Part shown: positions 1-64,000 of the stretch, one piece after another
How positions within the stretch are numbered: the stretch's first letter is position 1
Layout of the letters: each line of letters begins with the position of its first letter
Virus record (IMG/VR): IMGVR_UViG_3300033553_000052
Location: 1 to 64,000 of that record
Source of the DNA: a virus
Length of the DNA stretch: 64,000 nucleotides
Strand: one strand, 5' to 3'
Program-made: the position numbers and the translations under genes
Notes under the pieces: model-generated
Database searches by the model: none
What the model was told of the DNA's origin: nothing
Seen by the model: the letters and a program-made list of their open reading frames with translations, nothing else

Positions 1-869
1 ATGCCGTCTTCTGGCCCCATCTTCATCCTACCGCCGACGGTTGTCTGTGTCAACCAGGATTCCCTAATACCTTCGTATTCGTACTGCCCGGCCTTTGTAT
101 CAAGGTCAATTCCCGAGGTTGCAACTAGGGAAAACTTTACATTCTTGTTGTAGTTTTCCTTTGCCCATCGCGTAGACTCAATGTTATAAAGAATGCGCGA
201 CGACCTGTTTTCCCTAACGTCATCAACAAGGAACCCAAGAAGGTGAATCCAATTCTGTTCGTCCCTGAGATTTTTCCAATGAATATTCTTCCCGCTTGGC
301 GCAATGATAGTCCCCATCTTTGCCGTCATTAACGGATCAAAGATTGCATACTCGAACCCAGCACCGAACATTATTTTAAAGCTGCTCGTGTTGTGAATAA
401 CAAACTCTACATCGGGATATGCTCGCTTAATGCGGATAAGATTCCGAAGGTAATTGGCGCCAACGTGATTACGGGAATCAGGCGGGTCGTAGATAACAAC
501 ACGATGAGGCTGATCCCTTACCGGCCTAAACCGAAGTTCTGTGTCGTTTGCATAGACTAGAAATAAATCTTTTCCCACAGGACTCTGGCAATAGTTTTCT
601 AGGATTTCATAACCATCTTCAAAGCGCCACGATGGATATACTGCGTCCGGCTCGTTAACGCTTTTTGATGACGCAGAGTACTCCGCAGTTCCCTCCATTG
701 CGACAACAAGCATCTTCCAGTCCGTGGCATTCTTCAGGAATATCCTCGCCCACTTGATTACGTCAATTCGCTTACGTTCGACGTGTCCCAGGTCCCACGA
801 GAAGAGCCTTATGTTGCTTTCCTGGAGTTCTTCTACATACCCATCCGGGTTACGAAAGAACGTGTCCAT
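1..869 (-). CDS. Hypothetical protein, C-terminus beyond the window
   Basis: An open frame runs leftwards from an ATG at 869 to the edge with no stop (at least 289 codons). The protein starts MDTFFRNPDGY and is an ordinary soluble mix of charged and aromatic residues, with no signal peptide, membrane segment or motif that I recognise. A GGGGA tract sits directly against the ATG, so the start is only moderately sure and the frame stays open a little further upstream. It is transcribed away from the primase operon. Function unknown. Confidence 0.7.
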   Translation of the reverse strand, partial: MDTFFRNPDGYVEELQESNIRLFSWDLGHVERKRIDVIKWARIFLKNATDWKMLVVAMEGTAEYSASSKSVNEPDAVYPSWRFEDGYEILENYCQSPVGKDLFLVYANDTELRFRPVRDQPHRVVIYDPPDSRNHVGANYLRNLIRIKRAYPDVEFVIHNTSSFKIMFGAGFEYAIFDPLMTAKMGTIIAPSGKNIHWKNLRDEQNWIHLLGFLVDDVRENRSSRILYNIESTRWAKENYNKNVKFSLVATSGIDLDTKAGQYEYEGIRESWLTQTTVGGRMKMGPEDG

Positions 870-986
870 TCCCCTATGATAGCGCAGATCCGTGGCAATG
901 CAATGACATTGTAAAAACTTGTCTAGAGGTTATACAAAGATTGCCAATTTTGTGGTTATCGGCACGGCGACACGCGGGCATTCCAT

Positions 987-1016
987 TTGACCCTACCCCC
1001 ACCGAAGTGATATGGT
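987..1016 (+). promoter_or_regulatory. Probable promoter of the primase operon
   Basis: TTGACC at 987-992 and TATGGT at 1011-1016 are 18 bases apart, about 70 bases upstream of the primase start. A second, weaker pair (TTGTAA 909-914, TATACA 931-936, spacer 16) lies further upstream. The rest of 870-1093 holds nothing else that I recognise. Confidence 0.5.
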
Positions 1017-1093
1017 GGCACCCTATCGCCGGACGGGTGCGGACTCATCGGCGATATTCTCTTCTGCAAACACCGTCATCTAAAGGATATTTA

Positions 1094-1978
1094 ATGTCCG
1101 ACGAAATGGCAATTCTTATTGCCAAGAAATTCATCCAGCGCCGGGACGTCAAGGCGAAGCAAATGGGTAATGGCGGTTACTTTCCGGTGACGAATTGCCC
1201 TGGTGGAGATTGCACACATGAAGACGACGTGCGCTTGCCGTTTACTATGGCGGACATAAACGATCACCTGAACAAGCAAAAAACATTCGGACATTACCTT
1301 CTTGACATGGAAGACAAATGCAAACTATTTGCCTTCGATGTTGACCTCGAACAGAACCGACCCCCCACCCCTGGCGAGCCGGAGGGGTTCACGGGAACGT
1401 GGTGCGAGCTGCCGGATATCAATTCCCTTTCGGACGACGCAACAGACAATGATTACCAAGCCGCAGTTAAGTACCATTCATTCGACGCGCGCGAAGCGTG
1501 GCTCGATAGGGGCAACCCCGGACGTGGATGGCTGAAGTATCAACTGCGCGTGATGGCCGAGAAGCTTTCTCGTACCATCAAGGAAGAGTTTGATCTCCCC
1601 GTAGCCTGTGCTTACTCCGGCTCCAAGGGCATCCATGTGTATGGGTTTACCGGAACGGTCCCCGCGCGAGAAGCGCGCGAAGCCGCTGAACTTGTATTAA
1701 ACCTGCTCGGCGAATTTGAGCTGTACAGGGGCAGTAACTTCTTTAGAACTATAGACCAGACTCCACTAAAGGGGTTTCCCAACTTATCCATTGAAGTGTT
1801 TCCAAAGCAGGTTACACTAGACGGTAAGGACTTAGGGAATCTCATGAGATTACCACTAGGGAGAAACATGAAGACACAGGACCCGACATTCTTCTTGGAT
1901 CAGCGCGCGCCGATGGGCCAGCTGGTTCCTCACCCGGACCCGGTTTCACTTCTTGAGAACGGTTCCCCCTGGTCGTGA
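1094..1978 (+). CDS. Archaeo-eukaryotic-type primase (AEP/primpol)
   Basis: 294 residues. Likely makes primers or extends DNA at the phage fork. Residues about 78-83 read FAFDVD, the AEP motif I with two metal-binding aspartates. SGSKGIHVYGF (about 175) is the second nucleotide-binding motif with its histidine. LSIEVF supplies the third acidic position, and GNLMRLPLG matches the C-terminal signature of LigD/TOTE-like primases. The frame extends upstream to a TTG at 941, but the ATG at 1094 has AAAGGA at the right distance. The stop overlaps the GTG start of the helicase gene by four bases (GTGA), so the two are translationally coupled and probably act together. Family call is strong; whether it also polymerises is inference. 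Confidence 0.8.
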   Translation: MSDEMAILIAKKFIQRRDVKAKQMGNGGYFPVTNCPGGDCTHEDDVRLPFTMADINDHLNKQKTFGHYLLDMEDKCKLFAFDVDLEQNRPPTPGEPEGFTGTWCELPDINSLSDDATDNDYQAAVKYHSFDAREAWLDRGNPGRGWLKYQLRVMAEKLSRTIKEEFDLPVACAYSGSKGIHVYGFTGTVPAREAREAAELVLNLLGEFELYRGSNFFRTIDQTPLKGFPNLSIEVFPKQVTLDGKDLGNLMRLPLGRNMKTQDPTFFLDQRAPMGQLVPHPDPVSLLENGSPWS

Positions 1979-3975
1979 CGGATCCAATCTCACTCAGCGA
2001 CAGGCTAGAGGCTGCTCGCGCTAAGGTTAATAGCGCACCACAGCCGCCTACTATCCCCACGGCCCCGGTCCCACCGAAGGTCAAGTCAGCTCCCGTCTCG
2101 TTCATGGCAGAACAAAAGCCAGAGGGTGACGCGGAACTTGACCGGCTCATCGAGAGCCTAGACATCATCGACACCTACAACAAGTATGCGAACAAGGGCA
2201 AGGTAGCGGCTAACGGTAAGGTCGAGGGCATTATGGTGTCCTGCCCGAACCCATCTCACCCTGACAGAAACCCTAGCGCCTGGATCAATACAGAAAAGCA
2301 AACTTGGTTCTGCCCTGGATGCGCCGAAGGTGGAGACAAGTTTGACATCGCCGCTTGGCACTTTGGTATGCCGGTTCCCGGCTACAAGGTAGGAAAGAAC
2401 TTTCACGACCTACGGAGAAGGATAGCAGAGGACAATGGATTCACATTCCAAAGGACACTCGCCGGAAACATCACAATCCCGCCAAGTCCAGCACCTCCAG
2501 AAGTTCCTACTGCCGCTGTACTCCCTACGGCTGTACAGCCCACGCCACCGACGACAACGTTTGACGAAGACGGAAAGAAGCTTACGCTTGTTCGCGAGTC
2601 TGACCCGATCGTTCCGCCAGTAACCGAGCTTCCTGTTGGGCCACTTGCCTCACTTGAAGAAGCCGAGGACATAGAACTTAAGTGGCGCGAGATTGTTCCA
2701 GAGAATACGTTCCTAAGCACATGGATGGCACAGACAACAATTGACGACGTACCTGAAGAATATCACTTCTGGAACGGGCTACTCGCAATCAGTATGTCGC
2801 TTGGTCGTGACGTTACACTGAAGGACTTCCGTCCGGTGTACGGGAATCTTTTTATCTGTATCCTAGGGCGTACGGGTTCTGGAAAGTCAAAGGCGAAATA
2901 CTACCTTGACAGCCTCATGGAACGCGCGCTTCCGTATGAAGCGAGCAACCCATTCAGTAAGGGCGTACTTCGTGTATCCGGCCTTGCGTCAGCAGAGGCG
3001 CTAATCTGGATGTTCCAGAAGGAGATCGAAGACCCTACCGCACCAAGGGGAAGTAGTCCAGACCTGTTTCCCGTTCGTGGCATCGTTGACTATAGCGAGT
3101 TATCGAGCATGGTTGGAAGGACACAGAGGGCAGGTAACGTTTTGGTACCGACGCTCATGCAGTTCTACGACATGGAGAATACGGTAGAGACGGTCTCACG
3201 CACGCACGGCATCGAGAAGGCAGTCCAGCCGTACGCATGTGCCGTGACGACTAGCCAGCCCAAGTCACTGCGCGGACTACTGACGACTACCGATGCTGAT
3301 TCTGGATTCCTTAACAGGTGGTTCTTTGTCGTCGGCAAGGAGAAGAGGCGCTTAGCAATCGGCGGCGTTCAGGTTGACGTCACGCCAGCAATCAAGCCAC
3401 TTGCAGATATCCAAGGCTGGGCAAGCATGGCCGGTGGAATAGACTGGAGTCAGGAAGCACAAGACAGGTTCACAACCTTCTTCCACAATGAACTACAGCC
3501 GACCATGCGGGAGGACGAGACGAACCTGCTAAACAGGATGGACCTGTTATGCAAGAAACTTATCCTACTGTTCACGGCGAACATGAAGAGCAAATCAGTT
3601 CCGGTAGAAGCCGTTGACCAGATGATGAAGGTTTATCCATACCTACGGGAGTGCTATGGTATTCCTGGAGCGCACGTTGGAAGCACACTACAGAACGAAG
3701 TCAGGGAATCTATACTGAAAGTAGTAGTAGATCACCAGACCAAGACTGGCAAGGGAGCAACCAACAGGGACATCACACGCAGACTAGCCCGCCGAAAGTA
3801 TCAGCTAGATCTGTACAACAGAACCATGAAGTACATGATCGAGATCGAAGAGTTAATCATAATGCCAAGTGACAAGGGTGCCGGACGCCCAACCGTAAGA
3901 TACGGTGTCGAAGATCTTTCTGAATGGAAGACCAATAAACCAGCAGACGCCTCAAGCAAGGCGGCTACAGCATGA
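1975..3975 (+). CDS. Zinc-finger P-loop primase-helicase (DUF3987-like)
   Basis: 666 residues with a GTG start. Residues about 89-115 have a CHC2-type zinc pattern (CPNPSH, later CPGC), as in bacterial and phage primases. After a proline-rich linker comes a P-loop ATPase domain: Walker A GRTGSGKS near residue 300, an acidic VDYSEL near 370, and GFLNRWFFV near 445, typical of DUF3987 phage ATPases. A winged-helix-like stretch lies near the C-terminus. The product probably unwinds or loads at the replication fork in concert with the AEP primase encoded just upstream. The stop overlaps the next gene's ATG (ATGA). Confidence 0.75.
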   Translation: MTDPISLSDRLEAARAKVNSAPQPPTIPTAPVPPKVKSAPVSFMAEQKPEGDAELDRLIESLDIIDTYNKYANKGKVAANGKVEGIMVSCPNPSHPDRNPSAWINTEKQTWFCPGCAEGGDKFDIAAWHFGMPVPGYKVGKNFHDLRRRIAEDNGFTFQRTLAGNITIPPSPAPPEVPTAAVLPTAVQPTPPTTTFDEDGKKLTLVRESDPIVPPVTELPVGPLASLEEAEDIELKWREIVPENTFLSTWMAQTTIDDVPEEYHFWNGLLAISMSLGRDVTLKDFRPVYGNLFICILGRTGSGKSKAKYYLDSLMERALPYEASNPFSKGVLRVSGLASAEALIWMFQKEIEDPTAPRGSSPDLFPVRGIVDYSELSSMVGRTQRAGNVLVPTLMQFYDMENTVETVSRTHGIEKAVQPYACAVTTSQPKSLRGLLTTTDADSGFLNRWFFVVGKEKRRLAIGGVQVDVTPAIKPLADIQGWASMAGGIDWSQEAQDRFTTFFHNELQPTMREDETNLLNRMDLLCKKLILLFTANMKSKSVPVEAVDQMMKVYPYLRECYGIPGAHVGSTLQNEVRESILKVVVDHQTKTGKGATNRDITRRLARRKYQLDLYNRTMKYMIEIEELIIMPSDKGAGRPTVRYGVEDLSEWKTNKPADASSKAATA

Positions 3976-4292
3976 GTATCATCCAGCCTTACAACAGCAA
4001 CCCCGTTCTGCCTAACTGGCTTGCCGAAGAGATCGTTAACGAGATCACCGACCCCAAGTATCAGAACCGTACCCACGGAACACGCTCGTGCCACAACGCG
4101 GGATGCACCGGGCCACTGTGCAAGAAGTTCAACAAGGACAGACAGCGCGAGTGGTACAGAAAGCAAAACCCCCTGAAGGCCCACCCTCGTCCGGGTTCCA
4201 AAGATCCAGCACTAGATAAGTTCCTTGACGAGGTTATTGCCGTCCATGTCACGGAGCGTCGCGCACGCACAGCACTAAGGCCCACAGGTTGA
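3972..4292 (+). CDS. Small cysteine/histidine protein
   Basis: 106 residues, start coupled to the helicase stop (ATGA). The middle carries HGTRSCHNAGCTGPLCKKF, three cysteines and a histidine that could bind zinc, followed by a very basic stretch (DRQREWYRK). The pattern is common in small actinophage nucleic-acid-binding proteins, but I do not recognise a named family. The context suggests a replication accessory. Confidence 0.65.
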   Translation: MSIIQPYNSNPVLPNWLAEEIVNEITDPKYQNRTHGTRSCHNAGCTGPLCKKFNKDRQREWYRKQNPLKAHPRPGSKDPALDKFLDEVIAVHVTERRARTALRPTG

Positions 4293-4293
4293 G

Positions 4294-4425
4294 ATGAAGA
4301 CCTTCTTGATTCTTTTGATCGTACTATTTGGGCTAATACGAATTAACAACGACGACGCCTGCGAGTTATGCGGCGAAAGTACTGATGGCGACGCGCTATG
4401 TAACAAGTGCGCCAATATCCTATAG
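4294..4425 (+). CDS. Tiny membrane-anchored zinc-ribbon protein
   Basis: 43 residues, starting one base after the previous stop. An N-terminal hydrophobic helix (FLILLIVLFGLI) is followed by a CELC...CNKC pair of CXXC knuckles. It is the last gene before the terminator at 4436-4476. Function unknown. Its coupling, composition and intact zinc pattern argue that it is real despite its size. Confidence 0.55.
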   Translation: MKTFLILLIVLFGLIRINNDDACELCGESTDGDALCNKCANIL

Positions 4426-4435
4426 ACAAAGAGAA

Positions 4436-4476
4436 TCAGGCCGGTACTAAGCGTGCGGACGCTAGTACCGGCCTGA
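4436..4476 (+). terminator. Strong hairpin terminator
   Basis: TCAGGCCGGTACT...AGCGT pairs with ACGCT...AGTACCGGCCTGA, an 18-pair stem with one bulge, followed by CCTCTTTAT. It closes the primase operon. Confidence 0.75.
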
Positions 4477-4825
4477 CCTCTTTATACTCCAGGTTACGCG
4501 ATGCCCTCGTGTGTCCCGTTTCAGAATACCAGCATAACTCACAATGCGAGCTCAGCCGCTTTGGGCAGCATGTGTGGCGGGAGGAACAAGCAAGAACTTC
4601 CCGATACTGCACAATGCACCCGCGATGAGTTGATACTAGCCGGGGCGATAGCCTCAAGCGATCACCTGAAGTACTTGTTACCAGTGGTAGGGGACCGGCA
4701 ACGTGCCGAGCCTACCACCGCGTACCCCCTGGGGCAAACGCCACGCCACCGCCACGCCACACTTCGACACGGCGCGAGCGTCGGTTCACCCCAGGGTTAC
4801 AGCTGAGTTACTTGATCTGAATTAA
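4477..4825. other. Gene-free structured intergenic region
   Basis: It lies between convergent operons. No frame has a credible start, RBS or composition. It holds a hairpin at 4685-4717 (TGGTAGG/CCTACCA outside, GGCA/TGCC inside) and a long-range pair CCCTGGGG (4726-4733) with CCCCAGGG (4788-4795), enclosing a direct repeat of GCCACGCCAC. It could be a small RNA or a terminator for the leftward operon. Confidence 0.4.
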
Positions 4826-5023
4826 CTATGTAATACCGTTAGACTTCCTAGTGAGCGCCAGCATACAAGGCCCACACATTTCGCCTTCGTTCTCGCTACT
4901 GAACCAGCCGGGGTCTGCGTCCTCGTGATTAGGTGACGGCCACAGGTTGTCGATCAGAACGATAGGGTTATATACCTTGGCGTCTTCAGGCTTGACCGTA
5001 AAACAGAAGTCACACTTCTTCAT
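4826..5023 (-). CDS. Small zinc-knuckle protein
   Basis: 65 residues from the ATG at 5023, which has GGAAGAG upstream; a longer frame from 5056 lacks an RBS. MKKCDFCF at the N-terminus and EMCGPCM near the C-terminus form two CXXC knuckles that should bind one zinc. Last gene of the leftward operon, overlapping the gene before it by 14 bases. Function unknown. Confidence 0.65.
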   Translation of the reverse strand: MKKCDFCFTVKPEDAKVYNPIVLIDNLWPSPNHEDADPGWFSSENEGEMCGPCMLALTRKSNGIT

Positions 5024-5291
5024 GGGTCTCTTCCTTTGTGGCAGTCGCCGGGGCAACGAGGGCGTTGAGCATTCCCCATGCTGTCACGGTGGGCATATAG
5101 CGCTCGTCATCAATAACCGGGCCATTCGCCTCGTGCCAGTGCATCTCTGAACATATGCGATCCATCGCGTCAGTCTCGGGGCCGGCGAGTATGGCGGCGA
5201 TCTTCTTTGCGGCCTCGTCGGCATCCTGATCAAAGTGGCCTCTAAAGTGGCGCAGATACTCAGCCGCTTCTTCTAACGCATCCTTAGTCAT
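5010..5291 (-). CDS. Hypothetical acidic protein
   Basis: 93 residues, acidic and mostly alpha-helical by composition (EEAAEYLRHFRGHF). No recognised domain. It starts four bases inside the previous gene and sits in a tightly overlapping leftward operon, which supports translation. Confidence 0.6.
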   Translation of the reverse strand: MTKDALEEAAEYLRHFRGHFDQDADEAAKKIAAILAGPETDAMDRICSEMHWHEANGPVIDDERYMPTVTAWGMLNALVAPATATKEETHEEV

Positions 5292-5503
5292 CGGTTCCTC
5301 CTAACGTTGCGCCTAGCATGATCGTATGCCACATTGAGGCTTGCGTCTTTAATGTCGGCAACACTACTACCACTGCCGCCGGTTGTAAACAGTTCGAAGA
5401 ACTCTGCTAGTTGCTCATCTGTTAGGTGGGTGATCTCTAGTTCGATAGCCGCACGCAGTATCTGCCGTCTAACTACCGTCTCGGGCTCTGGCTTATTACT
5501 CAC
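5288..5503 (-). CDS. Hypothetical protein
   Basis: 71 residues, helical, no recognised family. The C-terminus is arginine-rich (DHARRNVRRNR). It overlaps both neighbours by four bases (ATGA-type), so it is co-translated with the leftward operon. Confidence 0.6.
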   Translation of the reverse strand: MSNKPEPETVVRRQILRAAIELEITHLTDEQLAEFFELFTTGGSGSSVADIKDASLNVAYDHARRNVRRNR

Positions 5504-5730
5504 AGTAGTTCCCTTTTCCTTTCGCCTGACTCAACCATCCAGACTTCGTAGACACCGGCGCCAACTACCAGACTCTTCACTTCCCACAACTTACCGTTCT
5601 TGATTGTCATGTTGTGAAGGAACATGGCCCGCGCCATCTTGGTGTTCACTCGCTTCGCCTTGTTGGTCGCGGCAAGCTCGAACATTAATATCCCGGCTTC
5701 CTTCTCCATGCGCTGGTCTTCTGCTTTCAT
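5500..5730 (-). CDS. Hypothetical protein
   Basis: 76 residues, charged, with a helical N-terminal half and a beta-rich C-terminal half (KLWEVKSLVVGAGVYEVWMV). No family recognised. Four-base overlaps with both neighbours place it in the leftward operon. Confidence 0.6.
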   Translation of the reverse strand: MKAEDQRMEKEAGILMFELAATNKAKRVNTKMARAMFLHNMTIKNGKLWEVKSLVVGAGVYEVWMVESGERKRELL

Positions 5731-6074
5731 TCTTGGTCTCCTAGCCTCTCGTGCCAGATTGTATGGGCCTGTTTATAAGATGCCTCGACTAACATAGAGC
5801 AGACTCCACAGCGATGAATAGAGCTCCAGGCAGAGTTTAAGCCGTCCACGCGGGCAAAGAAGATTGTCAGCTCGTTATGTGTGTACGTGTTGAGGCTTCC
5901 GGCAATCGGGCCTGACTTATGCTTCGGCCTAACCGGCTCCGGCTTCTTGGGACAGAGGTGGAGTGTGTTTTCTATCGTCCACCCGTTTGCCAACGCCACC
6001 TCTAGAGATGCCGCCCAAGCGAGACAGCCCGGCGCGTCGCAATAGACACGCTCGCTACCCACGAACTTACTCAT
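5727..6074 (-). CDS. Hypothetical cysteine-containing protein
   Basis: 115 residues from the ATG at 6074. The frame extends to 6110, but that start lies well inside the upstream gene. Cysteines in VYCDAPGCLAW near the N-terminus and HRCGVCSM near the C-terminus suggest a split zinc site. It overlaps the preceding stop by eight bases. Function unknown. Confidence 0.6.
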   Translation of the reverse strand: MSKFVGSERVYCDAPGCLAWAASLEVALANGWTIENTLHLCPKKPEPVRPKHKSGPIAGSLNTYTHNELTIFFARVDGLNSAWSSIHRCGVCSMLVEASYKQAHTIWHERLGDQE

Positions 6075-6264
6075 AGCAGTACGGGTGTTTCCGGTTGTGA
6101 ACCTTGCCACCTATGTCGTGACCGGAGTGAGTTAACGGTTCTCCGCATGCTCGGCACATGTGCTGACCTAGATCGCACCTAGTACACAACTCATACATGC
6201 GCTTGCCGTTGTGCTCCGGCATGATAGTACTGGCTGTGATGTACCGCTTCTCTTCGTCAGGCAT
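6067..6264 (-). CDS. Small zinc-ribbon protein
   Basis: 65 residues. ELCTRCDLGQHMCRACGEPL is a double CXXC zinc ribbon, and the C-terminus adds CYE. It starts on the last base of the upstream stop (TGATG). Such ribbons usually bind nucleic acid or another protein; which one is not visible here. Confidence 0.65.
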   Translation of the reverse strand: MPDEEKRYITASTIMPEHNGKRMYELCTRCDLGQHMCRACGEPLTHSGHDIGGKVHNRKHPYCYE

Positions 6265-6668
6265 CAGTACTCCATCTTCCAGTCGTACGTCTCGCCGCCG
6301 ATGAATGTCTTGTGTGATCCGCTGTGACCGTTACCCATATTACAGATCCAACCCTTGCGGGGATTAAGCATCCCGCATGATGTCGTCGCGGCAGTCGCAG
6401 GAAAGGGTGGACGCTCGGCTGTGTAACGTGTCGCCATATCGACCGGCCCGTTCTTCATTGCCCACGATACTGCGTCGCATGCTTCAACCCACACGTCGCC
6501 GAAGATACCACTGTCGATAAGTTCCTGCGCTCGCTTGCTGTAGTAAATTAGAACCGAGTTGCCTTCGCGAGCTCCTTCCCACTCTTTCTTCATCGTGTCA
6601 CTAGCGGAGTTGTCAATCAGGAACAAGATCTCCGCAAGCTTACTCCGTAACGTTTCAGCATCTATCAT
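6264..6668 (-). CDS. Hypothetical protein
   Basis: 134 residues. Helical N-terminal half, then a C-terminal part with CGMLNPRKGWICNMGNGHSG, in which two cysteines and a histidine resemble the small 'C-H-x-GxH' fold seen in many actinobacterial proteins. Overlaps its neighbours in the leftward operon. Function unknown. Confidence 0.6.
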   Translation of the reverse strand: MIDAETLRSKLAEILFLIDNSASDTMKKEWEGAREGNSVLIYYSKRAQELIDSGIFGDVWVEACDAVSWAMKNGPVDMATRYTAERPPFPATAATTSCGMLNPRKGWICNMGNGHSGSHKTFIGGETYDWKMEY

Positions 6669-6946
6669 AGCCGCACCGCCCTGCGCAGGTCAGTTGCGAA
6701 CGTGAGTACCCACGACGCTATATCAGCTGCCCTTTTAATTACAGCCTGCTCCGCCGCAGTCTCCAATGCACTAGCCTTCATGTCAGCCGCAAACAAATCC
6801 CACAGATGAGATTGTTCTTTCATGGAAACAGTTTTACTAGCCGCTAGCCACGCCAGTCTCACTTCGTTCTCAGTTGGTGTCGCTGGGTGCTTAGATGTGG
6901 TGTGTACCTTAAGCCAAGTTTTGTTTTGTGTTTCGTGATCAGTCAC
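6665..6946 (-). CDS. First gene of the leftward operon, hypothetical
   Basis: 93 residues, largely alpha-helical, no recognised family. It begins about 40 bases downstream of the predicted start of transcription from the promoter at 6995-7023 and overlaps the next gene by four bases. As the promoter-proximal gene it should be the best expressed of the eight. Confidence 0.6.
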   Translation of the reverse strand: MTDHETQNKTWLKVHTTSKHPATPTENEVRLAWLAASKTVSMKEQSHLWDLFAADMKASALETAAEQAVIKRAADIASWVLTFATDLRRAVRL

Positions 6947-6994
6947 GTCATGCCCCTATCTGCTTGTTCTTCTTGCGTCCGCACGTACCCGTGT

Positions 6995-7023
6995 AGCATA
7001 CCACGCGCGTACCCCCGTGTCAA
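6995..7023 (-). promoter_or_regulatory. Promoter of the leftward small-gene operon
   Basis: Read on the minus strand, TTGACA (7023-7018), a 17-base spacer and TATGCT (7000-6995). This is close to the sigma-70/SigA consensus and drives 6946 down to 4826. Confidence 0.8.
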
Positions 7024-7121
7024 GGCGGGATCTCTACGCACGCGTACTGGCGGCCATGTGTAGTCACACACAAGAACATACTTTCATATTTCTAAAACCG
7101 ACTGCATTCTAAAGGTATTGT

Positions 7122-7579
7122 GTCAACTGGGAAAACCCGCCAGCAAGCCAAAACAGTGACGTATTGTTGACGATACCGTTGACGAAATTATTTGGAGCAT
7201 AAGCCCTGGTAGATGTCACAATGGGGCGCCGACGATGGCCCGAAAATGGATTTCGTCATCGCCAAAGCCAAAGTTTGGAAAAGCGTCTGTATTGTTTTGA
7301 TGAGTCTGGCTGTATGACGAACCAGGTGCTTTTCTGTGGGGGGACACTAACTTCGGTACGTCGGCGTTGACACATAGAGAAATACTATATATGTTCTTAT
7401 ACTATCTCTATATCTACTAGGTACTATACACATAATAATATCGTCAACGGTTATGGCAACAATACGGCAACGATACGTCAACGGACTTACTAGGATGATG
7501 ACGATACACGACGACTTCCCTATGGATGCCACTCGTGGGAACGTACAGGGGGGACGGGACATTCAAGACTTCGGTTGAC
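7122..7579. repeat. GTTGAC/GTCAAC iteron-like cluster around an AT-rich core
   Basis: The hexamer GTTGAC or its complement GTCAAC occurs at 7122, 7166, 7178, 7366, 7443, 7477 and 7574. Three copies extend to CCGTTGACG/CGTCAACGG. At 7449-7483 near-repeats TATGGCAACA, ATACGGCAACG and ATACGTCAACG follow with an 11-12 base period. Between the copies lies an AT-rich stretch with three TACTAT motifs. Confidence 0.5.
7367..7395 (+). promoter_or_regulatory. Candidate promoter inside the AT-rich core
   Basis: TTGACA 7367-7372, spacer 17, TATGTT 7390-7395. It reads rightwards, and no coding sequence follows for over 800 bases, so it could make an untranslated or origin-activating RNA. The AT-rich setting makes chance matches easier. 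Confidence 0.35.
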
Positions 7580-7754
7580 ATAACGACTGTGACACTACGC
7601 ATTTGGTAGCAGATCACGTAGCGATCGACTTTGCAAAAGAAGAGTCTTGAAAAATTTGATATGTACCGAGGCGTGGAAGAGGGAAGCGGGGGCCGGGGGG
7701 TCCGGATTTTATTGAACCTTTACCATTCTTTGCCAAACCTTTAATTCCCCGTTG

Positions 7755-7808
7755 GTGCCGATAATGAACGCTATCGGCACAATTACGCAACGCGGGCATT
7801 GCGTAATT
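7755..7808. repeat. Two abutting perfect inverted repeats
   Basis: GTGCCGATA (7755-7763) and TATCGGCAC (7772-7780) form a 9-pair palindrome with an 8-base centre. It is followed without a gap by AATTACGCAA (7781-7790) and TTGCGTAATT (7799-7808), 10 pairs, also with an 8-base centre. The equal spacers suggest two dimeric protein sites or a double hairpin. Confidence 0.6.
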
Positions 7809-8227
7809 CGATCTTTTGTTGCGACTCGCGACATATGTTTGCATGCCGCGCCTAGTAGGACAGGACCGGGCGAGCACGCTCCAGCGCGCGCCACGTCACG
7901 CCGCGCGCCGATATCGCGCGTACGGGCCTCCCGTGTGCCTCCTGGTGTGATCGTGCCCGGAAAACATTCCATGCCAGTACGCGGCAACCTAGCGCCTCTT
8001 GGTAAAAGTTTGACAAGTCGGGTAAAGGTTTGGTATTTGGGGTAGACACGCCTCCCCGGAAGTGATAGTCTTTGGTTATAACAAAATATAGACGCTAGGG
8101 AATTGACGCGGACGCCTCGCTCAGGCGGGGACGCATGTTCTCGGTTAGTCTGTTTTGTTATATCGCACGAAATTTTTACGGCACGACAAGACAGGTGTAC
8201 TCTCACTCTAGTAACGGAGGCTTGGTC

Positions 8228-8368
8228 ATGGTAACGGCAGGTGAGCTCTCACGAGCAATCATTGAAGCGTGCTTTATGGGGAACCCGCGAGGGCTCTCGC
8301 CAGACCAGGTCTCCGTTCTAATCGCGGAGCACTTGGTAATCTTCGAACAGGAGGGCTCTCATGCCTAG
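8228..8368 (+). CDS. Hypothetical 46-residue protein
   Basis: The ATG at 8228 has GGAGG eight bases upstream; a longer frame from 8135 has none. The product is a short helical protein (VTAGELSRAIIEACF) ending EQEGSHA. It opens the rightward array of small genes. Its last bases contain the RBS AGGAGGGCTCTC for the next gene. Function unknown. Confidence 0.6.
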   Translation: MVTAGELSRAIIEACFMGNPRGLSPDQVSVLIAEHLVIFEQEGSHA

Positions 8369-8609
8369 TATCAGCACACATCTCGACCAGGACCTGGCTA
8401 ACGGCCAGGCTGTACAGGTGCACTCTCAGGTAACGCTCGACGGCGCGACTGGAGTAGTAGTGCGCATGCGAGGAGCGCTAGGCTGGTTCCTGTATTTCGA
8501 TCAGGAGAGCTCTAGTAAGTGTGGAGAGGTGGCTCGGTGTTTCGACACAAAGGCTGACCTCGACGACCACATGAGGCTCTGGCTAGCGCGAGGCACGTTC
8601 GACATCTAA
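8361..8609 (+). CDS. Hypothetical protein
   Basis: 82 residues, beta-rich in the middle (GATGVVVRMRGALGWFLYF), which could be a small barrel. It starts eight bases inside the previous gene behind ACAGGAGGGCTCTC, a signal repeated almost exactly before the next gene. No family recognised. Confidence 0.6.
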   Translation: MPSISTHLDQDLANGQAVQVHSQVTLDGATGVVVRMRGALGWFLYFDQESSSKCGEVARCFDTKADLDDHMRLWLARGTFDI

Positions 8610-8624
8610 CAGGAGGGCTCTCAA

Positions 8625-8768
8625 ATGAGGATTCACATGTGCGGGCCGTGGTCTATTCCTGACGGCCATGGCGGGCGAGTGTGTAGCGCGTGCGGGACTC
8701 CGGTCCCGGTACTGGCTAACACGAGGCGCGAAACGATGACGGGGAAGGCTCCGTCTCGACCATTCTAG
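8625..8768 (+). CDS. Tiny zinc-knuckle protein
   Basis: 47 residues, ATG at 8625 behind AACAGGAGGGCTCTCAA, a near copy of the previous RBS. MCGPW and VCSACG provide three cysteines and there are two histidines. It ends just before the first of the repeated promoters. Function unknown. Confidence 0.55.
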   Translation: MRIHMCGPWSIPDGHGGRVCSACGTPVPVLANTRRETMTGKAPSRPF

Positions 8769-8777
8769 AAATAGGAC

Positions 8778-8806
8778 TTGACGCGCTAGTCTAGACATGC
8801 TAGGCT
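8778..8806 (+). promoter_or_regulatory. Promoter for the 8834 gene
   Basis: TTGACG 8778-8783, spacer 17, TAGGCT 8801-8806, followed by the RBS ACTAGGGAGG before the ATG. First member of the repeated promoter set. Confidence 0.75.
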
Positions 8807-8833
8807 AGGCTCAACGAACTAGGGAGGCGCATC

Positions 8834-9025
8834 ATGCGCAAGGGCTGGAAGAGTAACGCTGTCGGCGGCGTCTATACGCGGACGATGGCTGGGGCTGACT
8901 ATGAGGTCATGTATGTCGGCGCGGGCCAGTGGGATGTCATTAATGATGTCTACACAATTTTCGCTAGTTTCGACTCGGCTGACGCGGGTATGCTAGCGGC
9001 GGAACGCCACGCGGCGCAAAACTAG
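8834..9025 (+). CDS. Hypothetical protein of the cassette array
   Basis: 63 residues with its own promoter (8778-8806) and RBS. The sequence looks like a compact beta-sheet module (ADYEVMYVGAGQWDVINDVY) and ends in a helix. No family recognised. The next promoter begins at its stop codon, so it is a single-gene unit. Confidence 0.6.
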   Translation: MRKGWKSNAVGGVYTRTMAGADYEVMYVGAGQWDVINDVYTIFASFDSADAGMLAAERHAAQN

Positions 9026-9067
9026 GACTTGACAACGACTAGCGGGCATGATAGGCTAGTACCAACG
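9024..9067 (+). repeat. Promoter repeat, copy 1
   Basis: A 44-base block identical to 9312-9355. It contains TTGACA 9029-9034, a 17-base spacer and TAGGCT 9052-9057, and drives the 9094 gene. Confidence 0.8.
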
Positions 9068-9093
9068 GAACAACGAAAACTAGGGAGCGAGAA

Positions 9094-9306
9094 ATGTTCA
9101 AGGTACGCGTGACATGGGAGGGCGAGGTGCTGTTCGAGCGCGACCTCGAGAGTGAGATTCTAGCGGCGGCGCTGTATGACAGCACTGTCTCGGACTATCG
9201 GCGCCGCGATGACGACGTGAGCGAGGGCGTGAGCGTGTCACTGATCGACACCGAGAGCGATAACGTCCGCGCCGAAGGGACCTTCGCTGGAGGGCGATTC
9301 TTCTAG
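9094..9306 (+). CDS. Hypothetical acidic protein of the cassette array
   Basis: 70 residues, strongly acidic, with alternating beta-like segments (FKVRVTWEGEVLFERDLESE). It resembles the small actinophage proteins that carry a beta-hairpin followed by a helix, but I cannot name a family. Single-gene unit between two identical promoter repeats; RBS ACTAGGGAGCG. Confidence 0.6.
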   Translation: MFKVRVTWEGEVLFERDLESEILAAALYDSTVSDYRRRDDDVSEGVSVSLIDTESDNVRAEGTFAGGRFF

Positions 9307-9311
9307 AAAAC

Positions 9312-9355
9312 AGGACTTGACAACGACTAGCGGGCATGATAGGCTAGTACCAACG
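9312..9355 (+). repeat. Promoter repeat, copy 2
   Basis: Identical over 44 bases to 9024-9067. TTGACA 9317-9322, spacer 17, TAGGCT 9340-9345. It drives the 9381 and 9605 genes. Confidence 0.8.
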
Positions 9356-9380
9356 AACAAACGAAACTAGGGAGCATGAA

Positions 9381-9605
9381 ATGGCAAGGGTGAGCAAGGT
9401 CAGGACTGACAAGGTTCGCGTGGGAGACTTCTACATGGAGCACTTCGTGAACGGGTACGGGTCTGGCGCACAGGGAGAGGTGATCTCCGTCACACAGACG
9501 CGGTGGAATGCCACCATGAAAGAGGGGCTGTTTGTCATCATGCTCAAGGGAGGGCTCCCTGTCGATGCAATGGGAGGCAACCTCGTCTGGGTGGAGCGCG
9601 ACTGA
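9381..9605 (+). CDS. Hypothetical protein, possible small beta-barrel
   Basis: 74 residues. An N-terminal basic stretch (ARVSKVRTDKVRVGD) leads into a beta-rich body (GEVISVTQTRWNATM) like small SH3-type barrels that bind RNA or DNA; that fold is inference. RBS ACTAGGGAGCATGAA. The stop overlaps the next ATG (TGATG). Confidence 0.6.
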   Translation: MARVSKVRTDKVRVGDFYMEHFVNGYGSGAQGEVISVTQTRWNATMKEGLFVIMLKGGLPVDAMGGNLVWVERD

Positions 9606-9832
9606 TGGCGACACGCGGCACGAGCCGAGCGTATATCGACGCAGGCGAGCACGAACAGGAGAAGGCGCGCCGAGCCTATAGCGAGGCAGACTGGGCGCGC
9701 TGGGCGGCAGGCGAGGCATACGCGAACGGCAACGATCTCGAGGGTATCGCGTACGGGAGGCTGGCTCTCCAGTACACAATCGAGGGCAACCTCCACCACG
9801 AGCGGCACCGTAAAGTGCAGGCAAAGGGCTAG
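9605..9832 (+). CDS. Hypothetical helical protein
   Basis: 75 residues from the ATG at 9605 that overlaps the previous stop. The upstream frame to 9503 is a shadow of the previous gene. Rich in Ala, Glu, Arg and Tyr, almost entirely helical (EQEKARRAYSEADWARWAAG). The stop is followed by TAGTAAAGTTTGG, a motif that recurs after other genes in this array. Confidence 0.55.
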   Translation: MATRGTSRAYIDAGEHEQEKARRAYSEADWARWAAGEAYANGNDLEGIAYGRLALQYTIEGNLHHERHRKVQAKG

Positions 9833-9860
9833 TAAAGTTTGGTTAATCTAGGCAGTCGCC

Positions 9861-9889
9861 TTGACTTCCTAGGTCAGCCATGCTAGACT
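9861..9889 (+). promoter_or_regulatory. Promoter, upstream member of a tandem pair
   Basis: TTGACT 9861-9866, spacer 17, TAGACT 9884-9889. It is followed by a GC-rich hairpin-prone stretch (about 9923-9951), not by a start codon. That stretch begins and ends like 8105-8133. Confidence 0.7.
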
Positions 9890-9977
9890 AGAAACACAGC
9901 GGGACGAAAACTAGACAGGCTCCATACGCGGACGCGCCTCTCCGGAGACGACGCAGGAATCTATCGAGGTCAGAATG

Positions 9978-10006
9978 TTGACAAGTCGCGCTAGGTGTGA
10001 TAGACT
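9978..10006 (+). promoter_or_regulatory. Promoter, downstream member of a tandem pair
   Basis: TTGACA 9978-9983, spacer 17, TAGACT 10001-10006, followed by ACTAGGGAAGAAGG before the ATG at 10042. Confidence 0.8.
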
Positions 10007-10041
10007 AGTAACAACAGCACAAACTAGGGAAGAAGGGTATC

Positions 10042-10176
10042 ATGTACGAGACCTGCGTCGCATGTGGCGAGCCGGTAGACTACTGCCAGGGCGGGCACGG
10101 AGCACCGTGTGAGTCCTGCAACGGGTACGAGCGCGGCCACGAGGCAGACTGCCCCGAGGCGAAGGTCAAGGGCTAG
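10042..10176 (+). CDS. Tiny zinc-finger protein
   Basis: 44 residues with six cysteines and three histidines: CVACGEPVDYC, then CESCNGYERGHEADC. The two CXXC pairs should hold one or two zinc ions. It has its own promoter and RBS, so it is expressed as a one-gene unit. Role unknown; small treble-clef or ribbon proteins in phages often bind nucleic acid or host RNA polymerase. Confidence 0.6.
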   Translation: MYETCVACGEPVDYCQGGHGAPCESCNGYERGHEADCPEAKVKG

Positions 10177-10206
10177 TAAAGCCCTAGCAAATTCTTGACA
10201 AGTGAG

Positions 10207-10235
10207 TTGCAATATCCGGCCAGCCATGGTAGGCT
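10207..10235 (+). promoter_or_regulatory. Promoter for the HTH gene
   Basis: TTGCAA 10207-10212, spacer 17, TAGGCT 10230-10235. A better -35 box (TTGACA 10195-10200) is present but 29 bases from this -10, so TTGCAA is the likelier partner. Confidence 0.65.
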
Positions 10236-10271
10236 GGCAACATGACAAGCGAGAAACTAGGGAGGTAGAAA

Positions 10272-10682
10272 ATGCTCGACACGGCAACAGACGCGGATAG
10301 ACTCCGCGAAACGATGGAGGCGCTCGACGCCAGCATGCTGACGCGACAGCCACAGTACGCACGGCTGACCATAGCGCTCGGCTTAACCGTCGAGGGCTTC
10401 GTGCCAGGCGAGATCTTTGCGGAGACCTTCATGATGGAGGCGCTCGAGGCGCTAGCGAGGCAGGGCAGGTACGTGGTGCCAGCCTGGGCAGGCGTGAACG
10501 GCGAGCGCTGTGTAATCTCGGACTTCATCCTGGATCAGCACTTGACAGCAGGCGAAATTTCTGCTAGACTGAACGTGTCAGTCAGTACGGTACGCAGGCA
10601 CATCGGAGCGCCGGACACGGTACTCGGTCGCACCCAAGGCTGGCGTGTTTCCACCATGCTAGCGCGTATGGTAAAGGAATAG
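10272..10682 (+). CDS. Helix-turn-helix DNA-binding protein
   Basis: 136 residues, RBS ACTAGGGAGG. The first 90 residues are helical. Residues about 91-115 (LTAGEISARLNVSVSTVRRH) form a clear helix-turn-helix with the usual A-x-x-L-x-V-S-x-x-T-V pattern. It is probably a transcription regulator acting on neighbouring promoters. The DNA encoding the HTH also contains a perfect promoter (10542-10570). Confidence 0.75.
   Translation: MLDTATDADRLRETMEALDASMLTRQPQYARLTIALGLTVEGFVPGEIFAETFMMEALEALARQGRYVVPAWAGVNGERCVISDFILDQHLTAGEISARLNVSVSTVRRHIGAPDTVLGRTQGWRVSTMLARMVKE
10542..10570 (+). promoter_or_regulatory. Promoter embedded in a coding sequence
   Basis: TTGACA 10542-10547, spacer exactly 17, TAGACT 10565-10570, inside the HTH codons of the 10272 gene. 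Same architecture as the intergenic promoters nearby. It could transcribe the 10851 gene or a short 3' fragment. Confidence 0.5.
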
Positions 10683-10701
10683 TAAAAGTTTCCGATTCGA
10701 C

Positions 10702-10730
10702 TTGACAACCGAACCGGGGAGGTGTAGGGT
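10702..10730 (+). promoter_or_regulatory. Promoter of the 10851 gene
   Basis: TTGACA 10702-10707, spacer 17, TAGGGT 10725-10730. It is followed by a 115-base leader with CA-rich, unstructured sequence. Confidence 0.8.
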
Positions 10731-10850
10731 AGTTATTAGTAGGGAACAAGCACACAAACGAAAACGGCGAACGGACCAGCCTACGGGTAACGTGCCACAC
10801 AAACAATCGAGACACAAGTCTCAACAAGCCTTCGAAAGGGGCGCAGTATC

Positions 10851-11678
10851 ATGGCAAAGACTGCCAAGCAGGACGAGATCGAAGTTGAAGTGACCGAGGT
10901 CGAGGTTGCCGAAGAGGCGATTGACCTCACCGCGTTCGAGACTGCCGTTAGCGCGGCAGTGGCTGGCGCCGACGAGAACACGGGCGAGGTGCCCGAGGTC
11001 GGCGTGGCGGCAGTGCGGGACGCGTACCAGGCTCTGCCCGGTATCAAGGCGAAGAACGCCGCGAAGGCGAGCCTGAGCGACCAGCTCAAGCAGCACCTGG
11101 CTGACATGAAGATTGTGGAAGCCCGGAGCGTCATGGTCCTGACCGAGCGGGCAACGGTGGCGGGCAAGTCGAGCGCTCCGAAGCGCGAGGTTGACTACCA
11201 GGAGCAGTTCGAGTCGAAGGTTGCGACCCTCACCCTCGCCCTGTACCTGGCCCAGAAGCAGGTCCCCGAAGGCGTCGATGCCGAGGCCGGAATTGCCAAG
11301 GCAACCTCCCTCGCCGGAGAGGCGTTCCCCGAGGCCCTCGACGTCATGGCCGATGAGGACTCCGAGACGGAGAGCGCGCTGATCAAGGCGGCTGTCAAGT
11401 TGGCAACCTCGAAGGCCCGCAAGGGTGGCACCCGAGTCTCGTCCGGCGAGCGCCGGGACCTCGGAGCGCACATCTCGGAAGCGTTCGACTCGGTTGAGTC
11501 GGGCGTGTTCCTGAGCGTCGCGGCCATCAAGAAGTTCAAGGGGAGCGTGTACGGCGACGACCAGCCCTCGGCTGGTGCCATCACGAACCGTCTCGAGCCG
11601 AAGTCGGGCAAGCCTACCACGATCGACGGCGTGACTGTCGAGCACCGTGACGGCAAGCTGGGCGCGGTCAAGAACTAG
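10851..11678 (+). CDS. Conserved-looking phage protein with its own promoter and terminator
   Basis: 275 residues, RBS GAAAGGGGC. The first 45 residues are acidic (EIEVEVTEVEVAEEAID). A long alanine/lysine-rich helical middle follows, then a C-terminal part (GVFLSVAAIKKFKG and a turn-rich tail) that resembles a small DNA-binding domain. Codon choice is uniformly GC-ending and unlike the neighbouring array, suggesting high expression. It stands alone between a consensus promoter and a 12-pair terminator. I do not recognise the family; an abundant nucleoid- or early-control protein is a guess. Confidence 0.7.
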   Translation: MAKTAKQDEIEVEVTEVEVAEEAIDLTAFETAVSAAVAGADENTGEVPEVGVAAVRDAYQALPGIKAKNAAKASLSDQLKQHLADMKIVEARSVMVLTERATVAGKSSAPKREVDYQEQFESKVATLTLALYLAQKQVPEGVDAEAGIAKATSLAGEAFPEALDVMADEDSETESALIKAAVKLATSKARKGGTRVSSGERRDLGAHISEAFDSVESGVFLSVAAIKKFKGSVYGDDQPSAGAITNRLEPKSGKPTTIDGVTVEHRDGKLGAVKN

Positions 11679-11688
11679 CACGAACCAG

Positions 11689-11733
11689 CCCCTCCTAGCC
11701 AAGGCCTGAGGTCTTGTGCCAGGCTAGGAGGGG
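11689..11733 (+). terminator. Terminator after the 10851 gene
   Basis: CCCCTCCTAGCC (11689-11700) and GGCTAGGAGGGG (11722-11733) form a perfect 12-pair stem ten bases after the stop. There is no T-run, as is common in actinobacteria. Confidence 0.75.
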
Positions 11734-11861
11734 CGGGGCGGTGAGACTCGGTTAGCCGAGGTCTCTAGGCTCAAAGCCAGCCGTCCCGCGCAGTAAGAAA
11801 GCCGGAGGTGCATCATGCCCTGACTGCCAGCAAGACTGCAAACATAACTGAATAGTTTGGT
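11734..11861 (+). other. Structured non-coding segment
   Basis: No gene. GAGAC-TCGG/CCGA-GTCTC (about 11742-11764) is a hairpin, followed by a small GGCT/AGCC one, and the block is bracketed by CGGGGCGG and CCGTCCCG, which partly pair. It leads into the first tRNA-like element. Confidence 0.4.
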
Positions 11862-11978
11862 GAGCGTGCGTTCTCATAAACAACTCAACCCCCCCTGAGC
11901 TGACCTACCGAGGACGTAAGGCGGCGACTAGTCTCCATAGACACAGTAGCCAGGCAGGTTCGAGTCCTGCCACGCTCG
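11862..11978 (+). ncRNA. tRNA-like element 1 (117 bases)
   Basis: The 3' end is an exact tRNA T-arm: stem GCAGG/CCTGC (11954-11958/11966-11970) around loop TTCGAGT. It is followed by CACGCTC and a discriminator-like G. CACGCTC pairs perfectly with GAGCGTG at 11862-11868. Between them lie a short D-arm-like hairpin (CTCA/TGAG, 11884-11899) and a long broken hairpin at 11923-11951 like an oversized variable arm. The usual D-loop sequence and a convincing anticodon arm are missing, and the length is about 40 bases too great. It may be a decayed or interrupted tRNA, or a non-decoding mimic. Confidence 0.5.
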
Positions 11979-11993
11979 CGAGTTACATCAAGA

Positions 11994-12015
11994 CTTTTCC
12001 CTCGTCCGGGAAGAG
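11994..12015 (+). terminator. Hairpin between the two tRNA-like elements
   Basis: CTTTTCCC (11994-12001) and GGGAAGAG (12008-12015) make an 8-pair stem with one G-T pair and a 6-base loop. It could separate two RNAs or aid 3' processing. Confidence 0.4.
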
Positions 12016-12018
12016 GTT

Positions 12019-12108
12019 AGGCCGAGCGAGGTTCACAATCTACCCGTGAACTGTCGCGAGGAGCCATCTCCCTAGGGTGGCAGTCAGGTTCGATTCCTGA
12101 CCGGCCTA
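12019..12108 (+). ncRNA. tRNA-like element 2 (90 bases)
   Basis: T-arm TCAGG-TTCGATT-CCTGA (12084-12100) is followed by CCGGCCT and A. The first six bases of AGGCCGA (12019-12025) pair with it; the seventh (A-C) does not. An arm with a 7-base loop (GCCATC-TCCCTAG-GGTGGC, 12063-12081) sits where the anticodon arm belongs, but position 33 is C, not U. In place of the D-arm there is a long nested hairpin (GCGA/TCGC around GTTCAC/GTGAAC, 12026-12057). It is closer to a tRNA than element 1 but still abnormal. Confidence 0.5.
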
Positions 12109-12134
12109 CGCGGAACAAGCAACAAGCAAGAGGC

Positions 12135-12197
12135 TGGACATTTTCTAGCGGGTAGGCTAGTACCAGGCTCGACTTGACAAACAACCAGAGTTAGGGT
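12135..12197 (+). promoter_or_regulatory. Two short-spacer promoter-like pairs
   Basis: TGGACA 12135-12140 with TAGGCT 12153-12158, and TTGACA 12174-12179 with TAGGGT 12192-12197. Both have 12-base spacers, not 17. The first is a copy of the array promoter (CTAGCGGG...TAGGCTAGTACC) lacking its CATGA. Both sit just before the 12210 gene and may be inactive relics or need another factor. Confidence 0.4.
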
Positions 12198-12209
12198 AAA
12201 GGTGCAATC

Positions 12210-13136
12210 GTGAACGATCAGACTCCAAAGTTCGAAGAACAGATGAGCGGCGTGACTTACGGCTCAGGAGAGCCGCACGGCATTCTGTGCGGGAAGGGCC
12301 ACAGGCATGCCACCGTTGAGGCAGTGCGAGCATGCTACGGGAGCGACGCGAACGCGGCGCGGTCCTGGGACAGCCCCAGCGGCATGCCGCGCGCGGTCCC
12401 GGTCCCCCCGGACATGGCCCTGGCAGGGGCTACACGTCCCTCTGTAGCGTCCGGCGACACTAGGCGCGTGATACATACCAGCGCGGCTCCAACGGACGCC
12501 CAGCGCGATACCGTGAAGCGGCTCGGCGGCACGATTCCCGAGGATGCCACGCGACTCCGCGCGAGTCAGATCATTGACCGGCTGATCGAGATGAAGGAGA
12601 CTCGTGACCGTCGCCTCAAGGAGCAGGCTGACGAGGAGGATGCCGCGCCGAAGTTCCACAGCACTAGCCTGGGACTGCCCGCAGAGATGTTGTTCTCAAT
12701 TAGGGAGGGCAGGTACGCGGTCAGTGTCGAAGGCACCAAGCGCCTGGACTTCGTGCGAATCTCACACATCAAGGCGCGACCCGGCAAGCAGGTCAGGTTC
12801 GCGGGATGCATGCGAGTGCAGACCCAGCACGGCGAACAACTCAAGGAGCGTGCGATTATCTCACCGAAGGGCGAGGTGCGGCTCATGAGCCAGACGATGC
12901 CAGCCGAGTACCTCACGAAGATCTTCATGCTGATCATTGTTGACCAGCGGAGTACGGCCATCCTGTATGGCCGGGAGAAGGGTCAGTGCTGCCGGTGCGG
13001 CAAGCAGTTGACTGACGAAAGGTCCCGCCACTATGGCATCGGCCCCGAGTGCGAGAAGCACTTGCCCGAGATCATTGACGAGTTGGACGAAGCCGAGGGC
13101 GTGTACGTGCCCGGACAGATGCTCGAGGAGGCGTAG
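12210..13136 (+). CDS. DUF6011-type zinc-finger protein
   Basis: 308 residues, GTG start behind AAAGGTG. Residues about 93-115 (PTDAQRDTVKRLGG) resemble the short helical 'T-x-x-Q...L-x-x-L-G' domain of actinobacterial proteins. A middle beta-rich region follows. The C-terminus (CCRCGKQLTDERSRHYGIGPEC) fits the DUF6011 four-cysteine zinc finger. DUF6011 fingers are frequent in actinophages and plasmids, with no fixed function. Its gene lies between the two RNA blocks, so an RNA partner is conceivable but unproven. Confidence 0.7.
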   Translation: MNDQTPKFEEQMSGVTYGSGEPHGILCGKGHRHATVEAVRACYGSDANAARSWDSPSGMPRAVPVPPDMALAGATRPSVASGDTRRVIHTSAAPTDAQRDTVKRLGGTIPEDATRLRASQIIDRLIEMKETRDRRLKEQADEEDAAPKFHSTSLGLPAEMLFSIREGRYAVSVEGTKRLDFVRISHIKARPGKQVRFAGCMRVQTQHGEQLKERAIISPKGEVRLMSQTMPAEYLTKIFMLIIVDQRSTAILYGREKGQCCRCGKQLTDERSRHYGIGPECEKHLPEIIDELDEAEGVYVPGQMLEEA

Positions 13137-13138
13137 TC

Positions 13139-13462
13139 ATGGGACTCGAGTTCAGGTTCGCACAGCCCGACAAGCAAGAGCTGATGCCGTACTACATGGA
13201 GGTGACTGTGTGGGAGAATGGCATTGGAGACCTTCTCGATGAGTTGATGTCCGGCGCGGCTAAGGCGCTCACCTTCATCCCGCCGTCGAGGCAGGTCGGC
13301 AACCTGTACATGACTCAAGCCGGCGAGAACGAATGGGAAGTGTGGGACTCGTGGGGAGGTAATCCTAACGACATGCCAGTTCATTACCTCAAGGACGCTA
13401 AAGACTTCCCGAACTATGTGATGTTTGAGATACCCGAGGCGGCATGGAAGGGAGTGAGGTAG
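13139..13462 (+). CDS. Hypothetical protein
   Basis: 107 residues, starting two bases after the zinc-finger gene's stop, so co-translated. Mixed alpha/beta, with many aromatic residues and the loop DSWGGNPNDMPVHYL. No family recognised. It is the last gene before the second structured RNA block. Confidence 0.6.
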   Translation: MGLEFRFAQPDKQELMPYYMEVTVWENGIGDLLDELMSGAAKALTFIPPSRQVGNLYMTQAGENEWEVWDSWGGNPNDMPVHYLKDAKDFPNYVMFEIPEAAWKGVR

Positions 13463-13787
13463 CGTGCTCAAATGGGAATAGATAAAGACCTGTCAGGGCA
13501 GGGCTGGTAGACGCGGGGAAGCGTAGATCAGCAAAGACCAATAGGCCCTGAGCGGCGTTACCTCCTCGTGCTGAGGGCGGGGAGGTAACGCGAGGGGAGA
13601 TAGCCGCTCCATCAGCGTGACCTGGCAGGCATGCCGGGGCGTCCTGAGAAAAAGGCTGACTGGTAAGTGATCGGAAGCCACAGTGTGAGCTGTGTGAATC
13701 TGAAGACGCTTGTAGATCGGACTCGACTATCTCTCAAACTGAAGTCCAAAGTGAGCACCTCGAGAGAGCGATGGTGTTCGGCCAGTC
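13463..13787 (+). ncRNA. Highly structured non-coding block
   Basis: No credible gene. A long nested hairpin pairs GAGCGG (13550) with CCGCTC (to 13609) and, inside it, CGTTACCTCC (13556-13565) with GGAGGTAACG (13581-13590). Further hairpins include CCTGGC/GCCGGG near 13620-13640 and CACAG/CTGTG near 13680-13695. The density of stable stems argues for a functional RNA, possibly one molecule with the tRNA-like end that follows. Confidence 0.45.
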
Positions 13788-13920
13788 GGAGGGTAAAGGA
13801 TTACGGCGAGACAACAAGGGGCTCGCAACGTTTGCATAGTGCGGTTCGGAGTTCTAAGTGGCTGGTCCCATTCTCCGTCGTTGCCAGAGATGCAGGAGGG
13901 TTCGACTCCCTCCCCCTCCA
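13788..13920 (+). ncRNA. tRNA-like element 3 (about 133 bases)
   Basis: The 3' end is a perfect T-arm, GAGGG-TTCGACT-CCCTC (13896-13912), then CCCCTCC and A. The best upstream partner is GGAGGGT at 13788-13794 (six of seven pairs). Inside, GCGAG/CTCGC and GCAACG/CGTTGC form arms that do not fit a normal D- or anticodon arm. The RNA could instead begin further left within the structured block. It ends 53 bases before the HTH gene. Confidence 0.4.
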
Positions 13921-13972
13921 CGTGAACCTACCAACGAGTCTGATTACTAAGCGATACAAGTATCGCAAAGCC

Positions 13973-14509
13973 ATGGGTATAGAACTATACGAACAGATGT
14001 GGAAGACCAAGAGGAAGATCGAATACTTCTTTGACCTAGGCTTCTCGTGTGAGTCAATAGCCAGCGGGACAGACACGGCGCAGGCTACCGTACACAACTG
14101 GCTTACCGGCGCTCATCCTCGAATTGAGATCGTGAACGCGAATAAGGTTAGGGCCTTGACTGTTGGCGTATTGTTCGATAGGGCGCCGGACAAGAGCAAG
14201 GTGCCCGTGTACGCAACGAGGCGAAGGGTTGAAGCCCTCCGTCGCCTTGGATGGACGACACGCGACATTGAAGCGCGAATGATTGTCAGCTGTAAGGTTA
14301 GCAATACACTCAAGAATAGTAAGCAGGTTCGGGCGAGTGTCCATCGGGATATCGCCAGGGTGTATGCAGAACTTGAGCACAAGAAAGGTTCTTCGTTGCG
14401 CGGTGCCATGCAATCAGCAAGGCAGTTGATACCACCGCCAGCGGCCTGGGAAGACATAGACGACCCGCGAGGATGGCCTCGTGGAGTTACAAACGAGATA
14501 CTCATTTAA
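13973..14509 (+). CDS. Helix-turn-helix regulator of actinobacterial mobile-element type
   Basis: 178 residues from the ATG at 13973; the frame upstream runs through the tRNA-like RNA and is not coding. Two HTH-like segments are visible: CESIASGTDTAQATVHNWL near residue 25 and LRRLGWTTRDIEARM near 90. The C-terminal PPPAAWEDIDDPRGWP matches a tail seen in many actinobacterial phage and plasmid HTH proteins. Probably a regulator. No strong RBS, so translation may depend on the upstream RNA. Confidence 0.7.
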   Translation: MGIELYEQMWKTKRKIEYFFDLGFSCESIASGTDTAQATVHNWLTGAHPRIEIVNANKVRALTVGVLFDRAPDKSKVPVYATRRRVEALRRLGWTTRDIEARMIVSCKVSNTLKNSKQVRASVHRDIARVYAELEHKKGSSLRGAMQSARQLIPPPAAWEDIDDPRGWPRGVTNEILI

Positions 14510-14531
14510 CTTATAGGAAGCGAGGCGCGTC

Positions 14532-15038
14532 ATGGGATCAAAGTTCTTAAAGACTACAGGGCGTAATGGCATGCCGCTCATGGGCAAGGGTATCGACCTT
14601 GTTGAGGGAGGCGGGTGGCATCCAGTTATCGAGGGAGACCTTGCCGAGAACGTGAACGGCTACCACATGTGCAGAGATATCCAAGATGTATGCACCTGGG
14701 CCGGGCCGGAGCTTTGGCTCATGGAGGGTAGAGGCGAGTGGCTTACCGGCGAGGATGCCGCTGTCTGTAATGAACAGCGCCCCATCGCGAGACTGATGGA
14801 CGAGCACGACTGGAGGAAGTTTGCAGTCTCCAGGCTACGCCAGGAGATAATTCTCGCCGGGCCGTCGGAGATTACGAGCACACTAGGAATGTGCGCCTCG
14901 TCCTCCGACCCGTGGCTGACTATCGGCTGGCCAATACGAGAGAAGCTTTACAAGAAGCCAAGCCTAGTAAGGTTTGTTAATCGACACTACGAAGCGCTAC
15001 TCGGGGTAATCGAAGAGGCGAGAGGAGAATTGATATGA
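14532..15038 (+). CDS. Hypothetical protein
   Basis: 168 residues behind AGGAAGCGAGG. Several tryptophans and scattered cysteines (YHMCRDIQDVCTW), a helical C-terminal half. No recognised domain. Overlaps the next start by four bases (ATGA). Confidence 0.6.
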   Translation: MGSKFLKTTGRNGMPLMGKGIDLVEGGGWHPVIEGDLAENVNGYHMCRDIQDVCTWAGPELWLMEGRGEWLTGEDAAVCNEQRPIARLMDEHDWRKFAVSRLRQEIILAGPSEITSTLGMCASSSDPWLTIGWPIREKLYKKPSLVRFVNRHYEALLGVIEEARGELI

Positions 15039-15478
15039 ACACAAAGACTGCAGTGATCAGTTACAGTGCGGCGTTCTTCGCTGGGATAATTGTTATGGCC
15101 TCGAGTACTCCTACCGACGCTAACCAGTCGCAAGAGGTTCAGACCGTAATCAAGTACAAGACTGAAGTTGTTACGGAGACGATAGAGACAAACGTCTTTC
15201 CCGAGTCCTGTCTTGATGCCCAGCGATTCTCTAAGATGATTCGAGATGACGTAAGCGCTGTCGCCGCAACCATGGGTGAGCAGTTGCAGATAGCCTCCGA
15301 AGCAAGACTTGCCATCAATGGATCGAACTATCTTAACCTGAACGATATCGTGCTCGACCAGCGTGACCTCGAGAATAGTATGCGTGCTGGGTACACTAAT
15401 CTTGCAAATGTTCAAAGGTCGCTCGACCTTGCGATTGCTGACTGCGACGCCGCGATAGCCTCTGGGCTAGACTCCTAG
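15035..15478 (+). CDS. Membrane-anchored extracytoplasmic protein
   Basis: 147 residues. An N-terminal hydrophobic segment (AVISYSAAFFAGIIVMASS) acts as signal anchor. The rest is threonine/glutamate-rich, then helical, with two cysteines far apart (ESCLDA and IADCDA) that could form a disulphide outside the cell. Topology suggests an envelope role such as superinfection control; that is inference. Confidence 0.6.
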   Translation: MNTKTAVISYSAAFFAGIIVMASSTPTDANQSQEVQTVIKYKTEVVTETIETNVFPESCLDAQRFSKMIRDDVSAVAATMGEQLQIASEARLAINGSNYLNLNDIVLDQRDLENSMRAGYTNLANVQRSLDLAIADCDAAIASGLDS

Positions 15479-15481
15479 GGT

Positions 15482-15510
15482 TTGACAACCCTGGGAATGT
15501 GTGCTATACT
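15482..15510 (+). promoter_or_regulatory. Promoter of the MoxR-VWA operon
   Basis: TTGACA 15482-15487, spacer 17, TATACT 15505-15510, about 27 bases before the ATG at 15537, with TAGGAAGGG as RBS. One of the closest matches to consensus in the window. Confidence 0.85.
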
Positions 15511-15536
15511 ACAGTCATAACTAGGAAGGGTAGGGA

Positions 15537-17657
15537 ATGAAAGAGTCAAGCGAGTCGGAGGGGCGCAATTGTGCAAACTGCGTCTTCAACCTCCGAACAA
15601 ACGAACAGACATCTGAGTTCGGTCTGTCTATCGGCACGGACACCTGTGGCGCTGGCCTTGGCCCGACTGGAATACCAGGCGGCACGGCCAAGCAGAACCT
15701 CAACGTAGGGAAACTTAAGGCCGCTTCGTGTGACCAGTACAGCAAGGGCGACGGTAGCACGTACGCCTCGGAGCCTGGTGCCGAACGCAAGAGCCCAGTC
15801 GTTATGCTTCCGAACCCAGCGACCTTGTCGGACGCGAGGCGAGGTAACGCCAAAGAGTCTGGCTCGAGGTGTACCGCCTGTGCGTTCTTCATTCCACCAG
15901 CCGCATCGCTCAGTGCGGGGCTGTGGAACGCTGGCATCTGTGCCGCGCGTGGAATACTTATCACAACTAAGAGCATGCCCGATGCGGCTGAGGACTGTGC
16001 TGACAAGACCGTCGGAGCAAGGCGTGATGACCTGCTCGACTGGAACGCATTGGCACCCGAGTACTCGAAGTCAATGCAGGTAGCGTCGGCCACAGGTTCA
16101 TTCGACAGGACCAGTGTTGCCCCCGAGGTTTACGAGACTGATGCACCAGTCAAGGATGAGGACAAGGTGCGTGGCGTCAGGGCCTGGCGTGAGGTGAACA
16201 ATCCCGAGGGCGCGTCGTCTGTCATGCTACCGATCTTCGACCCCGAGTTCTTTGACGAGGACATTCGCAAGGGCATCCCCAAGACTGGCGACGACGAGCA
16301 CCCGGAAGAGTACATCGACCACCTCGGGCTTGTCTACAAGACCGCAGTTCTATGGATGCACCTGGACGAGACGCCTACCCTGTGGGGCGGCGCAGGCTCT
16401 GGTAAGACAGAGTTCTATCGTCACATGGCTTGGCTCATGGGGCTACCCTTCAACCGTATCAGCATCACCGCCTCGACCGAGGTAGAGGACCTGGCCGGGA
16501 AGATGCACTACGAGCCGACTCGAGGCACCTACTTCCAGTACGGGCGCATGCCCAAGGCCTGGAAGTCCCCCGGCATTGTCTGCCTTGATGAGCCTAACGT
16601 TGGCCCGCCAGACGTGTGGCAGTTCATTCGCCCGCTCACTGACAACAGTAAGCAACTCGTTCTTGATATGAACGATGGCGAGCGTATCGACCGCCACGAG
16701 TTAGCGTTCCTGGGCCTCGCTATGAACCCTGCCTGGGACGTGCGCAACGGTGGCACGTCGATGCTGGCCGACGCGGACGGCTCAAGGCTTGCACACATCT
16801 TCGTTGACCTGCCCGAGGAGAAGGTCGAGCGTGATATCATTCAGGCTCGCGTGAAGCTCGACGGTGCCGAGATCGACAAGCCCGTCATGGATGCCATTAT
16901 GGGAATCGCAAAAGATCTCCGTGCAATGTCTCGCAATGAGACGCTTCCGATTACGTGGGGCGTACGTCAGCAGATCAAGGTCGCAAGGGCGCTTAGGTTC
17001 TTTGAGATGCCTCAGGCGTATAGGCTTGCGGCGGCTGACTACCTCGAGCCCGAGCACCAGGAGATGCTGCTCGACGTTGTTAAGTCACACGCGCCAGCCA
17101 CCAAGGCCAGGCCTGTTGGACCGGCAAGGACTCGCGGCGAAGTGCCGGTGGACACTGATCGCAAGAAGGCTAGCGATGAGCTGAGGAAGAAGCTGGGTAT
17201 TCCATCTGCGCCGACGCCTCCGCCGATGCCTCCTATGCCGCCCACACCTCCACTGACGCCAGTGTGGGAGGGCGCCGCAGATGCCGCACCAGCCAGAACT
17301 GTAGGCAGGTCTATCTCGTTGAGCACAGATCCGTTGTCAACCGTCGATTATCTTTCCCTCGGGGAGAGGGGCGACGGAGGTCTATCAATAAGTCACAGCA
17401 GCTTCTTGTCTGATCGCGAGTCACTTGGTTCTGTCATTAACCAACTCAAGACCATGAACGCTGGGTCAAGTGCAAGGTTTCAGCACAAGTTAACCGGCAT
17501 GGGATATGATCTTAAGTTGATCAGCCCCGATAACACTAGGGTTCAGATCAACGGCGACAATGGCGACGTAAAGATGATGCCGGTTGAGAACTTCTTGGCG
17601 GACAGGAGTGTCACTGACCTCGAGTTCATATCACTAAGTGAAGAGGTGCCGTTCTAA
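15537..17657 (+). CDS. MoxR/CobS-type AAA+ ATPase with two N-terminal cysteine modules
   Basis: 706 residues. Residues 1-70 (C12-x2-C15, C37, C63) and about 104-150 (CTAC, then two more Cys) look like a duplicated four-cysteine metal site. The AAA+ core has Walker A GGAGSGKTE near 285, Walker B VCLDEPN near 348, and the sensor-type AMNPAWD. A proline-rich linker and a C-terminal domain follow, ending EEVPF. MoxR ATPases remodel partner proteins together with VWA proteins; the next gene encodes such a partner and overlaps its stop (TAATG). The cysteine modules are not usual for CobS or MoxR. Target unknown. Confidence 0.8.
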   Translation: MKESSESEGRNCANCVFNLRTNEQTSEFGLSIGTDTCGAGLGPTGIPGGTAKQNLNVGKLKAASCDQYSKGDGSTYASEPGAERKSPVVMLPNPATLSDARRGNAKESGSRCTACAFFIPPAASLSAGLWNAGICAARGILITTKSMPDAAEDCADKTVGARRDDLLDWNALAPEYSKSMQVASATGSFDRTSVAPEVYETDAPVKDEDKVRGVRAWREVNNPEGASSVMLPIFDPEFFDEDIRKGIPKTGDDEHPEEYIDHLGLVYKTAVLWMHLDETPTLWGGAGSGKTEFYRHMAWLMGLPFNRISITASTEVEDLAGKMHYEPTRGTYFQYGRMPKAWKSPGIVCLDEPNVGPPDVWQFIRPLTDNSKQLVLDMNDGERIDRHELAFLGLAMNPAWDVRNGGTSMLADADGSRLAHIFVDLPEEKVERDIIQARVKLDGAEIDKPVMDAIMGIAKDLRAMSRNETLPITWGVRQQIKVARALRFFEMPQAYRLAAADYLEPEHQEMLLDVVKSHAPATKARPVGPARTRGEVPVDTDRKKASDELRKKLGIPSAPTPPPMPPMPPTPPLTPVWEGAADAAPARTVGRSISLSTDPLSTVDYLSLGERGDGGLSISHSSFLSDRESLGSVINQLKTMNAGSSARFQHKLTGMGYDLKLISPDNTRVQINGDNGDVKMMPVENFLADRSVTDLEFISLSEEVPF

Positions 17658-20152
17658 TGTCAGTCAACACAGTCAAGGACGCCACGCCTGTAGCCGAGGC
17701 GAAGCTCGCACTGGCTAACTTCAATAAGCTAACTCCGTCACTAAGCGGATTCGCGAGTGCGTTGATCGGTAACAACGTTTCAGTCGTGGCCGGTAAGGGA
17801 ACATACTCGGACGGCAAGACGATTACCATTCGCCCGCCTATGTCGCTCGCGACGACACCCGAGCACAATAGAAAGGCGTGCGACAAGCGCGACACCGACA
17901 CAAGGAAGATGACGTGCCCGGCGTGCGCGAACCGGGAGCATGTTGTGTCTGTGTTCTTTCACGAGATCGGACATATAGTCTTTGACTCGTTCGTTGACTA
18001 CCAACTGTACGAAGTAAGTAAGGTAATCGAGAACGTGCTAGACGGTTCATACGAGCGCACCAAGGCAAGCAAGAACATTGTCCTCCTAAAGGGAATGAAG
18101 CACCCGCTCATGACAGTGGGCGGCGTGCTCAATAAGTTCATGCCGCTACTGATCAACGCCGTAGAGGATGCTCGAGTAGACAGTAATATGGCGAAGGTGA
18201 GGCCTGGGACAGCCGCAATGCTTGAGGCTGAATACCTTGACGTTGCAATCAATGGACTGGTGCAGACTGATGGAACAGTCAACATGTTCGGCGACCTCGA
18301 CCTCAACACTCAAATGATGCTTCACATTCTGTCGATAGCAAAGGGCTACCAGGCCGCGCCCGACCTGAAAGAGTATGTACTCGAGTCAGTGAAGAACGAA
18401 TCGGTGGCCAGTCTCATTGATGGAATCAAGAACAATAAGAGTCCACTGGATTCCTTCAAGTCGGCGTTTGCCCTGTTGGTAGCGTGCCAGGCCATTGGGT
18501 TCTTTGTCTACGACGAGGCACACACTTATCTGCCTGAACCAGAGCCCGAGGAAGAACACGAGCCAGAGGGTGATGGCCTTGAGAACGAACCCGAGGAGGG
18601 TAAGGACGATGGAGAATCAGCGGATGAGTCGGATGATCGAAGCGATCAATCAGATGACAGCGATGAAGCCGGAGGTACTGGAGAGTCTGGAGGCGATGAC
18701 GCAGGCACTGGCGAAGATCGAGATGCCGACCATTCAGACTCCGACGATGCCGACAGTGACACTGAACCTGACCCCACATCAGGTGGCGGGGATACGGAAG
18801 CTGACGTGGAGTCAACCGAGGAGGATAGGGAAGACCCTGAAGGTGGAGCTGATGATGACGCCGCCTCCGATGGTGACTTGGACAACGAGGGCGACGAGCC
18901 AGCCGATGCCGACAGCGTGGATGGAGAAGAAGCTGACGCCGGGGAGGACCCCACTTCTGAAGAGTCAGGCGCTGACGGAGAAGACGAAGATGGATCTGAC
19001 GAAAGCGAAGATGGTTCTTCATCCGGAGGAGAGGGTGCCGGGGATAAGGCCGACACTGGAATGGACGCCGGGGGGGATTCTGATGACGATTCTTCTGATG
19101 AGTTCGAGGATGGAGAACCTGGAGACGGAGGGTCCGGGTCGGCAACACCACGGCCCTCAGCGGAAGAGTTTGGCGACGACACGGCCAGTGCGGAGGAGAT
19201 GATTGAAGCCCTGTCCGGCCACGCTGAGGCAGAGGGTGACGACGAAGACGCCAAGCTTATTGAGATGGTGGTGATGAGCGCCGAACACTTCGACGAGGTG
19301 TCAACCGTCATTGCCGGCGTTGAGTTCCTAGGAAGCGAAAACTTTCCGAGGTACATGTCCCGCTTTAAACTACCCAAGAGTGAGCAGACCGTACCAGAGT
19401 CAATCATTGCGCCGTCACTACTTCACATGCGCAGGGCATTCGCAGATAACGCACTCGCGAACCGACAGCACAACAGAAGGTCTGGCCGCGTCAACTCTCG
19501 TGTACTAGGGCGGCGTGCTTGGAACGATGACGACAGGTTGTTCTCCAAGAAGTCAATGCCAGGCAAGCGTGACTATGCAGTGCTCATTGGCATTGACATC
19601 TCAGGCTCGACTATGACCATCGGAGGTTCTCACGGGAGGATTGCGGAGAGGTCAATAGACGTTCCAACGATACACATTGAGTTGCTGGCGGCATATGCGC
19701 AGGCTGAATTGTGTCACCGCCTTGGTATCAAGTTCTCGGTGTTCGCTCACACGGGCGAGGGTGACATGCTTCAGATATACAAGATCAAGGAGTGGGAGCA
19801 GTTGTGGGACGACAAGGCTAAGCGCCGCTTGTTCGATGCAGTACCCTTGGCCGCTAACCTCGACGGCCATACCCTCGAGTACTACCGCAAGGAGCTCGAC
19901 AAGGTTCGGGCTACAGACAAGATCCTCATGTACTACTCGGATGGCAGTATGCCTCGTGAAAACTACAACGAGGAGCTGATGATTCTCAAGCGCGAGATAG
20001 CAACATGCAAGAAGCGCGGCTACGTTCTAATGGGCGTTGGTGCCAGGACAGATGCACCTACTAAGCATGGACTCGACACCGTGAGGATTGATTCCATGAA
20101 CGACCTTCACAAGGTAGTAAAGCACCTCGGCAAGCAGATCGAGGGGTTGTAA
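17657..20152 (+). CDS. CobT-like protein: metalloprotease motif, acidic linker, VWA domain
   Basis: 831 residues. VFFHEIGHIVFDS near residue 100 is an HExxH zinc-protease-like helix. VEDARVD further on fits the third ligand region of CobT/VWA-associated peptidases. Residues about 295-510 are an extreme Asp/Glu/Ser/Gly linker. The VWA domain begins near 637 with the MIDAS motif DISGS and later has YYSDG. This order is that of CobT-like partners of MoxR/CobS ATPases. Together the pair could be a metal-dependent unfolding or insertion machine; cobalt chelation itself is unlikely as no CobN is seen. Confidence 0.8.
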   Translation: MSVNTVKDATPVAEAKLALANFNKLTPSLSGFASALIGNNVSVVAGKGTYSDGKTITIRPPMSLATTPEHNRKACDKRDTDTRKMTCPACANREHVVSVFFHEIGHIVFDSFVDYQLYEVSKVIENVLDGSYERTKASKNIVLLKGMKHPLMTVGGVLNKFMPLLINAVEDARVDSNMAKVRPGTAAMLEAEYLDVAINGLVQTDGTVNMFGDLDLNTQMMLHILSIAKGYQAAPDLKEYVLESVKNESVASLIDGIKNNKSPLDSFKSAFALLVACQAIGFFVYDEAHTYLPEPEPEEEHEPEGDGLENEPEEGKDDGESADESDDRSDQSDDSDEAGGTGESGGDDAGTGEDRDADHSDSDDADSDTEPDPTSGGGDTEADVESTEEDREDPEGGADDDAASDGDLDNEGDEPADADSVDGEEADAGEDPTSEESGADGEDEDGSDESEDGSSSGGEGAGDKADTGMDAGGDSDDDSSDEFEDGEPGDGGSGSATPRPSAEEFGDDTASAEEMIEALSGHAEAEGDDEDAKLIEMVVMSAEHFDEVSTVIAGVEFLGSENFPRYMSRFKLPKSEQTVPESIIAPSLLHMRRAFADNALANRQHNRRSGRVNSRVLGRRAWNDDDRLFSKKSMPGKRDYAVLIGIDISGSTMTIGGSHGRIAERSIDVPTIHIELLAAYAQAELCHRLGIKFSVFAHTGEGDMLQIYKIKEWEQLWDDKAKRRLFDAVPLAANLDGHTLEYYRKELDKVRATDKILMYYSDGSMPRENYNEELMILKREIATCKKRGYVLMGVGARTDAPTKHGLDTVRIDSMNDLHKVVKHLGKQIEGL

Positions 20153-20200
20153 CCTCGTCCGGCCACGGGCGGGGCGTGACATGTGCGCAAACAAGGCTGG

Positions 20201-20229
20201 TTGCAATTCCCGCGCCCGTGTGATAGGGT
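20201..20229 (+). promoter_or_regulatory. Promoter of the LSm-like gene
   Basis: TTGCAA 20201-20206, spacer 17, TAGGGT 20224-20229, then a leader with AGGAAA before the ATG at 20285. Confidence 0.75.
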
Positions 20230-20284
20230 AGGGCCACCGACCAAGCGCGGGACTCATTCTCAACACAACGACAGGAAACGAACC

Positions 20285-20689
20285 ATGGAAACTGATCTCA
20301 AGGCCCTTGAGGGCAAGAAGGTCGTAGTCACGACTGGCGGCGAAGAGCTTGAAGGAACTGTGGAAACAGGCTCCCCGCTCGGCATCGTGCTCAAGCCCAA
20401 GAACTCTTCGCGGTCCCTGCTGATCGAGGCGAAGGACATCGACACCATTGTCGAGGCGAACTCCGGCCCCAAGAAGCTGAAGCCTCGTTCACTCCCCTCC
20501 GTCTCGAAGGGTAAGTTCCGTGAGCACCTGCTCGAACGCCACGGCTACCCCCTCGCTGACATTCAGGCGATGACCGAGGATGCTGCGGAGACGTTCCACG
20601 GCACCATCGAGCACGGTCCTCTCGGCCACTTCCACCGTGAGGTTACTCCGGTCGAGGACGCCATTGCAGAGGCCGAAGCGGCAGTGTAG
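20285..20689 (+). CDS. LSm/Hfq-like small-barrel protein
   Basis: 134 residues from the ATG at 20285 (AGGAAACGAACC upstream). Residues 5-60 (LEGKKVVVTTGGEELEG, then GIVLKPKN and LLIEAKDIDTI) follow the beta-strand spacing and the 'G-x-x-L-x-G' pattern of LSm/SH3 barrels, which often form RNA-binding rings. The C-terminal part is helical and acidic. It is a one-gene unit with its own promoter and perfect terminator, and GC-ending codons suggest high expression. LSm assignment is by pattern only. Confidence 0.6.
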   Translation: METDLKALEGKKVVVTTGGEELEGTVETGSPLGIVLKPKNSSRSLLIEAKDIDTIVEANSGPKKLKPRSLPSVSKGKFREHLLERHGYPLADIQAMTEDAAETFHGTIEHGPLGHFHREVTPVEDAIAEAEAAV

Positions 20690-20693
20690 TTCC

Positions 20694-20730
20694 ATTCGGG
20701 GACCAGTCGAATTAAGGCTGGTCCCCGAAT
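20694..20730 (+). terminator. Terminator after the LSm-like gene
   Basis: ATTCGGGGACCAG (20694-20706) and CTGGTCCCCGAAT (20718-20730): a perfect 13-pair stem five bases after the stop. Confidence 0.85.
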
Positions 20731-20774
20731 GCTAAGCATAGGGTTGTACCAACGGGTAGAAATTGGGGCTAGAG

Positions 20775-21578
20775 GTGCCAGTAAAGGAGCGCGACGCGCA
20801 ACGCGAGCGCATGATAGCAAGTGAGCTTAAGAAGTATCCGTATGTCTACAGCTGTGAAAAGCCCAGGTGTGGATACCACGTAGCATGCAAGTCAATAGAC
20901 GATGGAATAGAAGAGGAGATGTTTCACATGTGCCCAAGGCGAGCGGAGATCGAGACGGATAGTACCGGCACCTCGAGAAGGGTTACTGCGGTACAGGCCG
21001 CATGGCGACTGTTCGACGCCAAGTTCGCCGAGTACAAGAAGGGTGGATTCTCGGAGATGTACGGCGAACAGATCAAGGGCGAGCTGACTGGCATGAGCCA
21101 GATTATCTTTCTGATGATGAGACCATACTATGAGTCGCGCGACGATATCGTGCGTGAGGTAATGGCCAGGCACGAGGACCCTGATCGCCGCACACCAGGC
21201 ATAGGTTCGATCACCATGATGCCAGAAGAGGGTGGCTCTCCCTGGGGTCCATCGCTCGGTGGAGGTTACACGAGTGAGCCTTCGAACATGATCGACCCTC
21301 CCTATGGATACCCGCAGGAACTAGTTGACGAGGCACGGGAACTCTTTAAGTCACACAGCAAGAAGGCTAGGGACCTAGAGGCGGCGGCGAGGGCAAGGGC
21401 AAAGCAACCCGTCACAAAAGAGAAGCCTCGTGCTACCGGGACAGTCAAGCGTGTGTTCACCGAGGAAGAACTTACCGGAATCAGGAATGCGAACTCCGCA
21501 GGGTTTGACTACAAGATGATTATGGCGGCTTACAACTGCACCATGGAGGACCTTAAGGGCATCCTCCTTCCGGACTAA
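20775..21578 (+). CDS. Hypothetical protein with N-terminal zinc site
   Basis: 267 residues if the GTG at 20775 is used; TTG 20763 and ATG 20811 are alternatives and none has a strong RBS. Near residue 30 there is SCEKPRCGYHVAC, later MCPRR, a probable zinc site. The C-terminal 50 residues (FTEEELTGIRNANSAGFDYK) look like a small HTH. It heads a run of tightly packed genes and its stop overlaps the next ATG. Confidence 0.6.
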   Translation: MPVKERDAQRERMIASELKKYPYVYSCEKPRCGYHVACKSIDDGIEEEMFHMCPRRAEIETDSTGTSRRVTAVQAAWRLFDAKFAEYKKGGFSEMYGEQIKGELTGMSQIIFLMMRPYYESRDDIVREVMARHEDPDRRTPGIGSITMMPEEGGSPWGPSLGGGYTSEPSNMIDPPYGYPQELVDEARELFKSHSKKARDLEAAARARAKQPVTKEKPRATGTVKRVFTEEELTGIRNANSAGFDYKMIMAAYNCTMEDLKGILLPD

Positions 21579-21940
21579 TGGCACGGGCAAAGCGCGAGGA
21601 GCCGTGCATGTTCTGCGGAACCGCGCCGTGCTCGTGCAAATCCAAGAAGGAAGTACCCAAGCCAGAGCCCAAGGTTATCGAACACGAGCCGGCAGTTGAG
21701 CCGGAGATCCACCCCACCGCAAGTGTTCCGAGAGTTAAGTACTCGAACAAGATCTCCATGAACGTGCCGAAGTTTGGTCAGGCAAGTGACACCATGTCTT
21801 ATGCGGTTGGTGTATTGATCTTGTCTGGGATTGTCCACGAGGACGACGTAGAAAGGTTGCGCTCATCTGTGGGCAGGGTGGCCGACGTTGACACAAAGAA
21901 GCGTATCAGGGAATGGAAGGTGAGGAACGGTGAAGCGTAG
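21578..21940 (+). CDS. Hypothetical protein with cysteine cluster
   Basis: 120 residues. PCMFCGTAPCSCKSK gives four closely spaced cysteines near the N-terminus, followed by a Pro/Glu-rich linker and a helical C-terminal domain. No family recognised. Overlaps both neighbours. Confidence 0.6.
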   Translation: MARAKREEPCMFCGTAPCSCKSKKEVPKPEPKVIEHEPAVEPEIHPTASVPRVKYSNKISMNVPKFGQASDTMSYAVGVLILSGIVHEDDVERLRSSVGRVADVDTKKRIREWKVRNGEA

Positions 21941-22193
21941 TCTACGCGAATGGGCGCTAAACGTTAGCGAAGGCAAGACGTCCAAGCCGAGATCACTTAC
22001 CGAACCAGAGATCGCAGACTTCCTCTCGGCGTCATATCAACCGCCGTCAAGGCGAACGAAGGCGGCGCTACTGATCTACCTAAGCTCGTGCAATAGGGTG
22101 CGATACAAGCGGCTACAGAAGGACTTCGAGTGGGCAAAGAAATGCCTACAGGAGGCCGGACTTAATCCAGAAGATGCGAGGTTCCTACTATGA
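21930..22193 (+). CDS. Hypothetical basic protein
   Basis: 87 residues, GTG start 11 bases inside the previous gene. Basic and helical (PPSRRTKAALLIYL); the pattern NPEDARFLL ends the protein. Possibly nucleic-acid-binding. No family recognised. Confidence 0.55.
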   Translation: MKRSLREWALNVSEGKTSKPRSLTEPEIADFLSASYQPPSRRTKAALLIYLSSCNRVRYKRLQKDFEWAKKCLQEAGLNPEDARFLL

Positions 22194-22918
22194 GGACAGT
22201 TAAACTTCCTGATGGTATGACCATGCGCGTCGATGACATAAAGGTAGACAGGGGAATCTACACATACAAACTTGTATGCGACCACCTTGTCTCGGGATGT
22301 CTCGACCACGAAAGGTGTGAGATAAAGTTGTGGCCGGAGGGTATCTCGACTAACTGTTCTGGCGGAGACGATTGTCTACACTTGTTTCCGGCCATGTCGG
22401 CAGGGCTTGGGGCGGAGCGTATTGCTAGCATACTCGAACTCGAGGGCGGTCGTTCTGTTCAGGCTGTTGTTCCATTATTCTTCCTTGGGAATGAACTCGT
22501 CAAGGCTAGCGTGAAGTTAAATCGTATTGACACTGCGGCTGGCAAGTTCGCTGAAGTAGTTATCGACACTCCAGTAAAGGGCGCTGGACAGAACACTGTC
22601 CTCTATACCGCGGGCGGCAAGATGTACCACTCGATAGGGGTGGTAGGGCACGGAGAGAATTACGACACAATCAAGACAATGATCTCTGCGTGGTGCTTGT
22701 ATATGTCGAACGACATCTTAGATTCAGACGTGCGCAAGGAGGGTCCTTATGCATCGTGCATGTCGCATAGGCACAGGAGCTTCCTTGATAATGAGACGCG
22801 AGCAAATAGTTTAGCGTCGGAGAAGAAGGATCTTGCACTGTTCGCACTGACTGGGCTGTGCCCGGTGTGCCGTAGGATCGAGAAGGTTAAACTAGAAGAC
22901 GTGCCCGTACCTTTCTAA
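22190..22918 (+). CDS. Hypothetical protein ending in VPVPF
   Basis: 242 residues, starting four bases inside the previous gene. Scattered cysteine pairs (CDHLVSGCLDHERC, CSGGDDC, LCPVCR) suggest more than one metal site. A beta-rich central domain is visible. The tail KLEDVPVPF resembles the acidic-hydrophobic C-terminus of SSB. Function unknown. Confidence 0.6.
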   Translation: MRTVKLPDGMTMRVDDIKVDRGIYTYKLVCDHLVSGCLDHERCEIKLWPEGISTNCSGGDDCLHLFPAMSAGLGAERIASILELEGGRSVQAVVPLFFLGNELVKASVKLNRIDTAAGKFAEVVIDTPVKGAGQNTVLYTAGGKMYHSIGVVGHGENYDTIKTMISAWCLYMSNDILDSDVRKEGPYASCMSHRHRSFLDNETRANSLASEKKDLALFALTGLCPVCRRIEKVKLEDVPVPF

Positions 22919-22927
22919 GGAGTAGTA

Positions 22928-23164
22928 ATGTTTACAGGCGAATACAAATGCAGTTCATGTGGGAAGAACCCTGGCAATCCAGATCTTCTCGTCGTGAAGA
23001 AGGTAATGTTTCAAGAGCTCGGCGTTAACCCAAGGACGCTCAAATCAAGGACAGCCGGGTGGCTGTGTCCACAGTGCATAGCCAAGGACCCGGACTGGAA
23101 GCGTCCGCCCTACTCGTCGCCAGGCACGGCGGAGTTTAAGCAGTCGCCGATCGGAAGCGCGTAA
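22928..23164 (+). CDS. Small zinc-ribbon protein
   Basis: 78 residues behind AAGGAGTAGTA. CSSCGKNPG and WLCPQCI are two CXXC knuckles about 45 residues apart, a zinc ribbon. Its stop shares one base with the next start. Role unknown. Confidence 0.65.
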   Translation: MFTGEYKCSSCGKNPGNPDLLVVKKVMFQELGVNPRTLKSRTAGWLCPQCIAKDPDWKRPPYSSPGTAEFKQSPIGSA

Positions 23165-23748
23165 TGGCGAAGCGACAGTACCCAGGCATGAGGACCAGTG
23201 TGCAACGGGCCAACAAAGTGTCCGAGAATAAGTTGGCTTGGGTAAAGATCAATACGATTACAATGTCGTTCTTCAGGCAAGACGGAGAGTTCCTTGAGGG
23301 GCTTCCCGAGTCAGAAGATATCAGAGCAGAGTATCGTGGATACACTGAAGATGATGGGGACCAGATGGTTCTCACGGTTGAGACATATAACTCATTGTCG
23401 TCCATCCCGCTTAGCGAGATGACGTACAATGAACTCATGACACTCAAGATGTTTGTGTCAACAGCAATTGATGAAGCATTGCCTGTCGCGAGTGTGCGTG
23501 ACAGGCTGTCACAGGAGGCATTAGATGATTACGGCGACGATTCTAACGCAAGAATCTATAGATCAGTTCCTGAACTATTTGTCCGAAAGGGGAAGGGCGG
23601 CGAATACAATCAGAGCATATGGGAGCGATCTGCGGGGTCTTATGCAATGGTCAAGTTCCCCGGTAGAGCAAGACAACTTCCAGACGATGACGGCGCGGTG
23701 GCTCAACGACACGAGGGCGACGGCATCCCCGAAGACGACTTGTCGTAG
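23164..23748 (+). CDS. Hypothetical protein overlapping the recombinase gene
   Basis: 194 residues. The N-terminal two thirds are a mixed alpha/beta acidic protein. The last 75 codons (after RLSQEALDDYG) lie within the recombinase gene in another frame. The stretch NARIYRSVPELFVRKG still looks like normal protein, but the last 45 residues are charged and turn-rich. Either both frames are used over 224 bases, or a frameshift removed an older stop near 23524. Confidence 0.55.
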   Translation: MAKRQYPGMRTSVQRANKVSENKLAWVKINTITMSFFRQDGEFLEGLPESEDIRAEYRGYTEDDGDQMVLTVETYNSLSSIPLSEMTYNELMTLKMFVSTAIDEALPVASVRDRLSQEALDDYGDDSNARIYRSVPELFVRKGKGGEYNQSIWERSAGSYAMVKFPGRARQLPDDDGAVAQRHEGDGIPEDDLS

Positions 23749-24343
23749 GCTTGTATCCGCGAAGTCATACGCCAAGTGGTCTGGGATTGGAAACATTCTC
23801 GATGACTACAAGGCCCCGACGCCTGGACGAGCAATGCCGCACCCGCTCCCCGAAGGTATCGAGGGCGTGAAGCTCATGTGTCAGTCCACTAACGACCCCA
23901 GCAAGCGCGCTTTGTTTGCGTTGCAGGGAATGGCTGGCCTACGAGTAAGTGAGGCGCGATCACTGCACAGCGACAACATTGATATCCAAGACATGATGCT
24001 TACTGTGCGCGGTAAGGGTGACAAGACGCGGGCTGTTCCAATATCCAACTCGGCGTGGCCCTTCGTTCTCGATGCGTACAAGGCGTCACTAGAATCTGGC
24101 ATGCCGCTTGTTAACCTATCCGACCGTGGGGCACGTAAGGCAGTGACGGCGGCGGGACATGCGCTAGGATTCAAGCGTGACATTTCCAGCCACGACCTGC
24201 GTGCGACTGGCGCCACCCACCTGTACAACCAGACCAAGGACATCAGGGTTGTGCAAGAGTTTCTAGGTCACGCAAGTTCGGTTACAACGCAAGTCTATAC
24301 CGGCATCTCAATAGACGCAATGAGGAAAGGACTCGAGTTCTAA
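23525..24343 (+). CDS. Tyrosine recombinase (integrase/XerCD family)
   Basis: 272 residues. An N-terminal core-binding domain (IDQFLNYLSERGRAANTIRAY) is followed by the catalytic domain: GLRVSEARSL with the first Arg, VRGKGDKTRAVPI with the Lys, HDLRATGATHLY (His-x-x-Arg), EFLGHASS (His) and the nucleophile in TQVYTGI. All residues needed for activity are present. It lacks an arm-binding domain, so it resembles Xer-type resolvases more than lambda-type integrases. It may integrate the phage or resolve genome dimers. Encoded inside the end of the preceding gene. Confidence 0.85.
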   Translation: MITATILTQESIDQFLNYLSERGRAANTIRAYGSDLRGLMQWSSSPVEQDNFQTMTARWLNDTRATASPKTTCRRLVSAKSYAKWSGIGNILDDYKAPTPGRAMPHPLPEGIEGVKLMCQSTNDPSKRALFALQGMAGLRVSEARSLHSDNIDIQDMMLTVRGKGDKTRAVPISNSAWPFVLDAYKASLESGMPLVNLSDRGARKAVTAAGHALGFKRDISSHDLRATGATHLYNQTKDIRVVQEFLGHASSVTTQVYTGISIDAMRKGLEF

Positions 24344-24549
24344 TGGACGAGATGCTAGAACATTACTACTGCTATGACACAAAGGTCTTTGGTAGCATAC
24401 TTGATGACGTAAGGGTGCAGTGCATTGATGCCTCGTTTGAGTCGGGGAATGCTGTAATCCTTCATATGCACCCGTACGACGACAACAAGTGCGACATGAA
24501 AAAGAGCATGCACGAGCGCTACGAGAAGGGCGTGAGGGTCAATGAATAG
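24343..24549 (+). CDS. Hypothetical protein
   Basis: 68 residues, ATG overlapping the recombinase stop. Aromatic- and histidine-rich (EHYYCYDTKVFG), with two cysteines. No family recognised. Its position suggests co-expression with the recombinase. Confidence 0.55.
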   Translation: MDEMLEHYYCYDTKVFGSILDDVRVQCIDASFESGNAVILHMHPYDDNKCDMKKSMHERYEKGVRVNE

Positions 24550-24721
24550 GGGCGAGCTGTTAAGTGCTTCGCTTAATCTCGTTTCGTGGACAGCGCCAGA
24601 CGGGACACGCTACGGGCGCGATGCCAAGGGAGGTTGGATTCGCCTTGGGTATCAAACCGGAATGACTGATGCACACATGATCGAGTACGTCAAGCAACTG
24701 GAGTCACGCAATGACAGATGA
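24542..24721 (+). CDS. Hypothetical small protein
   Basis: 59 residues, ATG eight bases inside the previous gene and stop eleven bases inside the next. Beta-hairpin-like middle (DGTRYGRDAKGGWIRLGY) and a helical end. The neat overlaps on both sides support it. Function unknown. Confidence 0.5.
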   Translation: MNRGELLSASLNLVSWTAPDGTRYGRDAKGGWIRLGYQTGMTDAHMIEYVKQLESRNDR

Positions 24722-25493
24722 GCCGGTAGGCAACAAGTGTAAGGCCTACGTCAAAGACGACAACGGCAACAAGCACAAGTGCGGAACGATTCTCCCGAAG
24801 GGCTATCCAGAATGCCGCAACAAGAAGAACCACATGTGGAGATTCAAGAGCGGATACTGTGCTATCGGATGGTGCGAGGGAACTAACTCCGTCGATGCCA
24901 AAGGTACGCCAGTCAAGACGTGCCCACACTGGATGAAGTGCAACTGCGATTGCCACGAGAAGCTCGACAAGATGTTCGCAATGACAGACACACCGCGCAT
25001 TGAGATCGAGAACCCAAAGTATTCCACGCCAAAGAGTCAGTACTGGATGCCAGACCGTTCGATGAGCGGCCTCACTGTGGAAGATGAAAACGGCGAGGAA
25101 GTTCAGAGGGCAACCACACTTCTGGAGACGCGAGTCAGTAAGCACTTCAATGACACGGAGACGGGCAAGCGCGCGCGAGGCAAGCTCGAGTACGAAGTCC
25201 TTGATGTGTGCCGCAACTTCGCCAAGGGATTGCTTGAGGTTGAGGTCTTGACTCCAACTACTATCGCAATGGAGATCGACGAAGTCGAGCCGCCCTCGGT
25301 TGGGGCAATCGGCGCAGTGTTCGACCGCTGGGTTAAGTTGGGGTTCGCTGTGTGCGAAAAGTCTCCGGTTAGGTTTACCTCGTTCACGGCTGATGGACTT
25401 CAGTACGGATTGGAGACACTCAAATCAAGGGCTAAGCGAAACAAGAAGAACGCAATCGCAAGTCAAGCAAGAACCTTGCGACCGAAGGGATAG
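24711..25493 (+). CDS. Zinc and winged-helix-like protein
   Basis: 260 residues. The first 90 residues hold many cysteines and histidines (NKCKAYVK, CGTIL, CRNKKNHMW, CPHWMKCNCDCHEK), enough for two zinc sites. The C-terminal 120 residues have the helix-helix-helix-wing order of a winged HTH (PSVGAIGAVFDRWVKLGFA). Probably binds DNA or RNA; named family not recognised. Confidence 0.6.
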   Translation: MTDEPVGNKCKAYVKDDNGNKHKCGTILPKGYPECRNKKNHMWRFKSGYCAIGWCEGTNSVDAKGTPVKTCPHWMKCNCDCHEKLDKMFAMTDTPRIEIENPKYSTPKSQYWMPDRSMSGLTVEDENGEEVQRATTLLETRVSKHFNDTETGKRARGKLEYEVLDVCRNFAKGLLEVEVLTPTTIAMEIDEVEPPSVGAIGAVFDRWVKLGFAVCEKSPVRFTSFTADGLQYGLETLKSRAKRNKKNAIASQARTLRPKG

Positions 25494-25495
25494 CA

Positions 25496-25798
25496 GTGAG
25501 GTCAGACAAGACGGTGGATGCGGCCATGAAGGACGTGAACATGCCCCCGAGGATCTTCCTGTACACACTTGATCAGATCTCGTACATGTTGGAGATTCCC
25601 CTCAAGACATTAAAACTAAGCTACACGTACTTCCAGGGGATATCTACCGGCCCGAAGAATCGCCACATGATTCTTGCTAGAGACATCTCAGTGCCGGGCA
25701 CTGGTCAAGCAGACTGGCGCGTAGCCGAGACCGAACTAACAAGGTGGATGAAGCTCAAGGGGTTCCGGTTCATGAGGGGCGGGCGGCTCATCGATTAA
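25496..25798 (+). CDS. Possible HTH protein
   Basis: 100 residues, GTG start two bases after the previous stop. YTLDQISYMLEIPLKTLK fits an HTH recognition pattern, and WRVAETELTRWMK matches the 'second helix' of excisionase-like proteins. Weakly supported as DNA-binding. Last gene before the promoter at 25819. Confidence 0.55.
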   Translation: MRSDKTVDAAMKDVNMPPRIFLYTLDQISYMLEIPLKTLKLSYTYFQGISTGPKNRHMILARDISVPGTGQADWRVAETELTRWMKLKGFRFMRGGRLID

Positions 25799-25818
25799 TG
25801 TCTCGGCGAAGGCCGGGG

Positions 25819-25847
25819 TTGACATTGTGAAAGAAAGATGCTATGAT
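25819..25847 (+). promoter_or_regulatory. Promoter, near-leaderless transcript
   Basis: TTGACA 25819-25824, spacer 17, TATGAT 25842-25847. Transcription should start near 25854, only about eight bases before the ATG at 25862. Confidence 0.8.
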
Positions 25848-25861
25848 TGGCAGATGCGAAA

Positions 25862-26242
25862 ATGAGCAATGCAGGCATTCGTTACGCCGAAGATAACCTA
25901 GGCGCAAACGCCACATATCTTGAGGCACTGTCCATCGAGGACAAGGTGGCTCTAGAGCAAGAAAAACTGCTACAGTTACGCAAACTAATAACGGATCTAA
26001 CTCGGGAACTCGCAAACAAAGGCGTAGACATGCCGAATGTTGCAGACTCCAAAACTAGGACAACAGAGGTAGATGAGACTAATGAAAGAATTAGCGAGTG
26101 CGAAAGCACTATTGCACTCCTCCGCATGCAACACGCATCGAGGGTCGCAAGAATCACGGAGCTGGGCGGCTACTTCATCTTTCTCGCCTCACTCAAGACT
26201 GCGCAGTCAAGCCGTTCTGTGCCGCCTGGCTACCCGTGGTAA
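25862..26242 (+). CDS. Coiled-coil protein
   Basis: 126 residues from the ATG at 25862. A TTG at 25847 is in frame but lies within the -10 box, so it cannot be the start if the promoter is right. Two long heptad-like helices (KVALEQEKLLQLRKLITDL and ETNERISECESTIALLRM) predict a coiled coil. No family recognised. It is the first gene of the unit that includes the SSB-like gene. Confidence 0.6.
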   Translation: MSNAGIRYAEDNLGANATYLEALSIEDKVALEQEKLLQLRKLITDLTRELANKGVDMPNVADSKTRTTEVDETNERISECESTIALLRMQHASRVARITELGGYFIFLASLKTAQSSRSVPPGYPW

Positions 26243-26248
26243 TGCACA

Positions 26249-27052
26249 ATGAAGACAACGATAAATCCCATCGTCAGTACGCTAGCAGATAGCGGACTCT
26301 CGTTCGTTCCGAGGGTCACGATCTCGCACGACGATGGAGGGCTCGAGTTTAACGACTTCGGTCTGTCCCTGAATCAACGCCAGTGCCTCATTATGCTTGG
26401 AGCAATTCGCCAGCGCATAATGTGGGCACCAAGAGAACTTGCCGTAGGCATGGTCTTGTGCGATTCCAAGGACTTCGAGCATGGAAACCCCACGAAGGAC
26501 TTTCCTTGGGAGACCTCTAACTTCACTAAGCCAGATGACTTCGCGGACGGAGATCATCTTGACTGTGGTGCCTGTATGTTCTCGCACTGGACGAAGGACG
26601 AAACAGCCAGGCGTGGAAGCAGGCCAGCACTATGCACCGAGTCTGTTATCGTGCCAATGCTGATCGCCTCGAATCCAGACGTGAAGTATAACGGCGCAGA
26701 AAACCTTGACATCGAGTACAAGGTTGGGGCCATGTCGTTTCAGAAGTCATCCATCAAGCCTATCGCAGATCACATGAGATCATTCAGGCTAAGTAGCATG
26801 CCTGCATACTCAATGACCACAACGATGGCGCTTAACACTAATCTTGGATCGGGGTTCAAGTACTCCGTTCCCAGCCTCGCAAAACAAAGTATTGTCAACG
26901 AGGAGAAGTACCCGTTACTATCAACAATCCTACGTGAGGTGCGTGACGTAGTAACAAAGCCAACACCTGCAAGATCGAGCGAAGGAGGGTTCCTAAGTGT
27001 TGGAATCACTGACGCCCCTACGAGTGGGTACACTGGCACGTTTTTCAGTTAG
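26249..27052 (+). CDS. Hypothetical protein next to the SSB-like gene
   Basis: 267 residues. Central CGACMFSHW with a later cysteine (ALCTES) may bind metal. The rest is alpha/beta with no motif I can name. The position directly before the SSB-like gene and after a strong promoter suggests a DNA replication or recombination role; this is context only. Confidence 0.6.
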   Translation: MKTTINPIVSTLADSGLSFVPRVTISHDDGGLEFNDFGLSLNQRQCLIMLGAIRQRIMWAPRELAVGMVLCDSKDFEHGNPTKDFPWETSNFTKPDDFADGDHLDCGACMFSHWTKDETARRGSRPALCTESVIVPMLIASNPDVKYNGAENLDIEYKVGAMSFQKSSIKPIADHMRSFRLSSMPAYSMTTTMALNTNLGSGFKYSVPSLAKQSIVNEEKYPLLSTILREVRDVVTKPTPARSSEGGFLSVGITDAPTSGYTGTFFS

Positions 27053-27089
27053 GTCAATATAAACGACACACAAGCAAAGGATTACCCTC

Positions 27090-27806
27090 ATGGGATTTTT
27101 CGATGGTGGCGGCAAGACCGTCAAGTTCCTCCAGCCTGGCGACACAGCTCGTGGAATCATCGTCGGCCAGTTCGACCAGCGTTCGGGAGTTACCGTCCCG
27201 TACCTTGAGTCGCAGCAGAGCGACTACACCACAAAGGAGCCGAAGACCTACAAGGATGGCAACCCTGTTATGCAGGCGACCATTCAGATCCAGACCGCAG
27301 AGCGAGTCGATGACGACGACGATGGTCAGCGTACCATTTACGTCAACAAGACTCGCATGAAGCGTGCGATTCAGCAGGCACTCCGAGACGCAAAGGTTCC
27401 TAACCTGCAGATCGGTGGAAGCATCGTTCTGTGGATGACGGGATCAGAGGCATCGGATGGTGGCGGCTCACCGGCCAAGACCTTCAGTTGCCAGTACGAG
27501 GCACCCGCTGGTGGACTTTCGGTGGCGCCCTCTGCACCGGCACAGCCCGCCGTTGCACCGGCACCCGTGCAGAGCGCGGCCCCGGCACCCGTCGCGGCGG
27601 CTCCTGTGGCACCGGCACCCGTGGCACCCGCACCAGCGGCGGCACCGGCACCCGTAGCACCAGCACCTGCACCAGTGACTGCCGCTCCGGCGCCTGCGGC
27701 ACCCGCCGCACCCGCCGCTCCTGCAGCACCTCCGGCACCGCCTGTTGCTCCAGTGGCACCAGCCGCTCCTGCAGCACCTGCGTCGGATTCTGACCTACCC
27801 TTCTAG
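27090..27806 (+). CDS. SSB-like single-stranded-DNA-binding protein
   Basis: 238 residues behind AAAGGATTACCCTC. Residues 1-135 are beta-rich, with an OB-fold look (DTARGIIVGQFDQRSG, IQIQTAERVDD, GGSIVLWMTG). The next about 95 residues are an almost pure Ala/Pro/Val linker, and the end is SDSDLPF, an SSB-type acidic tip that recruits partner proteins. It should coat ssDNA at the phage fork. The OB-fold is inferred from pattern and tail, not from a clear family match. Confidence 0.7.
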   Translation: MGFFDGGGKTVKFLQPGDTARGIIVGQFDQRSGVTVPYLESQQSDYTTKEPKTYKDGNPVMQATIQIQTAERVDDDDDGQRTIYVNKTRMKRAIQQALRDAKVPNLQIGGSIVLWMTGSEASDGGGSPAKTFSCQYEAPAGGLSVAPSAPAQPAVAPAPVQSAAPAPVAAAPVAPAPVAPAPAAAPAPVAPAPAPVTAAPAPAAPAAPAAPAAPPAPPVAPVAPAAPAAPASDSDLPF

Positions 27807-27822
27807 GGCAAGGTCTTGTACC

Positions 27823-27866
27823 GCCTAGTGGGGTCGCCTTTGCTAGCCAGCGCGGCCCCACTAGGC
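27823..27866 (+). terminator. Terminator after the SSB-like gene
   Basis: GCCTAGTGGGG (27823-27833) and CCCCACTAGGC (27856-27866), an 11-pair perfect stem with a CG/CG continuation inside. Confidence 0.8.
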
Positions 27867-27888
27867 CCACAAGAAGAAGGGTAAAGAA

Positions 27889-28380
27889 ATGGATATGCCA
27901 ACACCGGAAGAAATCGTGAGGGGACTCGCCGCAGGCGCTGACCTTCATCGAATGGAACAAGAGCACAAAGCCGCGAACATCTACAGCCTGTTTGCTGAAC
28001 TTAGCCAAGATCACCTGGTAGGACTTGCGAACATGCTCACGGCGATCTCGGAGGCCAATAACCCTCGTGCATCTGCCGCATTCTTCGAGGGGTTCGCAAG
28101 TGCGAGTATTGAGTCAAGGTTCGACGTCTGTGCCATCCATGGGGTAAACCATGACGTTGAGGCGCTCGCTAGTTTGGCGAACGTTAGTACCGAGACTCGT
28201 GACGACGTAGAGCCTGTCAATCCACAGGAGCCTTTGCTCATGGAGAAGTACCGCCTCGTGCGAAACGGAGACCTCTTCATGTGCGCGGATTGCGGAATTA
28301 GGTATCCAAGCCTTCAGGATCGGATGCTCAAGGCTCCGGACGACTGCCACGGATGCCACGACAAGTCAGCACACGGATAA
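27889..28380 (+). CDS. Hypothetical protein with C-terminal zinc ribbon
   Basis: 163 residues. Helical first two thirds (NIYSLFAELSQDHLVGLANM). The C-terminus has MCADCG and CHGCH, a CXXC...CXXC ribbon. No family recognised. Starts behind AAGGGTAAAGAA just after the terminator, and no promoter of the usual form is visible between them. Confidence 0.6.
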   Translation: MDMPTPEEIVRGLAAGADLHRMEQEHKAANIYSLFAELSQDHLVGLANMLTAISEANNPRASAAFFEGFASASIESRFDVCAIHGVNHDVEALASLANVSTETRDDVEPVNPQEPLLMEKYRLVRNGDLFMCADCGIRYPSLQDRMLKAPDDCHGCHDKSAHG

Positions 28381-28389
28381 GGAGTAGGT

Positions 28390-28659
28390 ATGTATCAGGT
28401 AAAGATTACCAACGACGTACACGGCACGGAGATCGAGCTCAGCGGAGACAGGATTATGGTCGTCGTTGGAACGATGGAACTCTCGCCGGCCTCGGTTGTT
28501 GACTCGACACTCAATGACAGTATTCACGACTGGGAGCAGCTTATGCTCGAAGCCGACGAGCATGCGATCGGAATGTCACACGAGGGGGAGCAGACACTCT
28601 TCGAGGCCGAGGGACTTAATGACGATGGAACCGAAAGGTCAACGGAGGAATCAACATGA
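28390..28659 (+). CDS. Hypothetical acidic protein
   Basis: 89 residues behind AAGGAGTAGGT. A beta-rich N-terminal half (YQVKITNDVHGTEIELSGDR) and a strongly acidic helical C-terminal half. Acidic, compact composition is common in phage inhibitors of host or defence proteins, but nothing specific can be claimed. Confidence 0.6.
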   Translation: MYQVKITNDVHGTEIELSGDRIMVVVGTMELSPASVVDSTLNDSIHDWEQLMLEADEHAIGMSHEGEQTLFEAEGLNDDGTERSTEEST

Positions 28660-29093
28660 TGAAGTGGAAGATTATTTCTGCAATCGCGGTTGTGCTAATT
28701 GCAGGATGCACTGGCCCGCAAGATACGGTAACAGTGACAGAGACCGCCGAATCGGCGCCAATAGTCGAGGCCGTCGTAACCACGGAGCCAGTCGTTACAC
28801 CAGATCTACCGGCGGAACTAACAAGCGCCGACTGGGAGACGATTTACATTGGAACCATTCGCACAAGCCTCGACGCTCAGTATGATGTAATTTCTGACAG
28901 CCAGTTCATCGAGACTGGGTATGTAATTTGCGATGCCCTGCGTGCTGGTAACTCTGTTGAAGACGTTGCACTTACGATTATTGGCAGTGGCTTTGACCCT
29001 GCCGCCGGTGGTACTATTATGGGAGCGGCAATCGGTGCATTTTGCGACGAGTACACGCCTGATATGGATTTGTTTTTCAGTCAGTATAACTAA
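28656..29093 (+). CDS. Lipoprotein with DUF732-like domain
   Basis: 145 residues. A hydrophobic N-terminus ends in the lipobox VLIAGC (Cys about 18). A Thr/Val-rich spacer follows, then a domain with GYVICDALRAGNSVED and a second cysteine near the end (AFCDEY), matching DUF732, a small two-cysteine helical domain of actinobacterial envelope proteins. It would be exported and lipidated on the host membrane, a typical place for superinfection-exclusion proteins; that role is inference. Confidence 0.65.
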   Translation: MMKWKIISAIAVVLIAGCTGPQDTVTVTETAESAPIVEAVVTTEPVVTPDLPAELTSADWETIYIGTIRTSLDAQYDVISDSQFIETGYVICDALRAGNSVEDVALTIIGSGFDPAAGGTIMGAAIGAFCDEYTPDMDLFFSQYN

Positions 29094-29104
29094 GCACAAG
29101 AGCC

Positions 29105-29150
29105 CGACCATGGTGCGATGTTGGCCCGTACCTCCATCGCACCATGGTCG
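29105..29150 (+). terminator. Perfect 16-pair hairpin terminator
   Basis: CGACCATGGTGCGATG (29105-29120) and CATCGCACCATGGTCG (29135-29150). It lies between the lipoprotein and helicase genes. Confidence 0.85.
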
Positions 29151-29168
29151 CCTAGAGTAAGGATTATA

Positions 29169-30638
29169 GTGCCAGAGCCACGCAAGAGCCTTGAGCCATG
29201 GATTAAGGACTCCGTAAAGTACTATGACCACCAGGTCGATGGGGTACGAAAGCTTAGTCGAATGGAGTCATTCCTTCTTGCCGACGACATGGGACTAGGT
29301 AAGACCCTACAGGCACTGACCGTCTTTGCTATCGACGTCATTATGAAGAGAGCAAATCAAGCAATCGTCGTCTGCCCGGTAACTCTCAAGGGCAACTGGA
29401 TTAGTGAGATCGACGTGTTTACTAGGTTTAGTAGGGTAGAACTTGGAAGGGGACCACACCGTCCCGGCAAGTCTAATAGGCCACTAGCCAAGGCGGCACG
29501 GGATAAGCAACTCGCGGAGTTCGCAAAGATCAGTGGCCCGAAAATTCTCGTAGTCAACTACGAGCAAGTAGTATCACACCTGTCCCAGCTCAATCGCATG
29601 GGCTTCGACATTGCAATCTTTGACGAGGCTCACTACATGAAAAGTCCCGGCGCAAAGCGGACCAAGGCCTGCATTAACCTGCGTGCAAGCAGAAGCTTCA
29701 TGCTCACCGGGTCGCCGCTACTGAATCAGGTTGACGAGCTCTGGACTATCTTGCACAGGATTGATCCTGTCATGTATCCAAATTACTTTACGTTCCGCAG
29801 TCGCTACTGCGTGTTCGGTGGATACAAGGACAAAGAGATTATTGGCATTCAGAACGAGAACGAATTGACAATGCGCCTACAGTCTGTTATGCTACGCAGG
29901 TTGAAGAAGGATGTTCTTGATCTACCGGACACTCAAATAATTAAGCGCCAGGTGGACCTTGCACCCGAGCAGCAAAAAATGTACGACGAAGCAATCGAAG
30001 AGTTGCGAATCACCAGGGTTGATGACCTAAGTCCACTTGATATCGAAAACGGCATGGTCAAGTTGCTTAGGCTTAAGCAGATTTGCGGAACTACAGCAAC
30101 ACTTCTCGGCCCCGACCATGACGTTTCGTCCAAGCTTGACCTGGCAATTAACGATGCGGTAGAGTTAATTGGCCGTGGCGAGAAGGTTATCGTCTTCACA
30201 CAGTTCCGCGAGGTTCAAGCTTCCTATACAAGAAGGTTGCTCAAGGCCACGAAGGCCCCGATATGGGAACTTCACGGCAACGTCGAGCAATCTATGCGCC
30301 AGCCCACAGTGGATGCATGGAGCGCTCACGATGGCCCCTCGGTTATCGTCTGCATGCTACAGGTAGCGGGCATCGGACTCAATATGGTCGCCGCAAGGTA
30401 CCTGCAGTTTCTCGATAAACTATTTGTGCCAAAGCTTAATCAACAGGCGATCGACAGGGCGCACAGAATTGGACAGAATCTGACGGAACCCGTTACGGTA
30501 CTTGAGTATATCGCGAGGGACACGATCGAACTCAGGGTCGAGCAGATCAATAAAACAAAGACTAAACTCTTCAACGACGTAATCGAAACGTCCTCCTGGA
30601 AGCGACTACTACTTGCGGAGATAATGAAGAATGACTGA
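29169..30638 (+). CDS. SNF2-family DNA helicase/translocase
   Basis: 489 residues from the GTG at 29169 behind AAGGAT; the frame upstream to 29118 runs into the terminator hairpin. Motif I DDMGLGKT (about 38), DEAH (about 152), LTGSPLLN (motif III) and the second RecA lobe with GIGLNM and DRAHRIGQ (motifs V and VI) are all present. Such stand-alone SNF2 proteins occur in many phages and translocate on double-stranded DNA, possibly in recombination-driven replication or to displace bound proteins. The stop overlaps the next gene by eight bases. Confidence 0.9.
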   Translation: MPEPRKSLEPWIKDSVKYYDHQVDGVRKLSRMESFLLADDMGLGKTLQALTVFAIDVIMKRANQAIVVCPVTLKGNWISEIDVFTRFSRVELGRGPHRPGKSNRPLAKAARDKQLAEFAKISGPKILVVNYEQVVSHLSQLNRMGFDIAIFDEAHYMKSPGAKRTKACINLRASRSFMLTGSPLLNQVDELWTILHRIDPVMYPNYFTFRSRYCVFGGYKDKEIIGIQNENELTMRLQSVMLRRLKKDVLDLPDTQIIKRQVDLAPEQQKMYDEAIEELRITRVDDLSPLDIENGMVKLLRLKQICGTTATLLGPDHDVSSKLDLAINDAVELIGRGEKVIVFTQFREVQASYTRRLLKATKAPIWELHGNVEQSMRQPTVDAWSAHDGPSVIVCMLQVAGIGLNMVAARYLQFLDKLFVPKLNQQAIDRAHRIGQNLTEPVTVLEYIARDTIELRVEQINKTKTKLFNDVIETSSWKRLLLAEIMKND

Positions 30639-30849
30639 TGAAGTTAAAAAGTATTATACGGTAGCTGAACTCGCAAAAGGGTTCTACGTTGAGAGCTCCA
30701 CTGTTAGACAGTGGGTTCATCGTGGGCTAATTAAGCCACTCCCAGATAAGATTAAGGTAGGCCCCGGTCGTCACACAAGCGTGTTCTCGGTCGATGAGGT
30801 AAAAAGATTCTCTCAAGGAAGGTACGGAAATGAACGACAACAAGGTTGA
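30631..30849 (+). CDS. Excisionase/MerR-like HTH protein
   Basis: 72 residues. YYTVAELAKGFYVESSTVRQW is the MerR/Xis HTH, followed by the wing (GPGRHTSVFSVDEVKRF). Such proteins act as excisionases or small regulators. With the tyrosine recombinase 6 kb upstream it could control recombination direction, but the distance makes a plain regulator equally likely. Confidence 0.75.
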   Translation: MTDEVKKYYTVAELAKGFYVESSTVRQWVHRGLIKPLPDKIKVGPGRHTSVFSVDEVKRFSQGRYGNERQQG

Positions 30850-31516
30850 CGACGTGCACGAGTCACTACTCGAGGAGTGTCAGCGCTGGATCAAAGACAA
30901 CACAGACGAATCAGCCGAACCAAAGATGATTTGGTGCGATGTTGAGACGTCTGGCCTTGACTATGACAGCGATATGCTGCTCGAGATCGGCTTCATTGTT
31001 ACCAACGAGCACGGCAAGATAGTTCCCGATGGTGTCTTTCAGAGTGTCGTCCATGTGCCGACGACTGACAACTGGATCGAAGCAGTTGACCCTTACGTCA
31101 GGGACATGCACACGAGGTCAAGGCTTATTGAGGAGCTCGAAGTGTCGTGGCCGGAATTGGAGAACCTCGAGATCGTCGAGAACAAGGCGGTCAAGTTTCT
31201 GAAGGGACTCTTTGGCGAGGACATGGCGAGCCTGAGACTTCCCATCTGTGGGTCGTCAGTCGGCTTCGACAAGCGCTGGATCGAGAGCCGCTTGCCGAAC
31301 CTGTCGAGCCTGTTCGGCTACAGGGTCGTTGACATCTCGTCGTTCAGGATTGTTGCCGAGATGCTCAACCCCGACCTTAACGAGCGACCCACAGACTGGA
31401 GGGGATTCGCCGCTCATCGAGTCATTCCAGATATGATCGACACGATTGGCGAGTACCTGACCCTCACCGGACAGACCGACGCAAGCAACGAGTCAATCCT
31501 TAAGGACAGAACGTGA
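30830..31516 (+). CDS. DEDDh 3'-5' exonuclease, oligoribonuclease-like
   Basis: 228 residues. WCDVETSGLDYDSDMLLEIG has Exo I (D-x-E), GFDKRWIE is Exo II with Asp, and AAHRVIPD gives the His and Asp of Exo III. The MHTRSRL stretch matches oligoribonucleases. It would degrade short RNA or DNA ends and could recycle nucleotides or trim nicked DNA. Overlaps the excisionase-like gene by 20 bases and the clamp gene by four. Confidence 0.85.
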   Translation: MNDNKVDDVHESLLEECQRWIKDNTDESAEPKMIWCDVETSGLDYDSDMLLEIGFIVTNEHGKIVPDGVFQSVVHVPTTDNWIEAVDPYVRDMHTRSRLIEELEVSWPELENLEIVENKAVKFLKGLFGEDMASLRLPICGSSVGFDKRWIESRLPNLSSLFGYRVVDISSFRIVAEMLNPDLNERPTDWRGFAAHRVIPDMIDTIGEYLTLTGQTDASNESILKDRT

Positions 31517-32643
31517 CAGACACCTCAGTTACATTTGAGAACGCGGCGCTATCCGAAGCAATCAAACGTGTGAGTAGGGTAGCGCCAAAGAGTGGAGAGG
31601 CGTACGACAAGGCCGCTGGAATTATTATTGAGGTAAACCCAAGCTGGGACATGGTACTAATCAAGGCAACTAACCTTAGTATCTACTATTCCGAGTGGGT
31701 TGTTGCTACCGCAATTTCAGGCGTTGGTGCGAGCTGGAGAATCTCTACTGAGGTATTCACACAGATCACATCGAGGCTTCCTATCGGGTCCGGCAAGCAG
31801 GTCATACTTAGCGAGAAGGACAATAAGCTTCAGATCAAGTCCGGTGCCTTCAAGGCGTCCATCGGACTAATCAGGGCGGGCTACTACCCCGACTGGAATC
31901 AGTTTGATCCAGAAGGAACGGAGCCGGTCGAGGAGCTTGGCTCAAGGATTGAGCAGGTGGCATGGTGCGCAGTCAAGGGCATGTCACAGGACTCGCTTAG
32001 TGGTATCCGCTTTAACGGCAAAACACTGGTAGCCACCGACAAGTACAGATTGGTCTCGGTGCCATGTGTCGCGCCGCATATCGAAAAGGACGTGGTGATT
32101 CCGGCGTCAATTCTCGCGTCGCTCATTAGTCCGTCTGGCGCAACAAGGATCGGCCTGTCCGGCGATCAGATGTTTATCGTGCCGAATCAGTACACGCAAA
32201 TCAGGTGCCTCGTCTACGGGGGTGACTACCCGAGGGTCGAGGGTATCATGCACAGGGACCACCCTCAGTCCATTAAGATTGATCGTCTTCCCTTTGTTGA
32301 TGCAATGAATCGAGTTGCATCGGCGGACACTCGAAACAGAATGCCCGAACTCAGTATGTTCATCGGCAACGAGTCCATCGCACTATTCATGGAGGACTCG
32401 TCCGGCGGAGACAAGACCATTGATCAGATCGAATACGCAGGGCAGGCTGTACATGAGCGCTTCCGAGTGTTCATTACGCCTGGCTCACTGGTTGACGCGA
32501 TTACGGCCTCGCCTTCGGACTCGATCGAATTGTTCTACGATACGACAAACAAGATGAAGACACTTCGAATCGCTGGTGGCAACGGCTACGAGGCCTGGGT
32601 GATGCCGAGAAGTGGAATCCGACAGGTACAGGAAGAGGAATAG
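31513..32643 (+). CDS. DNA polymerase sliding clamp (beta subunit-like)
   Basis: 376 residues, the normal length for DnaN with three repeated clamp domains. Recognisable segments include the N-terminal FENAALSEAIKRVSRV, GIRFNGKTLVATDKYRL in domain 2 and GDYPRVEGIM before domain 3. The C-terminal end diverges (no MPMR motif) but keeps a 'VMPRS' strand in the same place. GTG start overlapping the exonuclease stop. The clamp tethers a polymerase to DNA; no polymerase gene is seen in this window, so it may serve one encoded elsewhere or the host enzyme. Confidence 0.85.
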   Translation: MTDTSVTFENAALSEAIKRVSRVAPKSGEAYDKAAGIIIEVNPSWDMVLIKATNLSIYYSEWVVATAISGVGASWRISTEVFTQITSRLPIGSGKQVILSEKDNKLQIKSGAFKASIGLIRAGYYPDWNQFDPEGTEPVEELGSRIEQVAWCAVKGMSQDSLSGIRFNGKTLVATDKYRLVSVPCVAPHIEKDVVIPASILASLISPSGATRIGLSGDQMFIVPNQYTQIRCLVYGGDYPRVEGIMHRDHPQSIKIDRLPFVDAMNRVASADTRNRMPELSMFIGNESIALFMEDSSGGDKTIDQIEYAGQAVHERFRVFITPGSLVDAITASPSDSIELFYDTTNKMKTLRIAGGNGYEAWVMPRSGIRQVQEEE

Positions 32644-32646
32644 GGA

Positions 32647-32997
32647 ATGAGTGAAAAGATCATCGGGACCTTTTATGTGTCAGGCCCAATGACTGGGATC
32701 GAAAAGTTTAATTTCCCGGCATTCGAGAAGGCGGCGGCGACACTCAGGGCACTGGGCTACGCCGTACGCAGTGCCCATGAAGTAAAGCATGACGAGCCGG
32801 AAGGCAAGGGTTCGCTAGCGTGGGAAGAGTACCTTCGCGGAGACCTAATTGCAATGCTGTCTCACTGTAACGTCGTCCTGGTCCTACCGGGATGGACGGA
32901 CAGTCGAGGCGCGAAACTCGAGGTTCATGTTGCCGAGGCTCTCGGTATGCCCATCTACACGCTAGACGACGAGGGAAACATAGAGAGGTTGAAGTAG
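32647..32997 (+). CDS. DUF4406 / nucleoside deoxyribosyltransferase-like protein
   Basis: 116 residues. FYVSGPMTGIEKFNFPAF matches the start of DUF4406, and LVLPGWTDSRGAKLEVHVAE is its hallmark end with the conserved Glu. The fold is that of nucleoside 2-deoxyribosyltransferases, which salvage or exchange bases; many phage copies have unproven substrates. It may also sense or cleave nucleotide signals. Between the clamp and a small membrane protein. Confidence 0.8.
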   Translation: MSEKIIGTFYVSGPMTGIEKFNFPAFEKAAATLRALGYAVRSAHEVKHDEPEGKGSLAWEEYLRGDLIAMLSHCNVVLVLPGWTDSRGAKLEVHVAEALGMPIYTLDDEGNIERLK

Positions 32998-32998
32998 C

Positions 32999-33241
32999 AT
33001 GAAAGACGAAGACATCGAACGTCAAGTAGAGGCGTGGCGCAAAGATATCGCCGAGGAGGAGGACCTGAATAAGTACATCAAGGAACTCAAGAAGGGTCTC
33101 ACGTGGAAGATGCGAGTTACGATGCTTCTTAACGTCGTGGCTACGGTCGTTATCTTTACTGTGCTGTTCTCGATTGTCGGGCTCTTTGCATGGCTCCTAA
33201 TCAAACTCCTACTTGCGGCCATTGCGAGCGTTGGCTCGTGA
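32999..33241 (+). CDS. Small membrane protein with cytoplasmic coiled coil
   Basis: 80 residues. A charged N-terminal helix (RQVEAWRKDIAEEEDLNKYI) is followed by one long or two tightly packed membrane helices (LLNVVATVVIFTVLF, GLFAWLLIKLLLAAI). Its stop overlaps the resolvase start. Function unknown. Confidence 0.6.
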   Translation: MKDEDIERQVEAWRKDIAEEEDLNKYIKELKKGLTWKMRVTMLLNVVATVVIFTVLFSIVGLFAWLLIKLLLAAIASVGS

Positions 33242-33780
33242 CAACCCCACTAGAACAGTGGTTCGTCTTTGATGTGAACCCTTACCCTTGGAAGGTTCCG
33301 CCCATTACGGCGGGTCGCAAGGGTAAGGGAGTGTTCCCGATTGTAGGCAGAGATGCCGGCCTTCACTCCTACAAGGAGGCGATCAAGGAACAACTCACAC
33401 GCATGCCGCACTGGAAAGTTGAAGGACCTGTCATTCTTCATTTGTGGTTCTATCGCAACGTCCCGACATACAAGACGCGCGCTGGGCGGCTAGCAAAGAA
33501 GCACGATGCCGACACAACGAACCTCCAGAAGGCAGCAGAGGATGCACTGCAGGGCTTCTTGTTCGACAACGACAGGGACGTTGTTCTTGTCATGTCGCAT
33601 CGTGTGGAGCAGTCAGGTGAGACCACTGGAATGCTAGTCGCCTGCGTTAAGCCATACGAGGGTAACGGCGTTCTATTCCCCGATGAAGTGCAGTCACAGA
33701 TTGATGAAATGAAAGCGAGATACGACTTCCCGCCGGACGACAGAAGTATCGAAAGCGACCCCGAAGACATCCCCTTCTAA
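33238..33780 (+). CDS. RusA-like Holliday junction resolvase with SSB-type tail
   Basis: 180 residues from the GTG at 33238, which overlaps the upstream stop by four bases; an ATG at 33190 would also be in frame. KKHDADTTNLQKAAEDALQG followed by FDNDRDV contains the acidic residues of RusA nucleases (D-x-D...N-x-x-K...D...D-x-D). It would cut four-way junctions during recombination or before packaging. The tail ESDPEDIPF is strikingly like the SSB C-terminal tip, not a RusA feature, and may compete for or recruit SSB-binding partners. Confidence 0.8.
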   Translation: MTTPLEQWFVFDVNPYPWKVPPITAGRKGKGVFPIVGRDAGLHSYKEAIKEQLTRMPHWKVEGPVILHLWFYRNVPTYKTRAGRLAKKHDADTTNLQKAAEDALQGFLFDNDRDVVLVMSHRVEQSGETTGMLVACVKPYEGNGVLFPDEVQSQIDEMKARYDFPPDDRSIESDPEDIPF

Positions 33781-33794
33781 TCATTGGAATAGCC

Positions 33795-34517
33795 TTGACA
33801 ACTCACGCTCTAATCTGGCACGGCGATGGCGTCGAGCTTAGCAAGAAGCTTAAGCCCGGCACCATCCAGTCTGTTATTACAGATCCTCCGTTCGGCGTTG
33901 ACAACCTCTCAAATATGGCGACCACCGCCGTGGGCAAGGAGTACGCCCGCAAGATTGCGAATGACGAATCGCCAGAACTGGCAATGGAGATCTTCACTAA
34001 GGTGATGGCGGCGCTGATTCCATCCATGAAGGACGAGTCGGACATTTACATCTTCACGGCCCATCAAGTGCTTGAAGAGTGGCTCGCATTCACCAGGGAA
34101 CTTCTCGAGCCGTACGGGTTCCGTCGCAAGGCCATACTGGTGTGGGAGAAGGACGGGCCTGGAATGGGCGACCTCAATACCTGGGGAATGGGTTGCGAGT
34201 TCATCCTTTACTACAAGCGTGGCAACCGGGAACGTGGTGCGGCAAGGCGCAACAACGTTCTTCACATCTCACAGTTGCGACCTAACGAGTTGATTCACCC
34301 GCACGAGAAGCCACAACAACTCCTCGAGTTACTGATCAAGCACTCGGTTAGCAAGGGAGACTGGATCGTTGATCCGTTCGCCGGCTCTGGAAGCCTTGTT
34401 AGGGCGGCGCGTGGCCTAGGCGTTAACAGCATTGGCATGGAGCTTGACGAAAAGAACTACACGCTCGCACTAAAGAAGCTCGAAGAAGGCGAGGGCGCAG
34501 GGTTCGACTTCGGCTAG
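33795..34517 (+). CDS. Beta-class DNA N6-adenine or N4-cytosine methyltransferase
   Basis: 240 residues, TTG start. The catalytic motif IV is TDPPFG near residue 30 and the cofactor motif I is DPFAGSG near 195; this order (IV before I) defines the beta class. No nuclease or specificity gene is adjacent, so it is an orphan enzyme, likely marking phage DNA against host restriction or for regulation. Base specificity cannot be told: DPPF fits both. Confidence 0.85.
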   Translation: MTTHALIWHGDGVELSKKLKPGTIQSVITDPPFGVDNLSNMATTAVGKEYARKIANDESPELAMEIFTKVMAALIPSMKDESDIYIFTAHQVLEEWLAFTRELLEPYGFRRKAILVWEKDGPGMGDLNTWGMGCEFILYYKRGNRERGAARRNNVLHISQLRPNELIHPHEKPQQLLELLIKHSVSKGDWIVDPFAGSGSLVRAARGLGVNSIGMELDEKNYTLALKKLEEGEGAGFDFG

Positions 34518-34623
34518 GAAATAAACTGGCGAGAGTCACTTGCAAATTGGTGCGCGGTGCGGCATGATAGGGCGTAGCATTACGGTGCCAGCATGTCAAC
34601 CCACGTCACAAGGAGCGTTACGA

Positions 34624-35144
34624 ATGTCAGAGGCAAGAGAAGTCCGGCCTGTAATCTTTGGTCAAACCGGAAGAGTGAGGACGGACTTCCGGCCACTTAA
34701 CGATCCGACAGTGGAGGAAGAGAAGCCCCTCCCAAAAGACGCACAGACTGGCTTGACCTCGCGGCCTGCGCAGGAACCGCCCCAAAGCGAAGGGGCAAAG
34801 AAGATGAAGTCCAAGACCCCTTCTTCATCGACAAGTTCGGCGGAGGCCACGCCGGAAAGCTCCAGTGCTTCTCTTGTCCCGTCGTTGCTGAGTGTGAAGA
34901 ATACAGAAGAAGTCGAGGAATCAGCCACGGACTCTGGGGCGGACGAAACGAAGCCGACCGAGGAGAAGAGCTGGACGACGACGGTTCCGGAGGATCAACT
35001 TCTTCCGACGCCGGGTCCGCCGACTCCGACGATTCCAAAGCTCCCCTTCTAGTAGACGAAAAGATAGACTCGTGGGTAGACTATCTTGACGACATAGAAG
35101 AACCAGACGACCCAGCCGCATTTGAGATAGACGAAGAAGATTAA
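34624..35144 (+). CDS. WhiB-like iron-sulphur regulator read by -1 frameshift
   Basis: The ATG at 34624 (AAGGAG upstream) opens a frame that gives 38 residues up to CCCAAAA (34731-34737). Slipping back one base there continues into RRTDWLDLAACAG, then LQCFSCPVVAECEEY and GISHGLWGGR, the WhiB signature: one Cys, then C-x2-C-x5-C, then the G-W-G-G turn. Four cysteines hold a 4Fe-4S cluster. An acidic tail follows, about 173 residues in all. The WhiB frame has a TAA just upstream and no start codon, so it cannot be made alone. Without slippage, ribosomes make a 142-residue low-complexity product ending at 35052. WhiB proteins bind the host primary sigma factor. Confidence 0.75.
34731..34737 (+). 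other. Slippery heptamer for -1 frameshifting
   Basis: C-CCA-AAA in the zero frame, the X-XXY-YYZ form. A hairpin GCGG...CCGC with inner CTG/CAG begins about 24 bases downstream (34761-34780), further than usual for a stimulator. Confidence 0.6.
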
Positions 35145-35153
35145 GGAAACCAA

Positions 35154-36317
35154 GTGCATCCAAAGACAATCTCGGCGTCGGCGCTAAATACAGCCGACAT
35201 GTGCCTTGCCAGGTACCAAGCAGAGAACATTCTGTTTACGCCAACCAACGCGGACAAGTCTGCCGCTAACGTTGGAACAGCCTGCCACGCGGCGCTGGAG
35301 AACTACGTCCGTATTGTCTATATGGAGAGGGCACAGAAGCCATCGTTTGATCTTCTCGGAACGCTGTACGATGTGGCGTTCAAGAAGACCTTCGACACGG
35401 TGGAAGCAAGCGGCCCGCTCTTTGATGACGGCTTCGACCTACTCAAGCGCTGGTTCCTTCGCACCGACTTGAGCGATGTCACCGTTGTCTCGGTTGAGAA
35501 GAAGACGCGGTTCCCTATTCCGACTAGCCAGGGCGACATTCCCTTTACCTACATCGTTGACAGGGTTGACCTGATTCAAGAGGGAGACCGAAAGATTCTC
35601 CGGATCGTTGACTACAAGACCATTCGGGCCTTCTTGTCACACGATGATGTGCGCGAGAAGCTTCAGGCTCGTGTATATGACTTGATGATGCGTATTGAGT
35701 GGAAGGGTCAGGGCATTGACGAGTTCCAAGTCGTGTTCGATCTGCTTCGACACGAGCAGGTTGGTGTTATCTTCAGTGCCGAAGAAGCAAAGGAAGCCTA
35801 CTACGGAATCATCGCAAGGGCAGAACGTATCCTTGCCACGCCAGACGAGAACCCACCAGAGACGCTAAACCCGGAGTGCCCGTACTGTGTTCGCAAGACA
35901 CAGTGCCGAGCGCTAAGGAAGAATATTCAGGGCGGCGGTCTATTCTCAATCCCCGACATCGACGCGGCAGTTGGCATGCGGCACGAACTTGACAGCCAGT
36001 CAAAGGGCCTCAAGTCAGCCATGGAGGAACTGGACTCGTACATCATCGAGTACTCGAAGCAGAACGACGCGCTGACGTTCACCACAGATGACGACCATCG
36101 GGTGACGATCTCCGCTCGCAAGACCAGGGACGTCAACAACACAACAGCCGCCTCGATACTTGGCCCCGAACTGATGAAGCGTTATGGCAAGATCGGAGTC
36201 GGGGACATTGACCAGATCATTAGGGATGAACTTGTTGACGCCGAGACTGCGGAGAAGTTACGCAAGGCAATCGGCTTCAAGCTGAGCGCCCCATCAATTA
36301 AGATCACAAAGAAATGA
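35154..36317 (+). CDS. Cas4/RecB-like PD-(D/E)XK nuclease with Fe-S cysteines
   Basis: 387 residues, GTG start behind AAGGAAACCAA. Core motifs: the Asp in DRVDLIQEGD and the DYKT lysine motif, with a Gln-x-x-x-Tyr type motif in LQARVYDLM. One Cys near residue 17 (DMCLARY) and CPYCVRKTQC near 245 form the four-cysteine iron-sulphur site of Cas4/AddB-type nucleases. The C-terminal 130 residues are extra, partly helical. Likely a single-strand exonuclease for recombination. No CRISPR genes are present, so a phage recombination role is preferred. Confidence 0.85.
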   Translation: MHPKTISASALNTADMCLARYQAENILFTPTNADKSAANVGTACHAALENYVRIVYMERAQKPSFDLLGTLYDVAFKKTFDTVEASGPLFDDGFDLLKRWFLRTDLSDVTVVSVEKKTRFPIPTSQGDIPFTYIVDRVDLIQEGDRKILRIVDYKTIRAFLSHDDVREKLQARVYDLMMRIEWKGQGIDEFQVVFDLLRHEQVGVIFSAEEAKEAYYGIIARAERILATPDENPPETLNPECPYCVRKTQCRALRKNIQGGGLFSIPDIDAAVGMRHELDSQSKGLKSAMEELDSYIIEYSKQNDALTFTTDDDHRVTISARKTRDVNNTTAASILGPELMKRYGKIGVGDIDQIIRDELVDAETAEKLRKAIGFKLSAPSIKITKK

Positions 36318-36476
36318 CAATGTTGGTCACGGTATGGCCCGGCAATGGCTGGGGGAATCTCGATTCTAACGGCCCTTTATTGTTGGGGTGGCTGGTTGCA
36401 CCTATCCGGGTCCAGAATCTAGCCAGCGCGGCGCTGGTGGCCAGCCGCAGGCAACACACGAGGGAAGGGTAGCGCC
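36318..36476 (+). other. Hairpin-rich spacer
   Basis: GGCTGG (about 36391) can pair with CCAGCC (about 36450), enclosing CCAGCG/CGCTGG. Probably a terminator for the nuclease operon. A TTGTTG-N17-TATCCG pair is too weak to call a promoter. Confidence 0.4.
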
Positions 36477-36659
36477 ATGGAACGTGTCACATGTCCGACG
36501 TGCGGCAAACTGGTAACGGCAATGAGGCTTGAACTTAACGACGTTACCGGAAGTGTCACCTACTCATGTGGTGATGTCTACACATTCGACGCAACAAGTC
36601 CCCCGAGGATGAAGAACAACAAGACACCAAAGAAGAGTCACGACATACGGATATACTAG
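36477..36659 (+). CDS. Small zinc-ribbon protein, last rightward gene
   Basis: 60 residues behind GAGGGAAGGGTAGCGCC. VTCPTCGKLV is a CXXC knuckle; a single further cysteine (YSCGDVY) means the zinc site may need a histidine or a second chain. Basic C-terminus. It sits just before the bidirectional terminator. Function unknown. Confidence 0.6.
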   Translation: MERVTCPTCGKLVTAMRLELNDVTGSVTYSCGDVYTFDATSPPRMKNNKTPKKSHDIRIY

Positions 36660-36660
36660 A

Positions 36661-36705
36661 AGAGCAAAAGGCGCGACCCAATCCAACGGGCCGCGCCTTT
36701 TCTCT
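36661..36705. terminator. Bidirectional terminator between early and virion genes
   Basis: AGAG.AAAAGGCGCG pairs with CGCGCCTTTT.TCT. The stem carries an A-run on one side and a T-run on the other, so it works for both converging transcripts. Confidence 0.9.
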
Positions 36706-36707
36706 GT

Positions 36708-37106
36708 CTACTGCATTTCCACAAGTGGTGGCGGAGGTGCAACTGTTACTCCAAGCTTTTCTAACTGCTCTACGAGCATCCTGTCATACTCAAGGTGGGC
36801 GTAGATCTGGTGATTGTAAAGCTCCATCTGATCTCCGCGCTTGTTCTCGATGAGCTCAAGATCGGACACCCTGTTGCGCATGTGTTCGAGATTAAGGTTA
36901 AGCCTTTTGTTTTCATCTTCGAGCCGCTGAACTATTCCTCCGGCAGCCTGACTGATGATATTTGTAGCCTCGGCGCTCAACTTCCTTCTGTTCACCATGG
37001 CTGTAATGATGGCAACAATCACTGCCGTGATGCCAGATGAGCTGATAAGTAAGATGAGCGTACTGATGTTATTCTGCGACTCCGCTATAGCCGAGTTCGC
37101 CGCCAT
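36708..37106 (-). CDS. Membrane protein with coiled coil, possible holin partner
   Basis: 132 residues from the ATG at 37106 (37115 and a TTG at 37127 are alternatives). One strong membrane helix (STLILLISSSGITAVIVAII) followed by a long coiled coil (RLEDENKRLNLNLEHMRNRV) and a proline-rich tail. Last gene of the lysis/structural transcript. A role in lysis timing or as a spanin-like protein is inference. Confidence 0.55.
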   Translation of the reverse strand: MAANSAIAESQNNISTLILLISSSGITAVIVAIITAMVNRRKLSAEATNIISQAAGGIVQRLEDENKRLNLNLEHMRNRVSDLELIENKRGDQMELYNHQIYAHLEYDRMLVEQLEKLGVTVAPPPPLVEMQ

Positions 37107-37130
37107 GATTACCATTGGCAATAGCACGCT

Positions 37131-37565
37131 CTACTCACCAATCCTTTCGGTTATATTACCGCCGCGCTTTATTACAGCCCTGACTACTACTTCGATTCTT
37201 ACCCACTGTATTAGGCACGCAACCCCAAGCATGGTAAAAAGAAAGGCTATTGGGAAATACGATTCATGGGCAAGTATCAACATTATAGCAGCGTTTGTCC
37301 AGCACAGCGCCGATAGGGTAATGAGCCCAACTTGTTCAAGGAGTAGGCCGGTACTTCTTTTTTCCATCCTCACGCCCACTAAGGTCAGGATGGAACCAAG
37401 TGCGAATGCAACTCCCCATGGGATATTAAACCAGGTAGGAATGTTCTCGCTTATCTCTTTCGGCCACAAGACGCCGAACACAGATGCACCGCCAACAACG
37501 ACAGAGCCAAGCATGGCGATCACCTCGAACGGGTGCCTACCAGAGTTAACTACTCTTGGCTCCAT
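37131..37565 (-). CDS. Four-helix membrane protein, lysis cassette
   Basis: 144 residues with about four hydrophobic segments (IAMLGSVVVGGASVFGVLW, WGVAFALGSILTLVGV, TLSALCWTNAAIMLIL, IAFLFTMLGVACLIQWV). Overlaps the previous gene by 16 bases. It looks like a relative of the next upstream four-helix protein; such pairs are common beside actinophage lysins. Function unproven. Confidence 0.6.
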   Translation of the reverse strand: MEPRVVNSGRHPFEVIAMLGSVVVGGASVFGVLWPKEISENIPTWFNIPWGVAFALGSILTLVGVRMEKRSTGLLLEQVGLITLSALCWTNAAIMLILAHESYFPIAFLFTMLGVACLIQWVRIEVVVRAVIKRGGNITERIGE

Positions 37566-37990
37566 TTCTGCTCCTGCGTGTCTGACTCCCGATACGCCAC
37601 ACCGAGTAGTGCGAATAGTACGGACAGTGCGATGTAGGTAAATATCGCCGTGAGTGCAGTCGCTTCGTTAATGACAGCGCCAATCATAAAGCAGATGGCA
37701 AAGAACGCAGACCACGCTGACGACAAGAACATTCCAATGACGACCAGCTGAAGTCTTCCAGATATCGAGCCAACGATAGATAAAGTTCCGGCGACGGCAA
37801 TAACGATGCCCCATGTTGCCGGAGAGCCAGGCACCCTAAGTGCGACTTCGAGCGAGTTTCCCGACCAGCGGGTAGTCCCTCCGGCAATAATAAAGGTGCC
37901 CTGGACGATACCGTAAACGGCGAGCACTCGAACAAACGACTGCACTATCCATTGCGATAGCCTTGGGTAAAGCCTGAGCTCCTTCTGCAT
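37550..37990 (-). CDS. Four-helix membrane protein, lysis cassette
   Basis: 146 residues with about four hydrophobic segments (VLAVYGIVQGTFIIAGG, WGIVIAVAGTLSIVGSI, LVVIGMFLSSAWSAFFAIC, LTAIFTYIALSVLFALLGV). Similar size and topology to its neighbour at 37131. Possibly a holin or antiholin component. Confidence 0.6.
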   Translation of the reverse strand: MQKELRLYPRLSQWIVQSFVRVLAVYGIVQGTFIIAGGTTRWSGNSLEVALRVPGSPATWGIVIAVAGTLSIVGSISGRLQLVVIGMFLSSAWSAFFAICFMIGAVINEATALTAIFTYIALSVLFALLGVAYRESDTQEQKWSQE

Positions 37991-38027
37991 GAGACGGATT
38001 TCCTGTCCTTGTGAGTTAGGGGATTAC

Positions 38028-38327
38028 CTACGGAGTGTTCGGAAGCGGGCTGGTGGCGTTCTCAATCATAGGAGCAACGCCGGTGGGCTTCCACAGCGTC
38101 TCGTATGCGAACGTACTCACTGTGATAACCAGGATGACGTCCTGATACCAGTTGCCAGTGAAGCCGTTGGTGCCCATGATGGTAACGAGGGCGACCACGA
38201 TAGAGATCAGCACGCTGATGAGAATGCGAAGCCAGCGAGAGAACCTCGGCTGGTTAATGAGGGCCGTAATGGCTGGCGCAAAGAGCGAACCAGTCAACAC
38301 AAGGATAACAAACTCGGACGATTCCAT
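38028..38327 (-). CDS. Probable holin
   Basis: 99 residues behind AGGAGGAACAAG. Two or three membrane segments (FVILVLTGSLFAPAITALI, ILISVLISIVVALVTIM, VILVITVSTFAYE) with a short charged loop and polar tail, matching phage holins in size. Located directly after the endolysin gene. It should form membrane holes that release the lysin. Confidence 0.7.
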   Translation of the reverse strand: MESSEFVILVLTGSLFAPAITALINQPRFSRWLRILISVLISIVVALVTIMGTNGFTGNWYQDVILVITVSTFAYETLWKPTGVAPMIENATSPLPNTP

Positions 38328-38374
38328 CTTGTTCCTCCTAGAACTTTCTTGTTGTTGTTGTTCAAGGTAACAAT

Positions 38375-38431
38375 CTACCAGCGCCAGCCATGGGTGGCAA
38401 GCCGCCCATTATGCAACAATGGCGCTGGTAG
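38375..38431. terminator. Terminator between lysin and holin genes
   Basis: CTACCAGCGCCA (38375-38386) and TGGCGCTGGTAG (38420-38431) form a 12-pair stem, with a second internal hairpin (ATGGG.GGC/GCC.CCCAT). It would reduce holin transcription relative to lysin. Confidence 0.75.
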
Positions 38432-38447
38432 ACTGTCGCCTTATGGA

Positions 38448-40007
38448 TTACACGTAGAACACATAGTCCTCACGAAGGCCAACTTGGAGGTCCACGTGGC
38501 TGACCTCGCCAGACCACTTGCGAACTTCGATGCCGTGGAAGCCTCGTCCCTTGAAGAACTCGGGGCCACGGTTCGCGTCGAAGTCGGCTGCTAGTCCATC
38601 CATGTGGGCGGAGTTTGAGGTGCCGCCAATCTTGGTGTTGTAAGTCGGGTCACGGTAGCCCGAGACAATGCTGATACCGTTGGGGTATCCGTCTGCGCGA
38701 ACCTTCTCCAGCTTGCGAACAAGAGCGCCATGAACCTGTGACACCTTGCACCCTGCGTTACTGCCGCCGCACGGGCAACGGAACTCGGAGAGTGCGAAGT
38801 GTGGCGAGATGCGGTAGCCGTTCTTGACGGCGATATCTGCATCCTTGGTAGTCAATTCGCCGAACACTCCGTCAACTCCGATTCCCAGCCATGTCGAGGC
38901 TTCCTGCCATCGGATCGTTGACTCCCGACGCTTGGCGGCAGTTCCAGAACGAAGACCGACCGCCTTGAAGAATGCGTCCTGCTCGGCGGTGGTGTAGATC
39001 TTGGGTGCCGGAGTGGGCGGAGGAACGACCACAGGAGGATTCAAGAGCTTCACGAGTTCGGCTCGTGCCTTAGTAAGCGTGAGCGGCCCGACAGCGCCAT
39101 CTGGTTCCAGCCCGAACTTCACCTGGAACATTTTAGTGCGGGAGTCTGTGGCGATGCCAAAGTCTTCATCGACAGTCAGGCCCTCGATGCTCGGTGCGAA
39201 CACGGGTAGCAGTTCATTGAGGAGCTCCTGCCATTCCCCCACGTCGGCGCCAGTTGCACCCTTCATGAGTACCCTATCACCAAGAACCAGGACGGGCTTC
39301 TCGGAACCGTACAGTGGTCGGACGAAGCCGACGACTCCGGTCTGACGGAAGCGACGTGCCACAGAGTCAGAGGTGTTGCCCTCGATTGTCGTGATGTAGC
39401 CTTGTGCGTTCACGCCCTCTTCAACGAAGCCGACGTGGGCGACAGGAGGCTCTCCTCGACCGGCTGGCGACACACCGTCCCACATAAAGAAGACGAGGTC
39501 ACCAGGCTTGGCTGCTGCCACACTGGTAAAGAATGCCGCCTTGCTCTGTCCCCATGCCACTCCGGAAGGCGTCCAGGCAGTCCAGGGGAAATCAGTTCCC
39601 TTGGTCAGTCCCGCCTCGGCCAGTACCACGGAGGTGAACATCGCACACCAGGCGCCAGTCGGATTATTGAAGATGCGACCGAACTCCGTCTCGCCGTTCG
39701 CATCTTCCTTGACTCCAATGTAAGAGCGAGCAATTCTCAGTACGTCTGCGATCTTGGTGTCCGCGGGAAGCTCTGGAACATCTGGATCATTCGGAAGCTC
39801 CGGCTCGTTACCAGTCTCGATCGGGTCTGGCTCCGGCACTGGAACGGGTACTGGGTCGGGGTCTGGCACGGGAGTTGGTACGGGTACAGGTTCTGGAACA
39901 GGTACAGGTACGGGGTCAGTAACAATCACCTTAATCCCGCCCGGCGTGAAGATCCCCTTAAGGAATGCACTCAGCGCCCTAATGAACTTAACGAGTAACT
40001 CGGTCAT
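38448..40007 (-). CDS. Endolysin: amidase/CHAP + peptidoglycan-binding + M15 peptidase
   Basis: 519 residues. N-terminal hydrophobic helix, then a Pro/Val/Asp repeat linker (about 30-62). A CHAP/NlpC-like domain (about 82-215) has catalytic Cys121 (GAWCAMF) and His191 (VAHVGFV). A peptidoglycan-binding domain follows (about 240-320, DGAVGPLTLTKA). The C-terminal part (about 385-519) has the VanY/M15 zinc-peptidase pattern: SNSAHMDGLAADF supplies His and Asp, and VSHVDLQ the last His. It cuts the host cell wall at lysis. The two catalytic domains make it a bifunctional enzyme. Confidence 0.85.
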   Translation of the reverse strand: MTELLVKFIRALSAFLKGIFTPGGIKVIVTDPVPVPVPEPVPVPTPVPDPDPVPVPVPEPDPIETGNEPELPNDPDVPELPADTKIADVLRIARSYIGVKEDANGETEFGRIFNNPTGAWCAMFTSVVLAEAGLTKGTDFPWTAWTPSGVAWGQSKAAFFTSVAAAKPGDLVFFMWDGVSPAGRGEPPVAHVGFVEEGVNAQGYITTIEGNTSDSVARRFRQTGVVGFVRPLYGSEKPVLVLGDRVLMKGATGADVGEWQELLNELLPVFAPSIEGLTVDEDFGIATDSRTKMFQVKFGLEPDGAVGPLTLTKARAELVKLLNPPVVVPPPTPAPKIYTTAEQDAFFKAVGLRSGTAAKRRESTIRWQEASTWLGIGVDGVFGELTTKDADIAVKNGYRISPHFALSEFRCPCGGSNAGCKVSQVHGALVRKLEKVRADGYPNGISIVSGYRDPTYNTKIGGTSNSAHMDGLAADFDANRGPEFFKGRGFHGIEVRKWSGEVSHVDLQVGLREDYVFYV

Positions 40008-40028
40008 GATCTCTCCTATTGGTGGCGA

Positions 40029-40355
40029 CTACGCGCCAGTGTTGGTGCTGTCGGTCATGCCAGACATCAGCCTGGCAATACGGATCAGGTTCCGCTCTAC
40101 CTCAATCACCTCGCGCACGATTGCCTTCATGTAAACGGCAGGGTTGGCGTTGATCTGAGCGTTCGTGGCCGTGGTGCCATCGGCAAAGTCCCGCAGGACT
40201 TGGATGCCGTCGATCATCGTGAGAATCGACGCTCGTGTGCTGTCTTGCAGGCTAGTGATTCTCGCCTCATCCGGCATTGGGTCCTCGGCATAGGGTCGCG
40301 GCGTGTCGTCCGTGAACACGGGGACCACGGAATCTTCAGGCGTAATATCTGTCAT
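40029..40355 (-). CDS. Hypothetical tail- or lysis-associated protein
   Basis: 108 residues behind AAGGAAGATCTC. Disordered acidic N-terminus, then helices (STRASILTMIDGIQVLRDF, AIVREVIEVERNLIRIARL). No family recognised. Overlaps the tail-fibre gene by four bases. Confidence 0.55.
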   Translation of the reverse strand: MTDITPEDSVVPVFTDDTPRPYAEDPMPDEARITSLQDSTRASILTMIDGIQVLRDFADGTTATNAQINANPAVYMKAIVREVIEVERNLIRIARLMSGMTDSTNTGA

Positions 40356-41437
40356 GAGATCTTCCTTATTTTCAAGAAGCCGGACATTGCTATTCCTGCG
40401 ATGATTGATATTCCGTCATGTGCGGTCGCTGGAGTGTGCGTTCCCGTCTCCTGCCAGTTAAACAAGGCGTATGCGTAGCAGTTCACGGCCACGATTGAGC
40501 TGTAGGAAGTACGGGCGGCAGTGGCGGGTCGTGAGATTCGAGCAACAAGATATGAATCGACTGCCGTGCCGCCACCGGAAGGCGACCAAAAAAGCATCGA
40601 ATCTACGTTGTCCTGATATGACCTGAGAGGCCCGTTAGTGTCAGAACTGTACTGGGTCACCCGGTAGTAGGTGGTAATTGTGTCCACACCCGCTTTGCGT
40701 AGGCGGCTGTATATCGTTGACCCGGCAGTGGTGTTGATATGCCCAACTATTTCATAGTCATCTCCACCAAGACCATCAAATATTCCATTGAGCGAAATGG
40801 CGGTGCAGCCAGAGAACGTTACTGTGCCGTCAGCTGCAACACTCGCGGAACCCCCGGAAACCTGCACGGACGAGGGGATTACGCCAGAGATAGCGGCATC
40901 AACCGCGCTCTTCAGTCCTTCCGGAGTTACGGCGCGCGTAGTGTCTGTGCCAGCAAGGGCTTCTGCGTTGGTGGCCGTTTCGATAGTGCCCTTGGCTGTA
41001 GTGCTCGACGCTGGCAGGCGTGCCGTGGCAATCGTTCCCGCTGTAATCTTGCTTCCGTTTAGGTTTGGGATACGGGCGTCAGCAAGGACACCAGTCGTTA
41101 TGTCGTTGCCGTCCCAGACCTTATCGTCAACGTACTGCTTATTGGCAACGCCAGTCCCGTCCCAGGACTTGATGTCTGCAATGAACTTGTCAGTCTTGAT
41201 ACCGTCAACTCGTACCACATCGCCGATACTCAGTAGTGAAGCGAAGTGACCAGTGTTAACCGTGACCGGATCAACCTCGCCGGTAAAGATAACATCTGCT
41301 TTGAAGTTAACTGCATCAACAGAATCAACCGTAGCGTACTGATACCTCGGTCGTATCTTCTGCAACGTGTCTTTAACAATGTCCTCAATGACATCACGCA
41401 TCTTCATCGAGAACGACAAGTCCTTCATGTCGGCCAT
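40352..41437 (-). CDS. Tail fibre/baseplate protein
   Basis: 361 residues. N-terminal part has the 'VDAVNFKADVIFTGE' and GDVVRVDG strands of base domains. The middle has repeats of the tail-fibre type (GVLADARIP, TIATARLP, TTRAVTPEGLKSAV), as in lambda-Stf-like fibres. The C-terminal domain is beta-rich and likely forms the host-binding head. Follows the large tail-tip genes. Confidence 0.7.
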   Translation of the reverse strand: MADMKDLSFSMKMRDVIEDIVKDTLQKIRPRYQYATVDSVDAVNFKADVIFTGEVDPVTVNTGHFASLLSIGDVVRVDGIKTDKFIADIKSWDGTGVANKQYVDDKVWDGNDITTGVLADARIPNLNGSKITAGTIATARLPASSTTAKGTIETATNAEALAGTDTTRAVTPEGLKSAVDAAISGVIPSSVQVSGGSASVAADGTVTFSGCTAISLNGIFDGLGGDDYEIVGHINTTAGSTIYSRLRKAGVDTITTYYRVTQYSSDTNGPLRSYQDNVDSMLFWSPSGGGTAVDSYLVARISRPATAARTSYSSIVAVNCYAYALFNWQETGTHTPATAHDGISIIAGIAMSGFLKIRKIS

Positions 41438-41441
41438 GTCC

Positions 41442-44400
41442 CTACCCTACCACGGTGATACGTTTGCCCACACTTGACATTTGTCCGAGGCCAAGGGGGA
41501 TGGTCAATGAAGAGAGGAGGAATGTAGTCGGGTCGCCGCCGTTGTCGATAGTCTCAACGCTGTCTGTGAACCCAATGATCTCGCCAACGTCGAGCCACGG
41601 AAGCAATAGCGAGGCGAATGAAATCTCAAACTCTTCAAGAGAGTGCACTGCTAAGAAGCTGTCGGCTACCGCTTGCGCCTGAATGTCTGTCTGAATAAAC
41701 GAACTAACGTACTGGTAAAGCCTATCGCCGATCTTGTCTACCGACGTAGGCGAGTTAATGTCGGTGTTAATTGCTTCGCCTGATGCTGGAAGAACTGAAG
41801 CGTCAGAAGAATCGCCCGTTACAATAACGTGATTATACAAGCGCGAATCTGATGTGGACTTCTCCCAACTAACGAGCTGACCTTCAGGTCCTGGGTGGAT
41901 GACAATGGACGGAGACGTCAAGGCAGGATCGTTGTACTGGCGCATCACGAGGTAGCCGTACGGATCGAAGTAGATCTCGTAGTCGTACGAGTCTGCTATG
42001 TCCTTGATAGCATCCCAGCGAGTAACGCCGCGCTCGTAGAAGAATGATCTGTTTACGGTGATGCCGGTTGCGGGAAGGTTGCGCCTAGTAATTCCTGCTG
42101 CGCCCGCGATAGAGGCGATAACAGATTCAAGGGCTAGTCCGGTAGTAAACTGTGTAGCGTATGCGAACTTAGAGTTCAGGCACTTCTTGGTGTAGTCCCT
42201 GCCGGTAAGCTTTACCGTGTGAGGGAAACTTGAGTCCGTGATCCTGTCGATCATGAACTCGCCGATCTGAGTTTCCCAAGTGGTAATCGGTTCGTAACTG
42301 TCTAGCCAGGTAATAGATGACTTTAGAAGATTCACGAATTGTGGATCTGCGTATGAAGACTTCTGTCCCTGGAAGGTTAGGGCGACAAGTCTTCCGCCTG
42401 TTGCAACGTCAGATATAACGCCGCCGAGTGCCTTTGCTGGATCGGAGACGCCTTCTGCGATACGCGACCATCGGGGGTCTGTGATCGTGTACTCTTTTGT
42501 GCCGGAGGTAACTAGAGTACTTGTTGAGGCGTTAGCGCCAGCGGTCCAGGCGTAGGTGTTCTGGTCGTTGACTGTACTGCCGTCAAAGTAGTCGCCCGAG
42601 TAGTCGCCCTCGACCAGCAGAATGTCGTCCCACCACACGTCAGAGCCGCCACCACCGTCGCCGTTCTGGATGCGAATGAATGTCGTGCCGGTGGCGTCGG
42701 CTGGCACGGTGAACGTGCCCCTGACGAACCACTCACCCGCCGCATTTTCGGGCACATCGCTGTACGTGACGCTCGGCTCGTTCTGCCCTCCTGGGGTGTT
42801 GAACGCGACACGGAACTTGCGCCAGTTACCTGCATAACCAGCGGTCAACCCCTGCTCGGCGCGCACCGTCCCCATCATTGTGAACGTCTTACCAGCAACG
42901 CTCGCGGGCATCGTCACAGGAACCGAGTGGAACGTATCAGACGAGTTTGAGAGTGCTCGCATACGGATGGACTTGCCGCCCGACGTTGACCAGTGAGACG
43001 ACTGCCAGGTGACCCGACCTGGTGCGGGGCCTGACGGTCCACCGGGTACGCCTGGCGCTGTCAGCACACTCGCACTGGCGTTCGCGGTCCCGACCCACGA
43101 CTGCGTCAGGTCCCCGTCGTACAGGTACGAGGGCGAGGCGTTCGCGGTGCCCTCCCACGCGGGCAGGTAGCCCTGGGTGGGGGACGTGGAGCCGTCGAAG
43201 TAGGTGCCTACAGTAGAGCCAAGTTCAACAATCGGGCCAGCAAGCGCATAATCCGCTCCAGAGGCACCGTTGTAAGTAGTGAGCAAGATTGCCCAGTTAC
43301 CCGTTGAGCCGGGAGTGAAGGTCAGGGAGACTTTCTGCCACCCGACAACAGAGGTGAATACTGCGGATTGCGGGGCGTAGGTAGCAAGCGCGCCGAGACT
43401 GACGCGAATCTGTAGCCCGGTCTCAACGGCGGAGGTATACACCCAGATAGACAACGTGTAGATGACACCCCCAGTGAGCGCCATTGAGGTTCCGGCGTCC
43501 CGACAGCCCCATATTGCAGTGATCCCGGTGAGTGTGCGTCGTCCCCAGAACGACGGCAAGTTATCCGGGGCGGGGACGAGCACGCCAGGGTTGGTCATGT
43601 TGGGGTGACGTTGCCACGACGCGCCAGTTACGTCGGGCTGACCCACCAGGTTCCTCCGCACCTTGGGCGGGGTCGTGCCGTCGAAGTAGGTGTTGACGGT
43701 GGAGGAGGCCTCGATCAGCACCCTGTCGAGTCGGAGGACGGTGACAGATGCGCCGGTCCCGTTCCTCCACACGTCAAAGTAACTCGTGCCAGGGGTTGCC
43801 GAGGAAGCCCAGGTGACGGACACGCGAGTGGTCTGCCCAACGACGAGGCCCGAAATGGTGAGGTTAGCCCTCGTGCCAGCCGCGTCTGCGGTACGCAGTA
43901 TCAACGTCGAGAGGTCACCGCTAACGGGGGTGATGTCGATGGAGGCGGTGTGCGTTGTGCTCCCAGCGAGTGTTACCGGGTAGTTGACGCCAGACTGGTT
44001 TGTCGTCTGTAGGGTCAGTTCGCCAGCCGCTACGCCCTGAGTAATGCCAGAGCCAGTTGTGACGCGCGTGATGGTCCCGCCAGCGTTAGCAACCCACCCT
44101 GTCGTGTTCGTCTCGAAAGATGGATTCTGAACGAGGTTCCGGCGCACTTCCACCGTGCCGCTGGCCGTCTCAAACGACGGGTTCGTGAACAGGTTGGTGA
44201 GCGACTGAACAGTGTTCTGGAAGGGACTCCAACCATTACTTACTAGGTGTGCGGACGTAGGCACTGGGTTAATCATTCCGGTAGCAGAACTTACGCTCGA
44301 CACTCCGGTAAGGTTAGCCTCGACCCACCCCGTTGCGTCCTTGCCCTGCAAGAACACTGACTTGCCGGCGTTGTATGCATCCAGTGCGATATCAAGTTGC

Positions 44401-44882
44401 GTCGGAGTTGAGCCACCGAGAAAGACAAAGATATCATATCCACTTACGTCGGCGTAAGCTGTCGCACTTGTCCTGATCGTAACGTCCTTGAACCCTAGCG
44501 ACGACAGGGTTGTGCGGAAGTTGGACGCGATATATCCGTCTGCCGCCAGTGCTTCTTGTTTGTCGCCAATGACAATAATCTTTGGCTGATAGCCAGTCTC
44601 GTTAACAACCGCCCCACGAAATACCTTGATGATCTTGTCGTACCAGAATGCACCAGGACCAGTGACAAGTCCACCGTCAGAGTTATTAAGCACCAAGTCA
44701 AGCGAACGACGCTCGCCTCGACTGTAGTCGGCATTGACCGATCCATCAACAAGTCTTACCTTGTCATCTCCCGCCCATCTGGTGACCCCATCCTTCTCGT
44801 AGATCTCCACCCTTCTTGTGTGGTGGGTTACGGGAGCGACAAACTCCCTTACCACTACATCTGGCGGGGTAACGTTGGGCAT
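41442..44882 (-). CDS. Large minor tail protein with carbohydrate-binding-like modules
   Basis: 1146 residues. The N-terminal 180 residues include RRVEIYEKDGVTRW and a Rossmann-like stretch (GYDIFVFLGG). From about 240 to 800 there are repeated 'NPSFE...GW...' and 'TYFDGST' units typical of CBM-type jelly-roll modules in actinophage tail proteins. The C-terminal 300 residues (GEFMIDRITDSSFPH, YEIYFDPYGYLVM) look like the tail-tip hub fold. Probably distal tail plus receptor binding. Confidence 0.7.
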   Translation of the reverse strand: MPNVTPPDVVVREFVAPVTHHTRRVEIYEKDGVTRWAGDDKVRLVDGSVNADYSRGERRSLDLVLNNSDGGLVTGPGAFWYDKIIKVFRGAVVNETGYQPKIIVIGDKQEALAADGYIASNFRTTLSSLGFKDVTIRTSATAYADVSGYDIFVFLGGSTPTQLDIALDAYNAGKSVFLQGKDATGWVEANLTGVSSVSSATGMINPVPTSAHLVSNGWSPFQNTVQSLTNLFTNPSFETASGTVEVRRNLVQNPSFETNTTGWVANAGGTITRVTTGSGITQGVAAGELTLQTTNQSGVNYPVTLAGSTTHTASIDITPVSGDLSTLILRTADAAGTRANLTISGLVVGQTTRVSVTWASSATPGTSYFDVWRNGTGASVTVLRLDRVLIEASSTVNTYFDGTTPPKVRRNLVGQPDVTGASWQRHPNMTNPGVLVPAPDNLPSFWGRRTLTGITAIWGCRDAGTSMALTGGVIYTLSIWVYTSAVETGLQIRVSLGALATYAPQSAVFTSVVGWQKVSLTFTPGSTGNWAILLTTYNGASGADYALAGPIVELGSTVGTYFDGSTSPTQGYLPAWEGTANASPSYLYDGDLTQSWVGTANASASVLTAPGVPGGPSGPAPGRVTWQSSHWSTSGGKSIRMRALSNSSDTFHSVPVTMPASVAGKTFTMMGTVRAEQGLTAGYAGNWRKFRVAFNTPGGQNEPSVTYSDVPENAAGEWFVRGTFTVPADATGTTFIRIQNGDGGGGSDVWWDDILLVEGDYSGDYFDGSTVNDQNTYAWTAGANASTSTLVTSGTKEYTITDPRWSRIAEGVSDPAKALGGVISDVATGGRLVALTFQGQKSSYADPQFVNLLKSSITWLDSYEPITTWETQIGEFMIDRITDSSFPHTVKLTGRDYTKKCLNSKFAYATQFTTGLALESVIASIAGAAGITRRNLPATGITVNRSFFYERGVTRWDAIKDIADSYDYEIYFDPYGYLVMRQYNDPALTSPSIVIHPGPEGQLVSWEKSTSDSRLYNHVIVTGDSSDASVLPASGEAINTDINSPTSVDKIGDRLYQYVSSFIQTDIQAQAVADSFLAVHSLEEFEISFASLLLPWLDVGEIIGFTDSVETIDNGGDPTTFLLSSLTIPLGLGQMSSVGKRITVVG

Positions 44883-47776
44883 TAGGAGACTTCCTCGTAG
44901 GGGATGGACATGTCGCCCATCTCAGCCATTCCGGTTCCAGGAAGTGGCGTCCAGTTCGGATTACCGAGTCCGACCTGGAACGTCCTTCCGAACGGAGTGC
45001 GAAGGTAGACGTACTTACGCTTTCTAACCAGGTCCTCAATAGCAGAACGGAACGGGCTAATCCTGTCGGTACCTCTAACCTTTGATTCGATCGTACCAGA
45101 GTACCCGAGCTCGTCTCCAACATCACGGTGGCGACCTCGCCCAATGACATGGGTTGTAGCAGACTCAAACTCGAGCACCGAAGCATCGCTAACAACTCCG
45201 GGAATCATAACACTCTTTGAGTTATCTTCAGTGTCGATGAACCAGTACTTGCTTACGCTTACGACAGATACCCTGTTGTCGGTAACTTCATTACTCTCAT
45301 AGACGTAGTAGCCAACAGGACTTTCGACGTCCGCCTCTGACCTGATCGCCACCTGCGTTACCGAGTAGATGTAACTATAGCCGCTCTTGAACATGTAGTC
45401 AAGGTGGCTACGAGCATTGATGTCTGTCAGCACAACAAGCAGTTCCCAGATAGATTCAGTCTGTATCCTGCGGTAGACCTTCCATGCGACGAACGCAGGG
45501 TCAGGGTCTGACCCGTTCCACTCGATCCTGACGTACCCAAGATCCTCTACGCCGGAGATGTCAACGTTGTATCCAATGGCCGGTGGAGACTCAAACACTG
45601 ACGAGAAGTTTGATGCGTCTGAACCAACGATGCCGTTACTGTCCGTCACTGTAACAACAACGTAGTAACTCGTGCCGTTGAGTAGCACAACAGACGGCGG
45701 CGTAGCCGTCAAGACCACACCGGCAATGACACTTGACCAGACGAGATCGTTGGTCAGTGTTTCGTAGATAGACACATTGGTACTCGCCTGGGTTCCACCA
45801 GAGAACAGGCTTAGCGTCCAGTTGATTGTTGGCGAGCCGGAGTCTACCGTTCCACCAGATGCAGGAAGCGTAACTGCAACACTCGGCGGATCGGTAAGCG
45901 TAAACAGGCCGTACCCACTCCATGCGCTAGGAGTGTCGCCCCCGTCCCATACCATGACGCGCCAGCGAAGCGTTGTGTTCTTGTTTCCAGCACCCACCGC
46001 TACTGCAATAGTAGTCTGCTGGTTAAGGAGTGTAGTAACAAGTGCAACCTTGCCGCTGTCGTAAAGAGATGTTCCGGTTGCGTTGTTTTCGATAACAAGC
46101 CTGTAGGCTGACTGGACATCGTACGGACCAAGGTCTGTAAAGTTAAACACGAAGTTAGTTGTTGCAAAATACTCGTTTACCGCACTGGCGGTAGGTGACA
46201 CCACTGAACCGGACGGAGTGTGCGACTGAATGTAAGAGACTGCAGTACTCCATGCAGTGACATATGCAGTCGCTGTATTAACAACCTTGACTCGAACGTA
46301 CCACGTACCTACCGACAAGTACTGTAACGTATCGGCAACGGTGTACGAGTTATCTACCGACTGTGCCGTGACATTTAGCGTAGCCGTGATAATACCTGAT
46401 GCAAAAGTAGCGCTCTTCGAGAACTCTGCAACTATCTGGCTGGCCGAATACAATCCCAGTGAAGTGACAATCACACGGGGGTAGCCTACGCCTACCGTGA
46501 CGGTCTGGCCCGTCGTCGGTGTGGTGATCGTAGGCGTACCGCCCGCAGTGGTGAACGGCTGTACGGTTGAGTATGCGCCATTGCCAACAACGTTAGCAGC
46601 ACGCACCTTGCCGAAGTAACCCATGCCGGACAGTAGACCCGAGATTGCTATTGGCGAACCAGAACCAGCAAACGTCTTTACGTTCTGAGTGAACCCGGCG
46701 TCAGTGGCAACCACAAGACTGTACGACGTGATTGCAACTCCACCATTGTCTGCCGGTGGAGTGAATGTCGCGCTTCCGGATGTTGCAAGAAGACTTCCGA
46801 ACGCAAGGGCAGTGGGTGCCCCAGGCACAGTGGCCCCTGAAGTAAAGGTTGCGTAAGCGCCATAGGCACTGTCGCCAACGCCGTTTGTTGCCTTGAGCCT
46901 TGCGTAGTAAACGGTAGCCGGGTCGATGCCAGTGAAGTCGTACGGCGATGCGGTCGGAAGAAAGGTAAGAAGTCCAGTTGTGAACCCAGTATCCTTTGCA
47001 ACCTGAAGCGTGTAGCCCGTGATCGCTGAACCATTGGCAGCCGGAATGGCCCAAGCCGCACGAGCGCCGTCTACAAGAATGTTGCTGATTGTTGGCGCAC
47101 CAGGCGTACTCGGCACAGCCGATGCCGCAACGAAACTCACAACAGCCGACCATGTGGATGCGCCGACAGCGTTGTAAGCCTTGGCCCTCATGTAGTACGT
47201 CACGCCAGCGAGAAGGCCAGTTACAGTATCGCCTCGGTTGTAAGTTCCATGCAAGGAACTGAAGTCCGAGTTGTTATCAACCTGAATATCGTAGTCGGTA
47301 ATGGCTGAACGGTTGTCGGGCGGGATGGTGCAGGTCACTACGGCAGTCGTCGTCGTAATCGTGTTGGCGCTTACAACAGGAGCGCCCGGTGCTGCGTTAA
47401 GTGTCGTCAGTCCGAGTGATACGCCGACCGAGCCACTTGTTCCAAAGGTTGATGTTCCAGTAGCACCATAGGCTACCGTGAACGTTACCGTCTTTGTGCC
47501 GTCTGAGTTGTGGGCAATAGTGAAGTACTGATCAATAAACAGGAGCGACCCGCCAGCGGGCACACTAAACGGTCCAGACCCAGACCACGCCGCAGACCCA
47601 CTAACCGACTTAGATATTGAGCTGTTATTATACGACGTGGTCGTGCCGTTATTAATCAGGTATCCACGAACACGAACATAAGAAGTATTGGCGGCGAAGT
47701 CGGAGGAGATCTCGTCTACATAAATACGCCACTGGCCGATGCCAAGAGAGCCAACGTTAACTATGGCAGTTGCCAT
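44882..47776 (-). CDS. Minor tail protein with fibronectin-III repeats
   Basis: 964 residues. The N-terminal domain (about 1-130) is beta-rich. At least three FN3 repeats follow, each with 'PGAP...' starts and 'Y-x-L-x-V-A-x-D' strands (PGAPVVSANT, PGAPTISNIL, PGAPTALAFG). The C-terminal 150 residues resemble a distal-tail domain (FRSAIEDLVRKRKYVYLRTPFG). FN3 modules decorate many phage tails and help adhesion. Its start touches the tape-measure stop. Confidence 0.75.
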   Translation of the reverse strand: MATAIVNVGSLGIGQWRIYVDEISSDFAANTSYVRVRGYLINNGTTTSYNNSSISKSVSGSAAWSGSGPFSVPAGGSLLFIDQYFTIAHNSDGTKTVTFTVAYGATGTSTFGTSGSVGVSLGLTTLNAAPGAPVVSANTITTTTAVVTCTIPPDNRSAITDYDIQVDNNSDFSSLHGTYNRGDTVTGLLAGVTYYMRAKAYNAVGASTWSAVVSFVAASAVPSTPGAPTISNILVDGARAAWAIPAANGSAITGYTLQVAKDTGFTTGLLTFLPTASPYDFTGIDPATVYYARLKATNGVGDSAYGAYATFTSGATVPGAPTALAFGSLLATSGSATFTPPADNGGVAITSYSLVVATDAGFTQNVKTFAGSGSPIAISGLLSGMGYFGKVRAANVVGNGAYSTVQPFTTAGGTPTITTPTTGQTVTVGVGYPRVIVTSLGLYSASQIVAEFSKSATFASGIITATLNVTAQSVDNSYTVADTLQYLSVGTWYVRVKVVNTATAYVTAWSTAVSYIQSHTPSGSVVSPTASAVNEYFATTNFVFNFTDLGPYDVQSAYRLVIENNATGTSLYDSGKVALVTTLLNQQTTIAVAVGAGNKNTTLRWRVMVWDGGDTPSAWSGYGLFTLTDPPSVAVTLPASGGTVDSGSPTINWTLSLFSGGTQASTNVSIYETLTNDLVWSSVIAGVVLTATPPSVVLLNGTSYYVVVTVTDSNGIVGSDASNFSSVFESPPAIGYNVDISGVEDLGYVRIEWNGSDPDPAFVAWKVYRRIQTESIWELLVVLTDINARSHLDYMFKSGYSYIYSVTQVAIRSEADVESPVGYYVYESNEVTDNRVSVVSVSKYWFIDTEDNSKSVMIPGVVSDASVLEFESATTHVIGRGRHRDVGDELGYSGTIESKVRGTDRISPFRSAIEDLVRKRKYVYLRTPFGRTFQVGLGNPNWTPLPGTGMAEMGDMSIPYEEVS

Positions 47777-50700
47777 TATCGGCTACCTCCGCTTCCTGCT
47801 AGGTCGCCAAGATTCTCAAGGAACTTCTTCGCGTCGTTCGGGTCTGTAATGTTCGGGAAGGACATGTCACCATAGAAGTTGTTGTTCTGTGTCGAGGCTG
47901 AACCAGACGCCCCGCCGTTGAGTGTGGCATTCGATCCGGTTCCGGCAACTACCGACCTGGCCGCGAGGGCTGCGTCGGTTGACATGCTAGCAATGGCGAA
48001 CCTGTTGGCATCACCAGCAGTCCTCAAGATGCTTTCCGAAATGCCCGTTACCGTCTTGAGGATTCCAGGCAGTCCCGAGCTAAGCCCCTTCTCGAGGCCG
48101 TCCATTATCCATCCACCGGCGGGTACAAGAAGCTTCAGATCGTATTGCTTTGGCCCCTTGTGGTCGGAGATCCATGTGCCAATACCGCTAACAAACTTCT
48201 TGGTATTCTCCCAGACCTCCTTCATTCCGTCCCAGAATCCCTGGATGATATTCTTTCCAGCATTCTTTAGGATTGTGTTCAGGTTTCCGAGTGCCGTTAG
48301 AATGTTCCCAGGAAGATTAGTGAACCAGGTCTTAGTGCTTTCCCAGATGTTCTTGATGCCGTCCCATAGGCCGGTAATCAAGTCGCCACCCTTGGTCACA
48401 AGGAATGTTACGGTGTTACCAAGGGCGGAGGCTGCCTTGCCGGGAAGTCCAGTGAACCAGGACACAACGCTACTTACCAGTGCACTGATCTTCTCGATCG
48501 CTTGATCCTTGAGGTTAATGAACCAGGCGATGACCGACCCGACAAGTTCGACAACCTTCTCTATCGCCTTATTCTTGAGGTCAACGAACCAAGATATTGC
48601 CGCTGTCACAAGGTTAGTAATAAACTCAAGTACCTTGCCTGGGAGGCTCTTGAACCACTCGATGATGGCCGTAATCATATCGGGGATAATCGAGTGCCCA
48701 ACGAGTACGTCAGACAGCCACTGGAACGCTCCCACAACTCCATCCTTGATTCCAACGACGACACCCCAAATGAGATCCCACGCCCCACGGAACACCGCGT
48801 AGATAAGATCCCATGCGCCCATGAAGATGTCAACGATGCCCGCCCAGGCCATAGCCAAGTCACCCGAGAAGATTCCCCGGAAGAACTCAACTAAACCAGC
48901 GAAGACTCGTATGATGGCGGTGACGATACTGACAACAGTGTTAATGAGCGGCACGATAACATTCGCAACAATGTTAGAAATGATGATTGCGAGTACGCCG
49001 ACAAACCCAACGATGGAGGCGACAACAGCACCAATGACTTGCATTATCACCGGGAACGCAGGCTGAATCTTTGCCCAAGCATCTCGGAAACCCTGGAACA
49101 CGCCGCCGAATGCATCTCCGAACTTTGCGAACTCGGGCTCAAGATTGGCCCACGCCTTACTGAAGGACGCCTTGATCTCGTCCCACAGGCCGGAGAACGG
49201 CTCGGTAATCTGTGCCCACCAACCGCTCGCCGCCGACCCGATAGTCGTGTCCGAGCCAAACAGATCTCCGATACTCCTGAATGGTGCCCACCAGTCCACT
49301 GCACCTGCGGCATCAACAATACCCTGCCAAAGGTTGCCGAAGATTGGCGATACGTTAGTTGCCCACCACTGCTGGAACTGTCCCCACCTTGCCTTGATGG
49401 GGCCAAAGATGTCCATGTCATTAAACATCGTGGAGGTCGTGTCCATGAACTCGTCAAGCCAGGTCTGAATATCCCCCTGGTCGTCGCTGATTGTAAAGGC
49501 GTCGCCAACGTCGGGGAACGCCCCGCCTGCGGCACCGTAGAAGTTATCGAGTGCCGGAGACTGGGAACCGGCTCCGCCCCTGGCAGATGCTAGCGAAGCC
49601 TCCATGTCCTTGGCGGCACTGATGACTTCCTCGATGGCATCGCGGATACCCGTGATCTCGTCGTTCAGTCCCGAGTAGACTTGCTTCAATGCGTCGAGCG
49701 TCTTGGACTGGGTATCGTAAGCAAGTTGCGCCGCGTTTACGCTAGCGTTGGCCGCGTCGAGCAGTACCTGCTGGTCGCCCAGCGCCGCGTTAGAAAGATC
49801 GTACGCAGCTTGAAGCTGGTCAACTGCAACCCTCTGTGTCTGCAGGCCGGTGATGATATCACCGAACGGAAGCTCGCTGTATGAATTAGCGAGCTGGTCA
49901 ATCTGCCTCGTCAGTGGATCGAACGCAAGCGACTGCTCTAGATCGAGTATTTCGCCGGTGCGCTGCAGTGCATCTAGTTGCGTCTGCAGATCATTGAGTG
50001 GAGCAACCTGTCCCTTGATGACATCGCCCTGGCCCTGGAGTACATCAATCTGATCCTGGTAGGTCTGCAGGATATCTCCGCTTGCGCCACCGGCCCGAAG
50101 GTCGGCCTGCGTACCACGTAGGGCTTCGATCTCTCCGTTGAGCGATGCGAGCTGGCCCTGGAGGTCAGACAGGCTAACGTTGTTCAGTTGCAGCATCTGG
50201 AGCTGCAGCGCCTTCTCCGCCATCTGGTTATCGAAGATTGCATCGGACATTGCGCGCATGCCTTCGATGGGCGTGCTCGCAAAGTCACTGAGTACCTGCT
50301 CTGCTTCGCTAAGGCTGTTGCTCAATACGTTCGTGCTATCGGACAGTAAGTTAAACTGGTCCTGAACAATCTTCGCACTGTTCTTGGCGTTCTCAAGCGA
50401 ATTGGACAGTCCGTCAACGATAGCCTGCTGTGCATCCACAGCCGCAGACACTTGGTCAAGGTCGGCCTGTAGTGGTCCGAGCTGGGCGATGAGTGCATCG
50501 TATGCGCTAGCCGCACCAGGCCCAGCACTTCCGCCAATGGTTGACCGCTCTTGTGACTGAGTGAACGCCTTGTACTCGGCGAGGAATCCGGCAACAGCGC
50601 CACCGAAACTACTGAGGGAGTTGTAGGCACTTCGCATGTGCCCCTCGATGACGGTTGCTACAAGTCCAAACTGCTGACCAACGATTGCGAGTCCGTTTGT

Positions 50701-52911
50701 AACGTTCTCAACGAGCGACGGGGAGTGGCGTGCGAACGGGTTGATGTAGGAGAAGAACTCGTAGATCTTCAGGGCAACTACCTTGACCATGTGAAGTACC
50801 GCCATTAGCGGCGCACGCACACCCTCGGGTAGCCTCTGCATGCCATTACGAATTGCCACAAGCGCACGGTTCCAGAGGTCAGTGATTCCCTGCCACGCCT
50901 TGCCGATTGGGGTAGTTGCATCGCCAACCTGCCTTGCGATGTTGCTAAAGAACTCCCCTATTTGCTTCCTAAAGATTACAAGTATCGCAACGACTGCAAT
51001 AATCGCAATGCCCCACGGGCCGGTAAGGAACCCAATAATGGCAGTGCCCCACGCAGAGAGCATTGGGATGATAACGGCAAGTCCACGCATGATAGCCGGG
51101 CCGATACCAGCAAGGCCCTTCATAATTGCAGGGCCGATACCCTTTATTACTCCAATAAGCTTTGGGCCTAGACCCTTGAAGCCTGCAACAAACCTTGCAA
51201 TGAATCCACCGCTAGCAGCCGCTCCCGCTCCCGCTGCCCCTGCGCTAAAGGTATTAAACGACATTCTCGTCATTACCGTACGGTTCATGCCTCTAACCAT
51301 TGAGACATTATAGGCTGTCGCCCATGCGTTGCCAGCCACCGCGCCGCCAACTGCGGACTGCTCTGCCATAGTAGCCTGCGCCGTGCCCATGGTGGCGACG
51401 ACCTTTGCAATAGTCTTGCGAACGCGACCTGCCGCACCGCTAACCGAACCTGCAACGGCACTCACGGCACCGCCCACCAAACCAAACACGCCAAAGAACT
51501 TAGTTACCAGTCCACCAATCGACCCCATTAGAAGGCCGATCCTTCCGATGGCAACCGCGAGCGAACCGAGGAGTACAAGTGGCGGGCCTAGCACCGCAAG
51601 GAGCGCGAGGAACCCAATTATAAGCTTCTGTAGACCTGGATCAAGCTGGGAGAACTTCTTTATGAGTGTTGCAAACGATCCAACGATCCAAAGGATCTGA
51701 GGCATCAGCTGGGCGAGCACTTCCATGAGGGAGTTCTGAATCACAATGCCAGCGCGCTTCACGGCATAGGGACTGGAGCTAAGTACGGAATTAAGCTCAT
51801 CGGAGGCCAGTCGAGCGACATCGGCCTTCCTTGCCAAGAGCTCCAACGTCTTCGTGTAGTAACCATTCGTCTCGCTATTGCCATCAACGTGGTAAGCGAG
51901 CTCGCGCATGAGGACGTCGAACTTGTTGATCTGTCTACGTGAGGCAATGGTGGACGACATCACTCCGGCTTGCGCCGAGATCATGTCCTGACTGGCTCCA
52001 TCTAGGTGCATATATGCATCAGCAAGAGTCTCGAGGCGCTCTGCGCCATTAAGGCTCGACCAGGACACTTCGTCGATCTCAATACCAACGGCCTTCATGA
52101 GGTCACGTGCCTCGCCGGTCGGGCCAAGCATACGAGAGAGGATCGTCTTGAGTGACGTTCCTGCCTCGCTTGCGCTACCTGCCGCAGGCGACAATGCCGC
52201 GATCATTGCAGCAAGGTGCTCCACGTCAACACCGGCAGACCGGGCAGCTGATGCGGAACGACTCATACCTTGGACGAGTCCGCCCATCGTTGCGCCGGTC
52301 GTGTTCTCTGTAGCGTTAAGAACCTCGATGATTCCGACAAGGGTCTTCGTATCGGCACCATACTGAGCCTGAATGGCGATGAGTGCCTGCGTGGCTTCTG
52401 CTGCCTCAAGTTCACCGAGGACCATGGTCTTAAGTGTAGTCTCAACCCCGCGCGCTAGTCCGCCGCCCATCGCGCCAGCCGCAGCCCAGTCTGCTGCGAT
52501 GTTAGCGACATCTGCGCGGGAGGTTGCGTACTTCACGGACAGGAGGTCGAACGCCTTGCCGAGGCCGTTAACGTCTTCAGCGAACCGTGCAGGTCCGGTC
52601 GCCGCGTCGCCGTAGACCTTCTGAATACGAACCATTGCGGCTTCGTTATCGAGAACAAGTTTTGTTACCATATAACCTGCGGCGGCTAGCGGTAGCGTGA
52701 AGTTGGCAACGAGCTGACGACCGGCCCACTGCATCTGCGAACCCCACTTGGAGATGTTCGCAAACGCCTGCGAAGTAATCATGCCAGTGCTCGCGACAGC
52801 ACCCATGCCCATCTGTGCTCGGAGCATAGCGACCTCGGCCCTGAGGGCCTCGATCTCCTTGCGCGCGTTCGCCGCCATTACGCGAACGGTAATGTTCATC
52901 ATCGAGTTCAT
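47776..52911 (-). CDS. Tail tape-measure protein
   Basis: 1711 residues. The N-terminal coiled coil (NARKEIEALRAEVAMLRAQ) leads into the TP901-like domain (GMSRSASAARSAGVDVEHLA). Hydrophobic segments occur near 400-460 and 620-690. A long heptad region lies at 840-1130, and repeated 'W-x-x-L-x-x-K' segments near 1400-1560. At about 1.5 angstrom per residue it predicts a tail near 250 nm. It sets tail length and enters the host membrane during DNA injection. Longest gene in the window. Confidence 0.9.
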   Translation of the reverse strand: MNSMMNITVRVMAANARKEIEALRAEVAMLRAQMGMGAVASTGMITSQAFANISKWGSQMQWAGRQLVANFTLPLAAAGYMVTKLVLDNEAAMVRIQKVYGDAATGPARFAEDVNGLGKAFDLLSVKYATSRADVANIAADWAAAGAMGGGLARGVETTLKTMVLGELEAAEATQALIAIQAQYGADTKTLVGIIEVLNATENTTGATMGGLVQGMSRSASAARSAGVDVEHLAAMIAALSPAAGSASEAGTSLKTILSRMLGPTGEARDLMKAVGIEIDEVSWSSLNGAERLETLADAYMHLDGASQDMISAQAGVMSSTIASRRQINKFDVLMRELAYHVDGNSETNGYYTKTLELLARKADVARLASDELNSVLSSSPYAVKRAGIVIQNSLMEVLAQLMPQILWIVGSFATLIKKFSQLDPGLQKLIIGFLALLAVLGPPLVLLGSLAVAIGRIGLLMGSIGGLVTKFFGVFGLVGGAVSAVAGSVSGAAGRVRKTIAKVVATMGTAQATMAEQSAVGGAVAGNAWATAYNVSMVRGMNRTVMTRMSFNTFSAGAAGAGAAASGGFIARFVAGFKGLGPKLIGVIKGIGPAIMKGLAGIGPAIMRGLAVIIPMLSAWGTAIIGFLTGPWGIAIIAVVAILVIFRKQIGEFFSNIARQVGDATTPIGKAWQGITDLWNRALVAIRNGMQRLPEGVRAPLMAVLHMVKVVALKIYEFFSYINPFARHSPSLVENVTNGLAIVGQQFGLVATVIEGHMRSAYNSLSSFGGAVAGFLAEYKAFTQSQERSTIGGSAGPGAASAYDALIAQLGPLQADLDQVSAAVDAQQAIVDGLSNSLENAKNSAKIVQDQFNLLSDSTNVLSNSLSEAEQVLSDFASTPIEGMRAMSDAIFDNQMAEKALQLQMLQLNNVSLSDLQGQLASLNGEIEALRGTQADLRAGGASGDILQTYQDQIDVLQGQGDVIKGQVAPLNDLQTQLDALQRTGEILDLEQSLAFDPLTRQIDQLANSYSELPFGDIITGLQTQRVAVDQLQAAYDLSNAALGDQQVLLDAANASVNAAQLAYDTQSKTLDALKQVYSGLNDEITGIRDAIEEVISAAKDMEASLASARGGAGSQSPALDNFYGAAGGAFPDVGDAFTISDDQGDIQTWLDEFMDTTSTMFNDMDIFGPIKARWGQFQQWWATNVSPIFGNLWQGIVDAAGAVDWWAPFRSIGDLFGSDTTIGSAASGWWAQITEPFSGLWDEIKASFSKAWANLEPEFAKFGDAFGGVFQGFRDAWAKIQPAFPVIMQVIGAVVASIVGFVGVLAIIISNIVANVIVPLINTVVSIVTAIIRVFAGLVEFFRGIFSGDLAMAWAGIVDIFMGAWDLIYAVFRGAWDLIWGVVVGIKDGVVGAFQWLSDVLVGHSIIPDMITAIIEWFKSLPGKVLEFITNLVTAAISWFVDLKNKAIEKVVELVGSVIAWFINLKDQAIEKISALVSSVVSWFTGLPGKAASALGNTVTFLVTKGGDLITGLWDGIKNIWESTKTWFTNLPGNILTALGNLNTILKNAGKNIIQGFWDGMKEVWENTKKFVSGIGTWISDHKGPKQYDLKLLVPAGGWIMDGLEKGLSSGLPGILKTVTGISESILRTAGDANRFAIASMSTDAALAARSVVAGTGSNATLNGGASGSASTQNNNFYGDMSFPNITDPNDAKKFLENLGDLAGSGGSR

Positions 52912-53018
52912 TAGATAACCTCGATGGTATTAACAGAGTTCTGGCGAGCTTTGTGCTTGATGTTTTTGCCAGCCGGGAGTAGACTCTCAACCTTGCTGGC
53001 CACAGCAGTATTGCTCAC
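52911..53018 (-). CDS. Tiny protein upstream of the tape measure
   Basis: 35 residues. GTG at 53018 behind AAAGGGGTCAAA, an excellent RBS; the stop overlaps the tape-measure ATG (TAATG). Basic, Ser/Asn-rich (AVASKVESLLPAGKNIKHKA). It could be a real tail accessory or a leader peptide that couples translation into the tape-measure gene. Confidence 0.5.
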   Translation of the reverse strand: MSNTAVASKVESLLPAGKNIKHKARQNSVNTIEVI

Positions 53019-53080
53019 TTTGACCCCTTTGGACTTTGCGTGGACTGTCCGTTAAGGGCCTCGTTGTGCCCGACAAGAAA

Positions 53081-53109
53081 AGAATAGACCGGACGCTGGC
53101 GATTGTCAA
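53081..53109 (-). promoter_or_regulatory. Promoter upstream of the tape-measure gene
   Basis: Minus strand: TTGACA (53109-53104), spacer 17, TATTCT (53086-53081). It can drive the tail and lysis genes separately from the head genes. Confidence 0.75.
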
Positions 53110-53145
53110 CCTGCGCCCGGCCTAAACGTACACATAGCCGAATAA

Positions 53146-53406
53146 CTACCTTGACCTACTTCTAGGCTTGTTGCTCTCGGCCTTTCGCTTTCTTTCGTCC
53201 TCCGCGTCCTTCTTTCCCTGGAGATCCCAAATAATCTCCCAGTACCGAAGGAGCTCTGGGTCCTGTGCGTAGACCCCGCCTTCCAATGGAAGGTGAGCCC
53301 ATTTCATTTTCGAGCATGTTGCAAACATTCTTATTGCACTATGCGGATTAGTTATGGGCTCACCATTCACAAAGTCTCTGGCCTGGCGAAGGAAGACTAT
53401 TCCCCC
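53146..53406 (-). CDS. Tail assembly chaperone, frameshift extension (gpT-like)
   Basis: In the -1 frame, 85 residues continue from the end of the 53397 gene (starting GIVFLRQARDFVNG) and end in a basic KPRSRSR tail. There is no start codon with RBS at its beginning. Slippage at GGGGGAA just before the TAG (53399-53397) would fuse it to the upstream protein, as in the lambda G/GT system. It is needed for loading the tape-measure protein. Confidence 0.7.
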   Translation of the reverse strand, partial: GGIVFLRQARDFVNGEPITNPHSAIRMFATCSKMKWAHLPLEGGVYAQDPELLRYWEIIWDLQGKKDAEDERKRKAESNKPRSRSR

Positions 53407-53924
53407 GCTTCCCTCTTGACTGCGGCCTCGCGAAGCTCGTTGAGGTTCTCGATCTCGCGATCAATGTCCTCGACCGTCATGTCAGTAAGGAGCCACGGGT
53501 TGTACTTGCGGCAGGCCTTCTCGATGCCCTCGACAATCACCGGGTCCGCCATGGCGAGCCACTTCTCGAAGCTGTTTGGACCCGCCTTCTGGTGGAAGTC
53601 CACAAGCTCCGGCTTGCCGTCGGAACCCTTCTTGAACATGTGCCAGCCGACGACACACGTCATAAGAAGCGCCTTGCGCTCTGCTGCCGGGTCAGCCTTA
53701 AGGCGAGCGTCACCAGTGTTCCTTGCGACAGTGATATCGCTTCGAGTGTCGTTCTGGTACTTGGACTTCTCTCCCTCGTTCATCTTCTTGATCTCGACGT
53801 ACTGCTCGCCGTCAGGAAGGAGGTGCTTCGTGGTATCCGAGAAGCCCCAGTAGTCAACGAACACCTGCTCTTCGGTTGCTACTCCGGCAGCTGCGGCTGC
53901 TTCTACGTCCATGTTGCTTTCCAT
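53397..53924 (-). CDS. Tail assembly chaperone (gpG-like)
   Basis: 175 residues behind AAGGAGGGCCAATA. Acidic N-terminus, then a helical domain (KKMNEGEKSKYQNDTRSDI) as in actinophage tail chaperones. It lies between the major tail protein and the tape measure, the standard place, and has a frameshift site at its end. Its role is to coat the tape measure and drive tail-tube assembly. Confidence 0.8.
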   Translation of the reverse strand: MESNMDVEAAAAAGVATEEQVFVDYWGFSDTTKHLLPDGEQYVEIKKMNEGEKSKYQNDTRSDITVARNTGDARLKADPAAERKALLMTCVVGWHMFKKGSDGKPELVDFHQKAGPNSFEKWLAMADPVIVEGIEKACRKYNPWLLTDMTVEDIDREIENLNELREAAVKREAGE

Positions 53925-53966
53925 TATTGGCCCTCCTTGAGCCTAGTGTGCTTTAGTAAAGAGGAA

Positions 53967-54012
53967 CAACCCGGACCCTACGCACGTTGATAACGGCATA
54001 GAGTCCGGGTTG
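53967..54012 (-). terminator. Terminator after the major tail protein gene
   Basis: CAACCCGGAC (53967-53976) and GTCCGGGTTG (54003-54012), a 10-pair stem. It probably lowers expression of the downstream tail genes relative to the abundant tube protein. Confidence 0.75.
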
Positions 54013-54031
54013 TGAGTAACCTCTCGATGCG

Positions 54032-55045
54032 CTACGCGATGGCGGCAGCACCATTCTGCACCACAACGGTCATAATGTCAACACCGGGGGTGGGGCGTAC
54101 GGCCTGCATCTCGACATCGTTCTCAAGGATGTCGTCGCCGGACGGTGAGAATGCGAACGGCTTGAGGATCACCTTCGGGAAGGTAAGCACGATGCTCGAC
54201 TTGACTGCCGTGGCACCGACGTTCTCGTAGGTCTCGCAGGTGATAACAAGCGGGCTCTTGGTGGTGATACCACCGGGAGCCGTAGCCGCCGCAGTTCCGT
54301 AAGTTGCCTGACGGAACGTCGTCTCATCCTGGTGACGAAGCTTCACGGACAGCGTGATCTCGCGGCGCTTCGGCGTCAGGTCGTTGATGAAGAACGAACC
54401 AAGGCGGAAGTCGTCATCCTCGAAGTTGTTGCTGATATCAAGGCTGAACGACTTGGCCGGCAACGTAACACCATCGTAAGTCATGTTGATGTTCGTGCCG
54501 ACGATCATAGGCGAGTTGTCCCAGATGGGGGCAACCTCGGGTACGGCGTTCACCGTCTGCAAACGCGCGATGAGTCCACACGTTCCGGTCAGGTAGCCAT
54601 TGGCCTCGGCTTCCAGGTGGAACGTGTTGACCACGACATCGAGATAGTCGTACGCGTCAAGACCAGACCCGATTCGCTCCTGAACAGAAAGGAACGGAAG
54701 TTGTCCGGCATCTGATGGCGTGATGGTGTGCTGCGTTACGCCAACCGCGGGAGTGGCCGCAGTGGTGACTGCGGTTCCAAGTACGGCACGAAGCAGCGTG
54801 GTAATCGCTTCGAGTCGAACGTAGAAATCAAAGTCACCGCTGTAGGACACGGTGCCAAGGTACGCATCAACAACATCTCGGCCTCCGCCGATCTCTGCGT
54901 CTGGCACCATAAGCTCCCTGTTGGGAGCAAGCGAGCCGCTGCGAAGTTTCATCGCAACGCCTGTAGCGTTGTCAAGGGTTGCGGCTACGCCAGCGGCACT
55001 CTGAGTGCCGAGAATGATCTGACCGGCCTGCGAGCTGAATCCCAT
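54032..55045 (-). CDS. Major tail (tube) protein
   Basis: 337 residues, beta-rich throughout with few cysteines, of the size and style of siphovirus tube proteins (GVAMKLRSGSLAPNRELM, YLGTVSYSGDFDFYVRLEAI). It is encoded between the tail terminator and the chaperones and followed by its own terminator, fitting a product needed in hundreds of copies. Confidence 0.8.
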   Translation of the reverse strand: MGFSSQAGQIILGTQSAAGVAATLDNATGVAMKLRSGSLAPNRELMVPDAEIGGGRDVVDAYLGTVSYSGDFDFYVRLEAITTLLRAVLGTAVTTAATPAVGVTQHTITPSDAGQLPFLSVQERIGSGLDAYDYLDVVVNTFHLEAEANGYLTGTCGLIARLQTVNAVPEVAPIWDNSPMIVGTNINMTYDGVTLPAKSFSLDISNNFEDDDFRLGSFFINDLTPKRREITLSVKLRHQDETTFRQATYGTAAATAPGGITTKSPLVITCETYENVGATAVKSSIVLTFPKVILKPFAFSPSGDDILENDVEMQAVRPTPGVDIMTVVVQNGAAAIA

Positions 55046-55048
55046 GGC

Positions 55049-55366
55049 TTACTTATCCTTTCCACTTGCGGGAGCCTTCGCGCCCTTGTTGTCGTCGGGA
55101 GCAGGCGGCTGGACAGCATCCTGCACTACGACCGCTGGTGTTGATGCGCTTGCGCGGCCCGCCCGAAGACGTTGCTGATACTCGAGCTCCGTCTTCAGTT
55201 GAGATTCTTCGGACTTAAGAGACCTGAGCTTTACGGCCTCCGACGCCTTGGCCTCATCGGCCAGGCGTTCATTGAGCAGTTGCTTGGTCTGTGCCCGAAG
55301 ATCGGCGTTGACCTGCTCCTGCTTTTCTACTTCGGTAAGCCCCTTGGGGTTACTCGTCTCAGACAT
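55049..55366 (-). CDS. Coiled-coil protein between tail genes
   Basis: 105 residues from the ATG at 55366. A long charged helix (EVEKQEQVNADLRAQTKQLL) predicted as coiled coil, then a Pro/Ala/Lys-rich disordered end. It overlaps the tail-terminator gene by eight bases. Possibly an assembly helper; no family recognised. Confidence 0.6.
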   Translation of the reverse strand: MSETSNPKGLTEVEKQEQVNADLRAQTKQLLNERLADEAKASEAVKLRSLKSEESQLKTELEYQQRLRAGRASASTPAVVVQDAVQPPAPDDNKGAKAPASGKDK

Positions 55367-55877
55367 TAGTGATCTCCGTCTCCACAACGTACTCTAGGTT
55401 TGACAGGTGGTAAAACGAGCCTTCGATCTCATTACTAAGGAATCGCTGGCCCTGAACGGTTCCCTTCTTAAAGCTTTCCGTGTAGCCAAACTCGGTTGAC
55501 TGCAGTTGGCCCAATGCTACACGAAGCGGTAGGTCCATGGAAAGCTTGGCGCGGACGATACCGGCGAGCGTAGCCGCTAGCTGGAGTCCCTCCTCCTCGT
55601 CCATGTGCTGGATGAACGTCTGAATGCCGATGACATACTGGTTGATCGTTGACCCTGTCCTGGAGTCAATGCCAAGCATCTCGGTGGAACCTTCTTGTGG
55701 ACTCCATAGTGCGGCTGTAATTCCGATAGCCTGGACCGGGTCGCCCTTTCTTATCGGCCTAGTGTAGATCGCTATGCCGTCTGAGTCTCCGATGGCTGGG
55801 TCGATCTTCTTCAGCTCCTGCTTAAGTAGGAGGACAATGTTGTTCGGGAAGCTCGTGTTATTGGGAGTTACTGCCAT
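55359..55877 (-). CDS. Tail terminator-like protein
   Basis: 172 residues. PNNIVLLLKQELKKIDP and GIAIYTRPIRKGDPVQAIGI resemble the N-terminal helix and strands of siphovirus tail terminators (lambda gpU-type). Position after the gp10-like gene and before the tube gene agrees. It caps the tail tube and joins it to the head. Confidence 0.7.
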   Translation of the reverse strand: MAVTPNNTSFPNNIVLLLKQELKKIDPAIGDSDGIAIYTRPIRKGDPVQAIGITAALWSPQEGSTEMLGIDSRTGSTINQYVIGIQTFIQHMDEEEGLQLAATLAGIVRAKLSMDLPLRVALGQLQSTEFGYTESFKKGTVQGQRFLSNEIEGSFYHLSNLEYVVETEITNV

Positions 55878-56400
55878 TGCCGTATCCTTGGATGAAGTAT
55901 GCGAGGTAACTCATGATTGCGAACATGTCAGTAGCGTTGACAGCGAGTACCGGCCTCGGCACAGTATTTCCTCCGCCAACCTGAGCACGGCGAACCTTGG
56001 TCTTGAGTGCTCCTGGAGGAGACTTGTGCGGGTAATGGAGCGAGGTGTTTCCAGTTCCCTCGTGGGTGATGTCCCCAGTCCCCTGCGTTATATACTGCTC
56101 CATATCGTGTGTTCTCACGTTGATAGGATGACTCCCGGAAATACCGAAGAAGTCTCCACTGACAACACCCGCTTCTCTTATCTTTACCGTGGTCGGCTTC
56201 AATGGTGCCCACTTGCCCGAAGCGTCGTCACCCTCGGCGCTGAACCGCGCATGCGCCCGCTTCTGCAGGTAGGGGGTAACGCTTGCCTCTAGGAATGATT
56301 GCATACCCACAGGAGAGAAGACTGCGTCAAGATGATTGAGCATGAGTGTTACGCCAGCACCGTCGCCCAGCATAACAACGTCCATCGTCACGGTAGTCAT
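55858..56400 (-). CDS. Head-tail joining / virion morphogenesis protein
   Basis: 180 residues. KRAHARFSAEGDDASGKWAPL and NTVPRPVLAVN match the Mu gpG / HK97 gp10-type morphogenesis family, in which a 'tR-x-G-K-W' start and a 'P-R-P-x-L' end are typical. It likely completes the neck of the virion. Overlaps its neighbours. Confidence 0.75.
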   Translation of the reverse strand: MTTVTMDVVMLGDGAGVTLMLNHLDAVFSPVGMQSFLEASVTPYLQKRAHARFSAEGDDASGKWAPLKPTTVKIREAGVVSGDFFGISGSHPINVRTHDMEQYITQGTGDITHEGTGNTSLHYPHKSPPGALKTKVRRAQVGGGNTVPRPVLAVNATDMFAIMSYLAYFIQGYGNGSNSQ

Positions 56401-56885
56401 TAGCCACCGCCGTAAGGCATAAGTCCAGTTGGGCTTGTCATGGTATTAAACGCCTCAACAGCAGAGAATGCGTCAACGTTGTAGACTCCACCACGACGCT
56501 TCCCCTCGCTAAATGTATCAAGCTTTGGTGCTCCGTAAAGTTCTGGTGATCCAGTCGCGAGCGCCTTTAGCGCGTCAAGCGAGTTCCTGATCAGCATGAG
56601 GCCGTACGCGTGAACCTCTGTATCTTCGCCACCTGCGGTGAGTGCCGTAAGCAGTCTTCCTGATGCGAGGTGTGCGTTAATGTTCTTGAGTGTAAGAATT
56701 GCGATGCGAGAATTAGATACGAGTTCGTCAGGAATGATCGGCGTGGCATAAACGGAACCGAGCTTAACGTCAATCTCGTCTGCTGCACTGATGATGTATG
56801 TAGCAACATCAACAGTCGAGGGAAGTGGAACGTTTCCAACAACGAGATCCTCGACAGCGCAATAAGCCCCAGTCACCACAGCCAC
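56400..56885 (-). CDS. Head-tail connector
   Basis: 161 residues from the GTG at 56885, eight bases after AGGAG; a GTG at 56894 overlaps the Shine-Dalgarno and is less likely. VATYIISAADEIDVKLGSVY is the first helix pair of gp6-type connectors. Location between the capsid and morphogenesis genes supports the call. Confidence 0.65.
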   Translation of the reverse strand: MAVVTGAYCAVEDLVVGNVPLPSTVDVATYIISAADEIDVKLGSVYATPIIPDELVSNSRIAILTLKNINAHLASGRLLTALTAGGEDTEVHAYGLMLIRNSLDALKALATGSPELYGAPKLDTFSEGKRRGGVYNVDAFSAVEAFNTMTSPTGLMPYGGG

Positions 56886-56903
56886 GTCGATCACTCCTAA
56901 CTT

Positions 56904-57077
56904 TTACTTGGAGGCAGGTGCGGCAGGTGCCGCCGGAGCCTTGTTGTCGTCAGTGGACTCTTCGTCCGTCTTGTCGGGGTTCTCGCGCTTGGGAGGCTCG
57001 GGAACGGCGTAGAGGTTTGTCGCGTACTCGGGGGAGACGCCAACGATTTCGTTGGGGTCCTTCTTCTTTGCAGCCAT
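56904..57077 (-). CDS. Small disordered protein after the capsid gene
   Basis: 57 residues, ATG at 57077 behind GGAGCAGCC. Lys-rich start (AAKKKDPNEIVGVSPEYA), then Pro/Glu-rich and an Ala/Pro tail. Common between capsid and connector genes in actinophages; function not known. Confidence 0.6.
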   Translation of the reverse strand: MAAKKKDPNEIVGVSPEYATNLYAVPEPPKRENPDKTDEESTDDNKAPAAPAAPASK

Positions 57078-57084
57078 GGCTGCT

Positions 57085-57136
57085 CCTTAATCTATTAAGG
57101 CCGTATGCCGGAGGCGGGAGATGACCCACCTCCGGC
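57085..57136 (-). terminator. Terminator after the major capsid gene
   Basis: GCCGGAGG (57107) and CCTCCGGC (to 57136) with GGG/CCC inside form a strong stem. Just beside it is the perfect short palindrome CCTTAA-TCTA-TTAAGG (57085-57100). Confidence 0.75.
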
Positions 57137-57154
57137 AACGGATGGTTAACGTCA

Positions 57155-58339
57155 CTACAGGGTGAGGTCCCAGGTGTACGTCTTGTCGAGGTGCAGGAAG
57201 ACCGGGAAGGCCTTGATGCCAGTACCTCGGTCGGTGCCCCACGGGTCGGGTCCGGTGTCCTTCTCCCACTCGTAGAAGCCGGGCGACCAGTTGCCCTCGG
57301 GGTGCGGCGACGTGAGCGTCTTGGCGAAGCCAATCTGCGTGTCGTCGAACTCGTTGAGCTGGGCCTCATCGGGCAGGAAGATCACGCGGTTCTCAGGCAT
57401 GAACCTGTTGTTGGTGATGTTCTGTGCGCCGACTGCACGAGTCCGGTAAACCGAATCGTACACGATGAAGTCGATGCCAGTCTGCTCCTTGATGAGGTCA
57501 ATGGCGTACTGCGGGCCATAACCAGGAATCAAGTAGTAGGGATCACCCGAGACAACGCCACCAGTTCCGTCTCCAACGAATCCGGCCTTTGTGCCGAACT
57601 TCGACGCGCGAGCCATGCGAAGCAGGGCCTTCTTGGAAATGATTGCGCGGTTGGTGTGAACGCCGTAGAGGTCGTACATCGTCTCATCGACGGCAATGAT
57701 GTCGTTGATCGGATCGTGAGTCGCAGCGGCGTAGGTGCCAGACGCAGGAGCCTGCGCGGACTGTCCACCGGGGCGACCGTAGTCAACCGAGAACTTGATC
57801 TTGCCATCGTTGTACGCGAGTACACCGGCGGAGAGGCCCGTCATGATGAGCCACTCAAGTCGGTTGTCGAGCTTGCGGCGACGCAGGGCATCGTCGCGAG
57901 CAATCTTGGACGCGAAGTCCTCGGTCTGCGACGTGACGGTCAGTGGGAAGTTGTTACCCGCCGCCAGCTCCGCGAGGCGTGCGTACTCGCGATAGCGAGC
58001 AACGTCCGATGCGGAGTAGTGGTCCTTGAGTGCCCAGTCGATGACGGACGCGCGGCCCTGGCCGAGTGCCATGTCATCCTTCTGAGCAAGCTCCGACTCT
58101 GCATCTTCGGCGCGTGCGGGAGCAAGACCGGAGGTCAGTCCCTGCACGTAGTCGAAGATCACTTCGTCGGTAGCGACCTCTTGGAACGGTGCGACCACGG
58201 ACAGGCCGATGTGGTCCTGAGGCTTTTCGATCTCTCGAATCTGCCCGAGGGCGACCTCCTTGCGCACCAGTCGATCGAGCGGCTGAGGAGCCATGAACTG
58301 CTGGCTCCCGCCACCCGGAGTGTGCTGGGTGATAGTCAC
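57155..58339 (-). CDS. Major capsid protein (lambda E-like family)
   Basis: 394 residues, GTG start behind GGAGCTAG. Typical segments include VAPFQEVATDEVIFDYV, the spine-helix region with RRRKLDNRLEWLIMTGL, and TNRAIISKKALLRMARA, followed by NRVIFLPDE. The order protease/scaffold, decoration, capsid matches the lambda-type head operon. HK97-fold shell protein; the DNA composition is GC-ending, as expected for high expression. Confidence 0.9.
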   Translation of the reverse strand: MTITQHTPGGGSQQFMAPQPLDRLVRKEVALGQIREIEKPQDHIGLSVVAPFQEVATDEVIFDYVQGLTSGLAPARAEDAESELAQKDDMALGQGRASVIDWALKDHYSASDVARYREYARLAELAAGNNFPLTVTSQTEDFASKIARDDALRRRKLDNRLEWLIMTGLSAGVLAYNDGKIKFSVDYGRPGGQSAQAPASGTYAAATHDPINDIIAVDETMYDLYGVHTNRAIISKKALLRMARASKFGTKAGFVGDGTGGVVSGDPYYLIPGYGPQYAIDLIKEQTGIDFIVYDSVYRTRAVGAQNITNNRFMPENRVIFLPDEAQLNEFDDTQIGFAKTLTSPHPEGNWSPGFYEWEKDTGPDPWGTDRGTGIKAFPVFLHLDKTYTWDLTL

Positions 58340-58351
58340 TTTTCTAGCTCC

Positions 58352-58822
58352 TTAGCTGAAGAGGATTGACAGGGTCTTCTGGCCAACAAGGCCAGCTGCT
58401 GTGGTATTGCCAAGGGCGCCACGCACACCAGAGATGCGCTCGATGCACCAAGCCTGAACAACGCGAGCTTCAACCGTAACGGCGATCTGCTCATCGTGCT
58501 CCAGGAGCTGCCACGGAAGGAAGGTATCGTTGATACCCACGATGTTCGTGAGGGTCTGACGACCGTCGAGTGCGTTGGCATCGTAGGGGCCTACGAGTCC
58601 AACATCTGCAGCCGTTGAAGTTCCAACGGCCGAGGTGATCTTTGCCATGACTTCGCCAGACTGCAGAATCTTCTGCGTCGAGCCGTCAATGGTCTCCGCT
58701 GCGACTGAAGATGCGGCAACCGTGAAACTTTCGGTCTTGACATCTCGAGTCGAACGAAGATACGTGTTCTTACCGAACGGGGTGTACGCCGCAGGCGCCG
58801 GACCCCTGTCGAAAGAAGGCAT
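58352..58822 (-). CDS. Head decoration protein (gpD-like)
   Basis: 156 residues behind AAAGGAGAGTAAACG. ILQSGEVMAKITSA and VGLVGPYDANALDGRQTLTNI match the 'G-x-v-L-A-k...G-p-Y...a-D-G-r-q-t' pattern of gpD-like decoration proteins. It stabilises the expanded capsid. Directly upstream of the capsid gene. Confidence 0.8.
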   Translation of the reverse strand: MPSFDRGPAPAAYTPFGKNTYLRSTRDVKTESFTVAASSVAAETIDGSTQKILQSGEVMAKITSAVGTSTAADVGLVGPYDANALDGRQTLTNIVGINDTFLPWQLLEHDEQIAVTVEARVVQAWCIERISGVRGALGNTTAAGLVGQKTLSILFS

Positions 58823-58835
58823 CGTTTACTCTCCT

Positions 58836-60065
58836 TTACAGTGTGAAATCAGGATCGAGGGCAACGAGCTTCTTGTAGGAAGCCATTTCCTTGATCGACT
58901 CGGGTGACTTGCCAGCGCGTCGGTGCTGCTGCACCGTTCCACGCAGGATCTCAACTTGGTCGTCCTTTACCGCTTCCTCGGCGCTTGCGCTACCGACACG
59001 GAACTGATCGACCTTGCCAAGAACGGGGTTGACGGGCGCAACGACCTGCGCGGCCTGCCATGCGATGAACTGATCTTCGCTCAAGCTCTTTGCGAACTCG
59101 ACCGTTGAGTCAGTGTTCGACGCGAGAATCTTTCCATCGTTGACGAGTCCGTTAACGAACTCGACGCGGGCAGCCTCGATGGTCTCCTTGCGGAACGCCT
59201 CGAGGACGCTGATGTGTTGCTGAACAGCTGCGTAGTCCTGAACCTGCTTGCCCTCGAGGGCGAACGACATAACACCGTTCTCCTGTGAGTGCTTCACGAC
59301 GGGCTGAGCTGCGACAACAGGCTCTTCTACTGCCGGTGCCACAGCGGGAGCCGAGTGTGCTGAAACTTCAGGCACAGCCGGAACCACGGGAGCGGTGGGC
59401 AGCGTCGGAGCAACAGGCGTAATTACCTGCTGATCTGCTGACATGCTTTCCTCCTCAATGATCCTAGTGTTGCTATTGCTCTTCGAAAAACCATTCAAGC
59501 CCTCAACGGCTGGAATGTCAACATACGCCACGCCGAAGTACACGGGGAAATACTCTGCGCCGTCGTTCGTGATGTAAGTTCCCACTTCAGCGGAACGGTT
59601 CCGCCAAAGGCCCGACTTGATTGCCTTCTGAGCCTCGGGGTCGAGGATCTCATAAGACGCGATGAGGTAGTCGTAGTTGTTACCGTCGTGAGTGCTTTCA
59701 CGATTCTCCACGGTAAGACCGTTGTGATATCCAACGACCTTTCCGTTTCCTTCCTGACCACTAACAAGGAAGCCTGGGTGTCCAGATCGAACCGGAACGT
59801 CGGCAAGAATGTTGCGGCTACGAAGCATGTTGTAGTTACTCGCCATCGAGTCCAGGTGCATGCGCTCCCATGTGTTGCGCCTGCCCATGCTGTCTTCGAA
59901 GCTTCCTGACCGGAAGACGGCGACGTCACTTACCGTAAGGACCGTGTCGCCAGCTTCGTTCTTCGAGAACGTGAGCTTTGGCGCGAGACCCTTGGCAATG
60001 TCGCCGACGCTGAACATCATTGACGATGCCGTGGCGATTGGTCCTTGCAGTGTTTCAGTACTCAT
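58836..60065 (-). CDS. Capsid maturation protease fused to scaffold
   Basis: 409 residues from the ATG at 60065; a GTG at 60077 is possible. Residues about 50-200 are the protease-like part: VRSGHPGFL, then GLWRNRSAEVGTYI with the Ser expected in prohead proteases. A Pro/Ala/Val-rich linker follows, then a helical scaffold-like end (QDYAAVQQHISVLEAFRKE). Proteases of this type cleave themselves and the scaffold after shell assembly. The catalytic residues are inferred. Confidence 0.7.
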   Translation of the reverse strand: MSTETLQGPIATASSMMFSVGDIAKGLAPKLTFSKNEAGDTVLTVSDVAVFRSGSFEDSMGRRNTWERMHLDSMASNYNMLRSRNILADVPVRSGHPGFLVSGQEGNGKVVGYHNGLTVENRESTHDGNNYDYLIASYEILDPEAQKAIKSGLWRNRSAEVGTYITNDGAEYFPVYFGVAYVDIPAVEGLNGFSKSNSNTRIIEEESMSADQQVITPVAPTLPTAPVVPAVPEVSAHSAPAVAPAVEEPVVAAQPVVKHSQENGVMSFALEGKQVQDYAAVQQHISVLEAFRKETIEAARVEFVNGLVNDGKILASNTDSTVEFAKSLSEDQFIAWQAAQVVAPVNPVLGKVDQFRVGSASAEEAVKDDQVEILRGTVQQHRRAGKSPESIKEMASYKKLVALDPDFTL

Positions 60066-60073
60066 AGTGGTGT

Positions 60074-60382
60074 TCACCTTACCCCATCGTCATGTGTGCC
60101 AGCAACCTGCGCCGGTAATGTTTCGTCATCAACCAACTTCATCGAGTCGTCAACCTCCTTGAGCTGCGGTCGCCCGGAAACTATTTTGATCTTGTGGACA
60201 CGAAGACATTCTCTGCAGCGAATCTTTACCTGCGCGTCAGCACTGATAAACAGTTCAGCGTAGATGCGGCTTTGCTTGTAAACCTTGACATGGATGAATA
60301 GTTCTTTGTTTTCATCTAGGCCGTAGACGGCAAGTAGAGGATGCCTTGTGCAGAAGCATCGGATCTCATTCTTGTGATGCAT
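60074..60382 (-). CDS. Zinc-finger protein in the head operon
   Basis: 102 residues. RCFCTRHPLLAVYG and KIRCRECLRVHKIKI give two C-x-C / CXXC halves spaced as in Mu Com-like fingers, which bind mRNA to control translation of a neighbouring gene. Between portal and protease genes, as for Com. Sequence support for Com itself is modest. Confidence 0.6.
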   Translation of the reverse strand: MHHKNEIRCFCTRHPLLAVYGLDENKELFIHVKVYKQSRIYAELFISADAQVKIRCRECLRVHKIKIVSGRPQLKEVDDSMKLVDDETLPAQVAGTHDDGVR

Positions 60383-60387
60383 CTCGA

Positions 60388-61734
60388 CTACGTCGAATCT
60401 TTTGCGATCAGTGTTTCGACCTCTTCAAGTTTAAGCCCAAGCGACTGACCGAGCTCCACGAGGTCAACGCTAACCCGACCGTCTTTAACGAGCTGGGTAA
60501 TAATTGCCTGCGTTGCTTCCGGCTGCGTCTTTCCCATCTTGTGAAAGATAATCTTCGGCCTACTTACGTTGGGGCCGAAGTTATAAGTCGCCATACCGGA
60601 GATGATGTACTTGTTGATATACTCGGCCCAGTCGCCGGCAATGGCATTGAGTTGCCACAGGTACATCTGCATGTGCGACACGCCAAGGTTATACGAGCCA
60701 ACGTCGGCGGTACGCATAAGCAGTAGCGGTGTAAACAGCGCCAACGAAATCTCTTCATCAAGTCTAGTCATGTAGCGCTCGAAGTCAGCGCCACGCATCT
60801 GCGATTCAAGGTACTCGATATCGTAATCGAAGTTGTTCGTCGATTCCCCGGTAGAGTTGTTAGCGCGATCAGACGGCAGCACCACGGCGCTGCGTGACCT
60901 TAGTGCAGTAAGGATGCTTCCCATAAAGTCAGTAGAATCAACCTCGCCGTCTGTGGTTGTTACTGTATCCCCAAGTGGCGCACGGCCAACTGGAACCGGC
61001 TCACCAAAGCGCTCGAAGTAACGGTTCGAGAACAGGTGCATGAGCGTACTGAAGAACCATGGCTGGAAGGCTGACTTGAGAAGCTTGCGCCCCGTGTAGT
61101 CGCCGTTCTCCATGAGCAACGGATACCAGTACGAGTTGGGAACAGGTATAACCCACGGCGAGCCGACTTGCTTAATTCCGTCGAACACATTCAGCTTCGG
61201 AGGTTTCTTGTTCTTGTTATCCACGCCGGGAGGAATAGTTCCCTCAACGACCTTCCAGTTGACGGAAGCCTCCTCGGGGGCAAGGTCCTTGATCTTCGTC
61301 AACTGAACCGTGCGGCCCTGAAGATCATTCTCCCACTGGAGGATGCTCGGCGAGTAGCCAGCCCAAAACGCCTGCGACATCGCACGGACAAGTCTTGTCC
61401 AGATTGCTCCGAGGTTCTGCGTGACATGCTCCGTCACCCGTGCATCGTCGCACTCGATGTGCCAGTCAAGCTGGTGGAGCATAAACGTCAAGACGGACAG
61501 CGAGCTGTTTACTTGGTAGTGAGTTGACATCTGTCGGAAGTCCTTGACGTTGAGCCTCGACAGGTCGAACTGAACTACACCGCCGCCAGGAAGGTTAATG
61601 AACTGCATGTCCCTGCCAGCCCACGGGCCGAACGACTCTCCTATAACGGGAGCGGAAGTGGGACTTTTAGCATGGCGCTTGATCTTCTCTTGATCAAAGG
61701 GCTTGCCATTGGGTCCATAAATAACCCCGGTCAT
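60388..61734 (-). CDS. Portal protein (Mu gp29/DUF935-like)
   Basis: 448 residues. SSLSVLTFMLHQLDWHIE, LVRAMSQAFWAGYSPSILQW and MRGADFERYMTRLDEEISLAL are typical of DUF935 and related portals. The last 60 residues include the HKMGKTQPEATQAII helix. It forms the twelve-subunit ring through which DNA enters and leaves. Next to the terminase gene, as usual. Confidence 0.85.
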   Translation of the reverse strand: MTGVIYGPNGKPFDQEKIKRHAKSPTSAPVIGESFGPWAGRDMQFINLPGGGVVQFDLSRLNVKDFRQMSTHYQVNSSLSVLTFMLHQLDWHIECDDARVTEHVTQNLGAIWTRLVRAMSQAFWAGYSPSILQWENDLQGRTVQLTKIKDLAPEEASVNWKVVEGTIPPGVDNKNKKPPKLNVFDGIKQVGSPWVIPVPNSYWYPLLMENGDYTGRKLLKSAFQPWFFSTLMHLFSNRYFERFGEPVPVGRAPLGDTVTTTDGEVDSTDFMGSILTALRSRSAVVLPSDRANNSTGESTNNFDYDIEYLESQMRGADFERYMTRLDEEISLALFTPLLLMRTADVGSYNLGVSHMQMYLWQLNAIAGDWAEYINKYIISGMATYNFGPNVSRPKIIFHKMGKTQPEATQAIITQLVKDGRVSVDLVELGQSLGLKLEEVETLIAKDST

Positions 61735-61752
61735 TATGTCTCCGTCTCCATG

Positions 61753-64000
61753 TCATTTATGCCAAGATGGGAACTGCGGCCCTTGGGGCGTTGGAGCCGT
61801 TGGGGGTATCGGCGCGCTTAGCCCAGATAGTCCGGCAAGCAGTCCGCCATAGCCTCCGTCAAGAGCTCCGCTAGAGCCGATACTAAAGGGCTCTCTTTTA
61901 TCTGAAGCAGTCGGCTCACCATACCCGGTTCTAGCGACGCGCGCAACGCGACGATACTGCCGGTCGCCCATTAGGGTATAGACCACGCCTGCCAAACAGT
62001 CTGCCACGTCCTTCGATCCACCTTGCGGGTGATCGACCTTGTGCCCAGACTCTGAAAGTTCACGCAGTTCCTTGTTGGCTATGTTCACCTTTGTTACGTC
62101 GCCACGATTGAGGAACGTAATATACTCTGGCCACTCTACACGACGCTCGTAGATAGCCTCGCGTAGATCGTAGTACGGCGCGGTAGTCTTATCCACTGAC
62201 AAGTAGTCGGACGGGATCTTCCTCTTGTTGAGCTGCTGCCTCGTGTCAGTGCTGTTGTGAACGAAAACTCCGGACTCAAGTGCGAAGTTCTGATGCGTCT
62301 CTATTGACAGGTCGTACACGTCCTCAACATCACCCATGCGCACGACCTTTACGACCTTATGGTTGTTAGCGGCGATGTGCATCTTCCTAAACTCAGCCCA
62401 ACCTCTAAACCCATTCTCGCGCAGACGAGCGTAAATAATATCCTGAGACCAGCCGGTCTGGAGGGTCACCTCGCGACGGGATAAATGAGCATACGCACGT
62501 AAGTCTTCAATCGTTACATCGAGCCTACGTCGTCGCGCATCTAAGCCAGTACGCTCTGTGTTGGACTTCGAGATAGCAGTACCAACTGATTCTCTGCGCT
62601 CATCGGTCCAAAATTCAGAACGGTTGTGATGTGCATTATGTTCGCTGCGCAAGATAACATCAAGGTTACTCGGATCATTGTTTAGCTTATTGTGATCCTT
62701 GTGGTGACGAATGAATCCTTCAGGCGCTTCGCCGGCAATCGCTCTGTGAGTGTACTGCCAGCGCAACGAGGTTGCAGAGGTCGGCTGCGCGATCTGCTCG
62801 TAACTTTCAATTATCTGGCGATACAGTGGCATTAAGGACTGGCCACTTAGTAAATCTTGCGCCTCGACATAAGAACCGTTACGCAGCATGAACCTATGAT
62901 CAGGCGTGCATCTAATTACCTCACCATTATCAAGGTGAACCTCAAGCACTTCCTTGGTGCTTGTTTTCCACGCCTTCTGAAGTTTACCAGCAGTTATCTT
63001 CCCGGTAGCACTATCAACAGTGTAAGTACTCACGCCACCCTCGGGATAGAGTTCTGCAAGTTCCTTCATTGTCAAAACCCTGCCATCAAACAATGGCACC
63101 CGCGTATCTCCCGTGAGACACTGGAACCCGTCCATGGTGACCTTCGCGAGCTTGAACTTTCTTTCGTCCGCTATCTCATACAAGATGCGACGAATGTCTC
63201 CGAGGATGATCTCTGTACCTGGTGCAGCTTTGATTCGCATAAGGAAGTCAAAGGTAATGTAAGGCTTAAGTTCGTCTTCGATTTCAACTAGACCACTCAC
63301 GTGACCCATCGCGAGGCCCAATGCGTCTCCGTTTGCGGACACGGCAATGTCGATATGTGCGACTCTCTTTATTGTGTCGGTAGCAACTACCTCGCGATGC
63401 AGTGAAGGATGCACCGGGTCCGACCCCACGGGGACGTACGCGGGCGATTCCTGGTCGCGGTGCGAAGCCTCCCAGCGTTCGTGGCATTCGTCTATGCGAT
63501 CAACCAGGGAGATGAACGGCGAGTCTGCAGCCGGAGGAATACCGGCCAGGTCGCGTAGCGCCTTCTCGGGGTTGTTCTTAAAGCTCGCGAGGTACGACAG
63601 TGGAACCTCAATAATGAATGCGCTATCAACAAGCCCCGCCGCCAACTTGGGGACCACGGACTTACGTCTCGTGTCATAGTAGAAAGACTTTCGATTACCA
63701 TCTTCGTCCGTGAACTTATCCCACCCCAGAGATTCCCAGATAGCCATCGTCACAACGAGCGCTTCCGGGTCCTTCTCGAGCTCTTCTTTTTTCTTTTGCA
63801 TGAAGCCAGACGTCTTCTTCATCTGGCCGATTACAATAAGAAGTCCACGGTGCTGTCCGGTTGTCGCGTCGTTAAACCGAGAGTCAATTCTTGCGTGGAT
63901 TGTGTCATACCCGGACTCCGCAAAATCTTTGTTGGCGGTCTGCTTATGCGAGTCACCCTCATCAAGGATGCCGCCAAGAATGTTATACCCCTCGAACGAT
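61753..64000 (-). CDS. Terminase large subunit interrupted by an intein, 5' end beyond window
   Basis: The frame stays open past the ATG at 63822 to the window edge, so that ATG is not the start. The edge sequence includes GGILDEGDSH, a Walker B-like acidic motif of the packaging ATPase. The nuclease domain has HIDIAVSANGD (first Asp), the Asp of TMDGFQ/STD at the intein junction, and GGSKDVADCLAG (last Asp). The spliced protein translocates and cuts DNA at the portal. The ATPase N-terminus lies outside. Confidence 0.85.
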   Translation of the reverse strand, partial: SFEGYNILGGILDEGDSHKQTANKDFAESGYDTIHARIDSRFNDATTGQHRGLLIVIGQMKKTSGFMQKKKEELEKDPEALVVTMAIWESLGWDKFTDEDGNRKSFYYDTRRKSVVPKLAAGLVDSAFIIEVPLSYLASFKNNPEKALRDLAGIPPAADSPFISLVDRIDECHERWEASHRDQESPAYVPVGSDPVHPSLHREVVATDTIKRVAHIDIAVSANGDALGLAMGHVSGLVEIEDELKPYITFDFLMRIKAAPGTEIILGDIRRILYEIADERKFKLAKVTMDGFQCLTGDTRVPLFDGRVLTMKELAELYPEGGVSTYTVDSATGKITAGKLQKAWKTSTKEVLEVHLDNGEVIRCTPDHRFMLRNGSYVEAQDLLSGQSLMPLYRQIIESYEQIAQPTSATSLRWQYTHRAIAGEAPEGFIRHHKDHNKLNNDPSNLDVILRSEHNAHHNRSEFWTDERRESVGTAISKSNTERTGLDARRRRLDVTIEDLRAYAHLSRREVTLQTGWSQDIIYARLRENGFRGWAEFRKMHIAANNHKVVKVVRMGDVEDVYDLSIETHQNFALESGVFVHNSTDTRQQLNKRKIPSDYLSVDKTTAPYYDLREAIYERRVEWPEYITFLNRGDVTKVNIANKELRELSESGHKVDHPQGGSKDVADCLAGVVYTLMGDRQYRRVARVARTGYGEPTASDKREPFSIGSSGALDGGYGGLLAGLSGLSAPIPPTAPTPQGPQFPSWHK
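62254..63120 (-). other. Intein with HNH homing endonuclease
   Basis: 289 residues inserted between ...TMDGFQ and STDTRQ. It begins CLTGDTRVPL (block A, catalytic Cys), has IRCTPDHRFML (block B, T-x-x-H), and ends VYDLSIETHQNFAL then GVFVHN before Ser (blocks F and G, C-terminal Asn and +1 Ser). The middle carries HHKDHNKLNNDPSNL and HNAHH, an HNH endonuclease. All splicing residues are intact. Confidence 0.9.

Follow-up and report, generated by a model that had tools for sequence, protein, structure and literature searches.

A phage WhiB-family regulator probably expressed by -1 ribosomal frameshifting from an overlapping leader gene

How does a phage produce a regulator whose reading frame offers no place to start? 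The window analysed here (bases 1-64000 of a 65,204-base IMG/VR virus record, G+C 54.8%) contains among others portal, protease, tape-measure, sliding-clamp, RusA, methylase and nuclease genes. Among the genes for DNA metabolism lies a frame with the signature of WhiB proteins, which is closed upstream by a TAA and from 34701 onwards has no ATG, GTG or TTG ahead of its first cysteine. It overlaps a leader ORF, whose frame we call frame 0 and whose leader carries a DFRP motif common to its relatives. According to the original prediction, ribosomes that translate the leader ORF slip back by one base at a CCCAAAA heptamer and thereby enter the WhiB frame. The features on which this was built are all found in the sequence: the stop and the missing start in the WhiB frame; a good ribosome binding site (AAGGAG) ahead of the leader ATG; a heptamer that reads C CCA AAA in the phase of the leader ORF; a predicted slipped product of 38 + 135 = 173 amino acids, in which 38 leader residues are joined to the complete WhiB domain matching PF02467; and an unslipped product of 142 amino acids with a Ser/Pro/Glu-rich tail, ending at 35052. 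Apart from slippage, the sequence shows no route to the WhiB domain, of which this phage has just one. We assign a probability of roughly 0.92 to the reading that one gene is decoded in two ways and that a leader-WhiB fusion is made through -1 slippage at the heptamer. The features of the locus are collected in Table 1.

Table 1. Features of the leader-WhiB locus and its neighbours (positions in the window)
Feature	Position	Strand	Basis or remark
RusA-like resolvase, conserved neighbour	33190..33780	+	
DNA methyltransferase, neighbour conserved in part of the group	33795..34517	+	
Shine-Dalgarno sequence AAGGAG of the leader ORF, 8 nt before ATG 34624	34610..34615	+	sequence
Frame-0 ORF from ATG 34624, 142 aa unslipped: 38-residue leader, then Ser/Pro/Glu-rich tail	34624..35052	+	
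TAA closing the -1 frame upstream of the WhiB domain	34698..34700	+	
Internal Shine-Dalgarno-like element GTGGAGGA, 12 nt before the heptamer; proposed stimulator	34711..34718	+	enrichment across 23 loci
Slippery heptamer C_CCA_AAA, in phase	34731..34737	+	sequence; conserved in relatives
-1-frame extension including WhiB domain and long acidic tail	34737..35144	+	ends with TAA at 35144
WhiB (Wbl) domain, PF02467	34749..34964	+	
Cas4/RecB-like PD-(D/E)XK nuclease, conserved downstream neighbour	35154..36317	+	

The domain belongs to the WhiB family by sequence and predicted fold. The -1 frame bears the four-cysteine signature (W-x5-C, then C-x2-C-x5-C) followed by the turn GLWGGR, and it matches PF02467 with an E value of 1.5e-8 (35.5 bits, cut-off 23.6), the sole match to this family in the whole virus record. 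Its protein was modelled as a Wbl fold. Every one of the 14 PDB matches of the model was a WhiB protein (best E 3.7e-3); most of these structures are complexes that also contain sigma-A region 4 or RNA polymerase. The mean pLDDT of the model was only 67, with 77-91 in the core and modest confidence outside it. By analogy with these proteins, the leader-WhiB fusion probably holds a 4Fe-4S cluster and binds the principal sigma factor of the host at its region 4.

In 27 other genes of the same phage, comprising 12,237 codons, in-phase heptamers of the type X_XXY_YYZ occurred 18 times (0.15%) and in-phase CCCAAAA not once. Between the TAA and the WhiB tryptophan there is room for about 16 codons, in which a heptamer would arise by chance with a probability of roughly 2%. 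This figure is unconvincing alone; conservation in relatives is the decisive evidence. As an observation on the window as a whole, the frequency of in-phase X_XXY_YYZ in its 27 larger genes (0.15% of codons) compares with 0.39% expected at equal base frequencies, which hints that these genes avoid slippery sites.

Relatives were collected by tblastn with the WhiB frame, which led to Gordonia phages, and then by scans of IMG/VR, which added nine uncultivated viruses. The stretches matched by tblastn in the Gordonia phages were unannotated or belonged to a truncated gene. The same layout was present in 24 further genomes, namely phages of Gordonia, Rhodococcus and Tsukamurella and the nine uncultivated viruses. 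In each, a leader ORF (mostly bearing a DFRP-like motif) contains the heptamer in phase, and a conserved -1-frame protein begins exactly at this CCCAAAA or CCCTTTA; where checked, a Cas4/RecB-like nuclease gene adjoins the locus. The heptamer was found in phase at the junction in all 24 tabulated loci including the window, as CCCAAAA in 19 and as CCCTTTA in five. The corresponding consensus sequences of the -1 frame are PKR[LI][IV]C[TS]G[IV]C...CxCGEG...WhiB and PFRC[TN]G[IV]C...CxCGEG...WhiB. CCCTTTA encodes Pro-Phe in frame -1 and Pro-Leu in frame 0. Since these are other amino acids, it is the slipperiness that is conserved rather than a Pro-Lys motif. The -1-frame stop abuts the heptamer in Orchid, GordTnk2 and one uncultivated virus (L048) and lies 3 nt away from it in GMA3 and Jumbo, so that no room is left for another entry upstream.

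Part of the IMG/VR scans was anchored on the heptamer or its peptide, and these scans therefore do not test its conservation. A scan with peptide patterns away from the slip site recovered four loci, and the heptamer was present in all of them. Trogglehumper, a Rhodococcus phage that PMC13313380 mentions as a relative, was kept out of pattern discovery; early in its leader ORF it has an in-phase CCCAAAA, followed by PKILICTGIC...WhiB, which brings the total to 25 loci including the window. These are not 25 independent events, as for example Monty and PokyPuppy are close, and the layout counts cover part of the 117 phage records listed by a search with the neighbouring nuclease. A single continuous frame, which would have spoken against the original prediction, was not found among the orthologues at this locus. 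All but one (L002) have overlapping frames and the in-phase heptamer. The exception lacks both the heptamer and the CTGxC...CxCGEG module and has two separate ORFs, the WhiB one starting from its own TTG behind a Shine-Dalgarno sequence; by its sequence, it shows another way of expressing a WhiB protein. The search of homologues for CCCAAAA and both frames that had been proposed for the window was thus positive, and it also brought up CCCTTTA, the cysteine module and a Shine-Dalgarno-like element upstream of the heptamer.

The window itself stands somewhat apart. Its nuclease had no relatives in IMG/VR, its WhiB frame matched only L002 there, and megablast of the window from 33 to 37 kb against phages gave no match. 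The CCCAAAA-anchored pattern had no match in a collection of bacterial and archaeal genomes, i. e. no prophage copies were seen. An unannotated WhiB gene was noticed in Actinomycetia phage DSL-LC01 (L005 1501-1755), where it is an ordinary ORF, seemingly with its own ATG.

Which frame is under selection was read from substitutions counted over seven pairs of relatives. Upstream of the heptamer, 61, 57 and 144 substitutions fell on frame-0 positions 1, 2 and 3. In the overlap of the frames the counts were 32, 74 and 58, and behind the frame-0 stop 44, 149 and 53, i. e. there they concentrated on the third positions of the -1 frame. The third-position excess moves from frame 0 to frame -1, and hence the selected reading frame changes across the site. 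By this strong bias the -1 frame is under purifying selection in the relatives, from which all of these figures come, the window being without a close relative. In the window, codon usage in the overlap gave 11.7 for frame 0, 8.1 for frame -1 and -63.7 for frame +1, and it clearly favours the -1 frame only after 35052. Taken together, the conserved heptamer, the frame-switching selection and the upstream element strongly support the frameshift that had been predicted, as far as sequence comparison can.

The alternative that survives best, although we consider it improbable, is that WhiB is translated alone, from a non-canonical start or by re-initiation in the -1 frame, and that the overlap with the leader is incidental. 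The separate WhiB ORF of L002 with its TTG and Shine-Dalgarno sequence would fit this, as would the ATG just ahead of the WhiB domain in GordTnk2, GMA3 and Jumbo; annotators in effect treated most relatives in this way. However, in 19 of the 24 loci (the window and 18 others) the -1 frame offers neither ATG nor GTG nor TTG ahead of the WhiB tryptophan, and independent initiation leaves the in-phase heptamer at the junction of every such locus unexplained. Moreover, the protein is conserved back to the heptamer, including CTGxC and CxCGEG, and thus upstream of every proposed internal start. For want of a start codon we reject independent initiation for the window and most relatives. In four Gordonia relatives a -1-frame start codon lies behind the heptamer, and there a short form of WhiB may also be made.

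Frameshifting at the heptamer, the reading we prefer, may be helped by a stimulator. Across 23 loci a Shine-Dalgarno-like element upstream of the heptamer had a mean pairing energy of -4.8, versus -2.8 +/- 0.3 in codon shuffles. None of 500 codon shuffles was as strong as the real element, nor was any of 500 local 12-codon shuffles. From this enrichment we infer a candidate stimulator. Directly downstream of the site the folding energy showed a weak dip (mean z -0.8, pseudoknot-free folding), and sliding z-scores and RNAalifold gave no convincing consensus for a conserved 3' RNA structure. Shine-Dalgarno-like sequences upstream of the site are known to stimulate -1 frameshifting in bacteria (PMC4066793; PMC10885494). 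In Escherichia coli both CCCAAAA and CCCTTTA shift detectably in the absence of stimulators, and the genes of this bacterium avoid them (PMC4066793).

The frame could also change in the mRNA, by transcriptional slippage at the run of four A in the site. Here the codon phase, which exactly fits tandem tRNA slippage, and the upstream Shine-Dalgarno-like element point to the ribosome instead. Polymerase slippage is known from runs far longer than four A, or three T in the CCCTTTA group. Because the run is too short, we reject this very unlikely explanation. Least probable of all is that one base was lost or gained in sequencing or assembly, or that a decaying gene has suffered a frameshift mutation. 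The metagenomic origin of the record and the position between short runs of C and A might suggest this, but for the family it is excluded: many phages that were isolated and sequenced independently have the same break at the corresponding position, and the -1 frame shows a strong third-position bias in relatives.

How might ribosomal slippage operate at this locus? Having initiated at ATG 34624, ribosomes would translate the leader as far as C_CCA_AAA, where most of them would stay in frame 0 and yield the 142-residue protein of leader and disordered tail. Judged by the family-wide enrichment, GTGGAGGA upstream of the site could pair with 16S rRNA and hold a fraction of the ribosomes, which would then slip back by one base while the Pro and Lys tRNAs re-pair with CCC and AAA. 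The slipped ribosomes would read on in the -1 frame and produce the 173-residue leader-WhiB fusion. This fusion may alter host transcription during infection, and frameshifting may limit it to a small, constant proportion relative to the leader protein.

In most relatives the fusion would contain one more part, a cysteine module CTGxC...CxCGEG between the slip site and WhiB. The window has no such module; its slip codons are soon followed by the WhiB tryptophan, and in place of the module there is a long acidic tail. For the module (e. g. L021 2001-2240) neither a separate Pfam family nor a clear fold match was found; it may be a metal-binding domain.

The annotation of the relatives does not reflect this arrangement. 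WhiB is unannotated in Orchid, Camerico, PokyPuppy, GMA7 and TIN3, and its annotated start lies too late in GordTnk2, GMA3, Jumbo, Monty and ReqiDocB7. The leader ORF is labelled 'hypothetical' or 'endonuclease'. The latter label belongs to PHROG 6890, the frame-0 product of the CCCTTTA group (L018 893-1315 and relatives), and is repeated by RefSeq. This product is of low complexity, with no nuclease domain among the matches seen, and from its sequence the label looks doubtful.

Each component is already known separately: programmed frameshifting by -1, WhiB genes in phages, and phage tail genes that are read by frameshifting. With dnaX and the IS3-family transposases, the present locus shares an in-phase X_XXY_YYZ, a second ORF in the -1 frame and a Shine-Dalgarno-like element few bases upstream. 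It differs from them in that the -1 frame encodes a WhiB-family regulator, that the heptamers are CCCAAAA and CCCTTTA, and that pseudoknot-free folding showed no conserved downstream hairpin. With the tail-assembly chaperones (G/GT) of siphophages it has in common a conserved frameshift that gives a longer fusion from two overlapping ORFs; such a chaperone frameshift also occurs in these Gordonia phages (PMC4524720). Yet gene, location and product are different here. Tail-assembly chaperones are recognised by homology and by a position just ahead of the tape-measure gene; the WhiB locus does not fit this, as it sits among genes for DNA metabolism, and the window's own chaperone is encoded elsewhere (53397-53924, minus strand). 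That chaperone ORF belongs to PHROG 3096 (E 3e-56) and has an open -1 frame behind it (region 52950-53924), which could give a longer form; the overlap contains a G run (GCGGGGGAATAG) and no standard in-phase heptamer. Another observation from the window concerns the likely large terminase gene (61753-63822, minus strand; terminase match weak, E 0.0095), which by its sequence appears to hold an intein: residues 244-523 match Pfam Intein_splicing (E 2.4e-22), with an HNH endonuclease inside.

Mycobacteriophage TM4 encodes a comparable WhiB protein, with the same four-cysteine domain and G[LI]W turn in an actinobacteriophage. Rybniker et al. (2010), as relayed in PMC8612146, describe it as a repressor of host whiB2 with a link to superinfection exclusion. 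What sets the present domain apart is that frameshifting would join it to a leader and, in most relatives, also to the CTGxC...CxCGEG module; the mycobacteriophage WhiB genes L019 and L020, unlike the window locus, have their own starts. In line with the original prediction, WhiB is not known to be expressed by frameshifting: no report combining WhiB with programmed frameshifting was found in the openly accessible literature. It is absent from the phage WhiB survey (PMC8612146), the GMA3/GMA7 paper (PMC4524720) and the Rhodococcus phage paper (PMC13313380), and was not found in the passages considered of the PRFect paper (PMC10885494).

For the phages concerned, the gene models of many sequenced genomes would be corrected, and work with the annotated short WhiB proteins would be work with a truncated protein. 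The claim is directly testable, since culturable relatives grow on Gordonia terrae and Rhodococcus. A further idea, which we regard as rather unlikely, gives slippage the role of a control point: how often it occurs would depend on the condition of the infected cell, and the leader protein made without slippage would have a function too, perhaps in partnership with the fusion or as its antagonist. If so, the locus would be a two-protein switch, set at translation, that acts on host transcription. The frameshift itself would add a transcriptional regulator to the tail chaperones and transposases for which conserved programmed frameshifting is established in tailed phages.
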